Below, piece by piece: positions 1-50,518 of a DNA stretch of 50,518 nt (position 1 is the first letter of the stretch; each line of letters begins with the position of its first letter). Under the pieces are notes generated by a model, which was not told the origin of the DNA, did no database searches, and worked only from the letters and a program-made list of their open reading frames with translations. This stretch comes from Nitrospirota bacterium (GTDB lineage Bacteria > Nitrospirota > UBA9217): contig JAKAHZ010000007.1 in assembly GCA_021814615.1 (NCBI GenBank), positions 1 to 50,518 of the forward strand. Reading direction: 5' to 3'. The translations under genes and the position numbers were made by a program.

Positions 1-969
1 GTAAAAACCGGACCCCCATTCGAAGCCCGCGGTGCGGGTGATGCGCGGCATGATCTCCAGGTGCCAGTGGAAATCGTCGCTCAGCGTATGCCAGTGGCCG
101 CGCCGCGGGACGCGGTTCGGCGCCGTGTACAGGATGTAGTTGTACGGCGGATCGGAAAGGACGATGCCGATCCGTTTCAGCGTGGTGCGCACGATGCGGG
201 CGTAATCCATCATCTCTTCCTTCGTGATGTCCGCGTAGGCGCAGGAGTGGCGCTTGGGGTAGATCCAGACCTCGAAGGGAAAGCGCGCGGCGAAGGGCGT
301 GCAGGCAATGAAGTGGCGCGTCTCCTCGATGATACGCTCCGCTTCGGAAAGCTCCTGCCGGATCAGGTCGCAGAAGATGCAGCGTTCCTTGTAGTCGTAG
401 TAGGATTTCGCGCCGTCAAGCTTCTCCTTGACGCGCTTGGGGATGATCGGCGTTGCAATGACCTGGGAGTGGGTGTGGTTCACCAGAGAACCCGCGGTCC
501 AGCCCTGGTTCTTGAGCACCATGACATACCGCAGCCGCTCGTCGCGCTCCAGGTCCAGGATGCGGTCCCGGTAGGCCCAGAGCACTTTCTCGACCTGGTT
601 CTCGGGAAGGTTCTCGAGCCGCTGGCCGTGCTCGGGCGTTTCGATGATGATCTCGTGCGCGCCGATGCCGTTCATCCAGTCATAGATGCCGCGGCCTTCG
701 CGCTCGAGGCTCCCTTCGACATGCAGGACGGGGAATTTGCTCGGAATGACGCGCACCCACCAGCCCTTGGCGTTCGGTTTGACGTTCTCGGGCCGGAACG
801 AGGCGATCTCGTTCGGCGTTTTCGCCTCGTTGCCGCCGCAGAAGGGGCATTCCGCCGGCGTTACGTCGTCTTCCTGCTCTTCGGTGTGATAATCTTCGGG
901 TTTTTTTGGCCGCTCATTGGAGATGATGATCCAGCGGCCGACGATGGGATCTTTGCGAAGGCGTGTCAT
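1..969 (-). CDS. galT: Galactose-1-phosphate uridylyltransferase, 3' end cut by window edge
   Basis: Exchanges uridylyl and galactosyl phosphates between UDP-glucose and galactose-1-phosphate in the cytoplasmic Leloir pathway. I translated this frame by hand because it runs off the left edge: 323 codons are visible, so probably only the last few residues are missing. It opens MTRLRKDPIVGRWIIISNER and has a CPFC pair at residues 41-44, the nucleotide-transferase HTHSQ signature at 165-169 (usual form HPHSQ), a second CIFC pair and an HWHLEIMPR segment late in the protein. The ATG overlaps the stop of the upstream receiver gene by one base (TGATG), so the two are probably translationally coupled. 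Related ADP- or UDP-sugar phosphorylases share this fold, so the sugar substrate is not certain. Confidence 0.9.
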   Translation of the reverse strand, partial: MTRLRKDPIVGRWIIISNERPKKPEDYHTEEQEDDVTPAECPFCGGNEAKTPNEIASFRPENVKPNAKGWWVRVIPSKFPVLHVEGSLEREGRGIYDWMNGIGAHEIIIETPEHGQRLENLPENQVEKVLWAYRDRILDLERDERLRYVMVLKNQGWTAGSLVNHTHSQVIATPIIPKRVKEKLDGAKSYYDYKERCIFCDLIRQELSEAERIIEETRHFIACTPFAARFPFEVWIYPKRHSCAYADITKEEMMDYARIVRTTLKRIGIVLSDPPYNYILYTAPNRVPRRGHWHTLSDDFHWHLEIMPRITRTAGFEWGSGFY

Positions 970-1346
970 CAGCTTCCCGATCGGGCTTTGCGCTCGGTGA
1001 GCACTTTATGGACGATGCGTTTGAGTTCCTTGATCCGGATGGGTTTGTTGATGTATTCCGCCGCGCCGAGGCTCATGGCCTTGAGATAGGATTCCACTTC
1101 GCCGTAGGCGGTAACCATGATAACGTCCGCCTTGAGACCCGCCTTGCGGATCTCCTGGAGAAGCTGCAATCCGTCCATGCCCGGCATTTTGATGTCCGTG
1201 ACGACCAGATCGAACAGAATATTCCGCATGCGGGAGAGAGCGTCCTCGCCGTTGACGGCGAGCGTCACGTCGTAGCCTTCGTCCGTCAAAATAGTGTTGA
1301 AGAGCTCTCGGGCGCCCTCTTCATCATCGACTACCAGTATTTTCAT
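969..1346 (-). CDS. CheY-like single-domain response regulator
   Basis: A stand-alone receiver domain of 125 residues. It starts MKILVVDDEE with the acidic pair at residues 7-8, the phosphorylatable Asp at 51 (VVTDIKMPGMDG), the switch Thr in MVTAYGE and the conserved Lys in NKPIRIKEL. There is no output domain, so it must act by protein contact or as a phosphate relay. I chose the internal ATG because GGAG lies six bases before it. The ATG 15 bases upstream (MVGEQ) has no ribosome binding site and overlaps that GGAG. It is followed directly by galT, an odd partner that says little about its role. The KMPGMDG and ITAYG-like segments resemble NtrC-type receivers. The cognate kinase is not identifiable here. 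Confidence 0.9.
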   Translation of the reverse strand: MKILVVDDEEGARELFNTILTDEGYDVTLAVNGEDALSRMRNILFDLVVTDIKMPGMDGLQLLQEIRKAGLKADVIMVTAYGEVESYLKAMSLGAAEYINKPIRIKELKRIVHKVLTERKARSGS

Positions 1347-1376
1347 CTGTTCTCCAACCATGTGATGATAAGGGAA

Positions 1377-1405
1377 TAGATATCACAAAAAGACCGCAGC
1401 GTCAA
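1377..1405 (-). promoter_or_regulatory. Sigma70-type promoter for the receiver-galT pair
   Basis: On the minus strand TTGACG and TATCTA are separated by exactly 17 bases, and the -10 lies about 30 bases before the receiver start codon. It separates this gene pair from the coaX operon upstream. No clear intrinsic terminator is visible after coaX. Confidence 0.6.
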
Positions 1406-1475
1406 GGCAAGGGGTGCTTTTCTTCATCTTCGGGAGGCTCTGAATGTGAGGAAATTACACACTGTCAGGGCATCC

Positions 1476-2240
1476 CTACCGGTTCATTTCATATAACAGC
1501 CGCAGGCCTTCCAGGGTCAGATGCGGAACGACTTCGTCCACCGTCTTCGTTTCCGGTGCGATCAGTTCCGCCAGTCCGCCGGTGGCGATGACCTTCGCCT
1601 CGGGAGCGAATTCCCGTTTCATCCGTTCCACGAGGCCGTCGACGAGTCCCGCATACCCGAAGATGACCCCCGCCTGCATGGCCGCAACAGTGTCCCTGCC
1701 GATCACCCGGTCCGGTTTCACGAGCTCGATCCGCGGCAGCTTTGCCGCGCGCTGGTACAGCGCTTCCGCCGAGATTTTCACGCCGGGCACGATCGCGCCG
1801 CCCAGGTACTCGCCCTTCCGGGTGACGGCGCAGAAGGTCGTTGCGGTCCCGAAATCCACGATGATCAGCGGGCCGCCGTACCGCTTGAACGCGGCCGCGG
1901 CGTTCACGATGCGGTCGGCGCCGATCTCCCGGGGATTGTCATAGGACAACGTGATGCCCGACCGAATCGCGTTGCTCACGATGAAGGGTTCGCAACGGAA
2001 ATACTTCCGGGACATCTCCGTCATGGCAGGCAGCAGCGGCGGCACGACCGTGGAAATGACGACGCCGTCGATCCGGCCGAACTCGATGCCCGAGAATCCC
2101 ATCAGGTCCTTCACGATCATGGCATATTCATCCGCCGTGATCCCGGTTTTCGTGCCGATGCGCCAGCTCTCCCGCAATTTCTCGCCGTCGAAGATCCCGA
2201 GCACGACGTTGGTATTGCCGATGTCGATTGCGAGCAGCAT
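1476..2240 (-). CDS. coaX: Type III pantothenate kinase
   Basis: Phosphorylates pantothenate with ATP, the first committed step of coenzyme A synthesis. The 254-residue length is normal for the family. The ASKHA-fold phosphate 1 motif is DIGNTNVVLGIF from residue 6, the GADR segment is at 107-110 and the DFGTATTF motif at 129-136, followed by GGAIVPGVK and ATGGLAE. A GGAGG ribosome binding site precedes the ATG. It is the last gene of valS-nadC-birA-coaX, 22 bases after birA. The birA-coaX pairing is common and links biotin and CoA-dependent cofactor metabolism. Type III enzymes are insensitive to CoA feedback in the characterised cases; that is family knowledge, not seen here. Confidence 0.96.
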   Translation of the reverse strand: MLLAIDIGNTNVVLGIFDGEKLRESWRIGTKTGITADEYAMIVKDLMGFSGIEFGRIDGVVISTVVPPLLPAMTEMSRKYFRCEPFIVSNAIRSGITLSYDNPREIGADRIVNAAAAFKRYGGPLIIVDFGTATTFCAVTRKGEYLGGAIVPGVKISAEALYQRAAKLPRIELVKPDRVIGRDTVAAMQAGVIFGYAGLVDGLVERMKREFAPEAKVIATGGLAELIAPETKTVDEVVPHLTLEGLRLLYEMNR

Positions 2241-2262
2241 GCTCCCTCCGATGTGATTCCGC

Positions 2263-3237
2263 TCAGGTTTTTTCGATGGTCACGTCGCCGGAAGCAACCG
2301 TGTGGACGCGGCCGCTGTCGTCCCGCAGAACGAGCAGGCCCTCCTCCGTAATGTCCTCGGCAATGCCCTGCTTCGTCCCGCCGGGGCCGTTGACGGCGAT
2401 CCGCCTGCCCAGGGTCGCATTCAAGGACTTCCACGCCTGGATGACCTCTGCAGGCGATATCTGGAACCGGTGATACCACCCCTCCATCAGGCGCAGCAGA
2501 ATGATCAGAACGTCCGTCCGGTCAAGCGTACGTCCCGCAGCTGCGGCCAACGTGATCGAACGGTCCTGGACCTCGGCAGGCAGACCGGACAGATCGGCGT
2601 TGACATTGACGCCGATCCCGAGGACCAGGTGCCGGATGCGGTCGGCCTCGGCGCTCATCTCGGTCAGGATGCCGGCAACCTTCCTTCCCTGAATCAGGAT
2701 GTCGTTCGGCCATTTGATCCCTGCCGTGAGGCCCGTCGCCTCCCGGATTGCCGTCGCGGCGGCCACAGCGGAGGCCAGGGTCACGAGCGCGGCCCGGTGC
2801 AGGGGGAGGGGCGGGCGAAGGACGACGCTCAGATGGATATTCCCGGGAGGCGAGGCCCAGGTTCTGCCGAGCCGTCCCTTGCCGCCGGTCTGGACCTCGG
2901 CCAGCACCACGGTTCCCTCAGGCGCACCTTCCTGGGCAAGGTTCATGGCGCGGGTGTTCGTCGACAGGAGGGAGCGGTGATAGTCGACGGCTGCGCCAAA
3001 AAGCGCTCCTGTCAGCGCTTTCCGCAGATCGGCGGCCCGGATCAGGTCCGGAGCGGATCGCAGGCGATAGCCCTTGGAGGGAACCGCTTCAATCTCGTAC
3101 CCGTCCCCTGCAAGCGCCCGGATGTGCTTCCAGACCGCGGTGCGCGACACACCGAGTGCGCCGGCCAGCTCTGCGCCGGATACATACCCGGTTCGCGATG
3201 ACCGGAGCAGCGTGAGTATGTCCTCCCGGTTCGTCAT
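2263..3237 (-). CDS. birA: Bifunctional biotin-protein ligase / biotin operon repressor
   Basis: Activates biotin to biotinyl-AMP and transfers it to the carboxyl carrier protein of biotin enzymes. The 324 residues include an N-terminal winged helix-turn-helix (about 1-60, with the recognition segment SRTAVWKHIR). This makes it the group II type that can also repress biotin genes. The catalytic domain shows the biotin-loop variant GGKGRLGRTW at 118-127, KWPNDIL at 175-181 and GIGVNVN, and a C-terminal SH3-like domain ends the protein. It sits 21 bases after nadC and 22 before coaX. No biotin biosynthesis gene is in the window, so any operator target lies elsewhere. Confidence 0.96.
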   Translation of the reverse strand: MTNREDILTLLRSSRTGYVSGAELAGALGVSRTAVWKHIRALAGDGYEIEAVPSKGYRLRSAPDLIRAADLRKALTGALFGAAVDYHRSLLSTNTRAMNLAQEGAPEGTVVLAEVQTGGKGRLGRTWASPPGNIHLSVVLRPPLPLHRAALVTLASAVAAATAIREATGLTAGIKWPNDILIQGRKVAGILTEMSAEADRIRHLVLGIGVNVNADLSGLPAEVQDRSITLAAAAGRTLDRTDVLIILLRLMEGWYHRFQISPAEVIQAWKSLNATLGRRIAVNGPGGTKQGIAEDITEEGLLVLRDDSGRVHTVASGDVTIEKT

Positions 3238-3258
3238 CGATCAGGCATCCCCGAGGGC

Positions 3259-4086
3259 CTAGCGTATCTTCATGCTGATATCCGCCGCCGGGGCCGAATG
3301 AGTAAGACTGCCGGAGGAGATGAAATCCACGCCCGTTTCCGCGATGGCGCGGATATTCGCGAGCGTCACATTGCCTGACGCCTCGACGACCACGCGGCCG
3401 GCGATGAGACTGACGGCCTTTTTCACCGTCTCGGGCGTCATATTATCCAGCATGATCACGTTCGCGCCTGCGGCAAGCGCCTCCCGCACCTCGTCGAGCG
3501 TCTTGACCTCGACCTCGATCTTCAGCAGCGGGTGGGCCTTCTTCCTGACCTCGGCCAGGGCTTTGATGATGCCGCCCGCTGCGGCAATATGATTGTCCTT
3601 GACCAGGACGCCGTCATAGAGACCGAACCGGTGGTTCCGGCAGCCTCCGACGCGCACGGCGTATTTCTCGAGCATCCTGAGGCCGGGAAGGGTCTTGCGC
3701 GTATCCAGGACCTCGGCCCGCGTGCCCTTGATCGCCTCGGCATACCGCGCCGCCTGGGTGGCGATGCCGGAAAGATGCTGCAGCAGGTTCAAGGCGAGCC
3801 GCTCGCCGGCAAGAAGCGCGCGGGTCTTTCCCTGGACCTGGGCGATCATACCGCCCGAGGGAACGCGCGCGCCTTCATGAGCCAGCGGCGTGAACTGCAC
3901 CCAAGGGTCGAGCCTGCGCAGCACTTCGCGGGCGATGAGCGATCCCGCGAGCACCAGGTCCTGCTTGGCGATGATCTCGGCGGTCGACGAGGCCTCCTCC
4001 GCGATCACGGCCTCGCTGGTCACGTCGCCGGGTCCGATGTCCTCCCGCAGCCACGCATCGATCAAGATCTGCACCTGCTGTTCCAT
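3259..4086 (-). CDS. nadC: Nicotinate-nucleotide diphosphorylase (carboxylating), quinolinate phosphoribosyltransferase
   Basis: Condenses quinolinate with PRPP to give nicotinate mononucleotide, CO2 and pyrophosphate in de novo NAD synthesis. The 275 residues show the family order: DVTSEAV at 21-27, the substrate-binding DTRKTLPGLR at 128-137 with LEKYAVRVGGCRNHR next, KDNHI at 163-167 and the C-terminal barrel segment VVVEASGNVTLANI. The usual GGG before NHR is GGC here, a mild variation. It lies about 31 bases after valS and 21 before birA in the same orientation, so co-transcription is likely. nadA and nadB are not in the window. Confidence 0.96.
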   Translation of the reverse strand: MEQQVQILIDAWLREDIGPGDVTSEAVIAEEASSTAEIIAKQDLVLAGSLIAREVLRRLDPWVQFTPLAHEGARVPSGGMIAQVQGKTRALLAGERLALNLLQHLSGIATQAARYAEAIKGTRAEVLDTRKTLPGLRMLEKYAVRVGGCRNHRFGLYDGVLVKDNHIAAAGGIIKALAEVRKKAHPLLKIEVEVKTLDEVREALAAGANVIMLDNMTPETVKKAVSLIAGRVVVEASGNVTLANIRAIAETGVDFISSGSLTHSAPAADISMKIR

Positions 4087-4117
4087 GTTCCTGCCGCCTC
4101 TCTCCTTGAGAACACAG

Positions 4118-6922
4118 CTACTCGCCCAGCATCTGAAGGCTCTGTTCCAGCTTCTGCCGCATCGCCTTCAGCTCCTCGAGCCGGGCCGTATCCTTCTCCA
4201 CCACCGCTTTCGGCGCTTTTTCGACGAAGTTCTTGTTCGACAGCTTCTTCGTGAAAAGGTCGATATCCTGTGATGTCCTGGCGATCTCCTTCTGCAAACG
4301 GCCGCGTTCTTCAGCCAGGTCGAGCACGCCTTCGAGCGGAACATACACTTCCGCTCCTTTGATGACGCCCGTTGCCGCCGCTTTCGGCTTGACCGCGGCG
4401 AGGTCGATCCGCAGTTCGCGGACGCGCGCCAGCGCCGTCACGTAGGACAGGTGCGCCTGCAGGCGGCCGACGATCTCCGCGCTTTCGGGTTTCACGATCA
4501 CCGCGAGCTGCGCTGACGGCGGTATGTTCATGACGCCGCGGATATTGCGCACGGCGAGAATGAGGTCCATCACCAGCTGCATATCCCGCTCCGCTTCGGC
4601 GTTGATCAGCACGTCATCAGCCCGGGGAAACAGCGCGATCATGATCGAATCGGAAGGAGTCCCGCTGCCGCCAGCCCGGGCTCCGCTCGACGGACTCCGC
4701 ACCGACGATGGCAGCTTCTGCCAGATCTCCTCGGTGATGAAAGGCATGAAGGGATGGAGCATGCGGAGCGCCGTTTCGAGCACCCGCGAGAGCGCCGTCC
4801 GCGTGGAGCGGCGCAGTTCGGCGTCCTCCTCCTGGTAGAGAGCGGACTTGGCGAGCTCCAGGTACCAGTCGCAGTACTCGTGCCAGATGAACTGATACAG
4901 CGACGAGGCGGCGTCGTTGAATTCATAGCGCTCCAGCGCTGTCTGCACGTCCCTGGCCACGGTCTGCAGCCGCGACACGATCCAGCGGTCCGCAAGCGTC
5001 GCCTTCGGCCCGAGGAGCGCCGCGTCCGGCGAGAAACCTTCATCGAGGTTCATCAGCACGAAGCGGCTGGCGTTCCAGATCTTGTTGGCGAAGTTCCGGT
5101 AGCCTTCGATCCGCTCCGCCGACATCTTGATGTCCCTGCCCTGCGCCGCAAAGGCCGCCAGGGTGAACCGGAACGCGTCGGTGCCGAACTGCTCCGTCAT
5201 CTCCAGGGGGTCGATGACATTCCCCTTGGACTTGCTCATCTTCTGCCCTTCGGCGTCCCGCACAAGCGCGTGGATGTACACATCGCGGAAGGGGATCTCT
5301 TTCCGGAAATGGAGGCCCATCATGATCATCCGGGCAACCCAGAAAAAAATGATGTCGAAACTGGTGACGAGCACCGAGGTCGGATAATATGTCGCCAGTT
5401 CCTTCGTCTCCTCCGGCCACCCCAGGGTCGAGAACGGCCAGAGCGCGGACGAGAACCAGGTGTCCAGCACATCGGGATCCTGAACGAGCTCGTTCGCCCC
5501 GCAACGCGGGCAGGCAGCCGGCGCCGTCCGCTGGACGATCGGTTTGGCGGCGATATCGAACTTCAGGGCCGGACCGGCCGATGTCAGCCCCGTCCCCGCA
5601 GGGACCACTCCGCTGTCGCATTTCCTGCAGTACCACGCCGGAATCTGGTGGCCCCACCAGATCTGGCGCGAGATGCACCAGTCCTTGATATTCCGCATCC
5701 AGTCGAAATAGGTGTTCTCCCAGCCTTTGGGCACGAAGCGGATGCGTCCGTCCTCCACCGCCTTGATCGCCGGTTCGGCGAGCGGGCCGGTCTTGACGAA
5801 CCACTGGGGAGACAGGTAGGGCTCGACCACGGTCTTGCACCGATAGCATTTGCCGATGGCGTGGGCGTGGTCCTCGGTCTTGATCAGGAATCCCTGTTCC
5901 TGCAGCAGTTCCACCACGATGCCGCGTGCCTTCTTCGCCGGCTTCCCCGCGATGAGCTTCATGACCTCGGGCCTCACCCCGTCGATGGCCGGCAGGATCT
6001 CGGCGTGCTCGTTCAGGATCTTCACCCGCGGAAGCGGAGGATCCTGGCGCAGGCCCGCCTCGTAATCGTTAAAATCGTGCGCCGGCGTGACCTTCACGGC
6101 ACCGGTGCCGAACTCGAGATCAACGAGGATGGAGTCGCCGATGACGGGGATGTTCCGCTGCGTGAGCGGCAGGGTCACCGTCTTCCCGATGAGATCCTTG
6201 TACCGGGGATCGAGCGGATGCACGGCAACGGCAGTATCGCCCAGGAGCGTCTCGGGCCGCGTCGTTGCCACGGTGAGGCGGATGCTGGGCTCGTGGGACA
6301 GGGGATAGGCGATATGATAGAGCTTCCCCTTCTCGTCCTCGTGCTCCACTTCGATATCGGACAGCGCCGTGTGGCACCGCGGGCACCAGTTGATGAGCCG
6401 CTCGCCGCGGTAGATAAGCCCGTCTTCGTGCAGACGCACGAACACCTCCCGCACTGCGCGGGACAGGCCTTCGTCCATGGTGAAGCGCTCGCGGTCCCAG
6501 TCGCACGAGGCGCCCAGCTTCTTGAGCTGCTCGATGATCCGGCCGCCGGATTCGCGTTTCCACTCCCAGACCTTCTGTACGAAGGCTTCGCGGCCAAGCT
6601 GGTGACGGTCGATATGTTCCTTTGCCAGCTTGCGCTCCACGACGTTCTGCGTCGCGATGCCTGCATGGTCGGTTCCCGGCACCCAGAGAGCATTCCGTCC
6701 GCTCATGCGCATCCAACGGACCAGGATGTCCTGAATTGTCGAGTTGAGCGCGTGGCCGATGTGGAGCGAGCCGGTCACATTCGGCGGCGGGATCACGATG
6801 GAGAAGGATGCGCCCGGACCGTCGGTTTCGGCATGGAAGAATTTCCGTTCCGTCCAGAAACGGTACCAGTTCTCTTCGACCGCGCGCGGGTCATAGGATT
6901 TGGACAGTTCGTGAGTCGACAT
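4118..6922 (-). CDS. valS: Valyl-tRNA synthetase
   Basis: Charges tRNA-Val with valine and edits mischarged threonine. The 934-residue class I synthetase has HIGH at residues 54-57 (in VTGSLHIGHALNS), the CP1 editing domain, a CRKC...CPRC cysteine pair in an insertion of the catalytic domain, KMSKSKGN, the anticodon-binding helices and the C-terminal coiled-coil arm typical of ValRS. I reject an in-frame extension of 94 codons. The start used here has AAGGAG six bases upstream, matches the family N terminus, and lies downstream of an intrinsic terminator hairpin that the longer form would have to translate. It leads the operon valS-nadC-birA-coaX. A tRNA-Val(CAC) gene lies 28 kb away. Confidence 0.97.
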   Translation of the reverse strand: MSTHELSKSYDPRAVEENWYRFWTERKFFHAETDGPGASFSIVIPPPNVTGSLHIGHALNSTIQDILVRWMRMSGRNALWVPGTDHAGIATQNVVERKLAKEHIDRHQLGREAFVQKVWEWKRESGGRIIEQLKKLGASCDWDRERFTMDEGLSRAVREVFVRLHEDGLIYRGERLINWCPRCHTALSDIEVEHEDEKGKLYHIAYPLSHEPSIRLTVATTRPETLLGDTAVAVHPLDPRYKDLIGKTVTLPLTQRNIPVIGDSILVDLEFGTGAVKVTPAHDFNDYEAGLRQDPPLPRVKILNEHAEILPAIDGVRPEVMKLIAGKPAKKARGIVVELLQEQGFLIKTEDHAHAIGKCYRCKTVVEPYLSPQWFVKTGPLAEPAIKAVEDGRIRFVPKGWENTYFDWMRNIKDWCISRQIWWGHQIPAWYCRKCDSGVVPAGTGLTSAGPALKFDIAAKPIVQRTAPAACPRCGANELVQDPDVLDTWFSSALWPFSTLGWPEETKELATYYPTSVLVTSFDIIFFWVARMIMMGLHFRKEIPFRDVYIHALVRDAEGQKMSKSKGNVIDPLEMTEQFGTDAFRFTLAAFAAQGRDIKMSAERIEGYRNFANKIWNASRFVLMNLDEGFSPDAALLGPKATLADRWIVSRLQTVARDVQTALERYEFNDAASSLYQFIWHEYCDWYLELAKSALYQEEDAELRRSTRTALSRVLETALRMLHPFMPFITEEIWQKLPSSVRSPSSGARAGGSGTPSDSIMIALFPRADDVLINAEAERDMQLVMDLILAVRNIRGVMNIPPSAQLAVIVKPESAEIVGRLQAHLSYVTALARVRELRIDLAAVKPKAAATGVIKGAEVYVPLEGVLDLAEERGRLQKEIARTSQDIDLFTKKLSNKNFVEKAPKAVVEKDTARLEELKAMRQKLEQSLQMLGE

Positions 6923-6945
6923 CTGAGGCTCCTTGATGGAATAAT

Positions 6946-6976
6946 ACAACAAAAAGGAGGGGAATCCGTCCCCTCC
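6946..6976 (-). terminator. Intrinsic terminator, possible attenuator, just upstream of valS
   Basis: On the minus strand an 8-bp perfect stem (GGAGGGGA with TCCCCTCC, 5-base loop) is followed by TTTTTG. It ends only about 29 bases before the valS start codon. It may simply end the chemosensory operon whose last gene stops 155 bases upstream. No good promoter fits between the hairpin and valS, so valS may instead be read through it, making it an attenuator. I could not find the conserved T-box core in the leader. Confidence 0.75.
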
Positions 6977-7131
6977 AGCGAACAGCACTGAATACTGGCA
7001 TCGATGATGGGAAAATCCGGATGGGAAGGCGGGACCGGCCGGAAGGAAAACCCGGGAAGCGGCCGGCGTCAGAGACCGCCTGCCGGAATCGTTGACCAGT
7101 TCATCGATCGATTGCGTTGCCCGCGGCGTGC

Positions 7132-8409
7132 TTACGAACCCGCCTTCAGCCTCTCGATCTCCTCGCGGATCAGCCGCTCCGCCAAATCGGGGATCACTTC
7201 CCACGCCACCCGTTCCAGTACGTCGCGGGCGATCCTCGTAACGGCTTCCTCACAGAGCGTGCGCACCAGATCATCGGTAACGGCGGGGGTCGGCGCTTGC
7301 CGGAACGCGGCCGCAGAAGCAGCTGCTTCCGGCGATGCGATGGGCGCCGGAGCGGCCTGCGGCGCGGGTTTCGCAACCCGGGGCGCGAAGTCCTCATGGG
7401 AGACGCGGGATGCCACATCAAGCGATTCAAAGCTGACGATTTCCGATTGAACCTCCGAAGGCTTGAAAATGTCTTCCTCGCCCAGACCGAGTCCGGCCCG
7501 CATCTCTTCGCGTGCACGTTCTCCAACGGGAAGCGCTTTTTCCGCCTCCATGGGCAACGGCTCGGAGAAATCGAAGGTCTTTTCCTCCCGCGCGGGGGCT
7601 GCCGGCGCCGGAGGAATTTCGGGTGAGAGAGCCGCCTCGCGGAAGAGCTCTGCAGCAGGCGCTTGCGGCGCGGGTCTTGTTTCCGCCGCTGGCTCCACCT
7701 CCGGTTCAACCTCCATCTCAGGCTCTACTTCGATCTCCGGTTCCACCTCAAACTCCGGCTCAACTTCAAACTCCTCCTGCGGCTTGAGAGGCGCAGCGGG
7801 CTTCGGAGCTGCCGGCGGCGAAGCAGGCGCCTCCTGCACAACATCCAGGATATCAGCGGGAATCGCCGTCTTCGGTTTCTGCTCAGGCTGCGCCGGCGGA
7901 ACCGGCGGTATGGATGGCTTGGCCGCAGCAGGAGCCGGCGTCGGAGGAACAGCGGGCTTGGGCGCAGGCTGCGGCGCAGCAGCAAGCTTCGGTGGAGGCG
8001 GTGGCGGCGCCGCAGGCTTTGCCGCCGGAGCCGGCCCCGACGACGCCGCGGCGAGCGCCTTCTTCACCTTGCCGATCAGCTCCTGCGATTCGAAAGGCTT
8101 GGCGATCGTATCGAGAATGCCGGCCTGTTTCCCCCTGCCGGCATCGTACTGATCGTCGCGCGACAGCATGAGGATGACGGGGGCCTGACCGGCGGGCGAA
8201 TCCTTGAGCCGGGCCGCGAAACTGTAGCCGTCGATGCGCGGCAGATCGACATCCACGAGGATCACGCCGGGCGAAAGCCGGGCGGCCTCGGCCAGTGCGG
8301 TCTCTCCGTCGCTGACGCAGGTCACTTCATACTCTTTTCCGGAGAACAGCATCTCGACCACTTTCTGGATCGTGATGCTCTTGTCGGCAAGCAGGATTTT
8401 AACCGGCAT
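7132..8409 (-). CDS. Response regulator with long Pro/Ala/Glu linker and C-terminal helical motif (FrzS-like layout)
   Basis: Protein of 425 residues: receiver domain at about 1-118 with phospho-acceptor D53 (ILVDVDLPRIDG) and Lys in AKPFES. A low-complexity linker of roughly 250 residues follows, rich in Pro, Ala and Glu with an EVEPE repeat run, then a helical end that reads WEVIPDLAERLIREEIERLK. The first residue of the usual acidic pair is Ala (LLADKS), so metal binding may be weakened. The chosen ATG is the one after AAAGG and overlaps the preceding cheW by 11 bases. The layout recalls FrzS and similar polarity or adaptor regulators of surface motility. No enzymatic output is visible. 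The linker biases hits in database searches, so the family call rests on the ends. Confidence 0.8.
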   Translation of the reverse strand: MPVKILLADKSITIQKVVEMLFSGKEYEVTCVSDGETALAEAARLSPGVILVDVDLPRIDGYSFAARLKDSPAGQAPVILMLSRDDQYDAGRGKQAGILDTIAKPFESQELIGKVKKALAAASSGPAPAAKPAAPPPPPPKLAAAPQPAPKPAVPPTPAPAAAKPSIPPVPPAQPEQKPKTAIPADILDVVQEAPASPPAAPKPAAPLKPQEEFEVEPEFEVEPEIEVEPEMEVEPEVEPAAETRPAPQAPAAELFREAALSPEIPPAPAAPAREEKTFDFSEPLPMEAEKALPVGERAREEMRAGLGLGEEDIFKPSEVQSEIVSFESLDVASRVSHEDFAPRVAKPAPQAAPAPIASPEAAASAAAFRQAPTPAVTDDLVRTLCEEAVTRIARDVLERVAWEVIPDLAERLIREEIERLKAGS

Positions 8410-8845
8410 TGAATAACCTTTCGAAATGTATGAGAATGACTTCCTGGTCCTCGTCCATGCGTACGCCCGCAAGTAGCTGCGGGTTGATCCCCTTGATCTC
8501 GGCAGGCTGCTCCACGCTATCCTCCAGCCTGGCCATCTTCACCACCAGGTCCACCGTGATGCCGAAGGATCTGCTCCCCTCGCGGAGAAGAATGATGCTT
8601 CTGCCGCGGACCGGTGCCTGCTCGGAGGCCGTGAAGCCGATCGGGCCGGGTTGCGGAATGCCGAGGAGCTGGGCAAGCTGGAACACGGGATAGAGTTCCC
8701 CGCGGTAGTCCATGATGCCTTCCACATAGCTCAGCGACGACGGCACACGGCGGGATTTCTTCCAGGGCAGGATCTCGACTGCTCCCTGCATCCTGACGCC
8801 GAAAAGCCGCTCGCCCAGCCGAAACAGAAGGTAATTGCTCGTCAT
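8399..8845 (-). CDS. CheW-like coupling protein (1 of 3)
   Basis: A single CheW domain of 148 residues that would bridge MCP tips and the CheA P5 domain at the inner face of the membrane. Typical features are YLLFRLGERLFGVRM at the start, the SYVEGIMDYRGELYPVFQL core and the FGITVDLVVKMARL strand pair. It starts within the four-base ATGA overlap with the preceding cheW and overlaps the following receiver gene by 11 bases, so three genes are tightly coupled. The three CheW proteins in this cluster differ clearly in sequence, so they probably occupy different positions in the array rather than being recent duplicates. Confidence 0.9.
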   Translation of the reverse strand: MTSNYLLFRLGERLFGVRMQGAVEILPWKKSRRVPSSLSYVEGIMDYRGELYPVFQLAQLLGIPQPGPIGFTASEQAPVRGRSIILLREGSRSFGITVDLVVKMARLEDSVEQPAEIKGINPQLLAGVRMDEDQEVILIHFERLFNAG

Positions 8846-9252
8846 GGCAGCAGGCCGTCCTCGTTCAGCAGAAGCACGAGCTCATCGCGGCTCTTCAGGA
8901 CGCCGGCATACAGCAGCCTGCCACTGTTGATAATTCCGGCTGGAAGCGGTAACGGCCTGCCGGTGAATTCCAGCAGTTCCTTCGCAGCATCCACGAGCAA
9001 GCCCAGAACGCCTTTTGCGCCCTTGATGACGATAAGAGCGTTCCCCGGCTTTCCCGACATCCCCAGGACCTTTTTCAGGTTTACTGCGGGGATCATCTTC
9101 CCCCGGTAGTCGATCTTCCCCTCGAAGATCTCCGAGAGATTGGGATCCTTCTGCACCTGGTGTGACGCGGCAATTTCCAGCAGGCTGGTGATGGGGATCG
9201 CAAAATCCTCTCCTTCCAGCTGCACAATCAGATAACGGGTCGTTTCAGCCAT
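8842..9252 (-). CDS. CheW-like coupling protein (2 of 3)
   Basis: A single CheW domain of 136 residues. It begins YLIVQLEGEDFAIPITSLLEI, continues with IFEGKIDYRGKMIPAVNLKKV (the conserved surface that contacts CheA P5) and ends VLLLNEDGLLP. It follows CheA after a 114-base gap and shares an ATGA overlap with the next cheW. Family knowledge gives the scaffold role; nothing in the sequence suggests a catalytic activity. No separate promoter is evident in the gap, which is GC-rich, so it is probably part of the same transcript as cheA. Confidence 0.9.
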   Translation of the reverse strand: MAETTRYLIVQLEGEDFAIPITSLLEIAASHQVQKDPNLSEIFEGKIDYRGKMIPAVNLKKVLGMSGKPGNALIVIKGAKGVLGLLVDAAKELLEFTGRPLPLPAGIINSGRLLYAGVLKSRDELVLLLNEDGLLP

Positions 9253-9366
9253 AGCGAAATCGTACGGTTGGTTCCTCTCCCGTCCCGGTCGATGGGGACC
9301 GGCGCGGCATACGGTGCTGAAATCAGCGGCCGCGCCGGAACGCAGCTGACGCAGGCTTGCGCACGA

Positions 9367-12054
9367 TCACGCAGGAGCGGCGAGCGTGGCGCCGCTCAGG
9401 AGTTTCTTCAGGGCCTCGATCATTTCCTGTTCTTCGAAGGGCTTCACGAGGTAATCCTGCGCGCCCATTTCGAGCGCCTTCTGGCGGTGCTTGTCACCGG
9501 CACGCGATGTGAGCACGATAATGGGGATTGTGGCAAACACCGGATTGCGCTTCATTTCGGCCATGAGATCGTAGCCGTGCATGACCGGCATCTCCAGGTC
9601 GGTGACGACCGCGTCGAACTTGGCCCTGCTCATCACTTCGAGGGCGTTCATACCGTCCGTCGCCGTTTCCACATCGTAGCCGCTCCGGTCGAGGAACCGC
9701 TGGACGTATTTCCGGATGCTGATGGAGTCGTCGACGACCAGGACCCTCGGTTTCCGCCGGACCATCTCGGCGCCGGCGCCCTCGCGGCCGGCAATAAAGC
9801 TGGCCTTGGTGCTCACGGTCTCTTCGCCGAAGAGATGAGAGACGTTCAGGATGAGCCGGACGTCGCCTTCGCCGGAGATCGTGGCACCCGAGAACATGCG
9901 CACGTTCTTCAGATATTCGCCGAGGGATTTGACGACGATTTCCTCGCGGCCCACGATGTCCTCGACCATGAGCGCGAGACGCTTCTCCGCGAGGGTGAGA
10001 ATCAGCGTCGGGAACCGGTAGCCTTCCTCGCGCTTCGGCAGCTTGCCCGCCCCCAGCAGCGTGTTCAGGCGGAGCAGGCGCATAAGCTGCCCGCGGAGAC
10101 TCACCATCTCTTCTCCGGCCGCACGCTGGATGTCTTTTTCCGAGAAGCGCGTGGTCTCCTCCACCATGTTCATGGGGACGGCGACCTCCTGCTCCTTCAT
10201 CTGCACGATCAAGGCTTGCGCGATGGCCAGGGTGAGGGGAAGCCTAATGATGAACCGCGTTCCGACGCCCTTCTCGGTCTTGATCTCGATGCGGCCATTG
10301 ATCTTGCCGAGCTGATTCGTCACGACGTCCATGCCCACGCCCCGGCCGGAGACCTTCCCGACCGCCGCCGCCGTGGAGAAGCCGGGGCGGAAGATGAGGT
10401 TCAGCGCCTCAGCATCGGAGAGCGTTTTTGCCTCGCTGGCGCTCAGGAAGCCCTTGGTCACCCCAGCCTGCCGCAGCTGTTCGGGGTCCATTCCCCGGCC
10501 GTCGTCCTCGATCTGCAGAACGATGCTGCTGCCGTCGTGACGCGCCGACAGGATGAGCGCACCTGCGGGTTCCTTGCCCAGCCGCACGCGCTCCTCCGGC
10601 GTTTCGAAACCGTGGGAGATGGCGTTCCGCACCATGTGCATGAGCGGATCGGAGATGATCTCGAAGATGGTCTTGTCGATCTTCGTGTCGCCGCCGGTCA
10701 CCACCATGTTTACCTGCTTGTTCTCGAACTGCGCCAGGTCGCGGACCGACCGCTGATACATCTGGAAGAGCCGGTCGATTTCGACCATACGCGCCATGGT
10801 GATCTCATCCTGGAGGTTGGAGGTGATCGACGAGATGCGCGCCGTATCGAGCTCGAAGGAGTCGAAGAATCCCGAAAGCTCGGTCATGATCTCGTTGGTG
10901 TCGTTGGTGATCTCCGTGAGCTTTCTTGACAGGAGGTTGATATCGTCGTACCGATCGAACTCCAGCTCGAAGAAATCTCCCGATTGCCCCTCTGCGCGTG
11001 CTTTTTCGCCCGGCAGGACGGCTTGGGGGCTTTGGAAGTTCAGTGTATATTCGTATTTTTCCTCAAAGTTCCGGATCTCGTGGAGCAGCCGCCCCTGGCT
11101 GAAGGCGAGCTCGTCGCGCAGCGTCTTGATCAGGTCCACCTGCTTCGTGAGCCGGTTCCTGTTCACGACCATCTCGCCCACGAGGTTCATCAGGTTGTCC
11201 AGGCGCTCGATGTTGACGCGGATGAACTGTTTCTCAATGTCCGAGACGTCTGTAGCGCGCCGCCCGACGCCGCGTTTCTCGACAACACCGCTCCGCTTCG
11301 ATTCCTCGATCTCCTTCTTGAGGCTTTCTGGTGCGACTGCGGGCGTAGACGGTTTTTCCGCAGCTGGCGGCGGGGAAGGAGGCGCGGCTTTTGTTGACGC
11401 CGCAGGCGCGGCGGGGGCAGGCTTCTCGGCAGGTGAAACGGTTTTCTTCGGCTCCTGGGCGATGGGTTCGCCAATCTCCTCGGCAAAAGCTTTGTCCCAT
11501 GCCTCGTCCAGTTCCTCCTTGGAGGGCAGCGTGACCGGCTTGACAGCCACTTTCTCGGGAACAGCAGGCTTCGGCGCCGCCGCTGCCGGCGATGCGACCG
11601 GCTTGGCAGTTTCTGCGGCAACCGCAGGGGCTGCGGGTGCCGATGGCGCAGCGCCGCGCGTTGCATCGACGATGGCCTTGAAGTTCTGCGCGATCGCGTC
11701 GACGATCAACGGATCGTCGGGCTTCTTAGAGGCAATGCCGTCAACCATCAGCTTCACGGCATCCACGCTGTCGAACAGGAAGTTCAGGGTGTCCCGCGAA
11801 ATGGGAATGGAACCGGAGCGGAACAGGCCCAGCATGTCTTCGGCTTTGTGGGCGACGTCGCTGATGCCCTGAAAGCCCATCATCGCCGCGGACCCCTTCA
11901 GGGTGTGCGCGGCGCGGAACAGCTCGTCGATGACCTCGCGGTTCGCCGGATCCTTTTCGAGCGCGAGCAGTCCCGTGTTCAGATTCTGGAGATGCTCTCC
12001 CGCCTCGACCAGAAAGAACTCGATGATCCCCGATTTATCCAGCGATCCAGCCAT
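9367..12054 (-). CDS. cheA: Hybrid chemotaxis histidine kinase CheA with C-terminal receiver
   Basis: The 895-residue kinase of the signalling array. The P1 Hpt domain carries the phospho-acceptor H50 in RAAHTLKGSAAMMG. A Pro/Ala-rich stretch (about 125-245) replaces the P2 domain, then come the P3 dimerisation helices (ERLDNLMNLVGEMVVNRNRL), the P4 ATPase with HMVRNAISHGFE and DDGRGMD, the P5 CheW-like domain, and a receiver at the end with D819 (VVTDLEMPVMHG). The fused receiver is usual for FrzE- and Chp/Pil-type systems and often acts as a phosphate sink. Upstream is an MCP and downstream two cheW genes. CheR and CheB are absent, so methylation must come from elsewhere or be missing. Confidence 0.95.
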   Translation of the reverse strand: MAGSLDKSGIIEFFLVEAGEHLQNLNTGLLALEKDPANREVIDELFRAAHTLKGSAAMMGFQGISDVAHKAEDMLGLFRSGSIPISRDTLNFLFDSVDAVKLMVDGIASKKPDDPLIVDAIAQNFKAIVDATRGAAPSAPAAPAVAAETAKPVASPAAAAPKPAVPEKVAVKPVTLPSKEELDEAWDKAFAEEIGEPIAQEPKKTVSPAEKPAPAAPAASTKAAPPSPPPAAEKPSTPAVAPESLKKEIEESKRSGVVEKRGVGRRATDVSDIEKQFIRVNIERLDNLMNLVGEMVVNRNRLTKQVDLIKTLRDELAFSQGRLLHEIRNFEEKYEYTLNFQSPQAVLPGEKARAEGQSGDFFELEFDRYDDINLLSRKLTEITNDTNEIMTELSGFFDSFELDTARISSITSNLQDEITMARMVEIDRLFQMYQRSVRDLAQFENKQVNMVVTGGDTKIDKTIFEIISDPLMHMVRNAISHGFETPEERVRLGKEPAGALILSARHDGSSIVLQIEDDGRGMDPEQLRQAGVTKGFLSASEAKTLSDAEALNLIFRPGFSTAAAVGKVSGRGVGMDVVTNQLGKINGRIEIKTEKGVGTRFIIRLPLTLAIAQALIVQMKEQEVAVPMNMVEETTRFSEKDIQRAAGEEMVSLRGQLMRLLRLNTLLGAGKLPKREEGYRFPTLILTLAEKRLALMVEDIVGREEIVVKSLGEYLKNVRMFSGATISGEGDVRLILNVSHLFGEETVSTKASFIAGREGAGAEMVRRKPRVLVVDDSISIRKYVQRFLDRSGYDVETATDGMNALEVMSRAKFDAVVTDLEMPVMHGYDLMAEMKRNPVFATIPIIVLTSRAGDKHRQKALEMGAQDYLVKPFEEQEMIEALKKLLSGATLAAPA

Positions 12055-12105
12055 AGTGGTAACGTTCCCGAGCCGACCGGCATAGGCATCGCCGGCGCGT
12101 CTTCC

Positions 12106-13992
12106 TTACTCGATGAATCCGAGCTTGATCTCTTCGTCGCTCGTCGTCACGTCCTCGGCAAGCTGGGGAAAGCTGCCCCCGGGCATCGGAAGTTCGCCCT
12201 CGAAGGCATGCGCGGCCTGCTGCTCCGCGCCCAGCTTGAACCGGCCGATGGCGTCGGTCAGCCGTTTGGACAGTTCGGCAAGCCTGCTGATCGTTTCCAC
12301 CGTATCACGCACACCGACCGTCGTCTCCTGCGTAAGCTTGGAGATGGAATCCATGGAATGCACAACGCCCTCGGACACTTTCACCTGGTCAGCGGCGGAG
12401 GAAGTAATTTCCGACACGAGCGTGGAGGTCTGTTTCACGATCTGTTCGATCTCACGGAGCGCGGCGCCGGCCTGGTCGGCAAGCTTGGTGCCTTCCTCCA
12501 CTTCCCGGGTACCTTCCTCCATAACCGTCACGGCCTCGCTCGTTTCCACCTGGATGCCCTTGATGAGGCTCGTAATGTCCTTCGTCGCGCGTGCGGCCCG
12601 TTCCGCCAGCTTCCGGACTTCGTCGGCAACGACCGCGAAACCCTTGCCCTGCTCGCCGGCGCGGGCAGCCTCGATTGCGGCGTTCAGTGCCAGCAGGTTC
12701 GTCTGGGTGGCGATTTCGTTGATCACTTCGATGATGGCGCCGATTTCCAGCGACCGTTCGCCGAGGCCCTTGATCTTCTTTCCCGTGGTCTGCACCGCCG
12801 CGCGAATGCGCTGCATGCCCTTGATCGTTTCGGCCACGGACGTTCCGCCCTTGACGGCGGCCTGGGTTGCCTTGAGGGACGTCTGGGTGGCGGCTTCGGC
12901 GTTCTCGGCCATGCGCTGGATCGTGTGGGACATATCGTTGACCGCCTGCGCGGCTCCCTGGATCTGGCTGGTCTGCTGCTCGGCGCCCAGACGCATGCGC
13001 TCCGATGCGCGGAGAATGTCCGTGGTGGAGTGCTGGATTTCGTGGGCCACGGTGCTCGCCTGCGAGACGAGGGTGGTCAGACCGGCGATCATGAGGTTGA
13101 ATGCGTCTGCCACCGATCCCAGGGCGTCGGCGGTCACTTCGGCCTTGACCGTCAGGTCGCCTTCCGCGGCGCCGGACACGATGGAGAGGAGGTCCATAAC
13201 CTGGTGCTGCATCTTGTCCCGGTCGGCTTCGGTCTGCACCAGGCCCTGGAGACGGTCGATCGTCGTGTTGATCGTCTGGCCGAGCTGGCCCAGTTCGTCG
13301 CCCGTTTTCACCGATGCCTTCTTGGAAAGGTCGCCGCGGCCGAGGGCTTCAGCGACCCGCATGAGGTCTTTCACCGGGTTGATGATGATGGCAGCGATGA
13401 TCATGGCGACGATCGACAGGATGACCAGGGCGCCGCCGCCGACATAGAGGATGTCCAGCAGCAGGCTCCGGATATTGTGCTTGATCTGCGTGATGTTGAG
13501 TCCGATATGGATCGTGCCGAGCGCGCCGCCCCCGATGGGTGAGGCGATATCCGTCACTTCGATGATCGTATCTTTGAGCGTCAGATTCGTGTCCGCCGTT
13601 CCGAAGGGGGCGTTCGGCTGGAGTTGGTTGATGTCTTTCAGGGCATCGGGGATCTGGTTGCCCTCGAAGGAGGACGAAAGGATCCGGCCCCGTCCGTCGC
13701 GGATGAAGGCGTAGGCTACGTCAGATTGTCCGATTGCTTCGCCGAGGATGAACTGGAGGGCGTTCAGGTCCTCCACCTGGACCGGTTCGGCGGCCTTCAC
13801 GGAAAGGCCGTCGGCCAGGATCAGGGCCTTGTTCAGCGATTCGTCGCGCAGCGTGTTCGCCAGCTGGTAGTAGATGAATCCGAGGATGCCCGATCCGAAG
13901 ACCGCGGACATGCCGACGATCATGAGCACGACCTTGGTCCTGATGCTGACGCGGCGAAAGAGCGCATTCAGAATGGAATCGACGATCTTCAT
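12106..13992 (-). CDS. Methyl-accepting chemotaxis protein with periplasmic Cache-like sensor
   Basis: Inner-membrane receptor of 628 residues. TM1 spans about 21-42, a periplasmic sensor about 45-180 ([19 protein letters not shown] suggests a single-Cache fold), TM2 about 183-205, HAMP about 205-257, then the signalling domain. The conserved hairpin tip [15 protein letters not shown] is intact. The C terminus lacks a CheR-tethering pentapeptide. I start at MKIVDSIL because AAAGGAG lies seven bases upstream; an ATG 51 bases earlier has no such site. It lies between cheW and cheA in one transcription unit, so it is probably the dedicated receptor of this pathway. The ligand is unknown. Confidence 0.93.
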
Positions 13993-14046
13993 GGACGAAC
14001 TCCTTTGAAACAGAATTGTCTTCTCGCCGCTCTGCGGCGGCACTGG

Positions 14047-14547
14047 TTACGACAACTGGATCGCGTCCAGCAGACGTTCGACGTTGAGCAGGGCGGCAAC
14101 GCTGTTCTGGCGGCGGATGATGGCCTGCAAATACCGTCCACGGCTCTTGGCCGCCGCGTCCTGCGACGCGGCTTCCGCCGGAAGCGGCAGAATGCTGCTC
14201 TTCGGCACGGAGACCACTTCGGAAACCGAATCCACGGCAATGCCGAGGGTCAGCGATCCGTAGCGGATGATGGCGACCTGGCCGGGGCCGGTTGCGGGAG
14301 CAAGCGAGAGCGCCGGCCGGATATCGACGATCGGAACGATGTTGCCGCGCAGGCTGATGACGCCGGAAACGTGCGATGGCGTCGTGGGGACGGGAAAAAT
14401 CTTCTGGGGGATGATGATCTCGGCAAGAATATCGACCGTCACGGCATAGTAATCCCCACTGATGCTGAAGAGGCAGATCCGCACCTCCTCTTCCGCGGTT
14501 GCATGCTGTACCACATCGGCGGTGACGTCAGTTCCGTAATCGGTCAA
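14047..14547 (-). CDS. CheW-like coupling protein (3 of 3)
   Basis: A CheW domain of 166 residues with an acidic N-terminal tail of about 22 residues before RICLFSISGDYYAVTVDILAEI. The core shows SGVISLRGNIVPIVDIRPAL, the strand LTLGIAVDSVSEVV and a C-terminal helix IIRRQNSVAALLNVERLL. It is the second gene after the operon promoter, following a PilH-like receiver by 26 bases and preceding the MCP by about 55. The SLRG and IVPIVDIR segments match the CheA-contact surface of the family. It is the most canonical of the three CheW proteins in this cluster and probably the main MCP-CheA bridge. Confidence 0.9.
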   Translation of the reverse strand: MTDYGTDVTADVVQHATAEEEVRICLFSISGDYYAVTVDILAEIIIPQKIFPVPTTPSHVSGVISLRGNIVPIVDIRPALSLAPATGPGQVAIIRYGSLTLGIAVDSVSEVVSVPKSSILPLPAEAASQDAAAKSRGRYLQAIIRRQNSVAALLNVERLLDAIQLS

Positions 14548-14573
14548 ACAGGATCCCCCTCGCGGGAAACGCG

Positions 14574-14933
14574 TCAGATGTACTTCTTGACCGTCTTGAG
14601 CAGATCCTCGGGCTTGAACGGCTTGGTCAGATACTCGTCGGCACCCTGCTTCATGCCCCAGAACTTGTCGCTTTCCTGATCCTTGGACGTGACCATGATG
14701 ACGGGGATATTCTTCGTCTTGTCGTTTGTCTTGATTTCGCGGCAGACCTGGAAGCCGTTCTTCTTGGGCATGATGACATCAAGAATGATCAGGTCGAACT
14801 TGTCGTTCTTGGCTTTATCTTCAGCCGCTTCACCGTCCATGACCGTGACGATGCTGTGGCCGGTAGACTGCAAGGTTTGCTGGATGATCTGCAGTTCCGC
14901 CAGGCTGTCATCCGCTACGAGTATCTTTGCCAT
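14574..14933 (-). CDS. CheY/PilH-like response regulator
   Basis: A 119-residue receiver domain with acidic pair D8-D9, phospho-acceptor D52 (LIILDVIMPKKNGFQVCREI), the Ser/Thr switch in IMVTSKDQESDKFWGMKQGA and Lys in LTKPFKPEDL. The KKNGFQVCR and KFWGMKQGADEY segments are close to PilG/PilH of twitching-motility Chp systems. It is the promoter-proximal gene of the cluster, with AAAAGGAG before the ATG. In that position it is the likely direct target of the CheA below. It has no output domain, so it should act on a motor or adaptor by binding. Confidence 0.93.
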   Translation of the reverse strand: MAKILVADDSLAELQIIQQTLQSTGHSIVTVMDGEAAEDKAKNDKFDLIILDVIMPKKNGFQVCREIKTNDKTKNIPVIMVTSKDQESDKFWGMKQGADEYLTKPFKPEDLLKTVKKYI

Positions 14934-14970
14934 GTTCCTCTCCTTTTATGTGTCACCGCGTTGATGTCAG

Positions 14971-14999
14971 AAGGTAACACATTTTGTTGGTGTTGTCAA
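14971..14999 (-). promoter_or_regulatory. Sigma70-type promoter of the chemosensory operon
   Basis: Minus strand: TTGACA, 17 bases, TACCTT, about 38 bases before the PilH-like start codon. It would drive receiver, cheW, mcp, cheA, cheW, cheW and the FrzS-like receiver as one transcript. Confidence 0.65.
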
Positions 15000-15033
15000 G
15001 TTTTCTTTCGTATTCTCGCGGGGTTGCGGGCTC

Positions 15034-16329
15034 TCACTTCTTCTTCCTGATCAGGTTCACCGACAGCAGGATGAACATGCTTTTCGCCACGTCGAAGTCC
15101 GACATCATGGACGCGTCGATGATATCCTGGACCGTTTTCCTGCCGTCCACCATGCCGAAAACCCTGAGGTCCGTAGGGCTCAGGCCCCGGCGCGTAAGCT
15201 CTTCGGCATTGCCGATCAGCGGTTCGAATACCAGGGAGAAGTTCGGGATTTTCTGCTGGATCAGCACCCATTCGTCGGCACGGCGCGTGCCTTCCAGGAT
15301 CAGGTCATCGACTTTGAGCGAAATGGGATTGGCGAACACCGGCGGTTCCGCCGCATCGAACACAAAGGCGCCGTCTTTCCAGCCCATCACCTTGAAGACA
15401 ACCGACTCGGTATGGCGTCGAAGACAGGCGGAAAAGAGCTTCTGATCCAGCAGCTTTTCCTGGGCAAGTACGCCGTCCAGCGGTTGGCCGGTCATCTCGG
15501 CGATCCGCAAGGCATGCTGGTACCCGTCCTCCCCGACCCTGCAGGTCTTCCGAAAGAGGCTTTCCAGGCCGCCCGGCGCGCCGTTCATGGTGCTGCCCGC
15601 AAAGCCGATGGCGCCATCCTTGAAAAAGATCTCGGCATCGCCGTCCTGCCGGGTGATCAGCAGCCTTCCGGTCTGGCGCTGAAGCGACAGCATCTGCATC
15701 AGCTCGATAATCCTGAAGGAGGCGAGATTTCCCCGGATGGCGGAGTCGCCACCTCCGCCGGCCTGATCCAGTTCTTTGCGGATCAGCTCGGGAAGCGTCG
15801 TGGCGACGAACTCATCAAGGATCCGTTTCACCACCGCCGTTATCATGGCCTCAAGCCCCTGGGGGGCGGCTGGTTCGGCTGACCGGGGCTGCGGTGCCGC
15901 GGCCCGCGATTTTGCGGCTGCGGCAGCAGCGGCTGCTGCTGCCGCAGCTTCCTGCGCCTTCTTGTCCAGAACTTCGCGGATCTTTGCCAGCAGTTCTTCG
16001 GGTTGAAAGGGCTTGGTAAAATACTCGCTGATGCCCAGAACGTCTACGAACTTGCTTCCGACCTTGTCTCCCTTGGACGTGACGAGGATGATCGGCGTGT
16101 CCCTGAACTCCGGATCATCTTTAAGCGTCTTGCAGACCTGGTAGCCGTTCATTTTCGGCATCACGAAGTCGACAAGAATCAAGTCAGGACGATCGGATTT
16201 CGCCTTGGCGATCCCTTCCTCCCCGTCCGACGCGAGCACGACCTCGTACCCCTGGGATGAGAGGATCATTTCGATCAGCCGCTGGACCGTCGGGCTGTCG
16301 TCTATGTTCAGGATTTTTTCCCCAGCCAT
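15034..16329 (-). CDS. Response regulator with DUF4388 (PATAN) output domain
   Basis: 431 residues. The receiver domain (1-120) has D10-D11, phospho-acceptor D54 (LILVDFVMPKMNGYQ) and Lys in FTKPFQPEEL. Next come a polyalanine run of 13 residues and an Ala/Pro linker, a helical piece with LPELIRKELDQ, then a DUF4388 domain at about 195-300 starting LASFRIIELMQMLSLQRQTG and a C-terminal helical domain. DUF4388/PATAN proteins are known as effectors in gliding and twitching bacteria and cyanobacterial phototaxis. The helical piece resembles the C-terminal end of the FrzS-like receiver in the same cluster. GGGGAG precedes the ATG by six bases. It has its own promoter and probably reads toward the chemosensory operon. 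Confidence 0.88.
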   Translation of the reverse strand: MAGEKILNIDDSPTVQRLIEMILSSQGYEVVLASDGEEGIAKAKSDRPDLILVDFVMPKMNGYQVCKTLKDDPEFRDTPIILVTSKGDKVGSKFVDVLGISEYFTKPFQPEELLAKIREVLDKKAQEAAAAAAAAAAAAKSRAAAPQPRSAEPAAPQGLEAMITAVVKRILDEFVATTLPELIRKELDQAGGGGDSAIRGNLASFRIIELMQMLSLQRQTGRLLITRQDGDAEIFFKDGAIGFAGSTMNGAPGGLESLFRKTCRVGEDGYQHALRIAEMTGQPLDGVLAQEKLLDQKLFSACLRRHTESVVFKVMGWKDGAFVFDAAEPPVFANPISLKVDDLILEGTRRADEWVLIQQKIPNFSLVFEPLIGNAEELTRRGLSPTDLRVFGMVDGRKTVQDIIDASMMSDFDVAKSMFILLSVNLIRKKK

Positions 16330-16357
16330 GAATGGCTCCCCGCACGAAAGCGTCTTG

Positions 16358-16387
16358 ATAATAGCATGGGGAGAAAGGGATTGTCAA
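16358..16387 (-). promoter_or_regulatory. Sigma70-type promoter of the receiver-DUF4388 gene
   Basis: Minus strand: TTGACA, 18 bases, TATTAT, about 28 bases before the start codon. The sequence from the -35 reads TTGACAATCCC, an 11-mer also found in the icd and outer-membrane-protein promoters of this window. Confidence 0.75.
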
Positions 16388-16482
16388 ACAATTTACTGAA
16401 ATATCAGCAGGTTCTTGAACCACATTTTGTGGTCGCCGGCTGAGTATGCCAAGATATCGTGGTTTTTTCTGATCCGCCGTGA

Positions 16483-16986
16483 TCAGATGCGGATGTCGTC
16501 AATCTGCCGCGTCAGTTTCTTCACCAGAACGGTCCCGTCCCCGCTATTGAAGATCAGCTTGCGGCCCACGGTGCCGCCCGTATCGTTGCTGATGACGGGA
16601 ATCCGCTCCTCCTTGAGCATGTCCATGGCCAGTTCGATGTTCCGTTCGCCGATGTTCATGAAGGGATTGGTCACATTCAGCACGATGCCTCCGCCGAAGA
16701 CCTTTGCGCGAAGGTTCCGGTGGTCCGATCCGAGGTCCAGGACGCGCTCGATGAGCTTGGCGATCGCAATATTGCCGTACTTGGGCGATGCAAGGCCCTC
16801 GCCGTTCCAGAAAGGCAGCATGAAATGATTGATCCCGCCGTGGCGCAAAACACTGTCCCAGAGACAGACCGACACGCAGGAGCCGAGAACGGTCGTTACC
16901 AGGTGGGGGCGCTCGTGCACGAAGAGCGATCCCGCAAGAAGATAGTGGGTATTGTCAGCGCCAGGAGGCATCATCACTGCCGTCAC
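16483..16986 (-). CDS. cheD: CheD chemoreceptor glutamine deamidase
   Basis: Deamidates specific glutamines of chemoreceptors and in several systems binds CheC. The 167 residues show the catalytic Cys in TVLGSCVSVCLWD (C37), the catalytic His in GGINHFMLPFW and the conserved KVFGGG and NIGERNIE segments. The longest form starts with GTG; ATG codons follow four and five codons later, and the ribosome binding site (AGAGGG) does not clearly decide between them. It lies 44 bases after the kinase-like gene and is separate from the cheA operon. CheD is the only receptor-modifying enzyme in the window. Confidence 0.95.
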   Translation of the reverse strand: MTAVMMPPGADNTHYLLAGSLFVHERPHLVTTVLGSCVSVCLWDSVLRHGGINHFMLPFWNGEGLASPKYGNIAIAKLIERVLDLGSDHRNLRAKVFGGGIVLNVTNPFMNIGERNIELAMDMLKEERIPVISNDTGGTVGRKLIFNSGDGTVLVKKLTRQIDDIRI

Positions 16987-17030
16987 CGCCCTCTGCGCCG
17001 GCCCGGACGGCCGGCTGCAGCAGGTCCTTC

Positions 17031-17924
17031 TTAATACTTCGTTCCTTCGTCAAAAATGATCTCGTTTCCCTCGCCCGAAGTCGCGCCCTCGGCGCCGCCT
17101 GACGGCAGCTCGGCCAGGGCAAGGGTGAACAGGCATCCGCCGTTCTTCTCTCCCGTCAGGGTAAGCGAACCATAGAGCATCTGCGCGAAGGCCTTCGATA
17201 TGCTGAGGCCCAGTCCGTGGCCGCGGTGACGTTTCTGCGTGCCCGTGTCGAGCTGCACGAACCGGTCGAAGACCTTCTTCCGGTCTGCCTCGGGAATGCC
17301 GATGCCTTCGTCGGCGATCGACACGATGAGGCGGTTCTCGTCGCGGCGGGCGCTGATCTGCACACGCTTGCCCTCCCGGTTGAACTCGATGGCATTGGCA
17401 AGGAGGTTGGCCAGGATCTTATGGAGTTTATCGGGGTCGGTGGTGAAAACGATTGCCTCGCCGCCGGGGCCGCCGCAGGACAGTTCCACGGAAAGATGCT
17501 TTTCCGACGCCTTGTGGCCGAAGTCCTCGGCGAGCCGCCGCACCAGAGCCGTCACGTCGACGCGCGCGGGGCTCAGAGAAATCTCGCCGGCTTCGAGCTC
17601 GGCAGCGGCAAAAATGTTCTTGAGCTGGAAGTCGAGCTCGAAAGCCTCGTGATGGATCACCGCAGCCAGGGAGCGGCCTGTTTCGGCGTCCGTCTTTCCG
17701 TCGGCGATCTGGCGCGCCAGGCCCAGGATGGCTGCGAGAGGATTGTTGATCTCGTTCCGGATGTTCGAAAGGAAGTCGCTTTTGAGCGATTCCGATTGGC
17801 GCAGTTTCTCGTTCACCGCCTCGAGGTTTTTCGTCATGGTCCTCAGGTGGGTTACCGCGATCCTGCTTTCGTCGAGCCTCCGCTTCAGCTCGGCAAGCAG
17901 CATTTCATCTTCGATCCTCTCCAT
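17031..17924 (-). CDS. Sensor kinase-like protein with intact ATPase but no phospho-acceptor histidine
   Basis: 297 residues, soluble, with an N-terminal coiled coil (about 1-45), an HisKA-like helix pair and a HATPase domain. The H-box, normally SHELRTPL, reads NIRNEINNPL: Asn57 replaces the histidine, checked in the DNA as CGG AAC GAG. The ATP-binding boxes look intact: NLLANAIEFN at 173-182, DEGIGIPE from 205 and GHGLGLSIS at 235-243. It may bind ATP and partner proteins without autophosphorylating there, or use another residue. I chose the ATG after GGGAGGAGG; a longer form starts 11 codons upstream with its own GGGAG. It immediately precedes cheD. Confidence 0.85.
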   Translation of the reverse strand: MERIEDEMLLAELKRRLDESRIAVTHLRTMTKNLEAVNEKLRQSESLKSDFLSNIRNEINNPLAAILGLARQIADGKTDAETGRSLAAVIHHEAFELDFQLKNIFAAAELEAGEISLSPARVDVTALVRRLAEDFGHKASEKHLSVELSCGGPGGEAIVFTTDPDKLHKILANLLANAIEFNREGKRVQISARRDENRLIVSIADEGIGIPEADRKKVFDRFVQLDTGTQKRHRGHGLGLSISKAFAQMLYGSLTLTGEKNGGCLFTLALAELPSGGAEGATSGEGNEIIFDEGTKY

Positions 17925-18045
17925 GGCTTCCTCCTCCCGGGGATGCTCCGGCTGCATGCATCGCTCCCGCAGGAACGAGCGTCCGGGTTATCATAGGCTG
18001 ATGATAGCTGAAAAATCGGCAGTGCGGCGGAAAAAAGGGCGGGAA

Positions 18046-18939
18046 TCAGTCACATTTGACGTCTTCTTTGCACAGGCCCTCATCGGGCGCGGGGTTGAAA
18101 AGCTGATCCGAAGGCGGCGCAAGGGGAAGCAGGCTCGGTGGAGCGCTTTGCACGGCCTTTTTGCCGGCCTTTGTCCCGGCGGCTCCCGGCTTCTTCTGCA
18201 CAGGGCTGTGCGCCGCGCTTCTGCAAGAGGCAAGATACTGGCGGATGGCTTCGGTGCCGGTCAGAAAGATCTTCTCGTAGGTCCCGTTCACCATGAGCGT
18301 GGGGACCTTGTCGATGCCAAGGTTCTTGAGCGTCGCCGCGTGCTCCATTACCTTCACGTGGGTCACCTCGAGCTTCTGCGCTTCGATCTCCCTCCGGATC
18401 TCGGTGCAGTGCTTGCAGTCCGGGCTGTAGAACAGCACCAGCCTATCCTGAACCGGCAGCGGCGTCCCGCCCGCAGGCAGGATCAGGAAGAGGAGGGAGA
18501 GGATGGCTCCGAGGGAGAGGAATCCGGCCAGCACGGCCGTACGGCCGGAGAAGAGGCGCAGGATGCCGAGCACCAGATAGATGCAGAGCACGCTCAGACA
18601 GAAGAGACAGAAGGCGTTCAGATGATACAGCTGGTATCCGGTCAGAAACCCCTCGCCTGCAAGCGCGGCGACGAGCAGCATATCGACAGCCTGCTCCCGC
18701 AGTTCATGTACCGTCTTCAAGCCGCGGAAGGAGAGCGCGAAGAGCACCGCCATCATGCCGAAGCCGATGGCGAGCATCGACGCGTCGCCGTACCGCGCGA
18801 CCTGCCCCACGACTTTGCATCCTTCGGTAGCGCAGATGCTCTTGCCGAAGGACTGCAGGATCGCTTCCAGGAGAATATAGAGGCTTCCCAGTCCGCTGAC
18901 GATTACGAAGAGAAGCGATGAGAGATATTTTCCGTTCAT
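18046..18939 (-). CDS. VKOR-family disulfide oxidoreductase fused to a thioredoxin-like domain
   Basis: Predicted inner-membrane enzyme that re-oxidises periplasmic dithiols using quinone, a functional analogue of DsbB. The 297 residues have an N-terminal TM, the loop cysteine pair C36/C41 (CATEGC), the active-site CLFC at 111-114, further TM helices to about residue 155, then a thioredoxin-like domain with CKHC at 175-178 and the cis-Pro segment KVPTLMVNG. The C-terminal 60 residues are a Lys/Ala/Pro-rich tail of unknown use. It begins three bases after icd ends. The fused domain suggests that electrons pass from a substrate through CKHC to the VKOR pair. Confidence 0.9.
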   Translation of the reverse strand: MNGKYLSSLLFVIVSGLGSLYILLEAILQSFGKSICATEGCKVVGQVARYGDASMLAIGFGMMAVLFALSFRGLKTVHELREQAVDMLLVAALAGEGFLTGYQLYHLNAFCLFCLSVLCIYLVLGILRLFSGRTAVLAGFLSLGAILSLLFLILPAGGTPLPVQDRLVLFYSPDCKHCTEIRREIEAQKLEVTHVKVMEHAATLKNLGIDKVPTLMVNGTYEKIFLTGTEAIRQYLASCRSAAHSPVQKKPGAAGTKAGKKAVQSAPPSLLPLAPPSDQLFNPAPDEGLCKEDVKCD

Positions 18940-18942
18940 ATG

Positions 18943-20142
18943 CTAGAGCTGTTTGGCCACCGTATCGATGAATTCCTCGGTAAGGGCGTACTTCGCCGGC
19001 CTCGGTTCGGCAATCACGGAGAGGTCCTTGGTCATGACGCCGCTCTCGATCGTCTTGATCACCGCAGCCTCGAGCCTCTTACAGAAGGCCACGACCTCGG
19101 GAGTATTGTCCAGCTCGCCGCGCCGGCTGATTGCGCCGGTCCAGGCGAAGATGGACGCCACGGAATTGGTGGACGTTGGATTGCCCTTCACGTGCTCGTA
19201 ATAGTGGCGCATCACCGTGCCGTGCGCGGCCTCGTATTCGTATTTGCCGTCAGGCGAGACCAGGACCGAGGTCATGAGCCCCAGGCTCCCGAAACCCGAG
19301 GCGATCATGTCGCTCATCACATCGCCGTCGTAGTTCATGCAGGCCCAGAGCATGCCGCCCGAGGCTTTCATCACCTGCGCTACTGCGTCGTCGATCAGCA
19401 TGTAGCGGTAGGAGATGCCGGCAGTCTCGAACTGGGCCTTGGCTCGGGCCGTCTCGTCAGCAAAGATATCGCGGAAGAAGCCGTGGTACTGCTTCGATAT
19501 CGTGTCCTTGGCCCCGAACCAGAGGTCCGCTTTCTCGGCCACGGCGTACTGGATGCAGGCCTTGGCGAAGCTCCGGATCGATTTCTCCGTGTTGTGCATG
19601 CCCATGATCACGCCGGGCCCCTTGAACTCGTGGATTGCCACGGTCTGGGGCGCCCCGCCGCCTGCGGGCGTGAAGACGATCTCCGCCTTGCCCGGACCGG
19701 TCACGACGAGCTCGCTGTTCTTGTAGATGTCGCCGTAGGCGTGGCGGCCGATCATGATCGGTTTCGTCCAGGAGCGCACCGCCGGCGGGATGTTCTTGAT
19801 GATGATGGGCTTCCGGAAGACCGTGCCGTCCAGAATCGAGCGGATCGTACCGTTCGGGCTGGCCCACTGCTTCTTGAGATTGTACTCTTTCACGCGCGCG
19901 GCGTTCGGCGTGATGGTCGCGCATTTGACGCCCACGCCGTACTGCTTGATCGCCTCGGCAGCCTCGAAGGTCACCTTGTCGTCCGTGGTGTCGCGGACCT
20001 TGACGTGCAGATCGAAATATTTGAGATCGACATCGAGATAGGGCAGGATGAGCTTGTCCTTGATCATCTTCCAGATGACCCGGGTCATCTCGTCTCCATC
20101 CATCTCCACGATGGGGTTCTTTACCTTGATCGCCACGCGCAT
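18943..20142 (-). CDS. icd: NADP-dependent isocitrate dehydrogenase, eukaryotic-type subfamily
   Basis: Oxidatively decarboxylates isocitrate to 2-oxoglutarate in the TCA cycle, making NADPH. The 399 residues follow the homodimeric type II pattern: [20 protein letters not shown] at the start, the substrate loop [32 protein letters not shown], the metal ligands in LIDDAVAQV and YDGDVMSD, and the NADP segment [14 protein letters not shown]. This subfamily is close to mitochondrial and cytosolic IDHs and distinct from E. coli Icd. AAGGAGG precedes the ATG. The gene has a near-consensus promoter and a 7-bp stem in its leader (20163-20187), and is followed by the VKOR gene. Confidence 0.97.
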
Positions 20143-20162
20143 GGCCTCCTTGGCTTGTCGGA

Positions 20163-20225
20163 AACCCGGTCAGCATCGATCCGGGTTGGAGGATGAATAT
20201 TAAAGCCTTGTTCGGGGATTGTCAA
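20163..20225 (-). promoter_or_regulatory. Near-consensus promoter and leader hairpin of icd
   Basis: Minus strand: TTGACA (20220-20225), 17 bases, TAATAT (20197-20202). The transcript would start about 45-50 bases before icd. The leader contains AACCCGG and CCGGGTT, a perfect 7-bp stem with an 11-base loop, before the ribosome binding site. No T-run follows, so it is not a terminator. Confidence 0.85.
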
Positions 20226-20277
20226 TGATGGTTGAGAGAAACTGAGGGTGGGCGAGGATGTAAGCTTGAAGAGCGAG

Positions 20278-20394
20278 CTAACGCGCGCGTGAGGAGGTCT
20301 TGATGACGGCATCGACCACGATGCCGTCTTTCAATACGATTTGCGACGTATTGGAATCCCCGAACCGGATAGGTTCGGCGCGTGATTGTTGAGG
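20278..20394 (-). other. Spacer with three tandem hairpins and a short relic-like reading frame
   Basis: Between icd and the RluA-like gene, three perfect inverted repeats follow each other: 20305-20328 (10-bp arms, 4-base loop), 20333-20352 (6-bp arms) and 20360-20378 (7-bp arms). A minus frame of 38 codons without a good start contains FGDSNTSQIVLKDGIVVDA, which looks protein-like and may be the end of a lost gene. On the plus strand a 29-codon frame begins after GAGGAGG. I cannot tell whether any of these is functional. Confidence 0.35.
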
Positions 20395-20480
20395 TCATCA
20401 GGTGGTTGCTTCATTCATTATCCCGTTTACTTTGCCTCAGGGTATTTCTTGCTGCAGGGAGCTTCCCGAATCCCCGGCGT

Positions 20481-21434
20481 TCACGCTTCCTTCCGCAGGA
20501 TCGCCGGCGGTTCGCAGGAGATCGTCATCTTCCTGCCGTCGGCCGGATGGCGGAATGTCAGTTCAAGCGCGTGCAGATGGTACCCGGGGTCGCCGGGCAG
20601 TGCACGCGTGCCGATCACGGGGACACCTCCGGTGCCGTAGAGCGGATCACCCACCAGCGGATGTCCTGTCGAAGCCAGATGGATCCGTATTTGGTGCGGC
20701 CTGCCGGTCTCGATCACGACATCGCAGAGGAACGAACCCTGCCGCTGTTCCAGCACCGTGACACGGGACCGGGCGCGTTTTCCGTCCGGAGAGGCGGCAT
20801 GGACTGTGCCGAGCAGCTCATGGGGGACCGGCCCGATAGGCAGATCGATCGTCATTGCATACTTCTCCGGAGAGCCGCTCGCGAGAGCGCGGTAGCGCTT
20901 CACCATCCCATTCCCTGACCACTGCCGTATCAGCTCCCTCCGGGCTCCCTGATTTCTGCTGAAGAGCACGATGCCTGATGTCCACCGTCCCAGCCGGTGC
21001 AGAGGCGCGGCATTGGGCGCAGAGGCGCTCACCAGCGACAACAGCGTGTTCTGCAGGAAGTTCGCGCCAGGCAGAGTGGGCAGTCCGGCCGGCTTGACCA
21101 CGGCAAGCAGGTCATCGTCCTCGTAGAGGATTGAGAACAATCGCGGAGCGTCGGGCTCGATCCATGGAGGTCGCTGCCAGATCAGCTCGCTTCCTCTCTT
21201 CAGGACCTCATCTGCCTTTCCGGCCCGGCCGTCGATCAGCACCTGCCCTGCTGCGATGCGCTCTTTCCACTCTTGTTCCGTGGAATGTGCGTAGCAATGG
21301 ACGAGATAGGCGGTCACTGTCCGGCCCTCGGCATCTGGACCGAGCTGTTCGCGGTATTCGCAGCCGTCGTTCAGGATCGGGCCGGCAGCAGGACCCGGTC
21401 GTTCAACCAAGAGTGAAGTGCGGGGATCGGTCAT
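20481..21434 (-). CDS. RluA-family pseudouridine synthase-like protein with altered catalytic motif
   Basis: 317 residues. It has an N-terminal S4-like segment (LVHCYAHSTEQEWKERIAAG) and the RluA-type catalytic domain with YEDDDLLAVVKPAGLP, HRLGRWTSGIVLFS and TGRPHQIRIHLASTGHPLVGD. The family motif HRLDxxTSG supplies the catalytic Asp; here the DNA encodes Gly at that place (residue 149). The other conserved blocks are intact, so the protein may bind RNA without isomerising uridine, or belong to a subgroup with a shifted active site. A GTG one codon earlier is possible; I use the ATG in the TGATG overlap with trmO. rRNA or tRNA specificity cannot be read from the sequence. Confidence 0.85.
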   Translation of the reverse strand: MTDPRTSLLVERPGPAAGPILNDGCEYREQLGPDAEGRTVTAYLVHCYAHSTEQEWKERIAAGQVLIDGRAGKADEVLKRGSELIWQRPPWIEPDAPRLFSILYEDDDLLAVVKPAGLPTLPGANFLQNTLLSLVSASAPNAAPLHRLGRWTSGIVLFSRNQGARRELIRQWSGNGMVKRYRALASGSPEKYAMTIDLPIGPVPHELLGTVHAASPDGKRARSRVTVLEQRQGSFLCDVVIETGRPHQIRIHLASTGHPLVGDPLYGTGGVPVIGTRALPGDPGYHLHALELTFRHPADGRKMTISCEPPAILRKEA

Positions 21435-21847
21435 CACGCGTCCCTATCCCTGGGCATGGCGGACTTGATGTCAACGACCGGCGTCCCATCGAGAGCTTCG
21501 AGCGGACCGACTTTGAGTCGCGTGCCTTCGATTGCAAGCACTTTCACGCGATGGATGCCGAGCGGGTTCGGGCGGTGAGGTGACCGGGTCCCGAAGACGC
21601 CGGTCAGGGGAAGGTTCTTGTTGCCGCGGGGATGCACTTGCAGCATGTCTCGCGAGGCCTGATGCAGCCAGGTGATCACGATGATCTCGCTGCCCACCTT
21701 CACACCCTCCAGACCGGCGGTATAGGCGGCATCAAGCTCGATCCAGGCATCAGGCGCGCCTTCGTGGCCCTGCTTGGGCGCATCTTCGAGGCGCTTAAGG
21801 TAGGAGCGAACGATGCCGATCGGAGTGAGTGTATAGTCGATACTCAT
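21434..21847 (-). CDS. trmO: tRNA (N6-threonylcarbamoyladenosine(37)-N6)-methyltransferase, TsaA/YaeB family
   Basis: Adds a methyl group from S-adenosylmethionine to t6A37 in certain tRNAs. The 137 residues contain the family landmarks PIGIVRSYLKRLEDAPKQG, the GSEIIVITWLHQASRD segment and the SAM/tRNA-binding RSPHRPNPLGIHRVKVL, and lack the extra C-terminal domain of the E. coli protein, as many bacterial and archaeal homologues do. It overlaps the following RluA-like gene by one base, which suggests a small RNA-modification operon. No convincing promoter is visible in the 216-base spacer upstream. Confidence 0.92.
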   Translation of the reverse strand: MSIDYTLTPIGIVRSYLKRLEDAPKQGHEGAPDAWIELDAAYTAGLEGVKVGSEIIVITWLHQASRDMLQVHPRGNKNLPLTGVFGTRSPHRPNPLGIHRVKVLAIEGTRLKVGPLEALDGTPVVDIKSAMPRDRDA

Positions 21848-21987
21848 AGAGAATACTCTTGAAGAACTGCAGCCTGCGTTTCAGTAATGAATAGCAATGA
21901 CAGCCGCGATTCTTGCCCGAGCGAAGGGAGGGGAAGAATGCGGCGGTCAGAAGCGGCCCGCTTGCGGGTGGTCTCTCTGGACTGCCT

Positions 21988-22016
21988 GGTTCTCCCGGCG
22001 GTTCGTGCCGGGATGA
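21988..22016. repeat. REP-like palindromic unit
   Basis: TCCCGGC and GCCGGGA form a perfect 7-bp stem with a 7-base loop, ending in GGGATGAC. The same ending and layout occur in the doublet near 26.1 kb. It lies in the spacer between trmO and the DUF4424-like gene. Confidence 0.5.
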
Positions 22017-22063
22017 CAGTCCCCGCGCCGCAGTGCGCGGGACTCGAACGACTTGTTAACACA

Positions 22064-23098
22064 TCAATCAAATGACCCGTTTGTATCTTTATCGTCAAAC
22101 TGACCCGGTTTCATATGATCTTCCTCAAGTTTCGATAGCCACGCAATATAATCTAAGTGTTCCTTCGACATTTTTTGCTCTGAGAATGAGGCCTTTTCTT
22201 CATAGCGGGAGCCGGGATAATAAAACTGGGCTCGAATAAATGGATTTTTGAAAGGATAACCGTATGATGCAAATACTTTGTTCTTCGCGTATCTCAATTG
22301 AGAGGATGGCATGATTCCGTGAAATTTCTTTATTTCGATCATATCCTGAGATACAGGTCGCGAAATCAACGGGAACCGAGAGCTCCCACCTTGCAAAAGA
22401 AAGTCGTTTTTCGGTTTAAAGTTCTTTATATTCCAAGAAAGAACTAGCACATCTCCAATTAATTCCGCTTTCTGTTCTCGCGGTAGCGTGCCAATCAATT
22501 CTTTAGCGTTTGATGTCTTTGTTTTAAAGATCATGTAATAATCTTCAATTACACTTTTCCAATGACCACCCGTTCTGAGGATGTACTTAAGATTCAAACC
22601 GCCCATCGAATCTGATATGCCTCCAACATCATAAGTATGTTTTATTTGTTTTGTTTCGCCGCGTTTGAATTCTACTGAATATGTGAATACCAACTTAGAA
22701 AAGTGCGAGTCTTTTATTCCGGGATTCGGAATGCCTTCCTTTTTCGAAATCGCTACCTCTTGCCCATTAACCCAAGTGCGGAAATGCGTATCAATTTCAA
22801 TTTGCTCACCCTCTATATCATCAACGAGCACGGGAAAACCCATTTGAAGTACGGTATCTCCTCCGTGATTCTTGAATGTCATATCGACATCAAAACCGAA
22901 ATTGTTGCGCTTGCTGTGACCGAAGGCTTTGTTGTCCGTGATTGTTATTGTTTCCGCGACAAGTTGAACTTCGGATGATTTAGTGGGAAATACTTGGTAC
23001 CCGTTGCCTTCATATACACTGTCATCCGCATACGAGTTTTGTAGTGGTACACAGCTAAAAAGAAAGAGGACCAGAAAAGAGAAAAGGCATCTCGTCAT
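22064..23098 (-). CDS. Secreted protein, DUF4424-like domain plus YARHG-like C terminus
   Basis: 344 residues with an N-terminal signal sequence MTRCLFSFLVLFLFSCVPLQ, either a lipoprotein (Cys16) or cleaved after NSYA. Residues about 35-220 resemble the beta-rich DUF4424 family (VAETITITDN, then FDVDMTFKNHGGD). Near the C terminus RYAKNKVFASYGYPFKNP matches the YARHG pattern of envelope proteins. The reaction, if any, is unknown. GGAGGT lies eight bases before this ATG, which is why I reject the longer frame starting 35 codons upstream. The gene is clearly AT-richer than its neighbours and is flanked by repeats on both sides, suggesting recent acquisition. The 491-base spacer upstream holds repeats and no gene. 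Confidence 0.75.
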   Translation of the reverse strand: MTRCLFSFLVLFLFSCVPLQNSYADDSVYEGNGYQVFPTKSSEVQLVAETITITDNKAFGHSKRNNFGFDVDMTFKNHGGDTVLQMGFPVLVDDIEGEQIEIDTHFRTWVNGQEVAISKKEGIPNPGIKDSHFSKLVFTYSVEFKRGETKQIKHTYDVGGISDSMGGLNLKYILRTGGHWKSVIEDYYMIFKTKTSNAKELIGTLPREQKAELIGDVLVLSWNIKNFKPKNDFLLQGGSSRFPLISRPVSQDMIEIKKFHGIMPSSQLRYAKNKVFASYGYPFKNPFIRAQFYYPGSRYEEKASFSEQKMSKEHLDYIAWLSKLEEDHMKPGQFDDKDTNGSFD

Positions 23099-23433
23099 GT
23101 CCGATGACCTCCATTTAGTGATCCGCAACAGGTTAACCAATAATTGAACGATTTTTCCCGACTTTGTCGTGATTAGCTCGCTAAATCCATCGATAAAGAA
23201 CAAGGCATCAGAACAACATCTTGATATTGCTAAAAATGTAATGTCGGATAATATTCCGTAGGAATACTTGAGGACATCTCCTCATCTCCGAAATTATCGT
23301 TATCCTGTCTTACGAAATGATGATCTTTACGTTCTGCTTTCTTGCGCGAGAATACCGAAATCCTGACGGGAAGTCAATGAAACAGATTGCTTCGGAAGGT
23401 TGGCTTGCGGGACAAAATGAGTATTTATGCTGC

Positions 23434-23485
23434 CTTTGCGAGTCCCCGTTTTTCACGAGGATAGACTCCGCGAAGAAACTCGTAG
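23434..23485. repeat. 52-base dispersed repeat, copy 1
   Basis: Starts CTTTGCGAGTCCCCG and ends AAACTCGTAG. An inverted copy at 31141-31192 matches it except for one substitution and two single-base indels. It lies in the non-coding spacer between the DUF4424-like gene and the second MCP. Confidence 0.85.
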
Positions 23486-23524
23486 TCAATGTCATCACCC
23501 ACGGGATTGCCGCGCAGCAAAGAT

Positions 23525-23557
23525 TTCTTCAGTGTCCTCAGTGTCTCCGTGGTAATA
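23525..23557. repeat. CTTCGTGTCTTCGTGGT-type dispersed repeat, copy 1
   Basis: Reads CTTCAGTGTCCTCAGTGTC followed by TCCGTGGTAATAA. Related copies occur near 26.3, 35.0, 35.1, 44.0 and 46.0 kb, always in spacers. It lies about 30 bases from the stop codon of the second MCP. Confidence 0.6.
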
Positions 23558-23589
23558 ATCGCCTATTTGCGACTTTAATTGTAGTCGTT

Positions 23590-25080
23590 TCACTGTATCA
23601 GCGCGGCGCTCGCCCGGGATGCCGGCAGGCTGCGGCCCGATTGATCCACGCGGAAGAATTCGATCGTTTCCTGCAGCTGCGCTGCCTGCGATTCGAGCGC
23701 GGCCGCAGTCGTGGCGATCTCCTGCGCCGTGTTGGCGTTCTGCTGGATCACTTCGTTCAACTGCAGGATGGCCGTATTGATTTGATCCGCGCCGGTTGCC
23801 TGTTCGTTGCTTGCCGCCGCGATCTCCTGGACCATCTCCGCGGTGCGCTGGATGTCGGGGACGAGCTTCTCGAGCATTTCCCCGGCGAACTCCGCCACTT
23901 CGACGCTCGTTGACGAGATCTCGCTGATCTCCACCGCGGCGTTCTTGCTCCGTTCCGCAAGCTTGCGCACCTCTCCCGCCACAACGGCAAAGCCCTTGCC
24001 GCTTTCGCCCGCCCGCGCCGCCTCGATCGCCGCATTCAACGCCAGGAGGTTCGTCTGGCGGGCGATCTCCTCGATGATCGATATCTTGGTTGCGATCTGC
24101 TGCATGGCAGCCACGGCGTTGGACACGGATTTGCGGCCGTCGAGAGCGCGTTTCGACGACTCGGCCGCAATTTTCTGCGTGCGCTGCGCGTTCTCCGCGT
24201 TCTGTTTGATCATCGAGGTCATCTGTTCGATGGACGCGGACGCTTCTTCCGCCGAGGTTGCCTGCGTCCCTGCGCCTTCAGTCATGCGCTCCGACCCCTC
24301 TGCGAGCTGGTGGCTTTCCGCTTTCACCGTGTTGACGGCCTGTTTCACGTCCGCAACAACCCGCATTATGTTTCCGGTCATGGTTTCCATCGCGTTGCTC
24401 AGCTTTCCCGCCTCGTCCACGCTCTTCGATCCCGCGGCGACGGTCAGATCCCCCTTGGCGATCTCCGCCGCAACAGCAGTCAGTTTCTTCAGGGGCTTCA
24501 CCACGATCCTGCCTGATCCCGCATAGATCGCGCCGCCGACAAAAATGCCGGTGATAATGTTCACAATGAACACGAAGAGGATCGTCGTGTTCATCTGCTC
24601 GCGCACGACCCGCTCGGACATGCCGATCGTGATGTTGCCGCGGGCGCCGGTACCCATAGTAACGGGAGCGGATACTTCGATCATCGTCAGCTTCTGCCGC
24701 AGGGCTTTCATCGCATCGGAGGCCGCATCCCGTTCCCGTCCGGCAAGGATGGGCTTCACCTCGGGAGAGGCAAGGTTGAAGCTCGCGCCATTCGTTGTCA
24801 GCACTTGTCCCTTGTCGTCCTGCACGACGCAGAACAGCACATCCGCATCGTTCTTGATCTCACTTACGAGCGCGTCGAGCTTCGCCGTTTCCCGCTGCCG
24901 GACAGCCTCTCCTGCCACGCCTGCCAGCGCATCGGCGAATCCCTGCCCCTTCGACACCAGCGACTGGTGCAGAACCGAGCGCGTCTTCATGGTGATAGCG
25001 ATGCTGGACCCCAGGATGCCGACAACGCAGACCGCGGCAACGATGGCAAGAAACTTCATGCTGATGCTCTGCCTGAACAT
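23590..25080 (-). CDS. Methyl-accepting chemotaxis protein (second receptor)
   Basis: 496 residues: TM1 about 9-31, a periplasmic sensor of about 130 residues ([18 protein letters not shown]), TM2 about 165-188, HAMP, and a signalling domain with the intact tip [20 protein letters not shown]. No C-terminal pentapeptide for CheR docking is present. The gene stands alone between repeat-rich spacers, 5 kb from the chemosensory cluster and with its own promoter. It could feed that pathway or another array elsewhere. Its sensor has the same single-Cache-like pattern as the cluster MCP but little sequence in common, so it probably senses a different ligand. Confidence 0.93.
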
Positions 25081-25175
25081 GAATGGATCCTCCTGCCGTT
25101 TCTCCTCCCCTTCGAGATACGCCAGCTACACATAGTTGCAAAAAAGTCAAGTTTTCCCTACGATGTTGACGCCAG

Positions 25176-25202
25176 AATATAGGATTATTTCGAGGATGTC
25201 AA
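25176..25202 (-). promoter_or_regulatory. Candidate promoter of the second MCP gene
   Basis: Minus strand: TTGACA and TATATT separated by 15 bases, shorter than optimal, about 95 bases before the start codon. The same spacer also lies between this gene and smr. Weak call. Confidence 0.4.
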
Positions 25203-25251
25203 TGATTGAAAATAAAGTTGCAGCGAAAAATAGTTGGAAGCACGGTGACCG

Positions 25252-25926
25252 CTAAAGATGGCGCAGGAAAACCACGTACGCGCCGGAGCCGCCTTTGTCG
25301 CGCGGAGCGGGATGGAATTCGGCAACGGACTTCTTTCCCCTGGTGCGAAGCCATTCGGCCACCGCGCCTTGCAGTACCGGACCTTCCGGGGAGTTGGTCC
25401 CCTTGCCCGTGATGACCAGAACCGCCTGATGGCCCCTGGCTTGCGCTGTGGAGATGAAATAGTCCAGCCTTCGTAAAGCCTCTTCGCGGACGAACCCGTG
25501 CAGGTCAATCTCCTGCGTGATGCGGAGCGTGCCGCGCTTCACCTGTTTCATCCGGCTTGACGGCGAACGACGCTCTTCCTCGTCCGGGGATTCGGCTGCC
25601 CGCTGCCGGCCGAACGACGCCGCGCCGATGGACTGCATGGCCTGGTGGAAAAGCGAGTCGTCCTCGTGCTCGAGCGATGGCTTTGACGCCGGCGCTTTCC
25701 GTTGAGGCTCTTCGGCAATATCGATCTCTTCCTCGTCCTCGATACGTTTCGCGCCGCTCATTGCCCGCTGAAAGAGCTCATCATCGTCAATCGAACCTGC
25801 AGCGGGCTCGGCGCGCTTAGCGGGGACAGCAGCAACCGTCGCCTTGGCCTTCATGCCTTTCAGCGCGTTGAAGGCATTGTTCCGGAAGTCGCCTTCGGGC
25901 TTTTCTGTCTTTTTCTTATTGCTCAT
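25252..25926 (-). CDS. Smr-domain protein (MutS2 C-terminal type)
   Basis: 224 residues. The first 135 are charged and low in predicted structure, with acidic runs such as EDEEEIDIAEE. The Smr domain follows, with DLHGFVREEALRRLDYFI, VLVITGKGTNS and a C-terminal AYVVFLRHL. Smr domains nick DNA or, in ribosome rescue factors such as SmrB, cleave mRNA between collided ribosomes. The DLHG and GKG motifs are both present, so nuclease activity is plausible. I start at MSNKKKTEK because the 40 upstream codons of the longer frame are repeat-derived. No good ribosome binding site precedes it. It stands alone. Confidence 0.85.
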   Translation of the reverse strand: MSNKKKTEKPEGDFRNNAFNALKGMKAKATVAAVPAKRAEPAAGSIDDDELFQRAMSGAKRIEDEEEIDIAEEPQRKAPASKPSLEHEDDSLFHQAMQSIGAASFGRQRAAESPDEEERRSPSSRMKQVKRGTLRITQEIDLHGFVREEALRRLDYFISTAQARGHQAVLVITGKGTNSPEGPVLQGAVAEWLRTRGKKSVAEFHPAPRDKGGSGAYVVFLRHL

Positions 25927-25990
25927 GGATACAAAAGAAGAACAGGATCGAGGAGACACGGATGAACGCAGATGAATGTGGACAAGACAA

Positions 25991-26330
25991 CTACGAGATT
26001 GCTTCGCTTCGCTCGCAAGGACAGAATCTATTGAGGACTCGTTCACATTCCTGCGTGATTTATTGCGCCTCAGCCGTGTGAGAGGAAAGCGTCTATCTTG
26101 TCATTCCCGCAATCACTCCAAGCGGGGATCCAGAACCATAGTTCTCATACCGAGATCCCCGATTGAGGCGCTCGGGGATGACGATCGTGGCTTTCTTTGC
26201 GGTCTTTGCGAGAACGACGGTCTTACCTTTCCTCCAAGGCGGTTGAAACCACCCCTGCCCCCATCATTCCCACTACGAAGTTCTCCTTCATCTCTATTCT
26301 TCGCGACCTTCGTGTCTTCGTGGTAAAATC
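25991..26330. repeat. Repeat-filled spacer: REP-like doublet plus two other repeat families
   Basis: The 416-base gap between smr and the HD-GYP gene has no gene. 25991-26024 (CTACGAGATTGCTTCGC) matches, inverted, part of the MITE-like element at 31.1 kb. 26099-26182 is a head-to-head pair of REP-like hairpins, TCCCGC...GCGGGGA and ATCCCCG...CGGGGAT, each ending in the TCATTCCC/GGGATGAC signature. 26298-26330 is a copy of the CTTCGTGTCTTCGTGGT family. Confidence 0.65.
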
Positions 26331-26342
26331 ACTCGGTCTTGT

Positions 26343-27572
26343 TTAATGATCCGGGTACCGCTCGCCGATATTCTTGATCGTGTCCAGGCAGGCAAAAAAG
26401 GTCTCGACCATCTCGGGATCGAAGTGCGTGCCCGAGCATACCTTGAGCTCGTCCAGCACCTGGCCCTCGTCCCATTTCTCCTTGTACACCCGGCGCGAGC
26501 TGAGCGCATCGAAGACGTCGGCCAACGCCACGATCCTGCCGAAGATGGGGATCTCGTCGCCTTTCTTCGGCCGCGGCTTGCCGTCGCTCTGTTCGTAGCC
26601 CACGAGCGTCTTTCCGTCATAGGGGTTCACGTGGCCCGGATAGCCGGTGCCGTCCCATTTCTCGTGGTGGTTCAGGGCCACCACCGCCGAGGCCTCGTCA
26701 AACTCTGAATACTGTTCGGAGAAGAGCCGCGCTCCCGCCGTGGTGTGCTGCTTCATGGCTTCGCGTTCCGCGTCGTCGAGCCTCCCGGGCTTCTTCAGGA
26801 TGACGTCCGAGATGGCGACTTTTCCCACGTCGTGCAGCATGGCCGACATGCGCAGGATGTCCCGGTTCTTGTCGATCACATCCTGCGGCACGCTGCGTTT
26901 CTCCGCCCAGTGCTCATAGAGCGCCACGGAATAGGCCGCCACGCGGTTCACGTGCGAGCCCGTTTCCTTGGGGTCCCGGAGCTCCGCCATTTTGATGGTC
27001 CGGAGGATCATGGCGCGGGTGAGCTGGGCGCGCTCGATGGCAACGGCCGCCATGTTCGCGAAGTGCATGATCAGCGGCTCGTCCTTCTTCGAGAAGGGAA
27101 CGACCCTGCCCCGGGTGTTCTTTTCGTTGATCAGCTGCAGCACGCCGATGATGTCGCCGCGGTTGGTCTTGAGCGGGAAGGTGAGCATGGACTGCGTCCG
27201 ATAACCCGACAGATCGTCGAACTTCCTGTTGAAGGAGAAGGGGAGCGACGACGGCAGCTTATACACATCGGCCAGGTTCAGCATCTCGCCGTTGTTGGCG
27301 ACATAGCCCGCGATCGTCTGGTTGTTGATCGGCAGCGTGAAGGTGGAGTAGATCAGCTTCTTGCCCGGCTGCCGCTCCTGCAGCGTGTCGTTCTGCGTAT
27401 AGCTGAACTTGAGCTTGTCGTCTTCCTTGACGTAGATCGTTCCCGCGTCGGCGGAAACCAGGTTCCGCGCTTCCTTCAGGATGCGCTCCAGGAGGACGTC
27501 CAGGTCTTTCACCTGAGTGATCTCCACGCCCAGCGTGATGATCTTCGCATACTTTTGTTTTTCCGTCAGCAT
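26343..27572 (-). CDS. GAF-domain HD-GYP cyclic di-GMP phosphodiesterase
   Basis: 409 residues, soluble. A GAF domain (about 20-180) precedes an HD-GYP domain with the metal-binding HD in MLHDVGK (247-251) and the GYP motif HHEKWDGTGYP at 302-312. Between GYP and the next conserved segment (IPIFGRIVALADVFDAL) there is a longer loop than usual, NPYDGKTLVGYEQSDG. HD-GYP proteins of this type hydrolyse cyclic di-GMP to GMP, which would link this region to surface attachment and motility control. A strong promoter lies only six bases upstream of the ATG and no ribosome binding site is visible, so the mRNA is probably leaderless. Confidence 0.93.
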   Translation of the reverse strand: MLTEKQKYAKIITLGVEITQVKDLDVLLERILKEARNLVSADAGTIYVKEDDKLKFSYTQNDTLQERQPGKKLIYSTFTLPINNQTIAGYVANNGEMLNLADVYKLPSSLPFSFNRKFDDLSGYRTQSMLTFPLKTNRGDIIGVLQLINEKNTRGRVVPFSKKDEPLIMHFANMAAVAIERAQLTRAMILRTIKMAELRDPKETGSHVNRVAAYSVALYEHWAEKRSVPQDVIDKNRDILRMSAMLHDVGKVAISDVILKKPGRLDDAEREAMKQHTTAGARLFSEQYSEFDEASAVVALNHHEKWDGTGYPGHVNPYDGKTLVGYEQSDGKPRPKKGDEIPIFGRIVALADVFDALSSRRVYKEKWDEGQVLDELKVCSGTHFDPEMVETFFACLDTIKNIGERYPDH

Positions 27573-27578
27573 GGCGTC

Positions 27579-27607
27579 ATTGTAGCCTTCCGCTTTCGCC
27601 TTGTCAA
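27579..27607 (-). promoter_or_regulatory. Strong promoter abutting the HD-GYP start codon
   Basis: Minus strand: TTGACA, 17 bases, TACAAT, then six bases to the ATG. Transcription should begin at or next to the A of the start codon. It is divergent from the dksA-type promoter, whose -35 is 32 bases away. Confidence 0.8.
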
Positions 27608-27639
27608 TGCAACCGGAACGGCGTTTTGCCTTTTCTTAA

Positions 27640-27668
27640 TTGACTCACCCCGTCGTTTTTGTTATCAT
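27640..27668 (+). promoter_or_regulatory. Sigma70-type promoter of the DksA-type gene
   Basis: TTGACT, 17 bases, TATCAT. The expected start point near 27675 falls at the base of a 12-bp hairpin. Confidence 0.8.
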
Positions 27669-27677
27669 GTCGCACTG

Positions 27678-27711
27678 AATTGCGAACGGTGATGCAAGGC
27701 CGTTCGCAATT
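27678..27711 (+). promoter_or_regulatory. Perfect 12-bp hairpin at the 5' end of the DksA-type mRNA
   Basis: AATTGCGAACGG and CCGTTCGCAATT with a 10-base loop, followed by TTT then ACC. It sits within three bases of the predicted transcription start. It could protect the 5' end, act as a weak attenuator, or be an operator at DNA level. The four-T run is short for a terminator. Confidence 0.8.
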
Positions 27712-27739
27712 TTACCTTGTACCAGGCGGAGCGGAGTGC

Positions 27740-28102
27740 ATGGACAAAAAGATGCTCGAAATCCGGAAGGAGCTCGTCAGACAGCGCGAAGAGCTGCTCT
27801 CCGAAGCGGAACAAACCATCAACAGCAAACTGATCACGGAAAAGCAGAGTTTTCCCGATCCGACGGACCAGGCTGCTGCGGAACTGGACAGCAATTTCAC
27901 GCTCCGCCTCCGCGGCCGGGAGCAGAAGCTGCTCAAGAAGATCGACGAAGCCATCGCCCGCATCGATGACGGTTCCTATGGTGTCTGTGAATCCTGCGGC
28001 AATCCCATCGGCATGAAGCGCCTGGCCGCCCGTCCGGTGACCACACTCTGCATTGAATGCAAAACCGCCCAGGAAGAGGAAGAGAAGCGGCAGACAGGCT
28101 GA
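27740..28102 (+). CDS. Short DksA/TraR-family zinc-finger regulator
   Basis: 120 residues against about 150 for E. coli DksA. A coiled-coil region (about 5-75) carries DPTDQA at 40-45, which fits the DksA tip motif DxxDxA that reaches into the RNA polymerase secondary channel. The zinc finger has Cys83, 86, 104 and 107 (CESCGNP...CIEC). It probably tunes transcription at stable-RNA or stress promoters together with ppGpp; this follows from the family. The start is the ATG after GCGGAG; the in-frame upstream codons lie inside the leader hairpin. An intrinsic terminator follows 38 bases after the stop. Confidence 0.9.
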   Translation: MDKKMLEIRKELVRQREELLSEAEQTINSKLITEKQSFPDPTDQAAAELDSNFTLRLRGREQKLLKKIDEAIARIDDGSYGVCESCGNPIGMKRLAARPVTTLCIECKTAQEEEEKRQTG

Positions 28103-28140
28103 TCGGCATCCAGCCGCATCTGCGGGACAACGGCATACAG

Positions 28141-28172
28141 GGGCTGACCACCGGGTCGGCCCTTTTTCTTTT
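28141..28172 (+). terminator. Intrinsic terminator after the DksA-type gene
   Basis: GGGCTGACC pairs with GGTCGGCCC (9 bp, one G-U, 4-base loop) and is followed by TTTTTCTTTTTC. It lies directly before the ribosome binding site of a 44-codon gene, so partial read-through would be needed to express that gene from this promoter. Confidence 0.88.
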
Positions 28173-28188
28173 TCAAGGAGGTCGGTTC

Positions 28189-28323
28189 ATGGACCAAGTG
28201 AAGGAGAATGATGAGGCGAAGGAGCAGCGGGAGCTGTTGCGCGAGCTGTTGAAGATACAGGAACTGGTCCTGCACCGGCTGGACCGCATCGAAGAGGCGA
28301 TCCGGAACTCCCCGCGGTCCTGA
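28189..28323 (+). CDS. Small charged coiled-coil protein, 44 residues
   Basis: Not recognised. The frame MDQVKENDEAKEQRELLREL continues as one amphipathic helix (LKIQELVLHRLDRIEEAI) ending in NSPRS. It has a strong ribosome binding site (AAGGAGG) eight bases before the ATG, which supports translation. No separate promoter is visible between the terminator T-run and this site. Either read-through of that terminator or an unseen start expresses it. It converges with the lipoprotein gene, ending eight bases from its stop. A role as a small partner protein is possible but nothing shows it. Confidence 0.6.
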   Translation: MDQVKENDEAKEQRELLRELLKIQELVLHRLDRIEEAIRNSPRS

Positions 28324-28331
28324 AACGCGGT

Positions 28332-29408
28332 CTATTGCAGCCAGAGGATCTCGAGCCCCTGCGTTGTCGCAACGAAGGCGAATGCGCCGTCCGGCGACAC
28401 GGCAAGATCGTGGGCATACCCCGCGAGGACGCCGATGCCCCGGGAGACCGGGGCGGCTGGATTGCTCATGTCGAAAACGCGCAGGATCGAACCGCTTGCA
28501 ACGAACGCGGTCCCTCCGTCGGACGAAAGCACGATGCCGTCATAGTTGTCGTCAGAGAAGCAGTAGGGCGTGTTGACCGGAAACTGGGCGGCTCCCACCA
28601 GCTGCGGCGCGGTCTCGCCGGTGAAATCCTGGACTGCCAGGAGCCCGCATCCGATGCTGAAGACCGTCCGAAAGTCCGCTGCAACGGCAAGATCAACTGC
28701 CCGGTCCAGATGCAGGGCTGCTGCCTGGGCCGCGCCGGAGAGTGCCAGCGGGGCGGACGGCTGGGAAAGATCGAACAGCTGCACCGCATTTCCCGCCGTC
28801 GCGAAAAGACGCTGCTCGTCGGGCCGCACCGCCATTTTCGTCACCACGGTGTTCGCATCGGCAATCCCGGGCAATGCCGCGATCGAGAGCGTCTGCGGAG
28901 CCGCTGGAACGGTCACATCCACGCGATGGAGCCGGCCACAGGCCGTGTAGTAGATACGACTGATGTCGCCGACGCCGGCAAGGGCCGTGACAAAATCGGG
29001 ACACTGTGCGTCATTGATGGTCGATAGCACGGCGGGCGCGGACGGATTCGAGATGTCGAGGACCTGCACCGCATTGCTCACGCCGATGATTGCCCGGGTT
29101 TCCGATTGGGCAAGGAGCAGATCAACACCGTATTGGCTCCCGCCAGCGCCGGGTACCGGCGTGTTCTCCTCGGCGAGCAGGTTCGGCGTGGCAGGCGATG
29201 AGACATCGATAATCACCAGCTTCTTGTTCTTGCCCGTAACATAGGCCCGTTGCCCGTCCGCCGACAGCCGGATGCCGCTGAAATCGCCGCTATAGGATCC
29301 GACACGCTGGAAGGTCTTGGTGGAAACGCTTTTCCCCTTGCAGCCTGAGGGAATGAGCGCCGCCATCAAGGCGATGACAACCACACCCCAGAAACCTTGT
29401 CGTTTCAT
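28332..29408 (-). CDS. LVIVD-repeat lipoprotein, predicted beta-propeller
   Basis: 358 residues with a type II signal peptide and lipobox ending in Cys23 (ALIPSGC). The body is a series of about seven LVIVD-like blades such as VIIDVSSPATPNLLAEE, VQVLDISNPSAPAVL and VQLFDLSQPSAPLALS, which fold as a beta-propeller and usually act as surface adhesion or binding modules. There is no catalytic motif. GGAG lies 11 bases before the ATG. A longer frame adds 64 codons without signal sequence and is rejected. Its place next to unrelated genes gives no functional hint, and no clear promoter was found in the 295-base spacer upstream. Confidence 0.85.
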   Translation of the reverse strand: MKRQGFWGVVVIALMAALIPSGCKGKSVSTKTFQRVGSYSGDFSGIRLSADGQRAYVTGKNKKLVIIDVSSPATPNLLAEENTPVPGAGGSQYGVDLLLAQSETRAIIGVSNAVQVLDISNPSAPAVLSTINDAQCPDFVTALAGVGDISRIYYTACGRLHRVDVTVPAAPQTLSIAALPGIADANTVVTKMAVRPDEQRLFATAGNAVQLFDLSQPSAPLALSGAAQAAALHLDRAVDLAVAADFRTVFSIGCGLLAVQDFTGETAPQLVGAAQFPVNTPYCFSDDNYDGIVLSSDGGTAFVASGSILRVFDMSNPAAPVSRGIGVLAGYAHDLAVSPDGAFAFVATTQGLEILWLQ

Positions 29409-29703
29409 ATTCACACTTCTCCGTTCATAACAATTCAGTGACTCGCGAGAACTTCCTGCCGATACCGCGACTGGCTGATCATTCGGTCCGCCCGACAAGA
29501 ATGACGATCTTCCAAACCGGGCGCCTGAACGTGGACAGCTACCAGCGCGCCGCCTCGGGAAAAGCCTTGAGCACAGTTCAGGAATGACTCCGGTAGTCAT
29601 GAATTAGCAACATCATACAACTTGTTGACGCCTTCCATTCTTCGGGCGTGACCTAGTCCAGTACTGGAACGATCGTCGGAATTCCCCGGCCGGAGAGCCG
29701 TTC

Positions 29704-30921
29704 TCAGGAGATCACCCTGCTCAGCGGCACGGCCCATAAATGCTCGCCAAGCGGAACCGTCTCCGTCCCATTGTATGCCAGCACGGCGGCGACACAGCCC
29801 GGCGTTGCCGCCAGGAAGGCCTTCAAACCCGTGAGGTCGCGCTCCTCCCATCGTGCGGCCGATTTGACCTCAAGGGCAATGCACCGCCTGCCCGATTCGA
29901 TGACAAAATCGACCTCATACCTCCCTTGCACGTTCCAATAGTGCAGCGTCGCATTTGCCAAATGCGCCGCAAGGATTCCCGCAAGGTTCTGGGCCACGTA
30001 GGTTTCGAGCATTGCCCCGCGCGATGGGTCGCTCTTGAACGCATGAACGCCGGCGAGCCAGCACGCAAGCCCTGAATCAGACAGATACATCTTGGGCGAC
30101 TTGATGATCCTGCTCGCCCGGTTCTTTAGGAACGGGGTGAGCCGCCAGGCAAGAAAAGAGGTCTCCAGCAGAGACAAATACCTCGCTGTCGTCACGGCAT
30201 TCAGCTTCGCGTCGCGGCCGAGCTCGCTGGGGCTGAGCAGCCTGCCGGTCCGGAGCGCGGCCAGCTGCATGAGATTCTTGAACACGACGATATTCTCCAG
30301 ACGGCTGAATTGCCGGAGGTCCCGCTCCAGATAGGTCTGCTCATACCCCTTGAACCAGATGTTCCTGTCCTTCACTTCGCCGAGGCAGACCGACGGCATT
30401 CCGCCGGAAAGCACATCGCGCTCACCGATCGCGCGTATCGTCCCCCCGGATGACGGCTTTCCGTCCTCGAGCAGTTTCACGATGAACGGCCGGGCGGAAA
30501 CATGCCCCTCCTGCTCCCTCCGGGTGAACGGATGCATGGTAAAGTAGATCGCCCGTCCCGCGAGGCTCTCGGTGATGCCCTTCAGCAGGGCAAAATTGGC
30601 CGACCCCGACAGGAGGTACTGTCCCGGAGAGCGATGCCGGTCCACGCGCCTCTTGATGGCTGTCAGCAGTTCCGGGCACTTCTGGACCTCATCGATGGCA
30701 AGCGGCTCGTCGCTCTCGACAAAACGATCAGGTGATTCGCGGGCGGCGGCAAGCTGGGCAAGATCGTCTAGGGTGACATAACGCCGCTTGTGCAGCCCCG
30801 CCTCGTTCCGGAGAAACGTGCTCTTGCCGGACTGGCGCATGCCGGTCACAGCCACGACCGGCATATTCTCCAGGGCTACGAGCACAGCGCCGGCAATATC
30901 GCGCTTATGGTAGGCTGTCAT
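29704..30921 (-). CDS. AAA-family ATPase with C-terminal DUF4143 domain
   Basis: 405 residues. The N-terminal ATPase has Walker A GMRQSGKST, Walker B PLAIDEVQK and an arginine-rich sensor region. The DUF4143 part ends with YEVDFVIESGRRCIALEVKS, a PD-(D/E)xK-like fold core (D...ExK). Proteins of this type are common, often single, genes of unclear function in bacteria and archaea. Links to toxin-antitoxin or defence roles have been suggested but not shown for this one. It is driven by a perfect-consensus promoter so close to the ATG that the mRNA is probably leaderless. No terminator is visible after it. Confidence 0.92.
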   Translation of the reverse strand: MTAYHKRDIAGAVLVALENMPVVAVTGMRQSGKSTFLRNEAGLHKRRYVTLDDLAQLAAARESPDRFVESDEPLAIDEVQKCPELLTAIKRRVDRHRSPGQYLLSGSANFALLKGITESLAGRAIYFTMHPFTRREQEGHVSARPFIVKLLEDGKPSSGGTIRAIGERDVLSGGMPSVCLGEVKDRNIWFKGYEQTYLERDLRQFSRLENIVVFKNLMQLAALRTGRLLSPSELGRDAKLNAVTTARYLSLLETSFLAWRLTPFLKNRASRIIKSPKMYLSDSGLACWLAGVHAFKSDPSRGAMLETYVAQNLAGILAAHLANATLHYWNVQGRYEVDFVIESGRRCIALEVKSAARWEERDLTGLKAFLAATPGCVAAVLAYNGTETVPLGEHLWAVPLSRVIS

Positions 30922-30963
30922 AATACAACATTATATGGTGACATAATGACAATGTCAACGGGA
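30922..30963 (-). promoter_or_regulatory. Perfect-consensus promoter with overlapping inverted repeats
   Basis: Minus strand: TTGACA (30953-30958), 17 bases, TATAAT (30930-30935), then eight bases to the ATG. TGACATTGTCA is a palindrome covering the -35, and TGTCAT half-sites flank the -10. Such a strong core with repeats suggests tight repression, perhaps by the gene's own product or a linked regulator. Confidence 0.85.
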
Positions 30964-31054
30964 GAGTGCGACGACTATCGATAGGGAAGAGCGGGCCCGT
31001 GCAATCCGCAGGACTGGCCCCCGCGCTATGTATGACAACTAAGAAACTGGGATT

Positions 31055-31223
31055 TAGCAGGTTGTTGAAAAAGGCCACCTTTATTGTCATTGCGAGGAGC
31101 GCAAGCGACGAAGCAATCTCGTATCTGGTTGATTTTTTAGCTACGAGTTTGCTTCGCGGAGTTTATCCTCGTGAAAACGGGGACTCGCAAAGACCCTGAA
31201 AAACGTTTTTCAACAGCCTGTTA
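31055..31223. mobile_element. MITE-like element with 20-bp terminal inverted repeats
   Basis: 169 bases bounded by TAGCAGGTTGTTGAAAAAGG and, inverted, TAACAGGCTGTTGAAAAACG (17 of 20 identical). No transposase frame lies inside. The interior is itself roughly palindromic: GCGAGGAGCGCAAGCGACG and its partner share TTGCGAG and CGAAGCAA/CTCGTA ends. It sits between the DUF4143 gene and a truncated HAD gene at the left edge of the AT-richer island. Confidence 0.75.
31141..31192. repeat. 52-base dispersed repeat, copy 2 (inverted)
   Basis: Reverse complement begins CTTTGCGAGTCCCCG and matches the copy at 23434-23485 with one substitution and two single-base indels. It forms the right half of the MITE-like element. 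Confidence 0.85.
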
Positions 31224-31393
31224 GAACGAGAGTGAGTCATTATCACACAAGGTCTTGGGGCTTGATGTCTTCCGTCCAGCGGATTTTTTGTCATATCGCA
31301 GGACCTGACCCCGGAGATCTTCGAGCCTTTCCATCCATTCCAATGAGCAAGGGTTCCGTCTAAATCGACACCGATCCAGTCACTATTTGACAT
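31224..31393 (-). pseudogene. N-terminal remnant of a HAD-family hydrolase
   Basis: The frame starts MSNSDWIGVDLDGTLAHWNG, the HAD motif I DxDGT with its flanks, with a GGAG seven bases before the ATG. After about 26 residues the similarity stops: the sequence becomes a GGGGTCAGG-type repeat and then runs into the MITE-like element. A full HAD protein needs motifs II-IV, which are absent. It looks like a gene truncated by repeat invasion; a functional micro-protein is unlikely. Confidence 0.6.
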
Positions 31394-31516
31394 TCAATAC
31401 TCCGTCATCTTGAATATCGTCATTTGATCCGGTTAACAGAAGTCAGGAACTATTTCCGCTCTCGGCTATCCATGACAGCTTATCGTGACTCCATTTCTGG
31501 GCTCGAAGGGGAAATA

Positions 31517-32188
31517 TTAGCATTCGATTTTAAAATCATATAGCGGGCGATAGGTAATCGCCTCTATATTATTAGATTTGATCAAATCACGGGTTTTCTC
31601 ACGAGGATCCCCCTCTGATGCAGGCCAGACGATCATCTTTCGTACTGATCTGCCGTCCCAATGTGTGCCATTACCCAAGATGGCAACTATTTTAATAAAT
31701 AATTCTTTTCTTTTCACGATAACTTTTTCGAAATCATTGCATTGTCTTATCAATTCCGTCAATTGTCGATCGCTTTTTAATTCTATGACCCATATAGCGC
31801 CTTCATTGTCTATTGCTAAAATATCATTTACAATCTTTCTCCTGCCCGGTTCAAGTGCCAATTCAGACGTTAAGAAAGATAGGTTGTATTTGTTCCAAAA
31901 GTCAGGCGGATTCCCATAAATAATTTGACGGATAAGCCACGCTTGAAGCATTTTCTCTGGTGTCGCTCTCTTTGGTTTTTCCAACTTATCCATTTTCGCA
32001 ATTTCTTTTAACGCGTTCTCAGGCCTGATTCTTGGTATTCCCAATTCAGGTGTCGTACTACGAAGAGATATCAAGGAAATGCCTTTGCAACCAGCCCTGA
32101 AGTGACACTGCTTTTGAAAAAGTGCATCATGGTGAGTCGAATTCAGCTGAGCGGCGATTTCAAAATATTTGAGATCACATTCCTTCAT
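31517..32188 (-). CDS. PD-(D/E)xK-like protein, unknown role
   Basis: 223 residues, not recognised as a named family. The central part has the nuclease-fold pattern: Glu109/Glu113, then Asp122 in IVNDILAIDNEG and the pair Glu136-x-Lys138 in WVIELKSDRQ, similar to NucS/RecB-type cores. The N-terminal third is lower in known motifs. A nuclease or nuclease-like binding role is the best guess. It lies 43 bases after the RNase J-like gene in the same orientation, so the two probably share a transcript. The coding sequence is AT-rich compared with the core genes. No membrane segment or signal sequence is present. Confidence 0.65.
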   Translation of the reverse strand: MKECDLKYFEIAAQLNSTHHDALFQKQCHFRAGCKGISLISLRSTTPELGIPRIRPENALKEIAKMDKLEKPKRATPEKMLQAWLIRQIIYGNPPDFWNKYNLSFLTSELALEPGRRKIVNDILAIDNEGAIWVIELKSDRQLTELIRQCNDFEKVIVKRKELFIKIVAILGNGTHWDGRSVRKMIVWPASEGDPREKTRDLIKSNNIEAITYRPLYDFKIEC

Positions 32189-32231
32189 TGTAATTACTCT
32201 CTCCCTTTAATACTCAAGACGATTTACAGTT

Positions 32232-33470
32232 TTATAGTGTGACAACATGCTGATCAGACAATTCATAAACATTGTCAAAACAGTCCTTAAACATTGCTCC
32301 GCATTCAGTATGAATAGGGATAAGCATTTTCGGGTTTATTGTTGCTGCAAATCGTTTTAAATCTTGTACCGTCGCATGTCCGCTTGAGTGAGCATAGACA
32401 AAATTGATTTGCTTATCGCTCTGATAGGCAGCGATTTCTTCGGCTCCGTAACATTCATCGTTTGAACATTTCAGATAGCCGAGCCACTGCGAATAGATGA
32501 GATTAACAGCTTTCCCACCTTTGTACAAGTCGATAATCCGGAATTTCGACATCTTGGAAAGATATAGGTACTGCGCCGGGTCGGCTTGCAGTTCCTCTTT
32601 TTGAATCCGATACTGATAAGCTGACCGTCTGAAATTACCGAACACCTCTGGGTTCGCCTTGAGCACCTCATCATAATTCCGATCAGCATATACACGTAGA
32701 TTCTTCCAGCCGATGCCCGGAACGTTCCCGGTAACGGTTCGCATAAGCTCCAGCACCCAAGCGGTATAAAGATCAATGACAAATATCTTCCCCGCTCTTT
32801 TGCAGGCCCGGAACGCGGAGACGAGACGGTCTACGTTTTGAGAGGAGGATATTAAGAATGATATGTTTTCCTGTTCCTTGATTGTCTCGTATATTTTTTC
32901 CTCGACAGCCGCTTCTGCCGGAAAGTCAGCATTAGACCGCTGCATCATGGTCCCTTCCATAAACAAAACATCGACACCCTTTACCGGTTTCTCTAGCATG
33001 GTGTCGAACAGAATATGTTTTCTTCCATGAGCACGGAAATCTCCGCTGTAAAAAACCTTTTTCCCTTCCGCCTCAATCAGAAAAGCATACGCGTCAACCG
33101 CTGAATGGTCAACCAGATAAGGTGTGATCCGGAAATCACCCACGGTAAATGGCTGCCATTTCTCAAAGTTACGAAACTCGTTCTGCAATGGGGGCTTGTC
33201 AAGGAGAAGGCGAACCACATCGATGAGGCTTTTGCCGAGTCTACCGATGTAGACGGGGATCTTGCTGTCGGCCGCGTCTATAAGACCGTAATGGTCCTGA
33301 TGGGGATGGCTGATAATGATTGCATCTGTCTTGATTGACGCCAAATCGAGGGTCTTGCTTTCTTTGCTGAGCGGCATGCCAAGATCGAGCATGATGGTGG
33401 TCTTGTCTGTGGATAGTTGAATGCAAGTTCCACCAATTTCATTGCTTCCACGATGAATGATGATTTTCAT
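32232..33470 (-). CDS. RNase J-like metallo-beta-lactamase/beta-CASP protein
   Basis: 412 residues. The zinc-binding HPHQDH is at 55-60, His122 (VDHSAVDAYAF) and Asp144 (YSGDFRAHGRK) follow, and the beta-CASP motifs HSSGH (361-365) and PIHTE (385-389) close the site. This set marks nucleases and hydrolases acting on RNA or DNA 5' ends. It is shorter than housekeeping RNase J (about 550 residues) because the C-terminal dimerisation domain is absent. I start at MKIIIHRGSNEIGG, the family start; an ATG 12 codons upstream lies one base after the WYL stop and could be used by coupling. Its neighbours suggest an accessory role, not mRNA turnover. Confidence 0.85.
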   Translation of the reverse strand: MKIIIHRGSNEIGGTCIQLSTDKTTIMLDLGMPLSKESKTLDLASIKTDAIIISHPHQDHYGLIDAADSKIPVYIGRLGKSLIDVVRLLLDKPPLQNEFRNFEKWQPFTVGDFRITPYLVDHSAVDAYAFLIEAEGKKVFYSGDFRAHGRKHILFDTMLEKPVKGVDVLFMEGTMMQRSNADFPAEAAVEEKIYETIKEQENISFLISSSQNVDRLVSAFRACKRAGKIFVIDLYTAWVLELMRTVTGNVPGIGWKNLRVYADRNYDEVLKANPEVFGNFRRSAYQYRIQKEELQADPAQYLYLSKMSKFRIIDLYKGGKAVNLIYSQWLGYLKCSNDECYGAEEIAAYQSDKQINFVYAHSSGHATVQDLKRFAATINPKMLIPIHTECGAMFKDCFDNVYELSDQHVVTL

Positions 33471-33507
33471 AATTAATAACGTACCATGCAATACTGACAA
33501 CATCATG

Positions 33508-33717
33508 TCACCGGCTTTTATTTCTTTTTCTATAGACCGACAGCATGGCGCTTAATTCAGCTTGGACCTTTTTTCTGAACGATAACGGAGACAGCACCTC
33601 ACAATTCGGCCCCCAGTGGTAAATCCAACGTTGAATTTCTCTGGTTCCGCGAACCGTCACGCGGTAAATGATGGCCCCATCTTTCCTTTTTTCTATTCTC
33701 TCTGAGGGATCCGCCAT
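33508..33717 (-). CDS. Stand-alone WYL C-terminal (WCX) domain protein
   Basis: 69 residues containing REIQRWIYHWGPNCEVLSPL and FRKKVQAELSAMLSVY, the pattern that ends WYL-type transcription regulators. The usual helix-turn-helix and central WYL domain are missing, and an in-frame stop lies just before the ATG. Either it is a decayed regulator or a small single-domain protein. WYL proteins commonly control or sense ligands for defence systems. Its stop is one base from a possible start of the RNase J-like gene, so they are co-expressed. It is divergent from the 260-residue protein. Confidence 0.6.
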   Translation of the reverse strand: MADPSERIEKRKDGAIIYRVTVRGTREIQRWIYHWGPNCEVLSPLSFRKKVQAELSAMLSVYRKRNKSR

Positions 33718-33775
33718 GTTTCACGTATCCTCAATGAGGCGCGACTATATCTCACACTCTTTACTGACGCAACGC

Positions 33776-33797
33776 TGTCAGTGACACCGGATATAAT
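33776..33797 (+). promoter_or_regulatory. Palindrome and -10 element in the island's divergent promoter region
   Basis: TGTCAGTGACA (33776-33786) is a perfect 5-1-5 palindrome directly before TATAAT (33792-33797). No good -35 is present at 16-18 bases, so the plus-strand promoter is probably regulated. The palindrome lies between the two divergent genes and could serve both. Confidence 0.5.
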
Positions 33798-33815
33798 TAT
33801 CGGAAAGGAGCCGGC

Positions 33816-34598
33816 ATGGACACCGACATAGTAGAAGCAGAGCAGGTAATAACGAGAAAAATGAATAGCGAATTTCCGGAGCATCTCCATAAGAGTGTTC
33901 AGGTGACGACCGGCTACGTATACAGCGTACTTCAAATACTAGACTCGCTCACCTTCTCGTATAAACGTAAAGCGGATGAAGTCAAGACAGAGGCGCAAAA
34001 AGTCTACAGCATCCTCTTTAAAGGCCCGGATGTTGAGCGTATTAGTATCCCTGATAGCGGAAAAACGATTTACGACATACTGGAGTGCATAGAGCGAATA
34101 GCATATAACAAGTATCTTGAAGCAGTTGCGGAGATATATGCAGAAGAGAGCGATGATATTGAATCGATAATCCGTGGAGCAAAGTTCTTTACGCGGATTT
34201 ACAAATACAGGTTGGGCCTGAAAGATCAGAATATTCCCCGAAAATTGAAAAAGCACAAACAATCGATATTTACTTTCGAATATAAAAACCTTCTCGATTT
34301 CTGCGATATGGCCGATAGTTTTCTCCAGCAGGAAAAACCCGATCTCGCTATTGATGCCTTACGCACCCTTATCCGGTTAATCTGGTTCTACTCGCCCTAC
34401 ATCCGAAGGCCAGCAGGTTCCGAATTGGTGCGATTAGACTACCGAGGTCATTGGATCGATCTGAACCTGGATCATGTTCTTGAGCAAGGGATTGAAATAG
34501 CAAAACATGCCGCAAATACGAGCAAGGCCGAACAGGGCCTTAGAGCCGCAGCCGAAGAGCTTATACTGAAACTTTCAGAGGCGAGAGAACAGATTTAA
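33816..34598 (+). CDS. Unknown mostly helical protein of the accessory island
   Basis: 260 residues; I do not recognise a family. It is predicted mostly helical with charged surfaces, for example KADEVKTEAQKVYSILF, and a middle segment YRLGLKDQNIPRKLKKHKQS. No signal peptide, membrane segment, nucleotide-binding loop or HEPN RxxxxH motif is visible. AAGGAG lies five bases before the ATG. It is AT-rich and divergent from the WYL/RNase J-like/PD-(D/E)xK genes, sharing a 98-base promoter region. It may be the other half of the same system, for example a sensor or target-binding subunit; that is inference from position only. The 254 bases after it, up to the tRNA gene, show nothing recognisable. 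Confidence 0.75.
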   Translation: MDTDIVEAEQVITRKMNSEFPEHLHKSVQVTTGYVYSVLQILDSLTFSYKRKADEVKTEAQKVYSILFKGPDVERISIPDSGKTIYDILECIERIAYNKYLEAVAEIYAEESDDIESIIRGAKFFTRIYKYRLGLKDQNIPRKLKKHKQSIFTFEYKNLLDFCDMADSFLQQEKPDLAIDALRTLIRLIWFYSPYIRRPAGSELVRLDYRGHWIDLNLDHVLEQGIEIAKHAANTSKAEQGLRAAAEELILKLSEAREQI

Positions 34599-34810
34599 GA
34601 TAGAAAGCTGTCTTCACCACCCGCTGTTCTTTTCCGAACTTTGCTCGCTTGTTATCAATTCGCAGCATCTTTCTGTAAATCCCATTTGAGCAGTTGAGAC
34701 TCAGCATTGTGGTGGATAACTATGCGCTGGCTAATGCATCCCACTATTCCTAATGGCTCCTGCCCTGTCATTGCTGTGGCCATCTTTAGCACAAAATTAG
34801 CACAGAGAAA

Positions 34811-34841
34811 AGAAAAAGGGCCACGGCAAATGCCGTAACCC
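34811..34841 (-). terminator. Intrinsic terminator of the tRNA-Val gene
   Basis: Minus strand: GGGTTACGGC pairs with GCCGTGGCCC (10 bp, two G-U, 4-base loop), followed by TTTTTCTTTTC. It begins 11 bases after the tRNA 3' CCA. Confidence 0.9.
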
Positions 34842-34852
34842 TTCGATATGCA

Positions 34853-34927
34853 TGGTGGGCGCTACTGGGATTGAACCAGTGGCCCCTGCCGTGTGAAGGC
34901 AGTGCTCTCCCGCTGAGCTAAGCGCCC
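34853..34927 (-). tRNA. tRNA-Val (anticodon CAC), CCA encoded
   Basis: Cloverleaf built by hand: acceptor GGGCGCT/AGCGCCC, D arm GCTC...GAGC, anticodon arm CTGCC-TTCACAC-GGCAG giving anticodon CAC, T arm CTGG-TTCAATC-CCAG, discriminator A and encoded CCA. It reads GUG codons. Its 3' end faces the accessory island. A terminator follows. I could not find a second copy of its 3' end within the window to mark an attachment site. Confidence 0.97.
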
Positions 34928-34991
34928 GTGCAGGACCATATCTTACCTGCCAGCCTGATTCGAGTCAAGACAAAATTGGACAAACCCTCTT

Positions 34992-35125
34992 TCGACACTG
35001 AGGACACTGAAAAGCCGAAAACCCGCGACGCAGAAATACGCTGAGAAAATATTATGAAGAACCATGACAAGGCGACTTACATCATACCTTTTCATAGCTC
35101 TTCTCAGCGTCTTCAGTGTCAAAGA
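34992..35125. repeat. Inverted pair of the dispersed CAGTGTC-type repeat
   Basis: GACACTGAGGACACTGAAAAG (34995-35015 region) and, about 90 bases further, its inverted relative CTTCTCAGCGTCTTCAGTGTC. Together they could fold into one long imperfect hairpin downstream of rlmI. Same family as the copies near 23.5, 26.3, 44.0 and 46.0 kb. Confidence 0.6.
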
Positions 35126-35135
35126 CCTTTTCTCC

Positions 35136-36302
35136 TCACTCCGCCTGCAGGATGGCGCACTTGAGGTACCGGGTCTCGGGCGCGGCCAGGAGCATGGGGT
35201 GGTCGCGGGACTGGGAGCGCATTTCGAGCAGCCGGACCTGTCTGCCCGCCGCATGGGACGCGTCGATCAGCATCTCGCGGAACAGTTCCTGGTCCACGTG
35301 ATGGGAGCAGGAGCAGGTGACGAGAAAGCTCCCGGCATCCAGAAGCCGCAGGGCGCGGAGATTGATCTCCTTGTAGCCTTTGAGCGCCTCGCGCACTTTG
35401 GCGCGGCTCTTCACGAAGGCCGGCGGGTCGAGGACGATGCACCCGAAGCGCTCACCCTGTTTTTCATAGTCCCGCAGCGCCTCGAAAGCATCAATACGCT
35501 TGAAGGTCGCCGCAAGTCCGTTCAGGGATGCGTTTTCCTGCGCCAATGCCACGGCCTTTTCCGACGCATCGATGCCGATGACCTCCGATGCTCCTGCTTT
35601 CGCGGCGGCAAGGGCCCAGGCGCCCACATAGCAGAAACAGTCGAGCGTCCTTCTCCCTTTGACAAGGCTCCGCAGGGCCAGGCGGTTCTCGCGCTGATCG
35701 AAAAAGAATCCCGTCTTCTGGCCTTCCAACACGTCAACGCGAAACCGGATGCCTTCTTCCTCGAACTCCACCGGCCCGGTCACTTCGCCCCGCACAACCG
35801 TTTTCTCGAGGGCCAGCCCTTCCAGCTGCCTGCCGGACGTATCGTTCCTGAGCACCACCGCTGCCGGCTCATAGACCTCGGTCAGCGCGGCGAGGACCTC
35901 CTCGCGCAAGCTGTCCATGCCCGCGGTCAGGGACTGTACCACCAGGGTCGACGCATATTTGTCCACGATCAGGCCCGGCAGGCCGTCGCCCTCGCTGTAC
36001 ACGGCGCGAAAGGAATCGCCGAACCCGAGGGTCCTGCGCAGTTCCCGCGCCCGCTCGATCCTGCGGCGCAGGAATTCGCGGTTGATCTCCTCGCGTTTCC
36101 GCGTCAGGATCCGGACGGCGATGAGCGACTGTGGATTGAAGTACCCGCGGCCCACGAACCCGCCCGAAGCGTCATGCACGTCAACGAGCGATCCCGGCTC
36201 GGCTTTCGGCACTTCCTGGAGTTCGTTGCTGAAGATCCAGGGATGCCCGCGCAGCACGCGGCGCTCTTCTTTCTTTTTCAGACGGAGGGTCAACATTGAC
36301 AT
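35136..36302 (-). CDS. rlmI: RlmI-like 23S rRNA m5C methyltransferase
   Basis: 388 residues: an N-terminal PUA domain (RRVLRGHPWIFSNELQEV, about 1-75), a central region and a Rossmann methyltransferase domain with SAM motif DCFCYVGAWALAAAKAGA, catalytic-loop LDPPAFVKS and CSCSHHV. E. coli RlmI makes m5C1962 in 23S rRNA; related proteins of this COG1092 group may target other positions, so the site is inferred. Two ATG codons two apart could serve; the ribosome binding site is weak. It stands between a repeat-filled spacer and the surA-like gene, and its C terminus reads toward the tRNA. Confidence 0.9.
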   Translation of the reverse strand: MSMLTLRLKKKEERRVLRGHPWIFSNELQEVPKAEPGSLVDVHDASGGFVGRGYFNPQSLIAVRILTRKREEINREFLRRRIERARELRRTLGFGDSFRAVYSEGDGLPGLIVDKYASTLVVQSLTAGMDSLREEVLAALTEVYEPAAVVLRNDTSGRQLEGLALEKTVVRGEVTGPVEFEEEGIRFRVDVLEGQKTGFFFDQRENRLALRSLVKGRRTLDCFCYVGAWALAAAKAGASEVIGIDASEKAVALAQENASLNGLAATFKRIDAFEALRDYEKQGERFGCIVLDPPAFVKSRAKVREALKGYKEINLRALRLLDAGSFLVTCSCSHHVDQELFREMLIDASHAAGRQVRLLEMRSQSRDHPMLLAAPETRYLKCAILQAE

Positions 36303-36372
36303 AATTCAATCTTCATGACGCTCTGGGACAGGGTTGCATGCCAACACGGCTGAGCGATGAGCCGCCCGGAAA

Positions 36373-36399
36373 GAAAAATGATCCGGAATACCTCGGATC
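36373..36399 (-). terminator. Weak intrinsic terminator after the surA-like gene
   Basis: Minus strand: GATCCG pairs with CGGATC (6 bp, 8-base loop), then ATTTTTCTTT. The short stem makes it uncertain. The rest of the 203-base spacer holds a repeat (36465-36500) and no gene. Confidence 0.4.
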
Positions 36400-36464
36400 A
36401 AAGAGTGATGTATCACAGAAACAACTCGCCCAGACGAAGCAAAAAATGACAGCGTTCCAGCCCG

Positions 36465-36500
36465 CATTCTGTTCTTCTGATTCCGGGCTCCTGACCCCTG
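36465..36500. repeat. TTCTGATTCCGGGCTCCTGAC-type repeat, copy 1
   Basis: Related to the sequence at 50471-50505, sharing the run CTGATTCCG..CTCCTGAC with small changes. Both copies are in non-coding DNA beside gene ends. Confidence 0.45.
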
Positions 36501-36505
36501 TTATG

Positions 36506-37435
36506 TTACAACCGGTTCTCGATGTGCGAATCGCTCCGAAGCGTCTGGAGCCAGGAGCGGTAGGTATTCTCCAGCTTCTGCTCGTAGAGCTGTTTGGTGA
36601 TCTCGTCCTTCACTTTTTCGTAGGGCTGCACCGGCGTCCGGACCTCTTCCAGCCGAATGATGTGAAAGCCGTCTTCGCAGCGCACCGGTCCCGCATATTC
36701 GCCGGGCGCAAGATTCTTCGCCGCGTCCTCGATAGCGGCAATGGCGTGGCCTCGCTGAAGGAATCCGAGGTCTCCGTCCTGAGCCTTTGTCGGGCTCTCG
36801 GAGTACTCACGGATCAGCTGGATGAAATCCTCGCCTTTCCGGACCCGCTCCAAGAGCGCCTTGGTCTTCGCTTCCGCCGCCGCAACCTGCGCGGGCGTGG
36901 CCTTCTCATCGGCCATGATCACCAGGTGGCGCACCCGCATCTCCTCGGGAAGGGCATAGAGCTTCGGGTTGCGGTCGTAATATTCGCGCACTTCTTTTTC
37001 GTCGATGGCAATGCCGGAGCGGACGTACTTGTTGAAGAGCCGCGACATGGTCATCTGCTCCCGGAGCTCGGTGCGGTACTGCTCAAGGGTCAGCCCCTCC
37101 TTGGCGAGGGCGGCCTCGAACTGCTTGCTGTTCAGGTTGTTCCGCTTCATGATGTCGGCGACGGCGTCAGTAAGTTCGGAATCCGTCACGTCCATGCCGT
37201 TCCTCTTCGCCGCGGCCATCTGGAGCTTCCGGTCGATCATATCCTCGAGCATCAGATGCTCGTCCTTGATGTCGGTCTTCTTGGTCATCTCCCGCTGGAG
37301 ATCGCTCATGGTGATGATCTCGTCGTTCACCACGGCCACGACGCGGTCGATCACCACGCTCCCCGCCGCCGCCTGCGGCATGCCCGGCAGGAGCAGCGCT
37401 CCCAACACCATCAGGATCAGTAGTGCGTTCTTCAT
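36506..37435 (-). CDS. SurA/PpiC-type periplasmic peptidyl-prolyl isomerase
   Basis: 309 residues with a cleavable signal peptide (MKNALLILMVLGALLLPGMP, AAA-G cut), an N-terminal SurA-like chaperone domain (IDRVVAVVNDEIITMSDLQR) and one PpiC parvulin domain at about 155-265 with MRVRHLVIM, DGDLGFLQRG and EDGFHIIRLEEV. It should help outer-membrane proteins fold in the periplasm. E. coli SurA has two parvulin domains; this one has one, as in many other phyla. I start at the ATG that begins the signal peptide; a frame 13 codons longer has no signal start. It is divergent from the CapA-like gene. Confidence 0.9.
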   Translation of the reverse strand: MKNALLILMVLGALLLPGMPQAAAGSVVIDRVVAVVNDEIITMSDLQREMTKKTDIKDEHLMLEDMIDRKLQMAAAKRNGMDVTDSELTDAVADIMKRNNLNSKQFEAALAKEGLTLEQYRTELREQMTMSRLFNKYVRSGIAIDEKEVREYYDRNPKLYALPEEMRVRHLVIMADEKATPAQVAAAEAKTKALLERVRKGEDFIQLIREYSESPTKAQDGDLGFLQRGHAIAAIEDAAKNLAPGEYAGPVRCEDGFHIIRLEEVRTPVQPYEKVKDEITKQLYEQKLENTYRSWLQTLRSDSHIENRL

Positions 37436-37492
37436 GGTCTCTGCAATTCCTTTTCTGTTGCCTTTTCCCGGCATCTTCAGCTAGTATGGCGC

Positions 37493-38563
37493 ATGCTTCG
37501 CATCCGCGCATGCTTGTTGCTGTTCCTTGTCGTTTTCCTGTTTCCGAATATCGCTTTGCCGGCCGACCCTGCCGTTTCGTCGTCCGACGCCGACCTCACG
37601 ATCGCCGCGGTGGGAGACATCATGCTGGGACACCGCGCCGCGCCATGGCTTAGGCAGGAAGGGGCCGCCTATCCCTATGCGAAGGTCCTGCCCGTGCTCC
37701 GGGAAGCCCAGCTCGTGATCGGCAACCTGGAAGCGCCCATCTCAACGCGCGGCGCTGCGGTGGAGAACAAGCAGTTCACGCTTCGCGCGGAGCCCCTTGC
37801 CGCCGATTCCCTCGCCGCGGCAGGCATCCGCGTGGTGACCCTGGCGAACAACCACATTCTGGACTTCGGTCCCCTAGCCCTCCAGGACACCCTGAACATC
37901 CTGGACGAACACGGGATCCTGCATAGCGGCGCGGGCATGGACCTTGATGATGCCCGGCAGCCCGCGTTTCTGAAGGTGGGCGGCAGGACCATCGCGTTCC
38001 TGTCTTACTCCCTCACCTTCCCCATCGAGTTCTACGCCTCGGCAGGAAGGCCGGGAACGGCGCCGGGGTACAAGGACTACGTGCGGCGAGACATCGAAGC
38101 CGCCCGGCCGCGAGCCGACCTGGTCGTCGTCTCGTTCCACTGGGGCGCTGAGCTCATGACCGCGGCCAAGGATTACCAGCAAGAGCTCGGCAGAAAGGCC
38201 ATCGACTGGGGCGCCGACCTCGTGCTCGGCCATCATCCGCATATCCTGCAGGAGCTTGAGCTCTACAAGGGCCGTCTCATCGCCTACAGCCTCGGCAACT
38301 TTGTGTTCGGGTCCGAAAGCGACAAAACGAACTCCAGTATAATACTCCTTTGCACCTTCCGGGGAAAGTCCCTTGTGCGCGCGGAGATTGTGCCGCTGGA
38401 CGTGAACAACTACCGCGTCGCCTACCAGCCGCGCATCCTTACGGGCGCACAGGCGGAACAGGTGATCAGCGGGATCAATGCGGCATCGGAGCGGTTCAGA
38501 ACCAGACTGGTGAGGGAGAACGGCCGGGGGGTACTGGCGCCTACCGCAGCGCCTCGTAATTGA
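37493..38563 (+). CDS. CapA-family (PGA_cap) exported phosphoesterase-like protein
   Basis: 356 residues with an N-terminal signal sequence (LLLFLVVFLFPNIALPA). The metallophosphatase-like CapA fold shows AAVGDIMLG, NLEAPI, TLANNHILDFG, SFHWGAE, GHHPH and YSLGNFVFG, all the usual metal-site positions. Founding members take part in poly-gamma-glutamate capsule synthesis, but most homologues outside Bacillus have unknown roles and no capsule genes are near here. It is the only plus-strand gene in a long minus-strand stretch, divergent from surA and overlapping the 3' end of the next minus gene by 23 bases. Confidence 0.9.
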   Translation: MLRIRACLLLFLVVFLFPNIALPADPAVSSSDADLTIAAVGDIMLGHRAAPWLRQEGAAYPYAKVLPVLREAQLVIGNLEAPISTRGAAVENKQFTLRAEPLAADSLAAAGIRVVTLANNHILDFGPLALQDTLNILDEHGILHSGAGMDLDDARQPAFLKVGGRTIAFLSYSLTFPIEFYASAGRPGTAPGYKDYVRRDIEAARPRADLVVVSFHWGAELMTAAKDYQQELGRKAIDWGADLVLGHHPHILQELELYKGRLIAYSLGNFVFGSESDKTNSSIILLCTFRGKSLVRAEIVPLDVNNYRVAYQPRILTGAQAEQVISGINAASERFRTRLVRENGRGVLAPTAAPRN

Positions 38564-39500
38564 CGACGAACTTGGTCCGCGCACGGAGCTCCTGGATCCA
38601 CTGCTTGTACCGGGCATCCTGCTTTTGCTGCTTGATCTTTTCGGTGATCTCCTTGGTTGCCGCCTCGAGCGACAGCCTTCCTGCCTTCCGCTTGTCCTCA
38701 AGCTTGAAAATGTGATACCCGTAGGCGCTCTTGACCACGCCGCTCACGCCGCCCTTTGCCATGCCGAAGACCACGTTGAATTCGCCCGGCATCTCCCCCA
38801 TGGCAAAGTAGCCCAGATCCCCGCCCTCCTCGGCCTCGGGCGCCGTTGATTTCTGACGGGCCAGCGTGGCGAAATCGGCGCCGGCCTGGACCTGCTCAAG
38901 CACCTTGGCCGCCTCCTGCTCCGTGGCCAGGACGATCTGGCGCACCCGAACCTGCTCGGGCCGTTCGAAATCCTGGATGTTCTCCTGGTAATACTTGCGG
39001 ACCTCGGCGGCGGAGACGTGTACGGGACGATTCAGGTCCCGGGCAAAGAGCTTCTCGATCATCATGTCTTCCCAGAGGTCGGACTTCCACTTCTCGAAAT
39101 CGATGCCCATGCCGGAAAGCGTTTCCTTGATGTCCTTGCCCTGCTCATGGCGCATCGCTTCGATCCGCTGATTGATCTCCGGCAGGCCGACCTTGATGCG
39201 CCTCCGCTGCGCCTCAGTGACAAGCATCTTGCGTTCGATGATACGGTTCAGGAAATCTTCCTTGACCTGCTCCTCGGCTTCCTTCTCGGGCTTGATGCCC
39301 GCCCGGTTGAAGCGCTCCTGGAACTCGGCCAGCGTGATGGGATCGCCGTTGACCGTGGCCAGGACCTTCAGTTCCGGCGCCGCCGGTGCGGACGCCTGCA
39401 CGGCCGGGGCCTGCGGCTCCTCCTTTTTCGTGCATCCGAACGACAACAGCCCCAGAAGCATCACCGGGGCTGTCGCGCGTATCCATTGTTGCGAAGGCAT
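38541..39500 (-). CDS. PpiC-domain lipoprotein (SurA-like)
   Basis: 319 residues with a lipobox ending at Cys23 (GLLSFGC). A SurA_N-like region follows (KVLATVNGDPITLAEFQERF), then a parvulin domain with RVRQIVLATEQEAAKVLEQV, GGDLGYFAMGEMP and AYGYHIFKLEDK. It is presumably anchored in the outer or inner membrane facing the periplasm. The start is the ATG of the lipoprotein signal; the preceding 43 codons of the open frame are very Arg-rich and not credible. It lies 43 bases downstream of another SurA_N lipoprotein gene and its 3' end overlaps the CapA-like gene. Confidence 0.9.
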   Translation of the reverse strand: MPSQQWIRATAPVMLLGLLSFGCTKKEEPQAPAVQASAPAAPELKVLATVNGDPITLAEFQERFNRAGIKPEKEAEEQVKEDFLNRIIERKMLVTEAQRRRIKVGLPEINQRIEAMRHEQGKDIKETLSGMGIDFEKWKSDLWEDMMIEKLFARDLNRPVHVSAAEVRKYYQENIQDFERPEQVRVRQIVLATEQEAAKVLEQVQAGADFATLARQKSTAPEAEEGGDLGYFAMGEMPGEFNVVFGMAKGGVSGVVKSAYGYHIFKLEDKRKAGRLSLEAATKEITEKIKQQKQDARYKQWIQELRARTKFVVNYEALR

Positions 39501-39543
39501 GTCTGTGGGCTCGCTGCCGTGCCGCAGGCGCGACCGGCCTGTG

Positions 39544-40296
39544 CTAATTCTTTTTCTCGGCCTTTTTCTCGGCCGGTTTCGCTTCTTTCTGTTCGTCCTT
39601 CTTTTCCGTCTTTCCCTGGGGCAGATCAAGCTGGAGCGTGGCGGACATGGTCATGGAGCTGGCGACCGCGTCGAGCGTTTTGTCATCCACCGTCACTTTC
39701 GATTTCGCGCGCAGGTCCTTGATGTAGTCGAGATAGAGATCGCGCTGCTTCTCCTGCGTGAGCCGGCTCTTGATCTGCGGCTCCACATCCTTGTAAGCCA
39801 GCGCCTTGCCGTTCATGCCCACCATTTTGTCCTTGTTCTTGGCGTAGAAATCGCGCGCTTCCTGATCCGAGGGCGCGGCCAGCTTGGCAGCCTTCTCCTG
39901 CAGCTCCTTCTTCAGGAGCATGCGGAAGAGCTCGTTCCGCGACGCGTCCTGGTAGCGCCGCTCAAGCCGCTTCTTGGTATCTTCATATTCTTTCTTGTAG
40001 GAGTCGAGCGATTTCTTGTACTCGGGGTCCTTGTCCAGGCCCTGGCGCTTCGCTTCCTGCAGGACCAGCTCGATGCCGATCAGGTCATCCAGGAATTCCT
40101 GCCGCGCCTTGGTGTCCGTTGCCACGGACTGCTCCATCTGGAAATTTTCCAGGCCTTCGAGCTGGCGCTTGAAATCGGCGGCGGTGATCTTGCTGTTGTT
40201 CACCTTGGCGACCACGGCGTTGTCCGACGTCTTGCTGCATCCTGCCGCAGTGAGCACGATGACCGCAGCAGCCGCGATGATGAGGGACCTCTTCAT
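39544..40296 (-). CDS. SurA N-domain lipoprotein without parvulin domain
   Basis: 250 residues with lipobox Cys20 (VLTAAGC). The SurA_N-type chaperone core is visible (VVAKVNNSKITAADFKRQLE and DLIGIELVLQEAKRQG), followed by charged helices. The parvulin motifs are absent and the C terminus is a Lys/Glu-rich tail. It may act as a holdase only. GGAGGA precedes the ATG. It follows mfd by 53 bases and precedes the PpiC lipoprotein by 43, so mfd and two SurA-like genes are probably one transcript. Confidence 0.85.
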   Translation of the reverse strand: MKRSLIIAAAAVIVLTAAGCSKTSDNAVVAKVNNSKITAADFKRQLEGLENFQMEQSVATDTKARQEFLDDLIGIELVLQEAKRQGLDKDPEYKKSLDSYKKEYEDTKKRLERRYQDASRNELFRMLLKKELQEKAAKLAAPSDQEARDFYAKNKDKMVGMNGKALAYKDVEPQIKSRLTQEKQRDLYLDYIKDLRAKSKVTVDDKTLDAVASSMTMSATLQLDLPQGKTEKKDEQKEAKPAEKKAEKKN

Positions 40297-40349
40297 TGAG
40301 TCATTCCTCCGTTTAATGTTGTGCATGAAAGCCCAATCTTTATAGCACA

Positions 40350-43300
40350 CTACCGGAGGTCCTGCAAGCACTTTTTCACCGCATCTGACGCGGTCCGAAG
40401 CGATCCATCGGCCAGTTTGACGCGCAGGGTGTATTCGGGGATCAGGGTGATGCGCCCGGGGTTCCGCCGGATCAGTTGCATGACCCGGTCAGGCGCGATG
40501 CGGGCATTCTCGGAGAAGGTGATGCTCACGCTGTCCGCACCGCCGTCGATCCTGCTCACGCCCGCGGTCTTGGCCGCGATCTTGACCTTCATGATCTCGA
40601 GCAGGTTCTCCGCCGGCTCGGGCGGACGTCCGTAGCGGTCCGCGAGATCGGCGGCGATCCGGTCGATCTCGGCGTCGCTCCCCGCGCCGGAGATCTCCTT
40701 ATATGCCGCCAGCCGCAGGCTCATATCGCCGATATAGCTCTCGGGAAGGAAGGCCGACGCGCGGAGGGAGATCTGCGTGTCCGGCTCCTGGCTGATCTCC
40801 TCGCCCTTGAGCTCGGCCATGGCCTCTTCCATCATCTGCGTGTATAGGTCGATGCCCACGGCGGCGATGTGGCCCGACTGCTGCTTGCCCAGGAGGTTCC
40901 CGGCGCCACGGCTTTCGAGGTCCTGGGCGGCGATGCGGAAGCCCGCGCCGAGCTCCGAAAGCTCCTGGATGGCGCGAAGCCTCGTCCGGGCGATGTCCGA
41001 GAGCGCCTCTTCTTCCGGCGTCAGCAGGTAGGCGTAGGCCTTCTGCCTGCTCCTGCCGACGCGACCCTTGATCTGGTAGAGCTCGGCCAGGCCGAACCGG
41101 TCTGCGCGGTTGATGATGATGGTGTTCGCGTTAGGGATGTCGATCCCCGACTCGATGATCGTGGTCGTGACCAGCACGTTCAGCTCGCCGGCGACGAACT
41201 TGGCCATGACTTCCTCGATCTCGTCTTCATGCATCTGGCCGTGGGCCACGCCGATCCGGGCCTCGGGCGCCAGGTTCTGAAGATAGGCGGCCATGCGCTC
41301 GATGCCCGCAACGCGGTTCTGGACGAAGAAGACCTGGCCGCTGCGGCCGAGCTCATGGGCGATCGCCTCGCGGATCACGCGCTTGCCGAAACGGGCCAGC
41401 ACCACCTGGATGGCCTGGCGGTCGAGCGGCGGCGTCTGGATGATCGAGAGGTCCCGGATGCCCGCCAGGGACATGTGCAGCGTCCGCGGGATGGGCGTGG
41501 CCGTCAGGGTCAGCACATCCACCATCTTGCGCATCTCCTTGATCCGCTCCTTGTGGCGCACGCCGAACCGGTGCTCCTCGTCGATCACCAGGAGCCCCAG
41601 CTTCCGGAAGGCCACGTCCCGCTGCAGCAGCCGGTGCGTGCCGATCACGATGTCAACGGTGCCGCTCTTCAGGCCCTGGAGCGTTGCCTTCTGTTCCGCC
41701 TTGGTGCGGAACCGCGAGAGCAGATCCACGGTAGCGGAGAAGGGCGCCAGCCGCTCGGAGAAGGTGCGATAGTGCTGGTCAGCCAACAGCGTCGTGGGTA
41801 CGATCACCGCCGCCTGGTATCCGTCCTCCACCGCCTTGAAGACCGCGCGGAGCGCAACCTCCGTCTTGCCGAAGCCCACGTCGCCGCAGACCAGCCGGTC
41901 CATGGGCCGGGGCTTCTGCATGTCCTCGAGCACGTCCTCGATCGCCTTCTGCTGGTCAACGGTCTCCTCGAAGGAAAAGGCGGCCTCGAATTCCCGGTAC
42001 AGGTTGTCCGGGGGAGCGAGCGGCGTGCGCTGCATGGCTTCGCGGGCGGCATAGATGGCGACAAGCTCCCGCGCCATGACCAGGATGTCCTTCTTCACCC
42101 GCTCCTTGGTCTTCGCCCAGGTCGGGGCGCCCAGCCGGTCGACCTTGGGCGGCGTGCCCTCGGTGGCGGTGTATTTCTGGACCTTGTCGAGGCCGTAGAG
42201 CGGGACGTAGAGCTTGGCATCGGGCTCGTACCGGAGGGTCAGAAAGTCGGTCTCGAATCCGTCCACAGCCAAATGCGTGAGCCCCTGGTACTCGCCTACG
42301 CCATAGTCGGTGTGTACCACGAAATCGCCGGGCCGGAGCTCCTTGAAGGAGGAGAGGAACGGCGCGGCGCGCGAACGGCTCTGGCGAGGCCGGTGGACTT
42401 TGCTCCCGAAGATCTCCTCGTCGGTGATCACGATCAGGCCGAGCGACGGCCAGGAGAAGCCTGTCGTGAGCCTGCCGGTCATGGTCACTACCGGCCAGGG
42501 CGGCCCGTCGGCGGGGGCGGAGGTCGCGTCGCTGATAAACAGGCCGTATTCGCGGAACATGGCCTGGAGCCGCTTTGCGGCATCGTCGGTGCCGCAGATG
42601 ATCACGATCCGTTCCCGGTCGCGCCATTTCTTGATCTTGTCCGCAAGACCCGTTGCGGTGCCTTCGGCGGACATCGCGGTCTCTCCGGCGACGGCCATCT
42701 TGGTCATGCGCACGCCGAGCAGGGCCGATGAGCGCGTATCGAGCCGCTGGGCGTTGTCCGATGCGGCGAGCAGCGTGAGATCGATGCGCGGGAACGCGGC
42801 AAGGTCCCTGTCCAGGGAGTCAGCGGTGCGGTAAAGCGCCTCCACCGCGGGAAGGGTCCGCTCCTCCTCCGCTTCCTCAGCGCGGCCTTGCTCCGCCTGT
42901 TTCCACCGCTCCTCCATGGCCTTCCGGCAATCGCCGGGTTCGATCATGACGACGATGCTGTTCTGCGGCAGATACCGGGTCAGGGAGTCAAGTTCGTAGA
43001 GAAAGGGGGCGAGAAATTCCATGCCGGGCGGCAGGTCGCCGGAACGCAGGGCGGCGAGGACCTCGCGGTCTTTCTGTTCTCCGCCTGCCAGGCGCGCGCC
43101 CAGGTTGACGATGCCGGCGGCGGTCACGATCACTTCACGTACCGGAAGCGCGACCGCCTGCTCCAGCCCGGCCGTGGAACGCTGGGTCTCGGGATCGAAG
43201 GAACGGATCGATTCGATCGTCTCGCCGAAAAACTCGATACGCACCGGCAGGGGATGAGCGGGAGAGAAGAGATCGATGATGCCGCCGCGTCTGCTGAACT

Positions 43301-43841
43301 CGCCCACGCGGGTGACGAGCGAAGCGTGCTCATAGCCCGTTGAAGCGAGGCCCTCGGCAAGCGCATCGGGATCGAGCTGCTCTCCCCGTTTCATGGTCCG
43401 GACGGCGTCGGCAAAAAGCTCCCAGGGCGGGAGCAGCTGCATTGCCGTCGTTGCCGGAGCCACGATGATGCAGGGTCCGCCGGTCACGAGCCGGTAGAGC
43501 ACGCGCATGCGTTCGCCCACCGTCCCGCTGTCCGGGGAGTCGGCTTCGAAGGGCAGAAGCCCCCATCCCGGAAAGAGCACTACCTCGTCCTCCGACGATG
43601 CCGCGTCGCCGTCGACGCCGAAGAACCGCGTCCGTCCGAGGAAGAACTGGAGGTCCTGCACGAGAGTCTCCGCATCCTCATCGCCTGCCGTGACGACCAG
43701 GAGGTGCCTGCCGCTCCGACGGAACAGACTCGCAAGGTACAGCGCCCTGCTTCCGCCCCAGAGCTCGGCAATCTCGATCCGTGAGGTTCCGGCGCCGGTC
43801 CGCTCAAGCGCGGGACGGAGTATGTCGTCGAACACATTCAT
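40350..43841 (-). CDS. mfd: Transcription-repair coupling factor
   Basis: 1163 residues. It removes stalled RNA polymerase and recruits UvrA. Order: UvrB-homology region (about 1-350), a short middle domain, the CarD-like RNA-polymerase interaction domain (FVVHTDYGVGEYQGLTHL), the SF2 translocase with Walker A GDVGFGKTEVALRAVFKAV and DEEH in VIDEEHRFGVRHKE, motif VI and the C-terminal TRCF domain that shields the UvrA site. Length is normal. A TATAGT with a TG two bases earlier lies eight bases before the ATG and no ribosome binding site is visible, so this mRNA may also be leaderless. Confidence 0.97.
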   Translation of the reverse strand: MNVFDDILRPALERTGAGTSRIEIAELWGGSRALYLASLFRRSGRHLLVVTAGDEDAETLVQDLQFFLGRTRFFGVDGDAASSEDEVVLFPGWGLLPFEADSPDSGTVGERMRVLYRLVTGGPCIIVAPATTAMQLLPPWELFADAVRTMKRGEQLDPDALAEGLASTGYEHASLVTRVGEFSRRGGIIDLFSPAHPLPVRIEFFGETIESIRSFDPETQRSTAGLEQAVALPVREVIVTAAGIVNLGARLAGGEQKDREVLAALRSGDLPPGMEFLAPFLYELDSLTRYLPQNSIVVMIEPGDCRKAMEERWKQAEQGRAEEAEEERTLPAVEALYRTADSLDRDLAAFPRIDLTLLAASDNAQRLDTRSSALLGVRMTKMAVAGETAMSAEGTATGLADKIKKWRDRERIVIICGTDDAAKRLQAMFREYGLFISDATSAPADGPPWPVVTMTGRLTTGFSWPSLGLIVITDEEIFGSKVHRPRQSRSRAAPFLSSFKELRPGDFVVHTDYGVGEYQGLTHLAVDGFETDFLTLRYEPDAKLYVPLYGLDKVQKYTATEGTPPKVDRLGAPTWAKTKERVKKDILVMARELVAIYAAREAMQRTPLAPPDNLYREFEAAFSFEETVDQQKAIEDVLEDMQKPRPMDRLVCGDVGFGKTEVALRAVFKAVEDGYQAAVIVPTTLLADQHYRTFSERLAPFSATVDLLSRFRTKAEQKATLQGLKSGTVDIVIGTHRLLQRDVAFRKLGLLVIDEEHRFGVRHKERIKEMRKMVDVLTLTATPIPRTLHMSLAGIRDLSIIQTPPLDRQAIQVVLARFGKRVIREAIAHELGRSGQVFFVQNRVAGIERMAAYLQNLAPEARIGVAHGQMHEDEIEEVMAKFVAGELNVLVTTTIIESGIDIPNANTIIINRADRFGLAELYQIKGRVGRSRQKAYAYLLTPEEEALSDIARTRLRAIQELSELGAGFRIAAQDLESRGAGNLLGKQQSGHIAAVGIDLYTQMMEEAMAELKGEEISQEPDTQISLRASAFLPESYIGDMSLRLAAYKEISGAGSDAEIDRIAADLADRYGRPPEPAENLLEIMKVKIAAKTAGVSRIDGGADSVSITFSENARIAPDRVMQLIRRNPGRITLIPEYTLRVKLADGSLRTASDAVKKCLQDLR

Positions 43842-43849
43842 GCTGGGAA

Positions 43850-43858
43850 ACTATACCA
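43850..43858 (-). promoter_or_regulatory. Extended -10 promoter close to the mfd start codon
   Basis: Minus strand TGGTATAGT, an extended -10, ends eight bases before the ATG. A TTGCGG lies 18 bases upstream as a weak -35. Confidence 0.5.
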
Positions 43859-43898
43859 TGCCGGTTCCGGCCGCCGCAACAGACCGGGCTGAGATTGC

Positions 43899-43927
43899 TT
43901 GACAGAGGTGAGGTTTTTGACTATTGT
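43899..43927 (+). promoter_or_regulatory. Sigma70-type promoter of the nosL operon
   Basis: TTGACA, 17 bases, TATTGT. The transcript would begin with a leader of about 140 bases containing an inverted repeat pair. Confidence 0.7.
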
Positions 43928-43954
43928 GTCCTTACGACAACGTCAGAGATCATG

Positions 43955-44037
43955 TTTTACCGCGAAGACTCCAAGACTCGAAGGAAACCGGCGTATTCTT
44001 CTTGGCCTTTCTTAGAGTCTTCACGCCTTCGTGGCGG
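43955..44037. repeat. Inverted pair of the dispersed repeat in the nosL leader
   Basis: ACCGCGAAGACTCCAAGACTC at the left and the inverse-oriented GAGTCTTCACGCCTTCGTGG at the right, separated by about 25 bases. Both belong to the CTTCGTGTCTTCGTGGT family. As RNA they could form a long imperfect stem in front of nosL. Confidence 0.6.
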
Positions 44038-44074
44038 AATGGGACGTTCTTGATCTGAATCCGGAGGCATCCCG

Positions 44075-44545
44075 GTGAAACGCTTTTCCTTCATGATCAT
44101 CCTGGTTCTGCTCGCTTCTTCTTCCTTCGCTGCCGGCCAGGTCCCTGCCAAGCCGTCCCACGCGGACAAGTGCCCGGTCTGCGGCATGTTCGTGTACAAA
44201 TATCCCGACTGGACCGCATCGCTGCGGCTGGCTGACGGCACAACGCTGTACTTTGACGGCGCAAAGGACCTCTTTGCTTTTCTGTTCGACGCTTCCCGGT
44301 ACCGCCCCGGCACGGCCGTCGGCGATATCAAGGACATCTTCGTAAAGGACTATTACAGCCTGTCGCCGGTGGACGGCCGCACTGCGTGGTATGTGGCGGG
44401 TAGCGACGTGTTCGGTCCCATGGGCCGCGAGCTCATTCCCTTTGCCAAGGAAAGCGATGCCAGGGAGTTCCGGAAGGATCACGGTGGCCTGGCGCCTCTC
44501 CCGTTCTCCGGCGTCACTCCCGCCACGCTGCAGGCGCTGAAATGA
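44075..44545 (+). CDS. nosL: NosL-family copper-binding protein
   Basis: 156 residues starting with GTG, with GGAGG seven bases upstream. A signal peptide (about 1-20, FMIILVLLASSSFAAG) without an obvious lipobox precedes CPVCGM at 33-38, the Cu(I)-binding motif of NosL. Conserved TLYFDGAKDLFAFL follows. NosL delivers copper to nitrous oxide reductase in denitrifiers, but the family is also found without nosZ, with other ABC transporters. No nosZ or nosDFY set is present here. It starts a plus-strand operon and overlaps the next gene by four bases (ATGA). Confidence 0.92.
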   Translation: MKRFSFMIILVLLASSSFAAGQVPAKPSHADKCPVCGMFVYKYPDWTASLRLADGTTLYFDGAKDLFAFLFDASRYRPGTAVGDIKDIFVKDYYSLSPVDGRTAWYVAGSDVFGPMGRELIPFAKESDAREFRKDHGGLAPLPFSGVTPATLQALK

Positions 44546-44865
44546 CCGCAACGAGACCTTCTTCATCCTATCTGCTCGCGACCTGCGCTCTCCTTGCCCT
44601 TCTGGCGGCAGCGGCAGTTCACGCAACGCTTGCGCAACGCGCCGCAGCGCCGTCCCAGGCCCGCACCGCTGCTTTGGTCAAACGCCTCGAGCTTACCGAT
44701 TTCGCGCTCCTGACCGACGCGCGATACAGCCGGAATCCGTCGCAGGCGGACCGGCATGCGCCGTTTCAGGACCATCCGCTCGCCCTCGAGCACTTTCCCT
44801 CGGGTTCGCTGATCGCGGTGCCGCCGCAGCTTCGGGAAAGGAGCGTCAACCATGGCACTCCTTGA
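44542..44865 (+). CDS. Small membrane-anchored protein of the nosL operon
   Basis: 107 residues, not recognised. One N-terminal membrane helix (YLLATCALLALLAAAAV) and a periplasmic part of about 75 residues with VKRLELTDFALLTDARYSRN. A His/Pro segment (DRHAPFQDHPLALEHFP) holds several histidines, which could matter for metal contact but proves nothing. It overlaps nosL by four bases and the permease gene by 14, so it is a real, tightly coupled operon member. Possibly an accessory subunit of the transporter. Confidence 0.75.
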   Translation: MTATRPSSSYLLATCALLALLAAAAVHATLAQRAAAPSQARTAALVKRLELTDFALLTDARYSRNPSQADRHAPFQDHPLALEHFPSGSLIAVPPQLRERSVNHGTP

Positions 44866-45979
44866 ACGTCAGCGCCGCCTCCTCGACTTCACGCTGTCCT
44901 CGCTGCTCCGTCGGAAGGGCAAGAACGGCGCGCTTGTTGCCGTGTATGCGCTCACGATCTTCCTGCTCGCCTCGGTCCTGTTCTTCGGCGAATCGCTCCG
45001 TCGCGAGGCATCGATCATCCTGGCCGACGCACCCTCGCTCGTGGTGCAGCGCATGATGGCGGGCCGGCATGAGCTCATTCCCGACAGCTACGCCGACCAG
45101 GTCCGTTCCATCCGCGGCGTCCGGTCCGTCAAGCCCCGCCTCTGGGGCTATTATTACGATCCCCTGAGCGGCGCGAATTACACGATCGTCACTTCCGAGG
45201 AGCGGAAGAACGGCACGATCGCCATCGGCAGCGGCGTCGCGTCCACGCGGAAGCTTGCCGTGGACGATGTGCTTCCCCTGCGGGCAAGCAAGGGCGATAC
45301 CATGCTCTTCACGGTCGCCGAGGTCCTGTCCGAGGAATCGGCGCTGGCCAGCGCGGACCTCATGATCGTGACGCCCGCGGATTTCCGGGAGTTCTTTGCG
45401 ATGCCTGCGGGCTTCGCCACGGACCTGATCGTGGACAGCGGCAATCCGCGCGAGTGTTCGACGATCGCCGAAAAAATCGCGATCCGGCTGCCCGACACGC
45501 GGCCGATCGTCCGGGAGGAGATCCTGCGCACCTACGATGCCATCTTCGGTCTCCGGAGCGGTATGGTTCTGGCGGTGCTTGCATGCGCGGTCATCGCATT
45601 CCTCATCTTTGCCTGGGACAAGGCCACGGGTCTCTCCGCCGAAGAACGGGCGGAGATCGGCATCTTGAAAGCAGTGGGCTGGGACACCTCGGATGTCTTG
45701 TTGATGAAGTTCTGGGAAGGCACGGTCATCTCGGTCACCGCATTCCTGGCAGGAACGGCACTCGCCTACGCGCACGTGTTCCTCGCCGGCGCGTCGCTTT
45801 TCGAGCCTGCGCTCAAGGGCTGGTCGGTGATCTATCCGGCCTTCAGGCCCACGCCGGTCTTCGATCCGGCACAGATCGTCACCATCTTCTTCCTGACCGT
45901 GGTGCCCTACATCGCCGTGACCGTGGTGCCGGTCTGGCGGGCCGCGACCATCGATCCCGATGCGGTGATGCGGACATGA
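44852..45979 (+). CDS. FtsX/MacB-type ABC transporter permease
   Basis: 375 residues with the FtsX layout: one TM near the N terminus (ALVAVYALTIFLLASVLFFG), a large periplasmic domain of about 180 residues, then three TMs (VLAVLACAVIAFLIFAW and two later). The cytoplasmic coupling helix is in ERAEIGILKAVGWDTSDVLL, a hallmark of the family. Such permeases do not pump through a pore; they transmit ATPase motion to the periplasm, as in LolCDE or MacB. Partner ATPase is the next gene, 122 bases downstream after a repeat. The substrate may be NosL-linked metal or lipoprotein handling. Confidence 0.9.
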   Translation: MALLERQRRLLDFTLSSLLRRKGKNGALVAVYALTIFLLASVLFFGESLRREASIILADAPSLVVQRMMAGRHELIPDSYADQVRSIRGVRSVKPRLWGYYYDPLSGANYTIVTSEERKNGTIAIGSGVASTRKLAVDDVLPLRASKGDTMLFTVAEVLSEESALASADLMIVTPADFREFFAMPAGFATDLIVDSGNPRECSTIAEKIAIRLPDTRPIVREEILRTYDAIFGLRSGMVLAVLACAVIAFLIFAWDKATGLSAEERAEIGILKAVGWDTSDVLLMKFWEGTVISVTAFLAGTALAYAHVFLAGASLFEPALKGWSVIYPAFRPTPVFDPAQIVTIFFLTVVPYIAVTVVPVWRAATIDPDAVMRT

Positions 45980-46008
45980 TCACTGCGCCCAAGGCCTGAT
46001 CTAATCAG

Positions 46009-46070
46009 CGAGGCACGGAGGATCCCGGAAATACAGCTGTTCTCCGTGTTCTCGGTGTCTCCGTGGTAGA
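46009..46070. repeat. Dispersed repeat copy inside the ABC operon
   Basis: GGCACGGAGGATCC and, inverted, CTCCGTGTTCTCGGTGTCTC with CCGTGGTAGA. It fills most of the gap between the permease and ATPase genes. Same family as in the nosL leader. Confidence 0.55.
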
Positions 46071-46101
46071 TGATTGCTCTTTTTTTTCTATTCGAGAATT
46101 C

Positions 46102-46782
46102 ATGATCGAACTTCGCGACGTTACCAAGATCTATAACCGCAGCAGGGCCAACGAGTTCGTTGCGCTCCGGAATGTGTCCTTCGGCGTTCCCGAGCGCGCG
46201 GTGACGGTGCTCAAGGGGCCCAGCGGCTCGGGCAAAACCACGCTGCTCACGCTCATGGGCGCCATGGCGCGGCCGACGTCGGGCAGGGTCCTGCTCTCGG
46301 GCCGGGAGATCACGAGTCTTCCCGAACGCTTTCTTGCCGGGATCCGCCGCTCCACCTTCGGGTTTGTGTTCCAGCAGCTGAACCTGATCCGGGGGCTGTC
46401 GGCACTCGAGAATGTGCTGATCCCCGCCTATCCCACCGATGCTTCCTACGCGTCGATCCGCGGCCGCGGCAGGGAGCTTTTGGCGCGCATGAACGTGAGC
46501 CATCGCGAGCACGAGCGTGTCGAGCGCCTCTCGGGCGGCGAAGCGCAGCGCGTCGCCATCGCACGTGCCTTGATCAACGATCCCCAAGCGGTGATCGCCG
46601 ACGAACCGACCGCGCACCTGGACACGAAGCTCTCGCGGGAGTTCATGGAGATCGTTGCTGCCATGAAACAGGACGGCAGGACCCTGATCATCGCAAGCCA
46701 CGATCCGATCGTGTACGAGTCGCCGGTCGTCGATGCCGTGCTCCCGCTCCGGGACGGCATGATCGCGGAGGAACACCGGTGA
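46102..46782 (+). CDS. LolD/MacB-type ABC transporter ATPase
   Basis: 226 residues with Walker A GPSGSGKTT at 39-47, Q-loop VFQQLNLIRGLSALENV, signature LSGGEAQR, Walker B AVIADEPT and the H-loop IIASHDP. The N-terminal spacing and NLIRGLSALENVLIP segment match the LolD/FtsE/MacB group, which pairs with FtsX-like permeases. I start at MIELRDVTKIYN; upstream codons in the open frame are repeat-derived. The ribosome binding site is weak (GAG five bases away). It overlaps the next gene by four bases, ATGA. Confidence 0.93.
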   Translation: MIELRDVTKIYNRSRANEFVALRNVSFGVPERAVTVLKGPSGSGKTTLLTLMGAMARPTSGRVLLSGREITSLPERFLAGIRRSTFGFVFQQLNLIRGLSALENVLIPAYPTDASYASIRGRGRELLARMNVSHREHERVERLSGGEAQRVAIARALINDPQAVIADEPTAHLDTKLSREFMEIVAAMKQDGRTLIIASHDPIVYESPVVDAVLPLRDGMIAEEHR

Positions 46783-47774
46783 TCCTCCATCCGGGGATGC
46801 TGGCGCTCCTCGCCGCGTCGCTGATCATCGCCGCCATGGCGCTGGGAGGCGCGGGCCTGGGATACCAGATCCTGCGGCGCTGGGATCCGACAAGCGGCAG
46901 CGAGCTGCAGCTCATCCTGGAGCGCCGGACCACGCTTGTTTCCACGCTCCTTGCCTGGGCCTTCGGCCTCGAATTCCTTTCCCTCTTCCTCTTTGCCGGC
47001 GTTGCCGACAGCCTGCACTCCCAGTTCGTGGGCGCCATGTGCGCGGCAGGCGTGCTGAACGCCAGCGCAACGGGGTATCCTCTCCTGATCCTCAAGATGG
47101 CGAACGTGCTCCTCGCAGGCTCCTGGCTCATCGTAAACCACGCGGACACCCGCGCAACGGACTACCCGCTGATCCGCGCGAAGTATGTGACCCTGCTCGT
47201 TGCCGCTCCGCTCTTGATCGCCGAGGCGGTTCTCCTGGTCCTCTTTGCCGGCGCGCTCAAGCCCCATGTGATCACCTCCTGCTGCGGCAGCCTCTTCAGC
47301 AGCCAGACCGAGACCATGGTCGGCGAAATGGCGCCCTTTCCTTTCCGGCCCATGGCGATCGTCTTCCTCGTATCCCTCGGCGCGGTCCTCGCAGCGGGAT
47401 GGCACACCTGGAAGACAGCGAAAGGCGGCATCCTGCTCGCGCTCCTTTCCTTCGCCGCCTTCATTGTCGTTCTTGCCTCGATCTTGTCCTGGGTCGGGCC
47501 CTATGTGTACGAGCTTCCGACGCATCATTGTCCTTTTTGTCTTTTGCAGCGAGAGTATCATTTCATCGGCTATCCGCTCTATGGATTGTTGTTTGCAGCT
47601 ACGGTATCGGGCATGGGTGCGGGGATCCTCGTTCCCGCGAAGCGGAAGCCGAGCCTGAAGATGATCGTGCCGGGCCTGCAAAGAAGCTGCGCTGCTGCGT
47701 CGGTTGTGTTGTACGGGCTCCTGTTCCTGCTCATCGCCGCCCTCGTCGCTACGTCCAACCTGAAACTGCTCTGA
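46779..47774 (+). CDS. Polytopic membrane protein with DsbB-like CPFC motif
   Basis: 331 residues with about eight TM helices. Cysteines stand out: Cys88, a CC pair at 168-169 in a periplasmic loop (ITSCCGSLF), and CPFC at 251-254 in HHCPFCLLQREYHFIGYP, close to the CPLCxxQR active site of DsbB. This suggests a membrane thiol oxidoreductase or a metal-binding protein. The fold differs from DsbB (four TMs). Within the nosL-ABC operon it could oxidise or reduce thiols needed for copper binding. That is inference from the motif and context. Confidence 0.7.
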   Translation: MILHPGMLALLAASLIIAAMALGGAGLGYQILRRWDPTSGSELQLILERRTTLVSTLLAWAFGLEFLSLFLFAGVADSLHSQFVGAMCAAGVLNASATGYPLLILKMANVLLAGSWLIVNHADTRATDYPLIRAKYVTLLVAAPLLIAEAVLLVLFAGALKPHVITSCCGSLFSSQTETMVGEMAPFPFRPMAIVFLVSLGAVLAAGWHTWKTAKGGILLALLSFAAFIVVLASILSWVGPYVYELPTHHCPFCLLQREYHFIGYPLYGLLFAATVSGMGAGILVPAKRKPSLKMIVPGLQRSCAAASVVLYGLLFLLIAALVATSNLKLL

Positions 47775-47796
47775 CAGACTGCCATGAAGGTGCGTC

Positions 47797-48201
47797 ATGC
47801 CATCCTTTCGTGATATCAGCATCAAGGCGGTGCTCGCGGGTTTCGCAGCCGATATCGTCGCCACGCTCGGAATCTCGTTCCTGCTCGTATCCGCCATGGT
47901 CGCCAATGACATCCCGGAAGCAGAGATCGGTCTCCGCATGAAGACCCTGAGCGGGCTGCTCCTCAGCCTGATCGTCGGCTTGTGCTGCACGGGCACGGGC
48001 GCTTATATCGCCGGAAGGATCGCAAAAAGCCAGGAAATGTTTCACGGAATCATCGTGAGCCTGCTCGGCATGGCGCTCGGCCTGTTCTTTACTGAAACCG
48101 GCATCCCGCTCTGGTACGACATTGCCAGTTATGTTCTCATTCTTCCCGCCGGCGCGGCAGGAGGGTATTTGGCGCTGCTCCGGCGGAAGGAACCGTCCTA
48201 A
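47797..48201 (+). CDS. Small four-TM membrane protein, unknown
   Basis: 134 residues, about four membrane helices (AVLAGFAADIVATLGISFLL, then LSLIVGLCCTGTGAYIAG, a third, and VLILPAGAAGGYLALL). A glycine-rich pattern resembles small TIGR04086-like proteins, but I cannot name a family. No catalytic residue stands out. It follows the CPFC protein by 22 bases in the same direction and is probably the last gene of the nosL operon. The next gene has its own strong promoter. Confidence 0.7.
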   Translation: MPSFRDISIKAVLAGFAADIVATLGISFLLVSAMVANDIPEAEIGLRMKTLSGLLLSLIVGLCCTGTGAYIAGRIAKSQEMFHGIIVSLLGMALGLFFTETGIPLWYDIASYVLILPAGAAGGYLALLRRKEPS

Positions 48202-48270
48202 GCCACCTCCTTCGCGAACCTGCCGAGTCCGCGCCTTCAGGCTTTCCTGACGCACCGTGAATCTTCTTTC

Positions 48271-48298
48271 TTGACAATCCCATCCCCTTCCCTATAAT
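48271..48298 (+). promoter_or_regulatory. Near-consensus promoter of the outer-membrane barrel gene
   Basis: TTGACA, 16 bases, TATAAT. It begins TTGACAATCCC like the icd and receiver-DUF4388 promoters. The leader is about 43 bases and ends in GGAGGAGG. Confidence 0.9.
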
Positions 48299-48346
48299 TG
48301 CCGGAGCTCAAGGATTTACCAAATCACTTGGAGGAGGAAGGGAAAC

Positions 48347-49024
48347 ATGAAGAGGGGGCTCATTGCAGTACTGGTTGTGATGGTCTGTCTTGTCAGCGGT
48401 GCGGCGTTTGCAAGCGAAGGCGGAAGTGAAAAAGGTCTGGAAGTGGAAGCAGGAGTAAAGGCCTGGTACAACAAGTGGAAGAGCGACGTGCCGGGTGCTG
48501 GAAGCACGACCTTTGATTCGACGCTCCTGATCGGTCCGGCTGTTGAAGTGATGTGCCCGCGGCATTTCTATTTCGAAGCGTCTTATCTCTTTTCCGTTGC
48601 TGATTACGAGCATTCCGAGGCCGGCGTGACCGAGAAATTCGATCGCAAGGACCTGGACCTTGCCGTGGGATATCAGTTCATTCCGCAGGCAGGGGTGTAT
48701 GTAGGATATAAGAAAGTTTCCATGGGCGGGGAGGGTGTTTCCTCCGATCTCACCGGTCCCATGATCGGCATTCGCGGCAATGTGCCCGTGAGCCATATGT
48801 TCGCCGTCTACGGCAACCTTACCTATCTCATGACCAAGGTGGAGGTCACCGGCGCTCCCAAGGAAGACGCACCGGGTACGGTGATCGAGCTGGGTGTGAA
48901 GGCGGAGGTCGCTAAGAAGGTCTCGGCGAACCTGGGCTACAAGATCGAAACGACCAAGGGCGATGATTCGAAGATCAAGGACACCTTCTCCGGCATCACC
49001 CTCGGTGCAATGTATGCGTTCTAA
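48347..49024 (+). CDS. Outer-membrane beta-barrel protein, OmpA/OmpW-sized
   Basis: 225 residues. A signal peptide (MKRGLIAVLVVMVCLVSGAA, cut after FA) precedes alternating-residue beta strands such as HFYFEASYLFSVADYEH, GVYVGYKKVSM and ANLGYKIETTK. The protein ends in Phe (LGAMYAF), the usual C-terminal outer-membrane insertion signal. Size suggests eight strands. No ligand or pore data can be read from it. It stands alone with a strong promoter, a good ribosome binding site and its own terminator, so it is probably abundant. Confidence 0.88.
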   Translation: MKRGLIAVLVVMVCLVSGAAFASEGGSEKGLEVEAGVKAWYNKWKSDVPGAGSTTFDSTLLIGPAVEVMCPRHFYFEASYLFSVADYEHSEAGVTEKFDRKDLDLAVGYQFIPQAGVYVGYKKVSMGGEGVSSDLTGPMIGIRGNVPVSHMFAVYGNLTYLMTKVEVTGAPKEDAPGTVIELGVKAEVAKKVSANLGYKIETTKGDDSKIKDTFSGITLGAMYAF

Positions 49025-49044
49025 GTAACAACGAGCGAAACAGG

Positions 49045-49080
49045 AACGGCGGCGAGTGTCATGCTCGCCGCCGTTTTTCG
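49045..49080 (+). terminator. Strong intrinsic terminator of the barrel gene
   Basis: CGGCGGCGAG pairs perfectly with CTCGCCGCCG (10 bp, extendable by two A-T pairs, 7-base loop), followed by TTTTTCG. Confidence 0.95.
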
Positions 49081-49140
49081 TTTATCGGCAGGTACCATGT
49101 ATCGGGAACGATGTAGAAGAAGATGCAACACGCTGGATAT

Positions 49141-50028
49141 TCACCGCAGATCAAAAGAGGACTCGACGACATCGATGAAGGACGTGACCGACACGGCGGT
49201 GGTATCGCTGCGCCAGACAACGGCAAGTTTGACCGCAGGAGGCGAGCCCGCGAGCGGGATATAGCGCACGTCCGGCCGCCTGATGTTCTTGATGAAATCC
49301 GGTAGGAGGCAGACGCCCAGTCCCGATGCCACAAGCCCCAGGACCGTCTGGACATGACCGGCTTCCTGCGCGATCCGGGGCGTGAACCCGGCGGAATGGC
49401 AGAGACTGATGAACGCGTCACGAACGACGGGCTCCGACGACCGTGTATTCGCGATAAACGGCTCCCCGGCAAGGTCCTCCATCCGTATCGACGTGCGGCC
49501 GGCCAGCCGGTGCTTCGCAGGCAGGACCGCCATCAAGGGCGCGCGCGTGAGCACGCGCGAGGTAAGCAGCGAATCCTTCACATCGGGATAGTGGAACCCG
49601 ACGTCGAGGCGTTTTGCATGGAGCGCCTTGATCTGCTCCAGGGTATTCAGTTCCTGCAGCACCAGTTCGACGCCGGGATAGCGCTCGCGGAACAACCGCA
49701 GGCCTTTCGGCAGAAAGGTATGGACCACCGAGCCGACGAACCCCACGACGATCCTGCCCGCTTCTCCCCGGCTGATCCTTCGCGCCGTTTCCGCCGCCTG
49801 TTCCGCGTGCTGCAGAAGCTGCTGGGCCTCTTTCAGAAAATAGCCGCCGCACTCGGTCAGCCTGACCGTTCGCCGGGACCGGTCGAAAAGCTTCACGCCG
49901 AGCTCTTCCTCCAGGTTCATGATCTGCTGGCTCAGGGGCGGCTGGGCGATGTGCAGCCGTTTGGCCGCCCTGCCGAAATGGAGCTCCTCGGCCACGGCGA
50001 CGAAGTATCTCAAGTGTCTCAGTTCCAT
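49141..50028 (-). CDS. LysR-family transcriptional regulator
   Basis: 295 residues. The N-terminal winged helix-turn-helix is typical (LRYFVAVAEELHFGRAAKRL then IAQPPLSQQIMNLEEELG), followed by the linker helix and a periplasmic-binding-protein-like effector domain with VLPAKHRLAGR and GLGVCLLPDF. The closest pattern is the BenM/CatM group that senses aromatic breakdown products, but the effector here is unknown. It has a good promoter and is divergent from a 65-residue gene, the usual target arrangement for this family. Confidence 0.93.
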   Translation of the reverse strand: MELRHLRYFVAVAEELHFGRAAKRLHIAQPPLSQQIMNLEEELGVKLFDRSRRTVRLTECGGYFLKEAQQLLQHAEQAAETARRISRGEAGRIVVGFVGSVVHTFLPKGLRLFRERYPGVELVLQELNTLEQIKALHAKRLDVGFHYPDVKDSLLTSRVLTRAPLMAVLPAKHRLAGRTSIRMEDLAGEPFIANTRSSEPVVRDAFISLCHSAGFTPRIAQEAGHVQTVLGLVASGLGVCLLPDFIKNIRRPDVRYIPLAGSPPAVKLAVVWRSDTTAVSVTSFIDVVESSFDLR

Positions 50029-50048
50029 ATGTTAAACGTATTGAACAA

Positions 50049-50077
50049 ATAGTATCTATATATTGGACATATGTCAA
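50049..50077 (-). promoter_or_regulatory. Promoter of the LysR-type regulator with palindrome
   Basis: Minus strand: TTGACA, 17 bases, TACTAT. The -35 overlaps the palindrome GACATATGTC at 50066-50075, a likely regulator site shared with the divergent promoter. Confidence 0.75.
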
Positions 50078-50092
50078 CATGCTGCGTAGAAT
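50063..50092 (+). promoter_or_regulatory. Candidate divergent promoter of the 65-residue gene
   Basis: TTGGAC, 18 bases, TAGAAT. Its -35 abuts the -35 of the lysR promoter, and the palindrome GACATATGTC spans both. Confidence 0.5.
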
Positions 50093-50172
50093 TTCAGTCA
50101 AGGGCCTGAAGAGGCCGGACACGCGACCGGCCGCACTCGCGCCGGAAACAGTTCATGCAGAAGGAGGGCTCT

Positions 50173-50370
50173 ATGAAAGGGATCGTTGATCAGGAAGCGA
50201 TGCGCGCTGCAATCTATTTCCGGGAGGAAGTTCTGGAGATCATGCCCGATATTCCGCGCCAGGAGCTCTCCGAGATGGTCGGCGAGTATCTCTTTTATCA
50301 CAACGCGAACGTGGGCAAAGAGCTGGCGCACGAAGTGGTCGAGGAGACCTGCGGTAAGAAGGCAGCTTGA
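50173..50370 (+). CDS. Small acidic protein, unknown, divergent from lysR
   Basis: 65 residues, not recognised. AAGGAGG lies five bases before the ATG, so translation is likely; an ATG six codons upstream covers that site and is less likely. The protein is helical with IYFREEVLEIMPDIPRQELS and a single Cys near the C terminus (ETCGKK). Its position divergent from a LysR gene makes it the candidate target of that regulator. A hairpin follows the stop at 25 bases. Confidence 0.65.
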   Translation: MKGIVDQEAMRAAIYFREEVLEIMPDIPRQELSEMVGEYLFYHNANVGKELAHEVVEETCGKKAA

Positions 50371-50386
50371 TGCTCCTTGCACTCGG

Positions 50387-50426
50387 CAAACAAAAACCGG
50401 CGGAGAGGATCGTCTCTCCGCCGGTT
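50387..50426 (-). terminator. Intrinsic terminator, best on the minus strand
   Basis: AACCGGCGGAGAG pairs perfectly with CTCTCCGCCGGTT (13 bp, 6-base loop). The T-rich tail (TTTTTGTTTG) is on the minus strand, so it mainly ends transcription coming from the right; on the plus strand the tail is poor but the stem may still slow polymerase after the 65-residue gene. Confidence 0.85.
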
Positions 50427-50470
50427 CGCTTGTGTTGTTGCTGTTCTTTTGCTGTCTTCTCTACTTCTTT

Positions 50471-50505
50471 CTCCTGGATTCCGACTCCTGACTTCTGACT
50501 CCTGG
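50471..50505. repeat. CTCCTGACTTCTGACTCCTGG-type repeat, copy 2
   Basis: Short-period run of CTCCTG/CTTCTG units with GGATTCCGACTCCTGAC, related to 36465-36500. It lies at the window edge in non-coding DNA. Confidence 0.5.
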
Positions 50506-50518
50506 TTTTTTGCCTTTG

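Follow-up and report, generated by a model that had tools for sequence, protein, structure and literature searches.

Comparison across genomes supports the view that the genes for a beta-CASP metallo-beta-lactamase and a PD-(D/E)xK nuclease form a real, undescribed two-gene module. Both lie in the window, i.e., the whole analyzed stretch of 50,518 nucleotides from a Nitrospirota bacterium, and many unrelated bacteria carry the two as neighbours or as one fused gene, often on mobile DNA. With a probability of about 0.6, it is a mobile two-nuclease module, probably WYL-controlled where intact, that breaks down the nucleic acids of phages or plasmids or else halts the infected cell, the regulator in the window being truncated. 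An earlier note on this DNA had proposed a divergent four-gene unit; this unit is not conserved, and only the beta-CASP and PD-(D/E)xK genes recur. The four open reading frames were confirmed at the positions that it had given (31517–32188, 32232–33506 and 33508–33717 on the minus strand, 33816–34598 on the plus strand). The features of the window are as follows:

27573–34852, no strand: strain-variable insert of ~7.3 kb carrying the module, between the conserved gene 26343–27572 and tRNA-Val
31055–31223, no strand: MITE-like element with ~18-nt terminal inverted repeats (31055–31072 and 31206–31223), context only
31517–32188, minus strand: PD-(D/E)xK nuclease, 223 aa, core gene 2, separated from the upstream beta-CASP gene by 43 bp
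32232–33470, minus strand: beta-CASP metallo-beta-lactamase, core gene 1; the open reading frame opens at 33506, and the start common to homologues is the ATG at 33470
33508–33717, minus strand: WCX-tail remnant of a WYL-family regulator, 69 codons, N-terminal HTH and WYL domain missing
33816–34598, plus strand: 260-aa ORFan without family match, neighbour outside the module
34853–34927: tRNA-Val, adjoining the unit on the side of the 260-aa gene

The predicted nuclease pair

The beta-CASP protein of about 412 aa matched the Pfam families Lactamase_B_2 (1.9e-16) and RMMBL (4.5e-07). It carries MBL motifs 2–4, motifs A, B and C and the RMMBL region and matches RNase J folds, which places it in the beta-CASP superfamily. 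As the earlier note had claimed, the full metal site is kept, with all motifs intact (SHPHQDH, DHSAVDAY, GDFRAHG, MEGT, HSSGHA and PIHTE). Residues H63, H65, D67, H68, H130, D152, E180, H366 and H388 (numbering of locus L050; loci are designated by L numbers) are present in at least 90% of the aligned sequences. The absence of the RNase J dimerization domain was also borne out, as the chain ends at the RMMBL region and gave no further Pfam match. The gap of one base suggested between the WYL piece and the beta-CASP gene had to be revised to 37 bp, since homologues share the ATG at 33470. For the fused protein of L050, a confident two-domain model with a mean pLDDT of 80 was obtained, and its first part matched EF2904 and RNase J. 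These are also the nearest solved structures to the beta-CASP protein of the module, EF2904 from Enterococcus faecalis (PDB 2az4) being the closest by both fold and sequence. A histidine in motif C is typical of RNA-cutting beta-CASP members, according to the RNA/DNA rule for this motif. Because this histidine is among the conserved columns, the enzyme is predicted to act on RNA.

The profile of the partner family gave only chance-level matches to PDB sequences and, therefore, the fold of the partner was assigned from the predicted model. The model of the window protein was moderate (mean pLDDT of 53, with about 65–84 over most of residues 121–210), and its C-terminal catalytic half matched the nuclease folds of NucS/EndoMS, Card1, Can2, FokI and Shedu. 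D122, E136, K138 and Q149 are conserved, and D, E and K are invariant across 11 divergent partners. The D-x(n)-(E/Q)xK core and the fold matches of this moderate model assign the protein to the PD-(D/E)xK superfamily. Thus, the nuclease core proposed for the gene 43 bases after the beta-CASP gene was confirmed. The partner probably acts on DNA.

No entry describing the pair was found in Pfam, NCBIfam, PADLOC or PHROGs. Likewise, no description was found in the open-access literature, and one may exist elsewhere; MBL or beta-CASP proteins are named in neither of two recent comparative-genomic studies of defence. With RNase J, the window protein shares the MBL, beta-CASP and RMMBL architecture, the metal-site motifs and the motif C histidine, but it lacks the C-terminal domain and scored only 63.6 bits (cut-off 400) with TIGR00649 and 53.5 bits (cut-off 820) with RNase_J1_RnjA. 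The module clade differs from other bacterial beta-CASP ribonucleases in standing apart from paralogues of the same genomes and in its near-constant PD-(D/E)xK neighbour. The Enterococcus gene in L100, 24% identical, lies among transporter genes, with no recognized PD-(D/E)xK partner. Cas14 of type VII CRISPR is also a beta-CASP nuclease in a prokaryotic immune context, but the score was only 44.2 bits against a cut-off of 800, and the MBL protein of the 6A-MBL system (NF058524) yielded 12.5 bits against 220. In HamM/AVAST-type systems, an MBL nuclease and a trypsin-like protease make up a two-gene unit found repeatedly in defence loci (PMC12799240). There, the MBL protein is ComEC-like and protease-activated, whereas the window encodes a beta-CASP protein and a second nuclease. 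Membership in the trypsin-MBL, Cas14, 6A-MBL and RNase J groups was rejected, since no model matched or scores were far under the cut-offs. The catalytic half of the partner is folded like those of Shedu, NucS, Card1 and Can2, but the global TM is only ~0.3, and N-terminal regions and gene context differ. Among the PADLOC 2023 models, none matched the beta-CASP protein, and the PD-(D/E)xK protein gave a weak partial match to PDC-S11 over 36 residues.

Recurrence of the pair and exchange of the partner

Relatives of the beta-CASP protein were collected from GTDB genomes, the window's phylum, the phylum of Geomonas and plasmids. The window protein has relatives that are 53–67% identical to it, with those of Geomonas, Geobacteraceae and Syntrophaceae at 62–67%. 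In a tree of 64 beta-CASP proteins, the module clade (35 proteins) was split from 29 paralogues with a support of 0.959. An adjacent protein with D..(E/Q)xK on the same strand was found in 23 of 33 loci of the beta-CASP clade (window included), whereas none of 29 further beta-CASP genes from these genomes had one (Fisher p = 2e-9, for loci that are not phylogenetically independent). Partners were called with one fixed regular expression, refined after examples had been seen and applied equally to the controls, which were 5–9 kb stretches around the paralogues. Both parts are encoded in one open reading frame in L046, L047 and L050 (intact) and in L048 (truncated), and in L006 the partner lies one gene away from the beta-CASP gene. 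Contig ends cut L055, L060 and L061, for which no adjacent partner was scored; L010 and L058, both with complete flanks, showed no recognizable partner. With two outliers excepted, the genes overlap or lie at a short distance (-92 to +60 bp). The fusions occupy two separate branches of the beta-CASP tree, and the position of the partner alternates between upstream and downstream. Repeated re-linking and fusion are the usual signature of physical cooperation. Thus, the co-occurrence in nearly all relatives and the four fusions support an undescribed two-nuclease system. The check suggested in the earlier note, whether the four genes co-occur in other genomes, came out in favour of this pair and against the 260-aa gene, which was never beside it; the WCX piece is a stump, though intact WYL regulators do occur with the module in other loci.

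BLAST groups the partners into seven clusters. Eight beta-CASP proteins that are 51–78% identical (window, L002–L005, L019, L020 and L049) have partners from four of these clusters. In the Geomonas loci L003 and L005, the beta-CASP proteins are 78% identical, and their partners are unlinked by BLAST. Judging from these clusters, the partner nuclease is swapped between loci, with the beta-CASP half kept constant. The beta-CASP gene of Geomonas anaerohicana (G299) is divided between two contig ends, L005 and L061, and a repeat or insertion may lie inside.

Searches found the module in only about 3 to 4% of genomes (8/296 and 14/395), and its loci occur on plasmids and genomic islands. In a PADLOC scan of the module loci only, with no matched controls, DUF262 proteins, type IIG enzymes, methylases and IetA-like ATPases were found as neighbours, which suggests defence islands. 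No close beta-CASP relatives were found in viral contigs. The phage-collection matches listed were RNase J-like and 22–25% identical, and were discarded as too distant for the module clade.

Other genes were observed beside the module. Large AAA+ ATPases of about 725–743 aa adjoin it in L002 (183–2414, IetA-like) and L022 (5690–7867). A calcineurin-like metallophosphoesterase gene overlaps the end of the beta-CASP gene on two distant plasmids (L009, 10236–10880; L010, 10455–11024). In two genomes from the same family, the gene immediately before the beta-CASP gene encodes a conserved protein of about 320 aa (L021, 7290–8246; L025, 4627–5592). On alphaproteobacterial plasmids and in Geomonas, a small family of about 125–200 aa with 'GIFW' near the start, possibly accessory and absent from the window, has the following members:

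L003: 4555–5163
L006: 8549–8953
L007: 8408–8992
L008: 10271–10645
L101: 5570–6013

Regulator remnant, orphan neighbour and insertion site

The 69-aa open reading frame matched Pfam WCX (8.7e-14) at profile positions 21/22–76 of 76 only, i.e., over the last three quarters. A TGA lies just upstream, and the WYL domain (PF13280) had no match anywhere in the organism's own genome. Thus, what had been described as a WYL piece is the tail of a truncated regulator: of the HTH, WYL and WCX parts of a WYL-family regulator, it has the WCX tail only. Elsewhere in the genomes checked, WCX genes mostly lie in full-length frames of about 310–385 codons. Among the loci compared, the stub most resembled the WYL regulator that stands ahead of the pair in L059 (37% over 62 aa, E 2.4e-09). 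Full-length WYL regulators adjoin the module in other phyla; on a Butyrivibrio plasmid (L104), the order is WYL-PDDEXK-bCASP, and WYL regulators also lie near the module in L102, L046, L010 and L004. A WCX gene was found within 5 kb in 3 of about 26 beta-CASP loci (window included), as compared with 0.11 expected at the density of the 25 genomes scanned (37 WCX matches over about 88 Mb). The likeliest reading of the stub is a leftover of a regulator that belonged to the module; this regulator's front end would have been replaced by the 260-aa gene.

The 260-aa protein matched no family in Pfam, NCBIfam, PADLOC or PHROGs. No homologues were found in 60 relatives, 395 other genomes of the phylum, plasmids and viral contigs, and the gene was absent from the other beta-CASP loci examined. 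It is therefore regarded as an orphan, not as a component of the module, and was judged a probable unrelated newcomer. Of the effector set proposed earlier, the two nuclease-type folds stand as the recurring pair, while the novel protein drops out.

The site itself agreed with the earlier description of AT-richer genes beside a tRNA gene and a MITE-like element. The GC content of the stretch with the four genes is 0.40–0.47, as compared with ~0.60 in the surrounding contig; tRNA-Val adjoins, and the inverted-repeat element has 41 matches across the genome. In eight same-family relatives, the order surA-rlmI-tRNA-Val is kept and the module is absent; in five of the eight, the counterpart of the gene 26343–27572 follows tRNA-Val. 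In L062, from the same genus, the corresponding interval is ~0.85 kb, as compared with 7.3 kb in the window. Thus, the module is part of a variable insert beside tRNA-Val. A repeat search of the insert revealed no tRNA attachment-site repeat at its far end, no integrase was found among the insert open reading frames inspected, and a promoter and terminator scan of the unit gave no more signals than shuffled sequence.

Three further genes of the window were observed. The same insert encodes an AAA_14/DUF4143 ATPase (29704–30921) with a strong match to the PADLOC candidate PDC-S01 (E 4.7e-112). A short open reading frame (31163–31393) reaches into the MITE-like repeat; its first codons resemble a HAD-type motif (VDLDGT), and the repeat may have cut a gene here and left this fragment. 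Outside the insert, a second AT-rich gene (22064–23203, ~41% GC) has a YARHG domain and was probably also acquired.

Proposed function and alternative readings

Anti-phage or anti-plasmid defence is our best guess for the most likely role, from the island and plasmid location and the neighbours. The beta-CASP and PD-(D/E)xK proteins would act as one complex, for which linkage, operon overlap and recurrent fusion give strong support. Since loci exchange the PD-(D/E)xK half and keep the beta-CASP half, the former probably sets the target or substrate, and the beta-CASP protein may provide a processing or activating nuclease common to all loci. Where a copy is intact, a WYL repressor, to judge from its co-location, probably silences the pair until a ligand or DNA signal arrives. 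The active pair would then degrade invading phage or plasmid nucleic acid or shut down the infected cell. Points against this reading are the lack of a recognizable partner in L010 and L058, the small share of genomes with the module and the absence of close relatives from the viral contigs searched. As the regulator in the window is cut to its WCX tail, the pair there may be constitutive or decaying.

Decay is compatible with the other readings: the window copy may, with modest likelihood, be a leftover without present function. The truncated regulator, the adjoining MITE and the short open reading frame that runs into it fit such a leftover, but both nuclease open reading frames are full length with intact motifs. 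Tentatively, the pair could also belong to an undescribed immune family that joins an RNA-cutting beta-CASP enzyme to an exchangeable PD-(D/E)xK DNase, so that the invader's transcript and template are hit together, with WYL control in some copies.

It is doubtful that the pair is a repair or RNA-turnover unit of mobile elements that processes damaged or stalled intermediates rather than fighting invaders. In fold, the window PD-(D/E)xK protein matches the repair nuclease NucS/EndoMS best, and the beta-CASP superfamily has repair and RNA-processing members; however, patchy presence, island and plasmid sites, partner swapping and WYL regulators would be unusual for housekeeping. A toxin–antitoxin or element-stabilization unit, in which one enzyme is the toxin and the other its restraint, is unlikely: it would suit a two-gene operon on plasmids with partner diversity resembling toxin swapping, but both partners have full catalytic motifs, and toxins are seldom fused with their antitoxins into a single chain. 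That all four window genes form one system is hardly credible despite their compact layout and common low GC, and was rejected, as the 260-aa gene is an ORFan in every set searched and the WCX open reading frame a stump without DNA-binding and WYL parts.

The preferred reading is that of a mobile two-nuclease module. That an RNase J-like enzyme is paired and fused time and again with interchangeable restriction-type nucleases suggests a single machine. If this machine protects against phages, bacterial immunity would gain a strategy based on two nucleases, possibly RNA-plus-DNA, and a function could be assigned to many genes now labelled only 'MBL fold metallo-hydrolase'.
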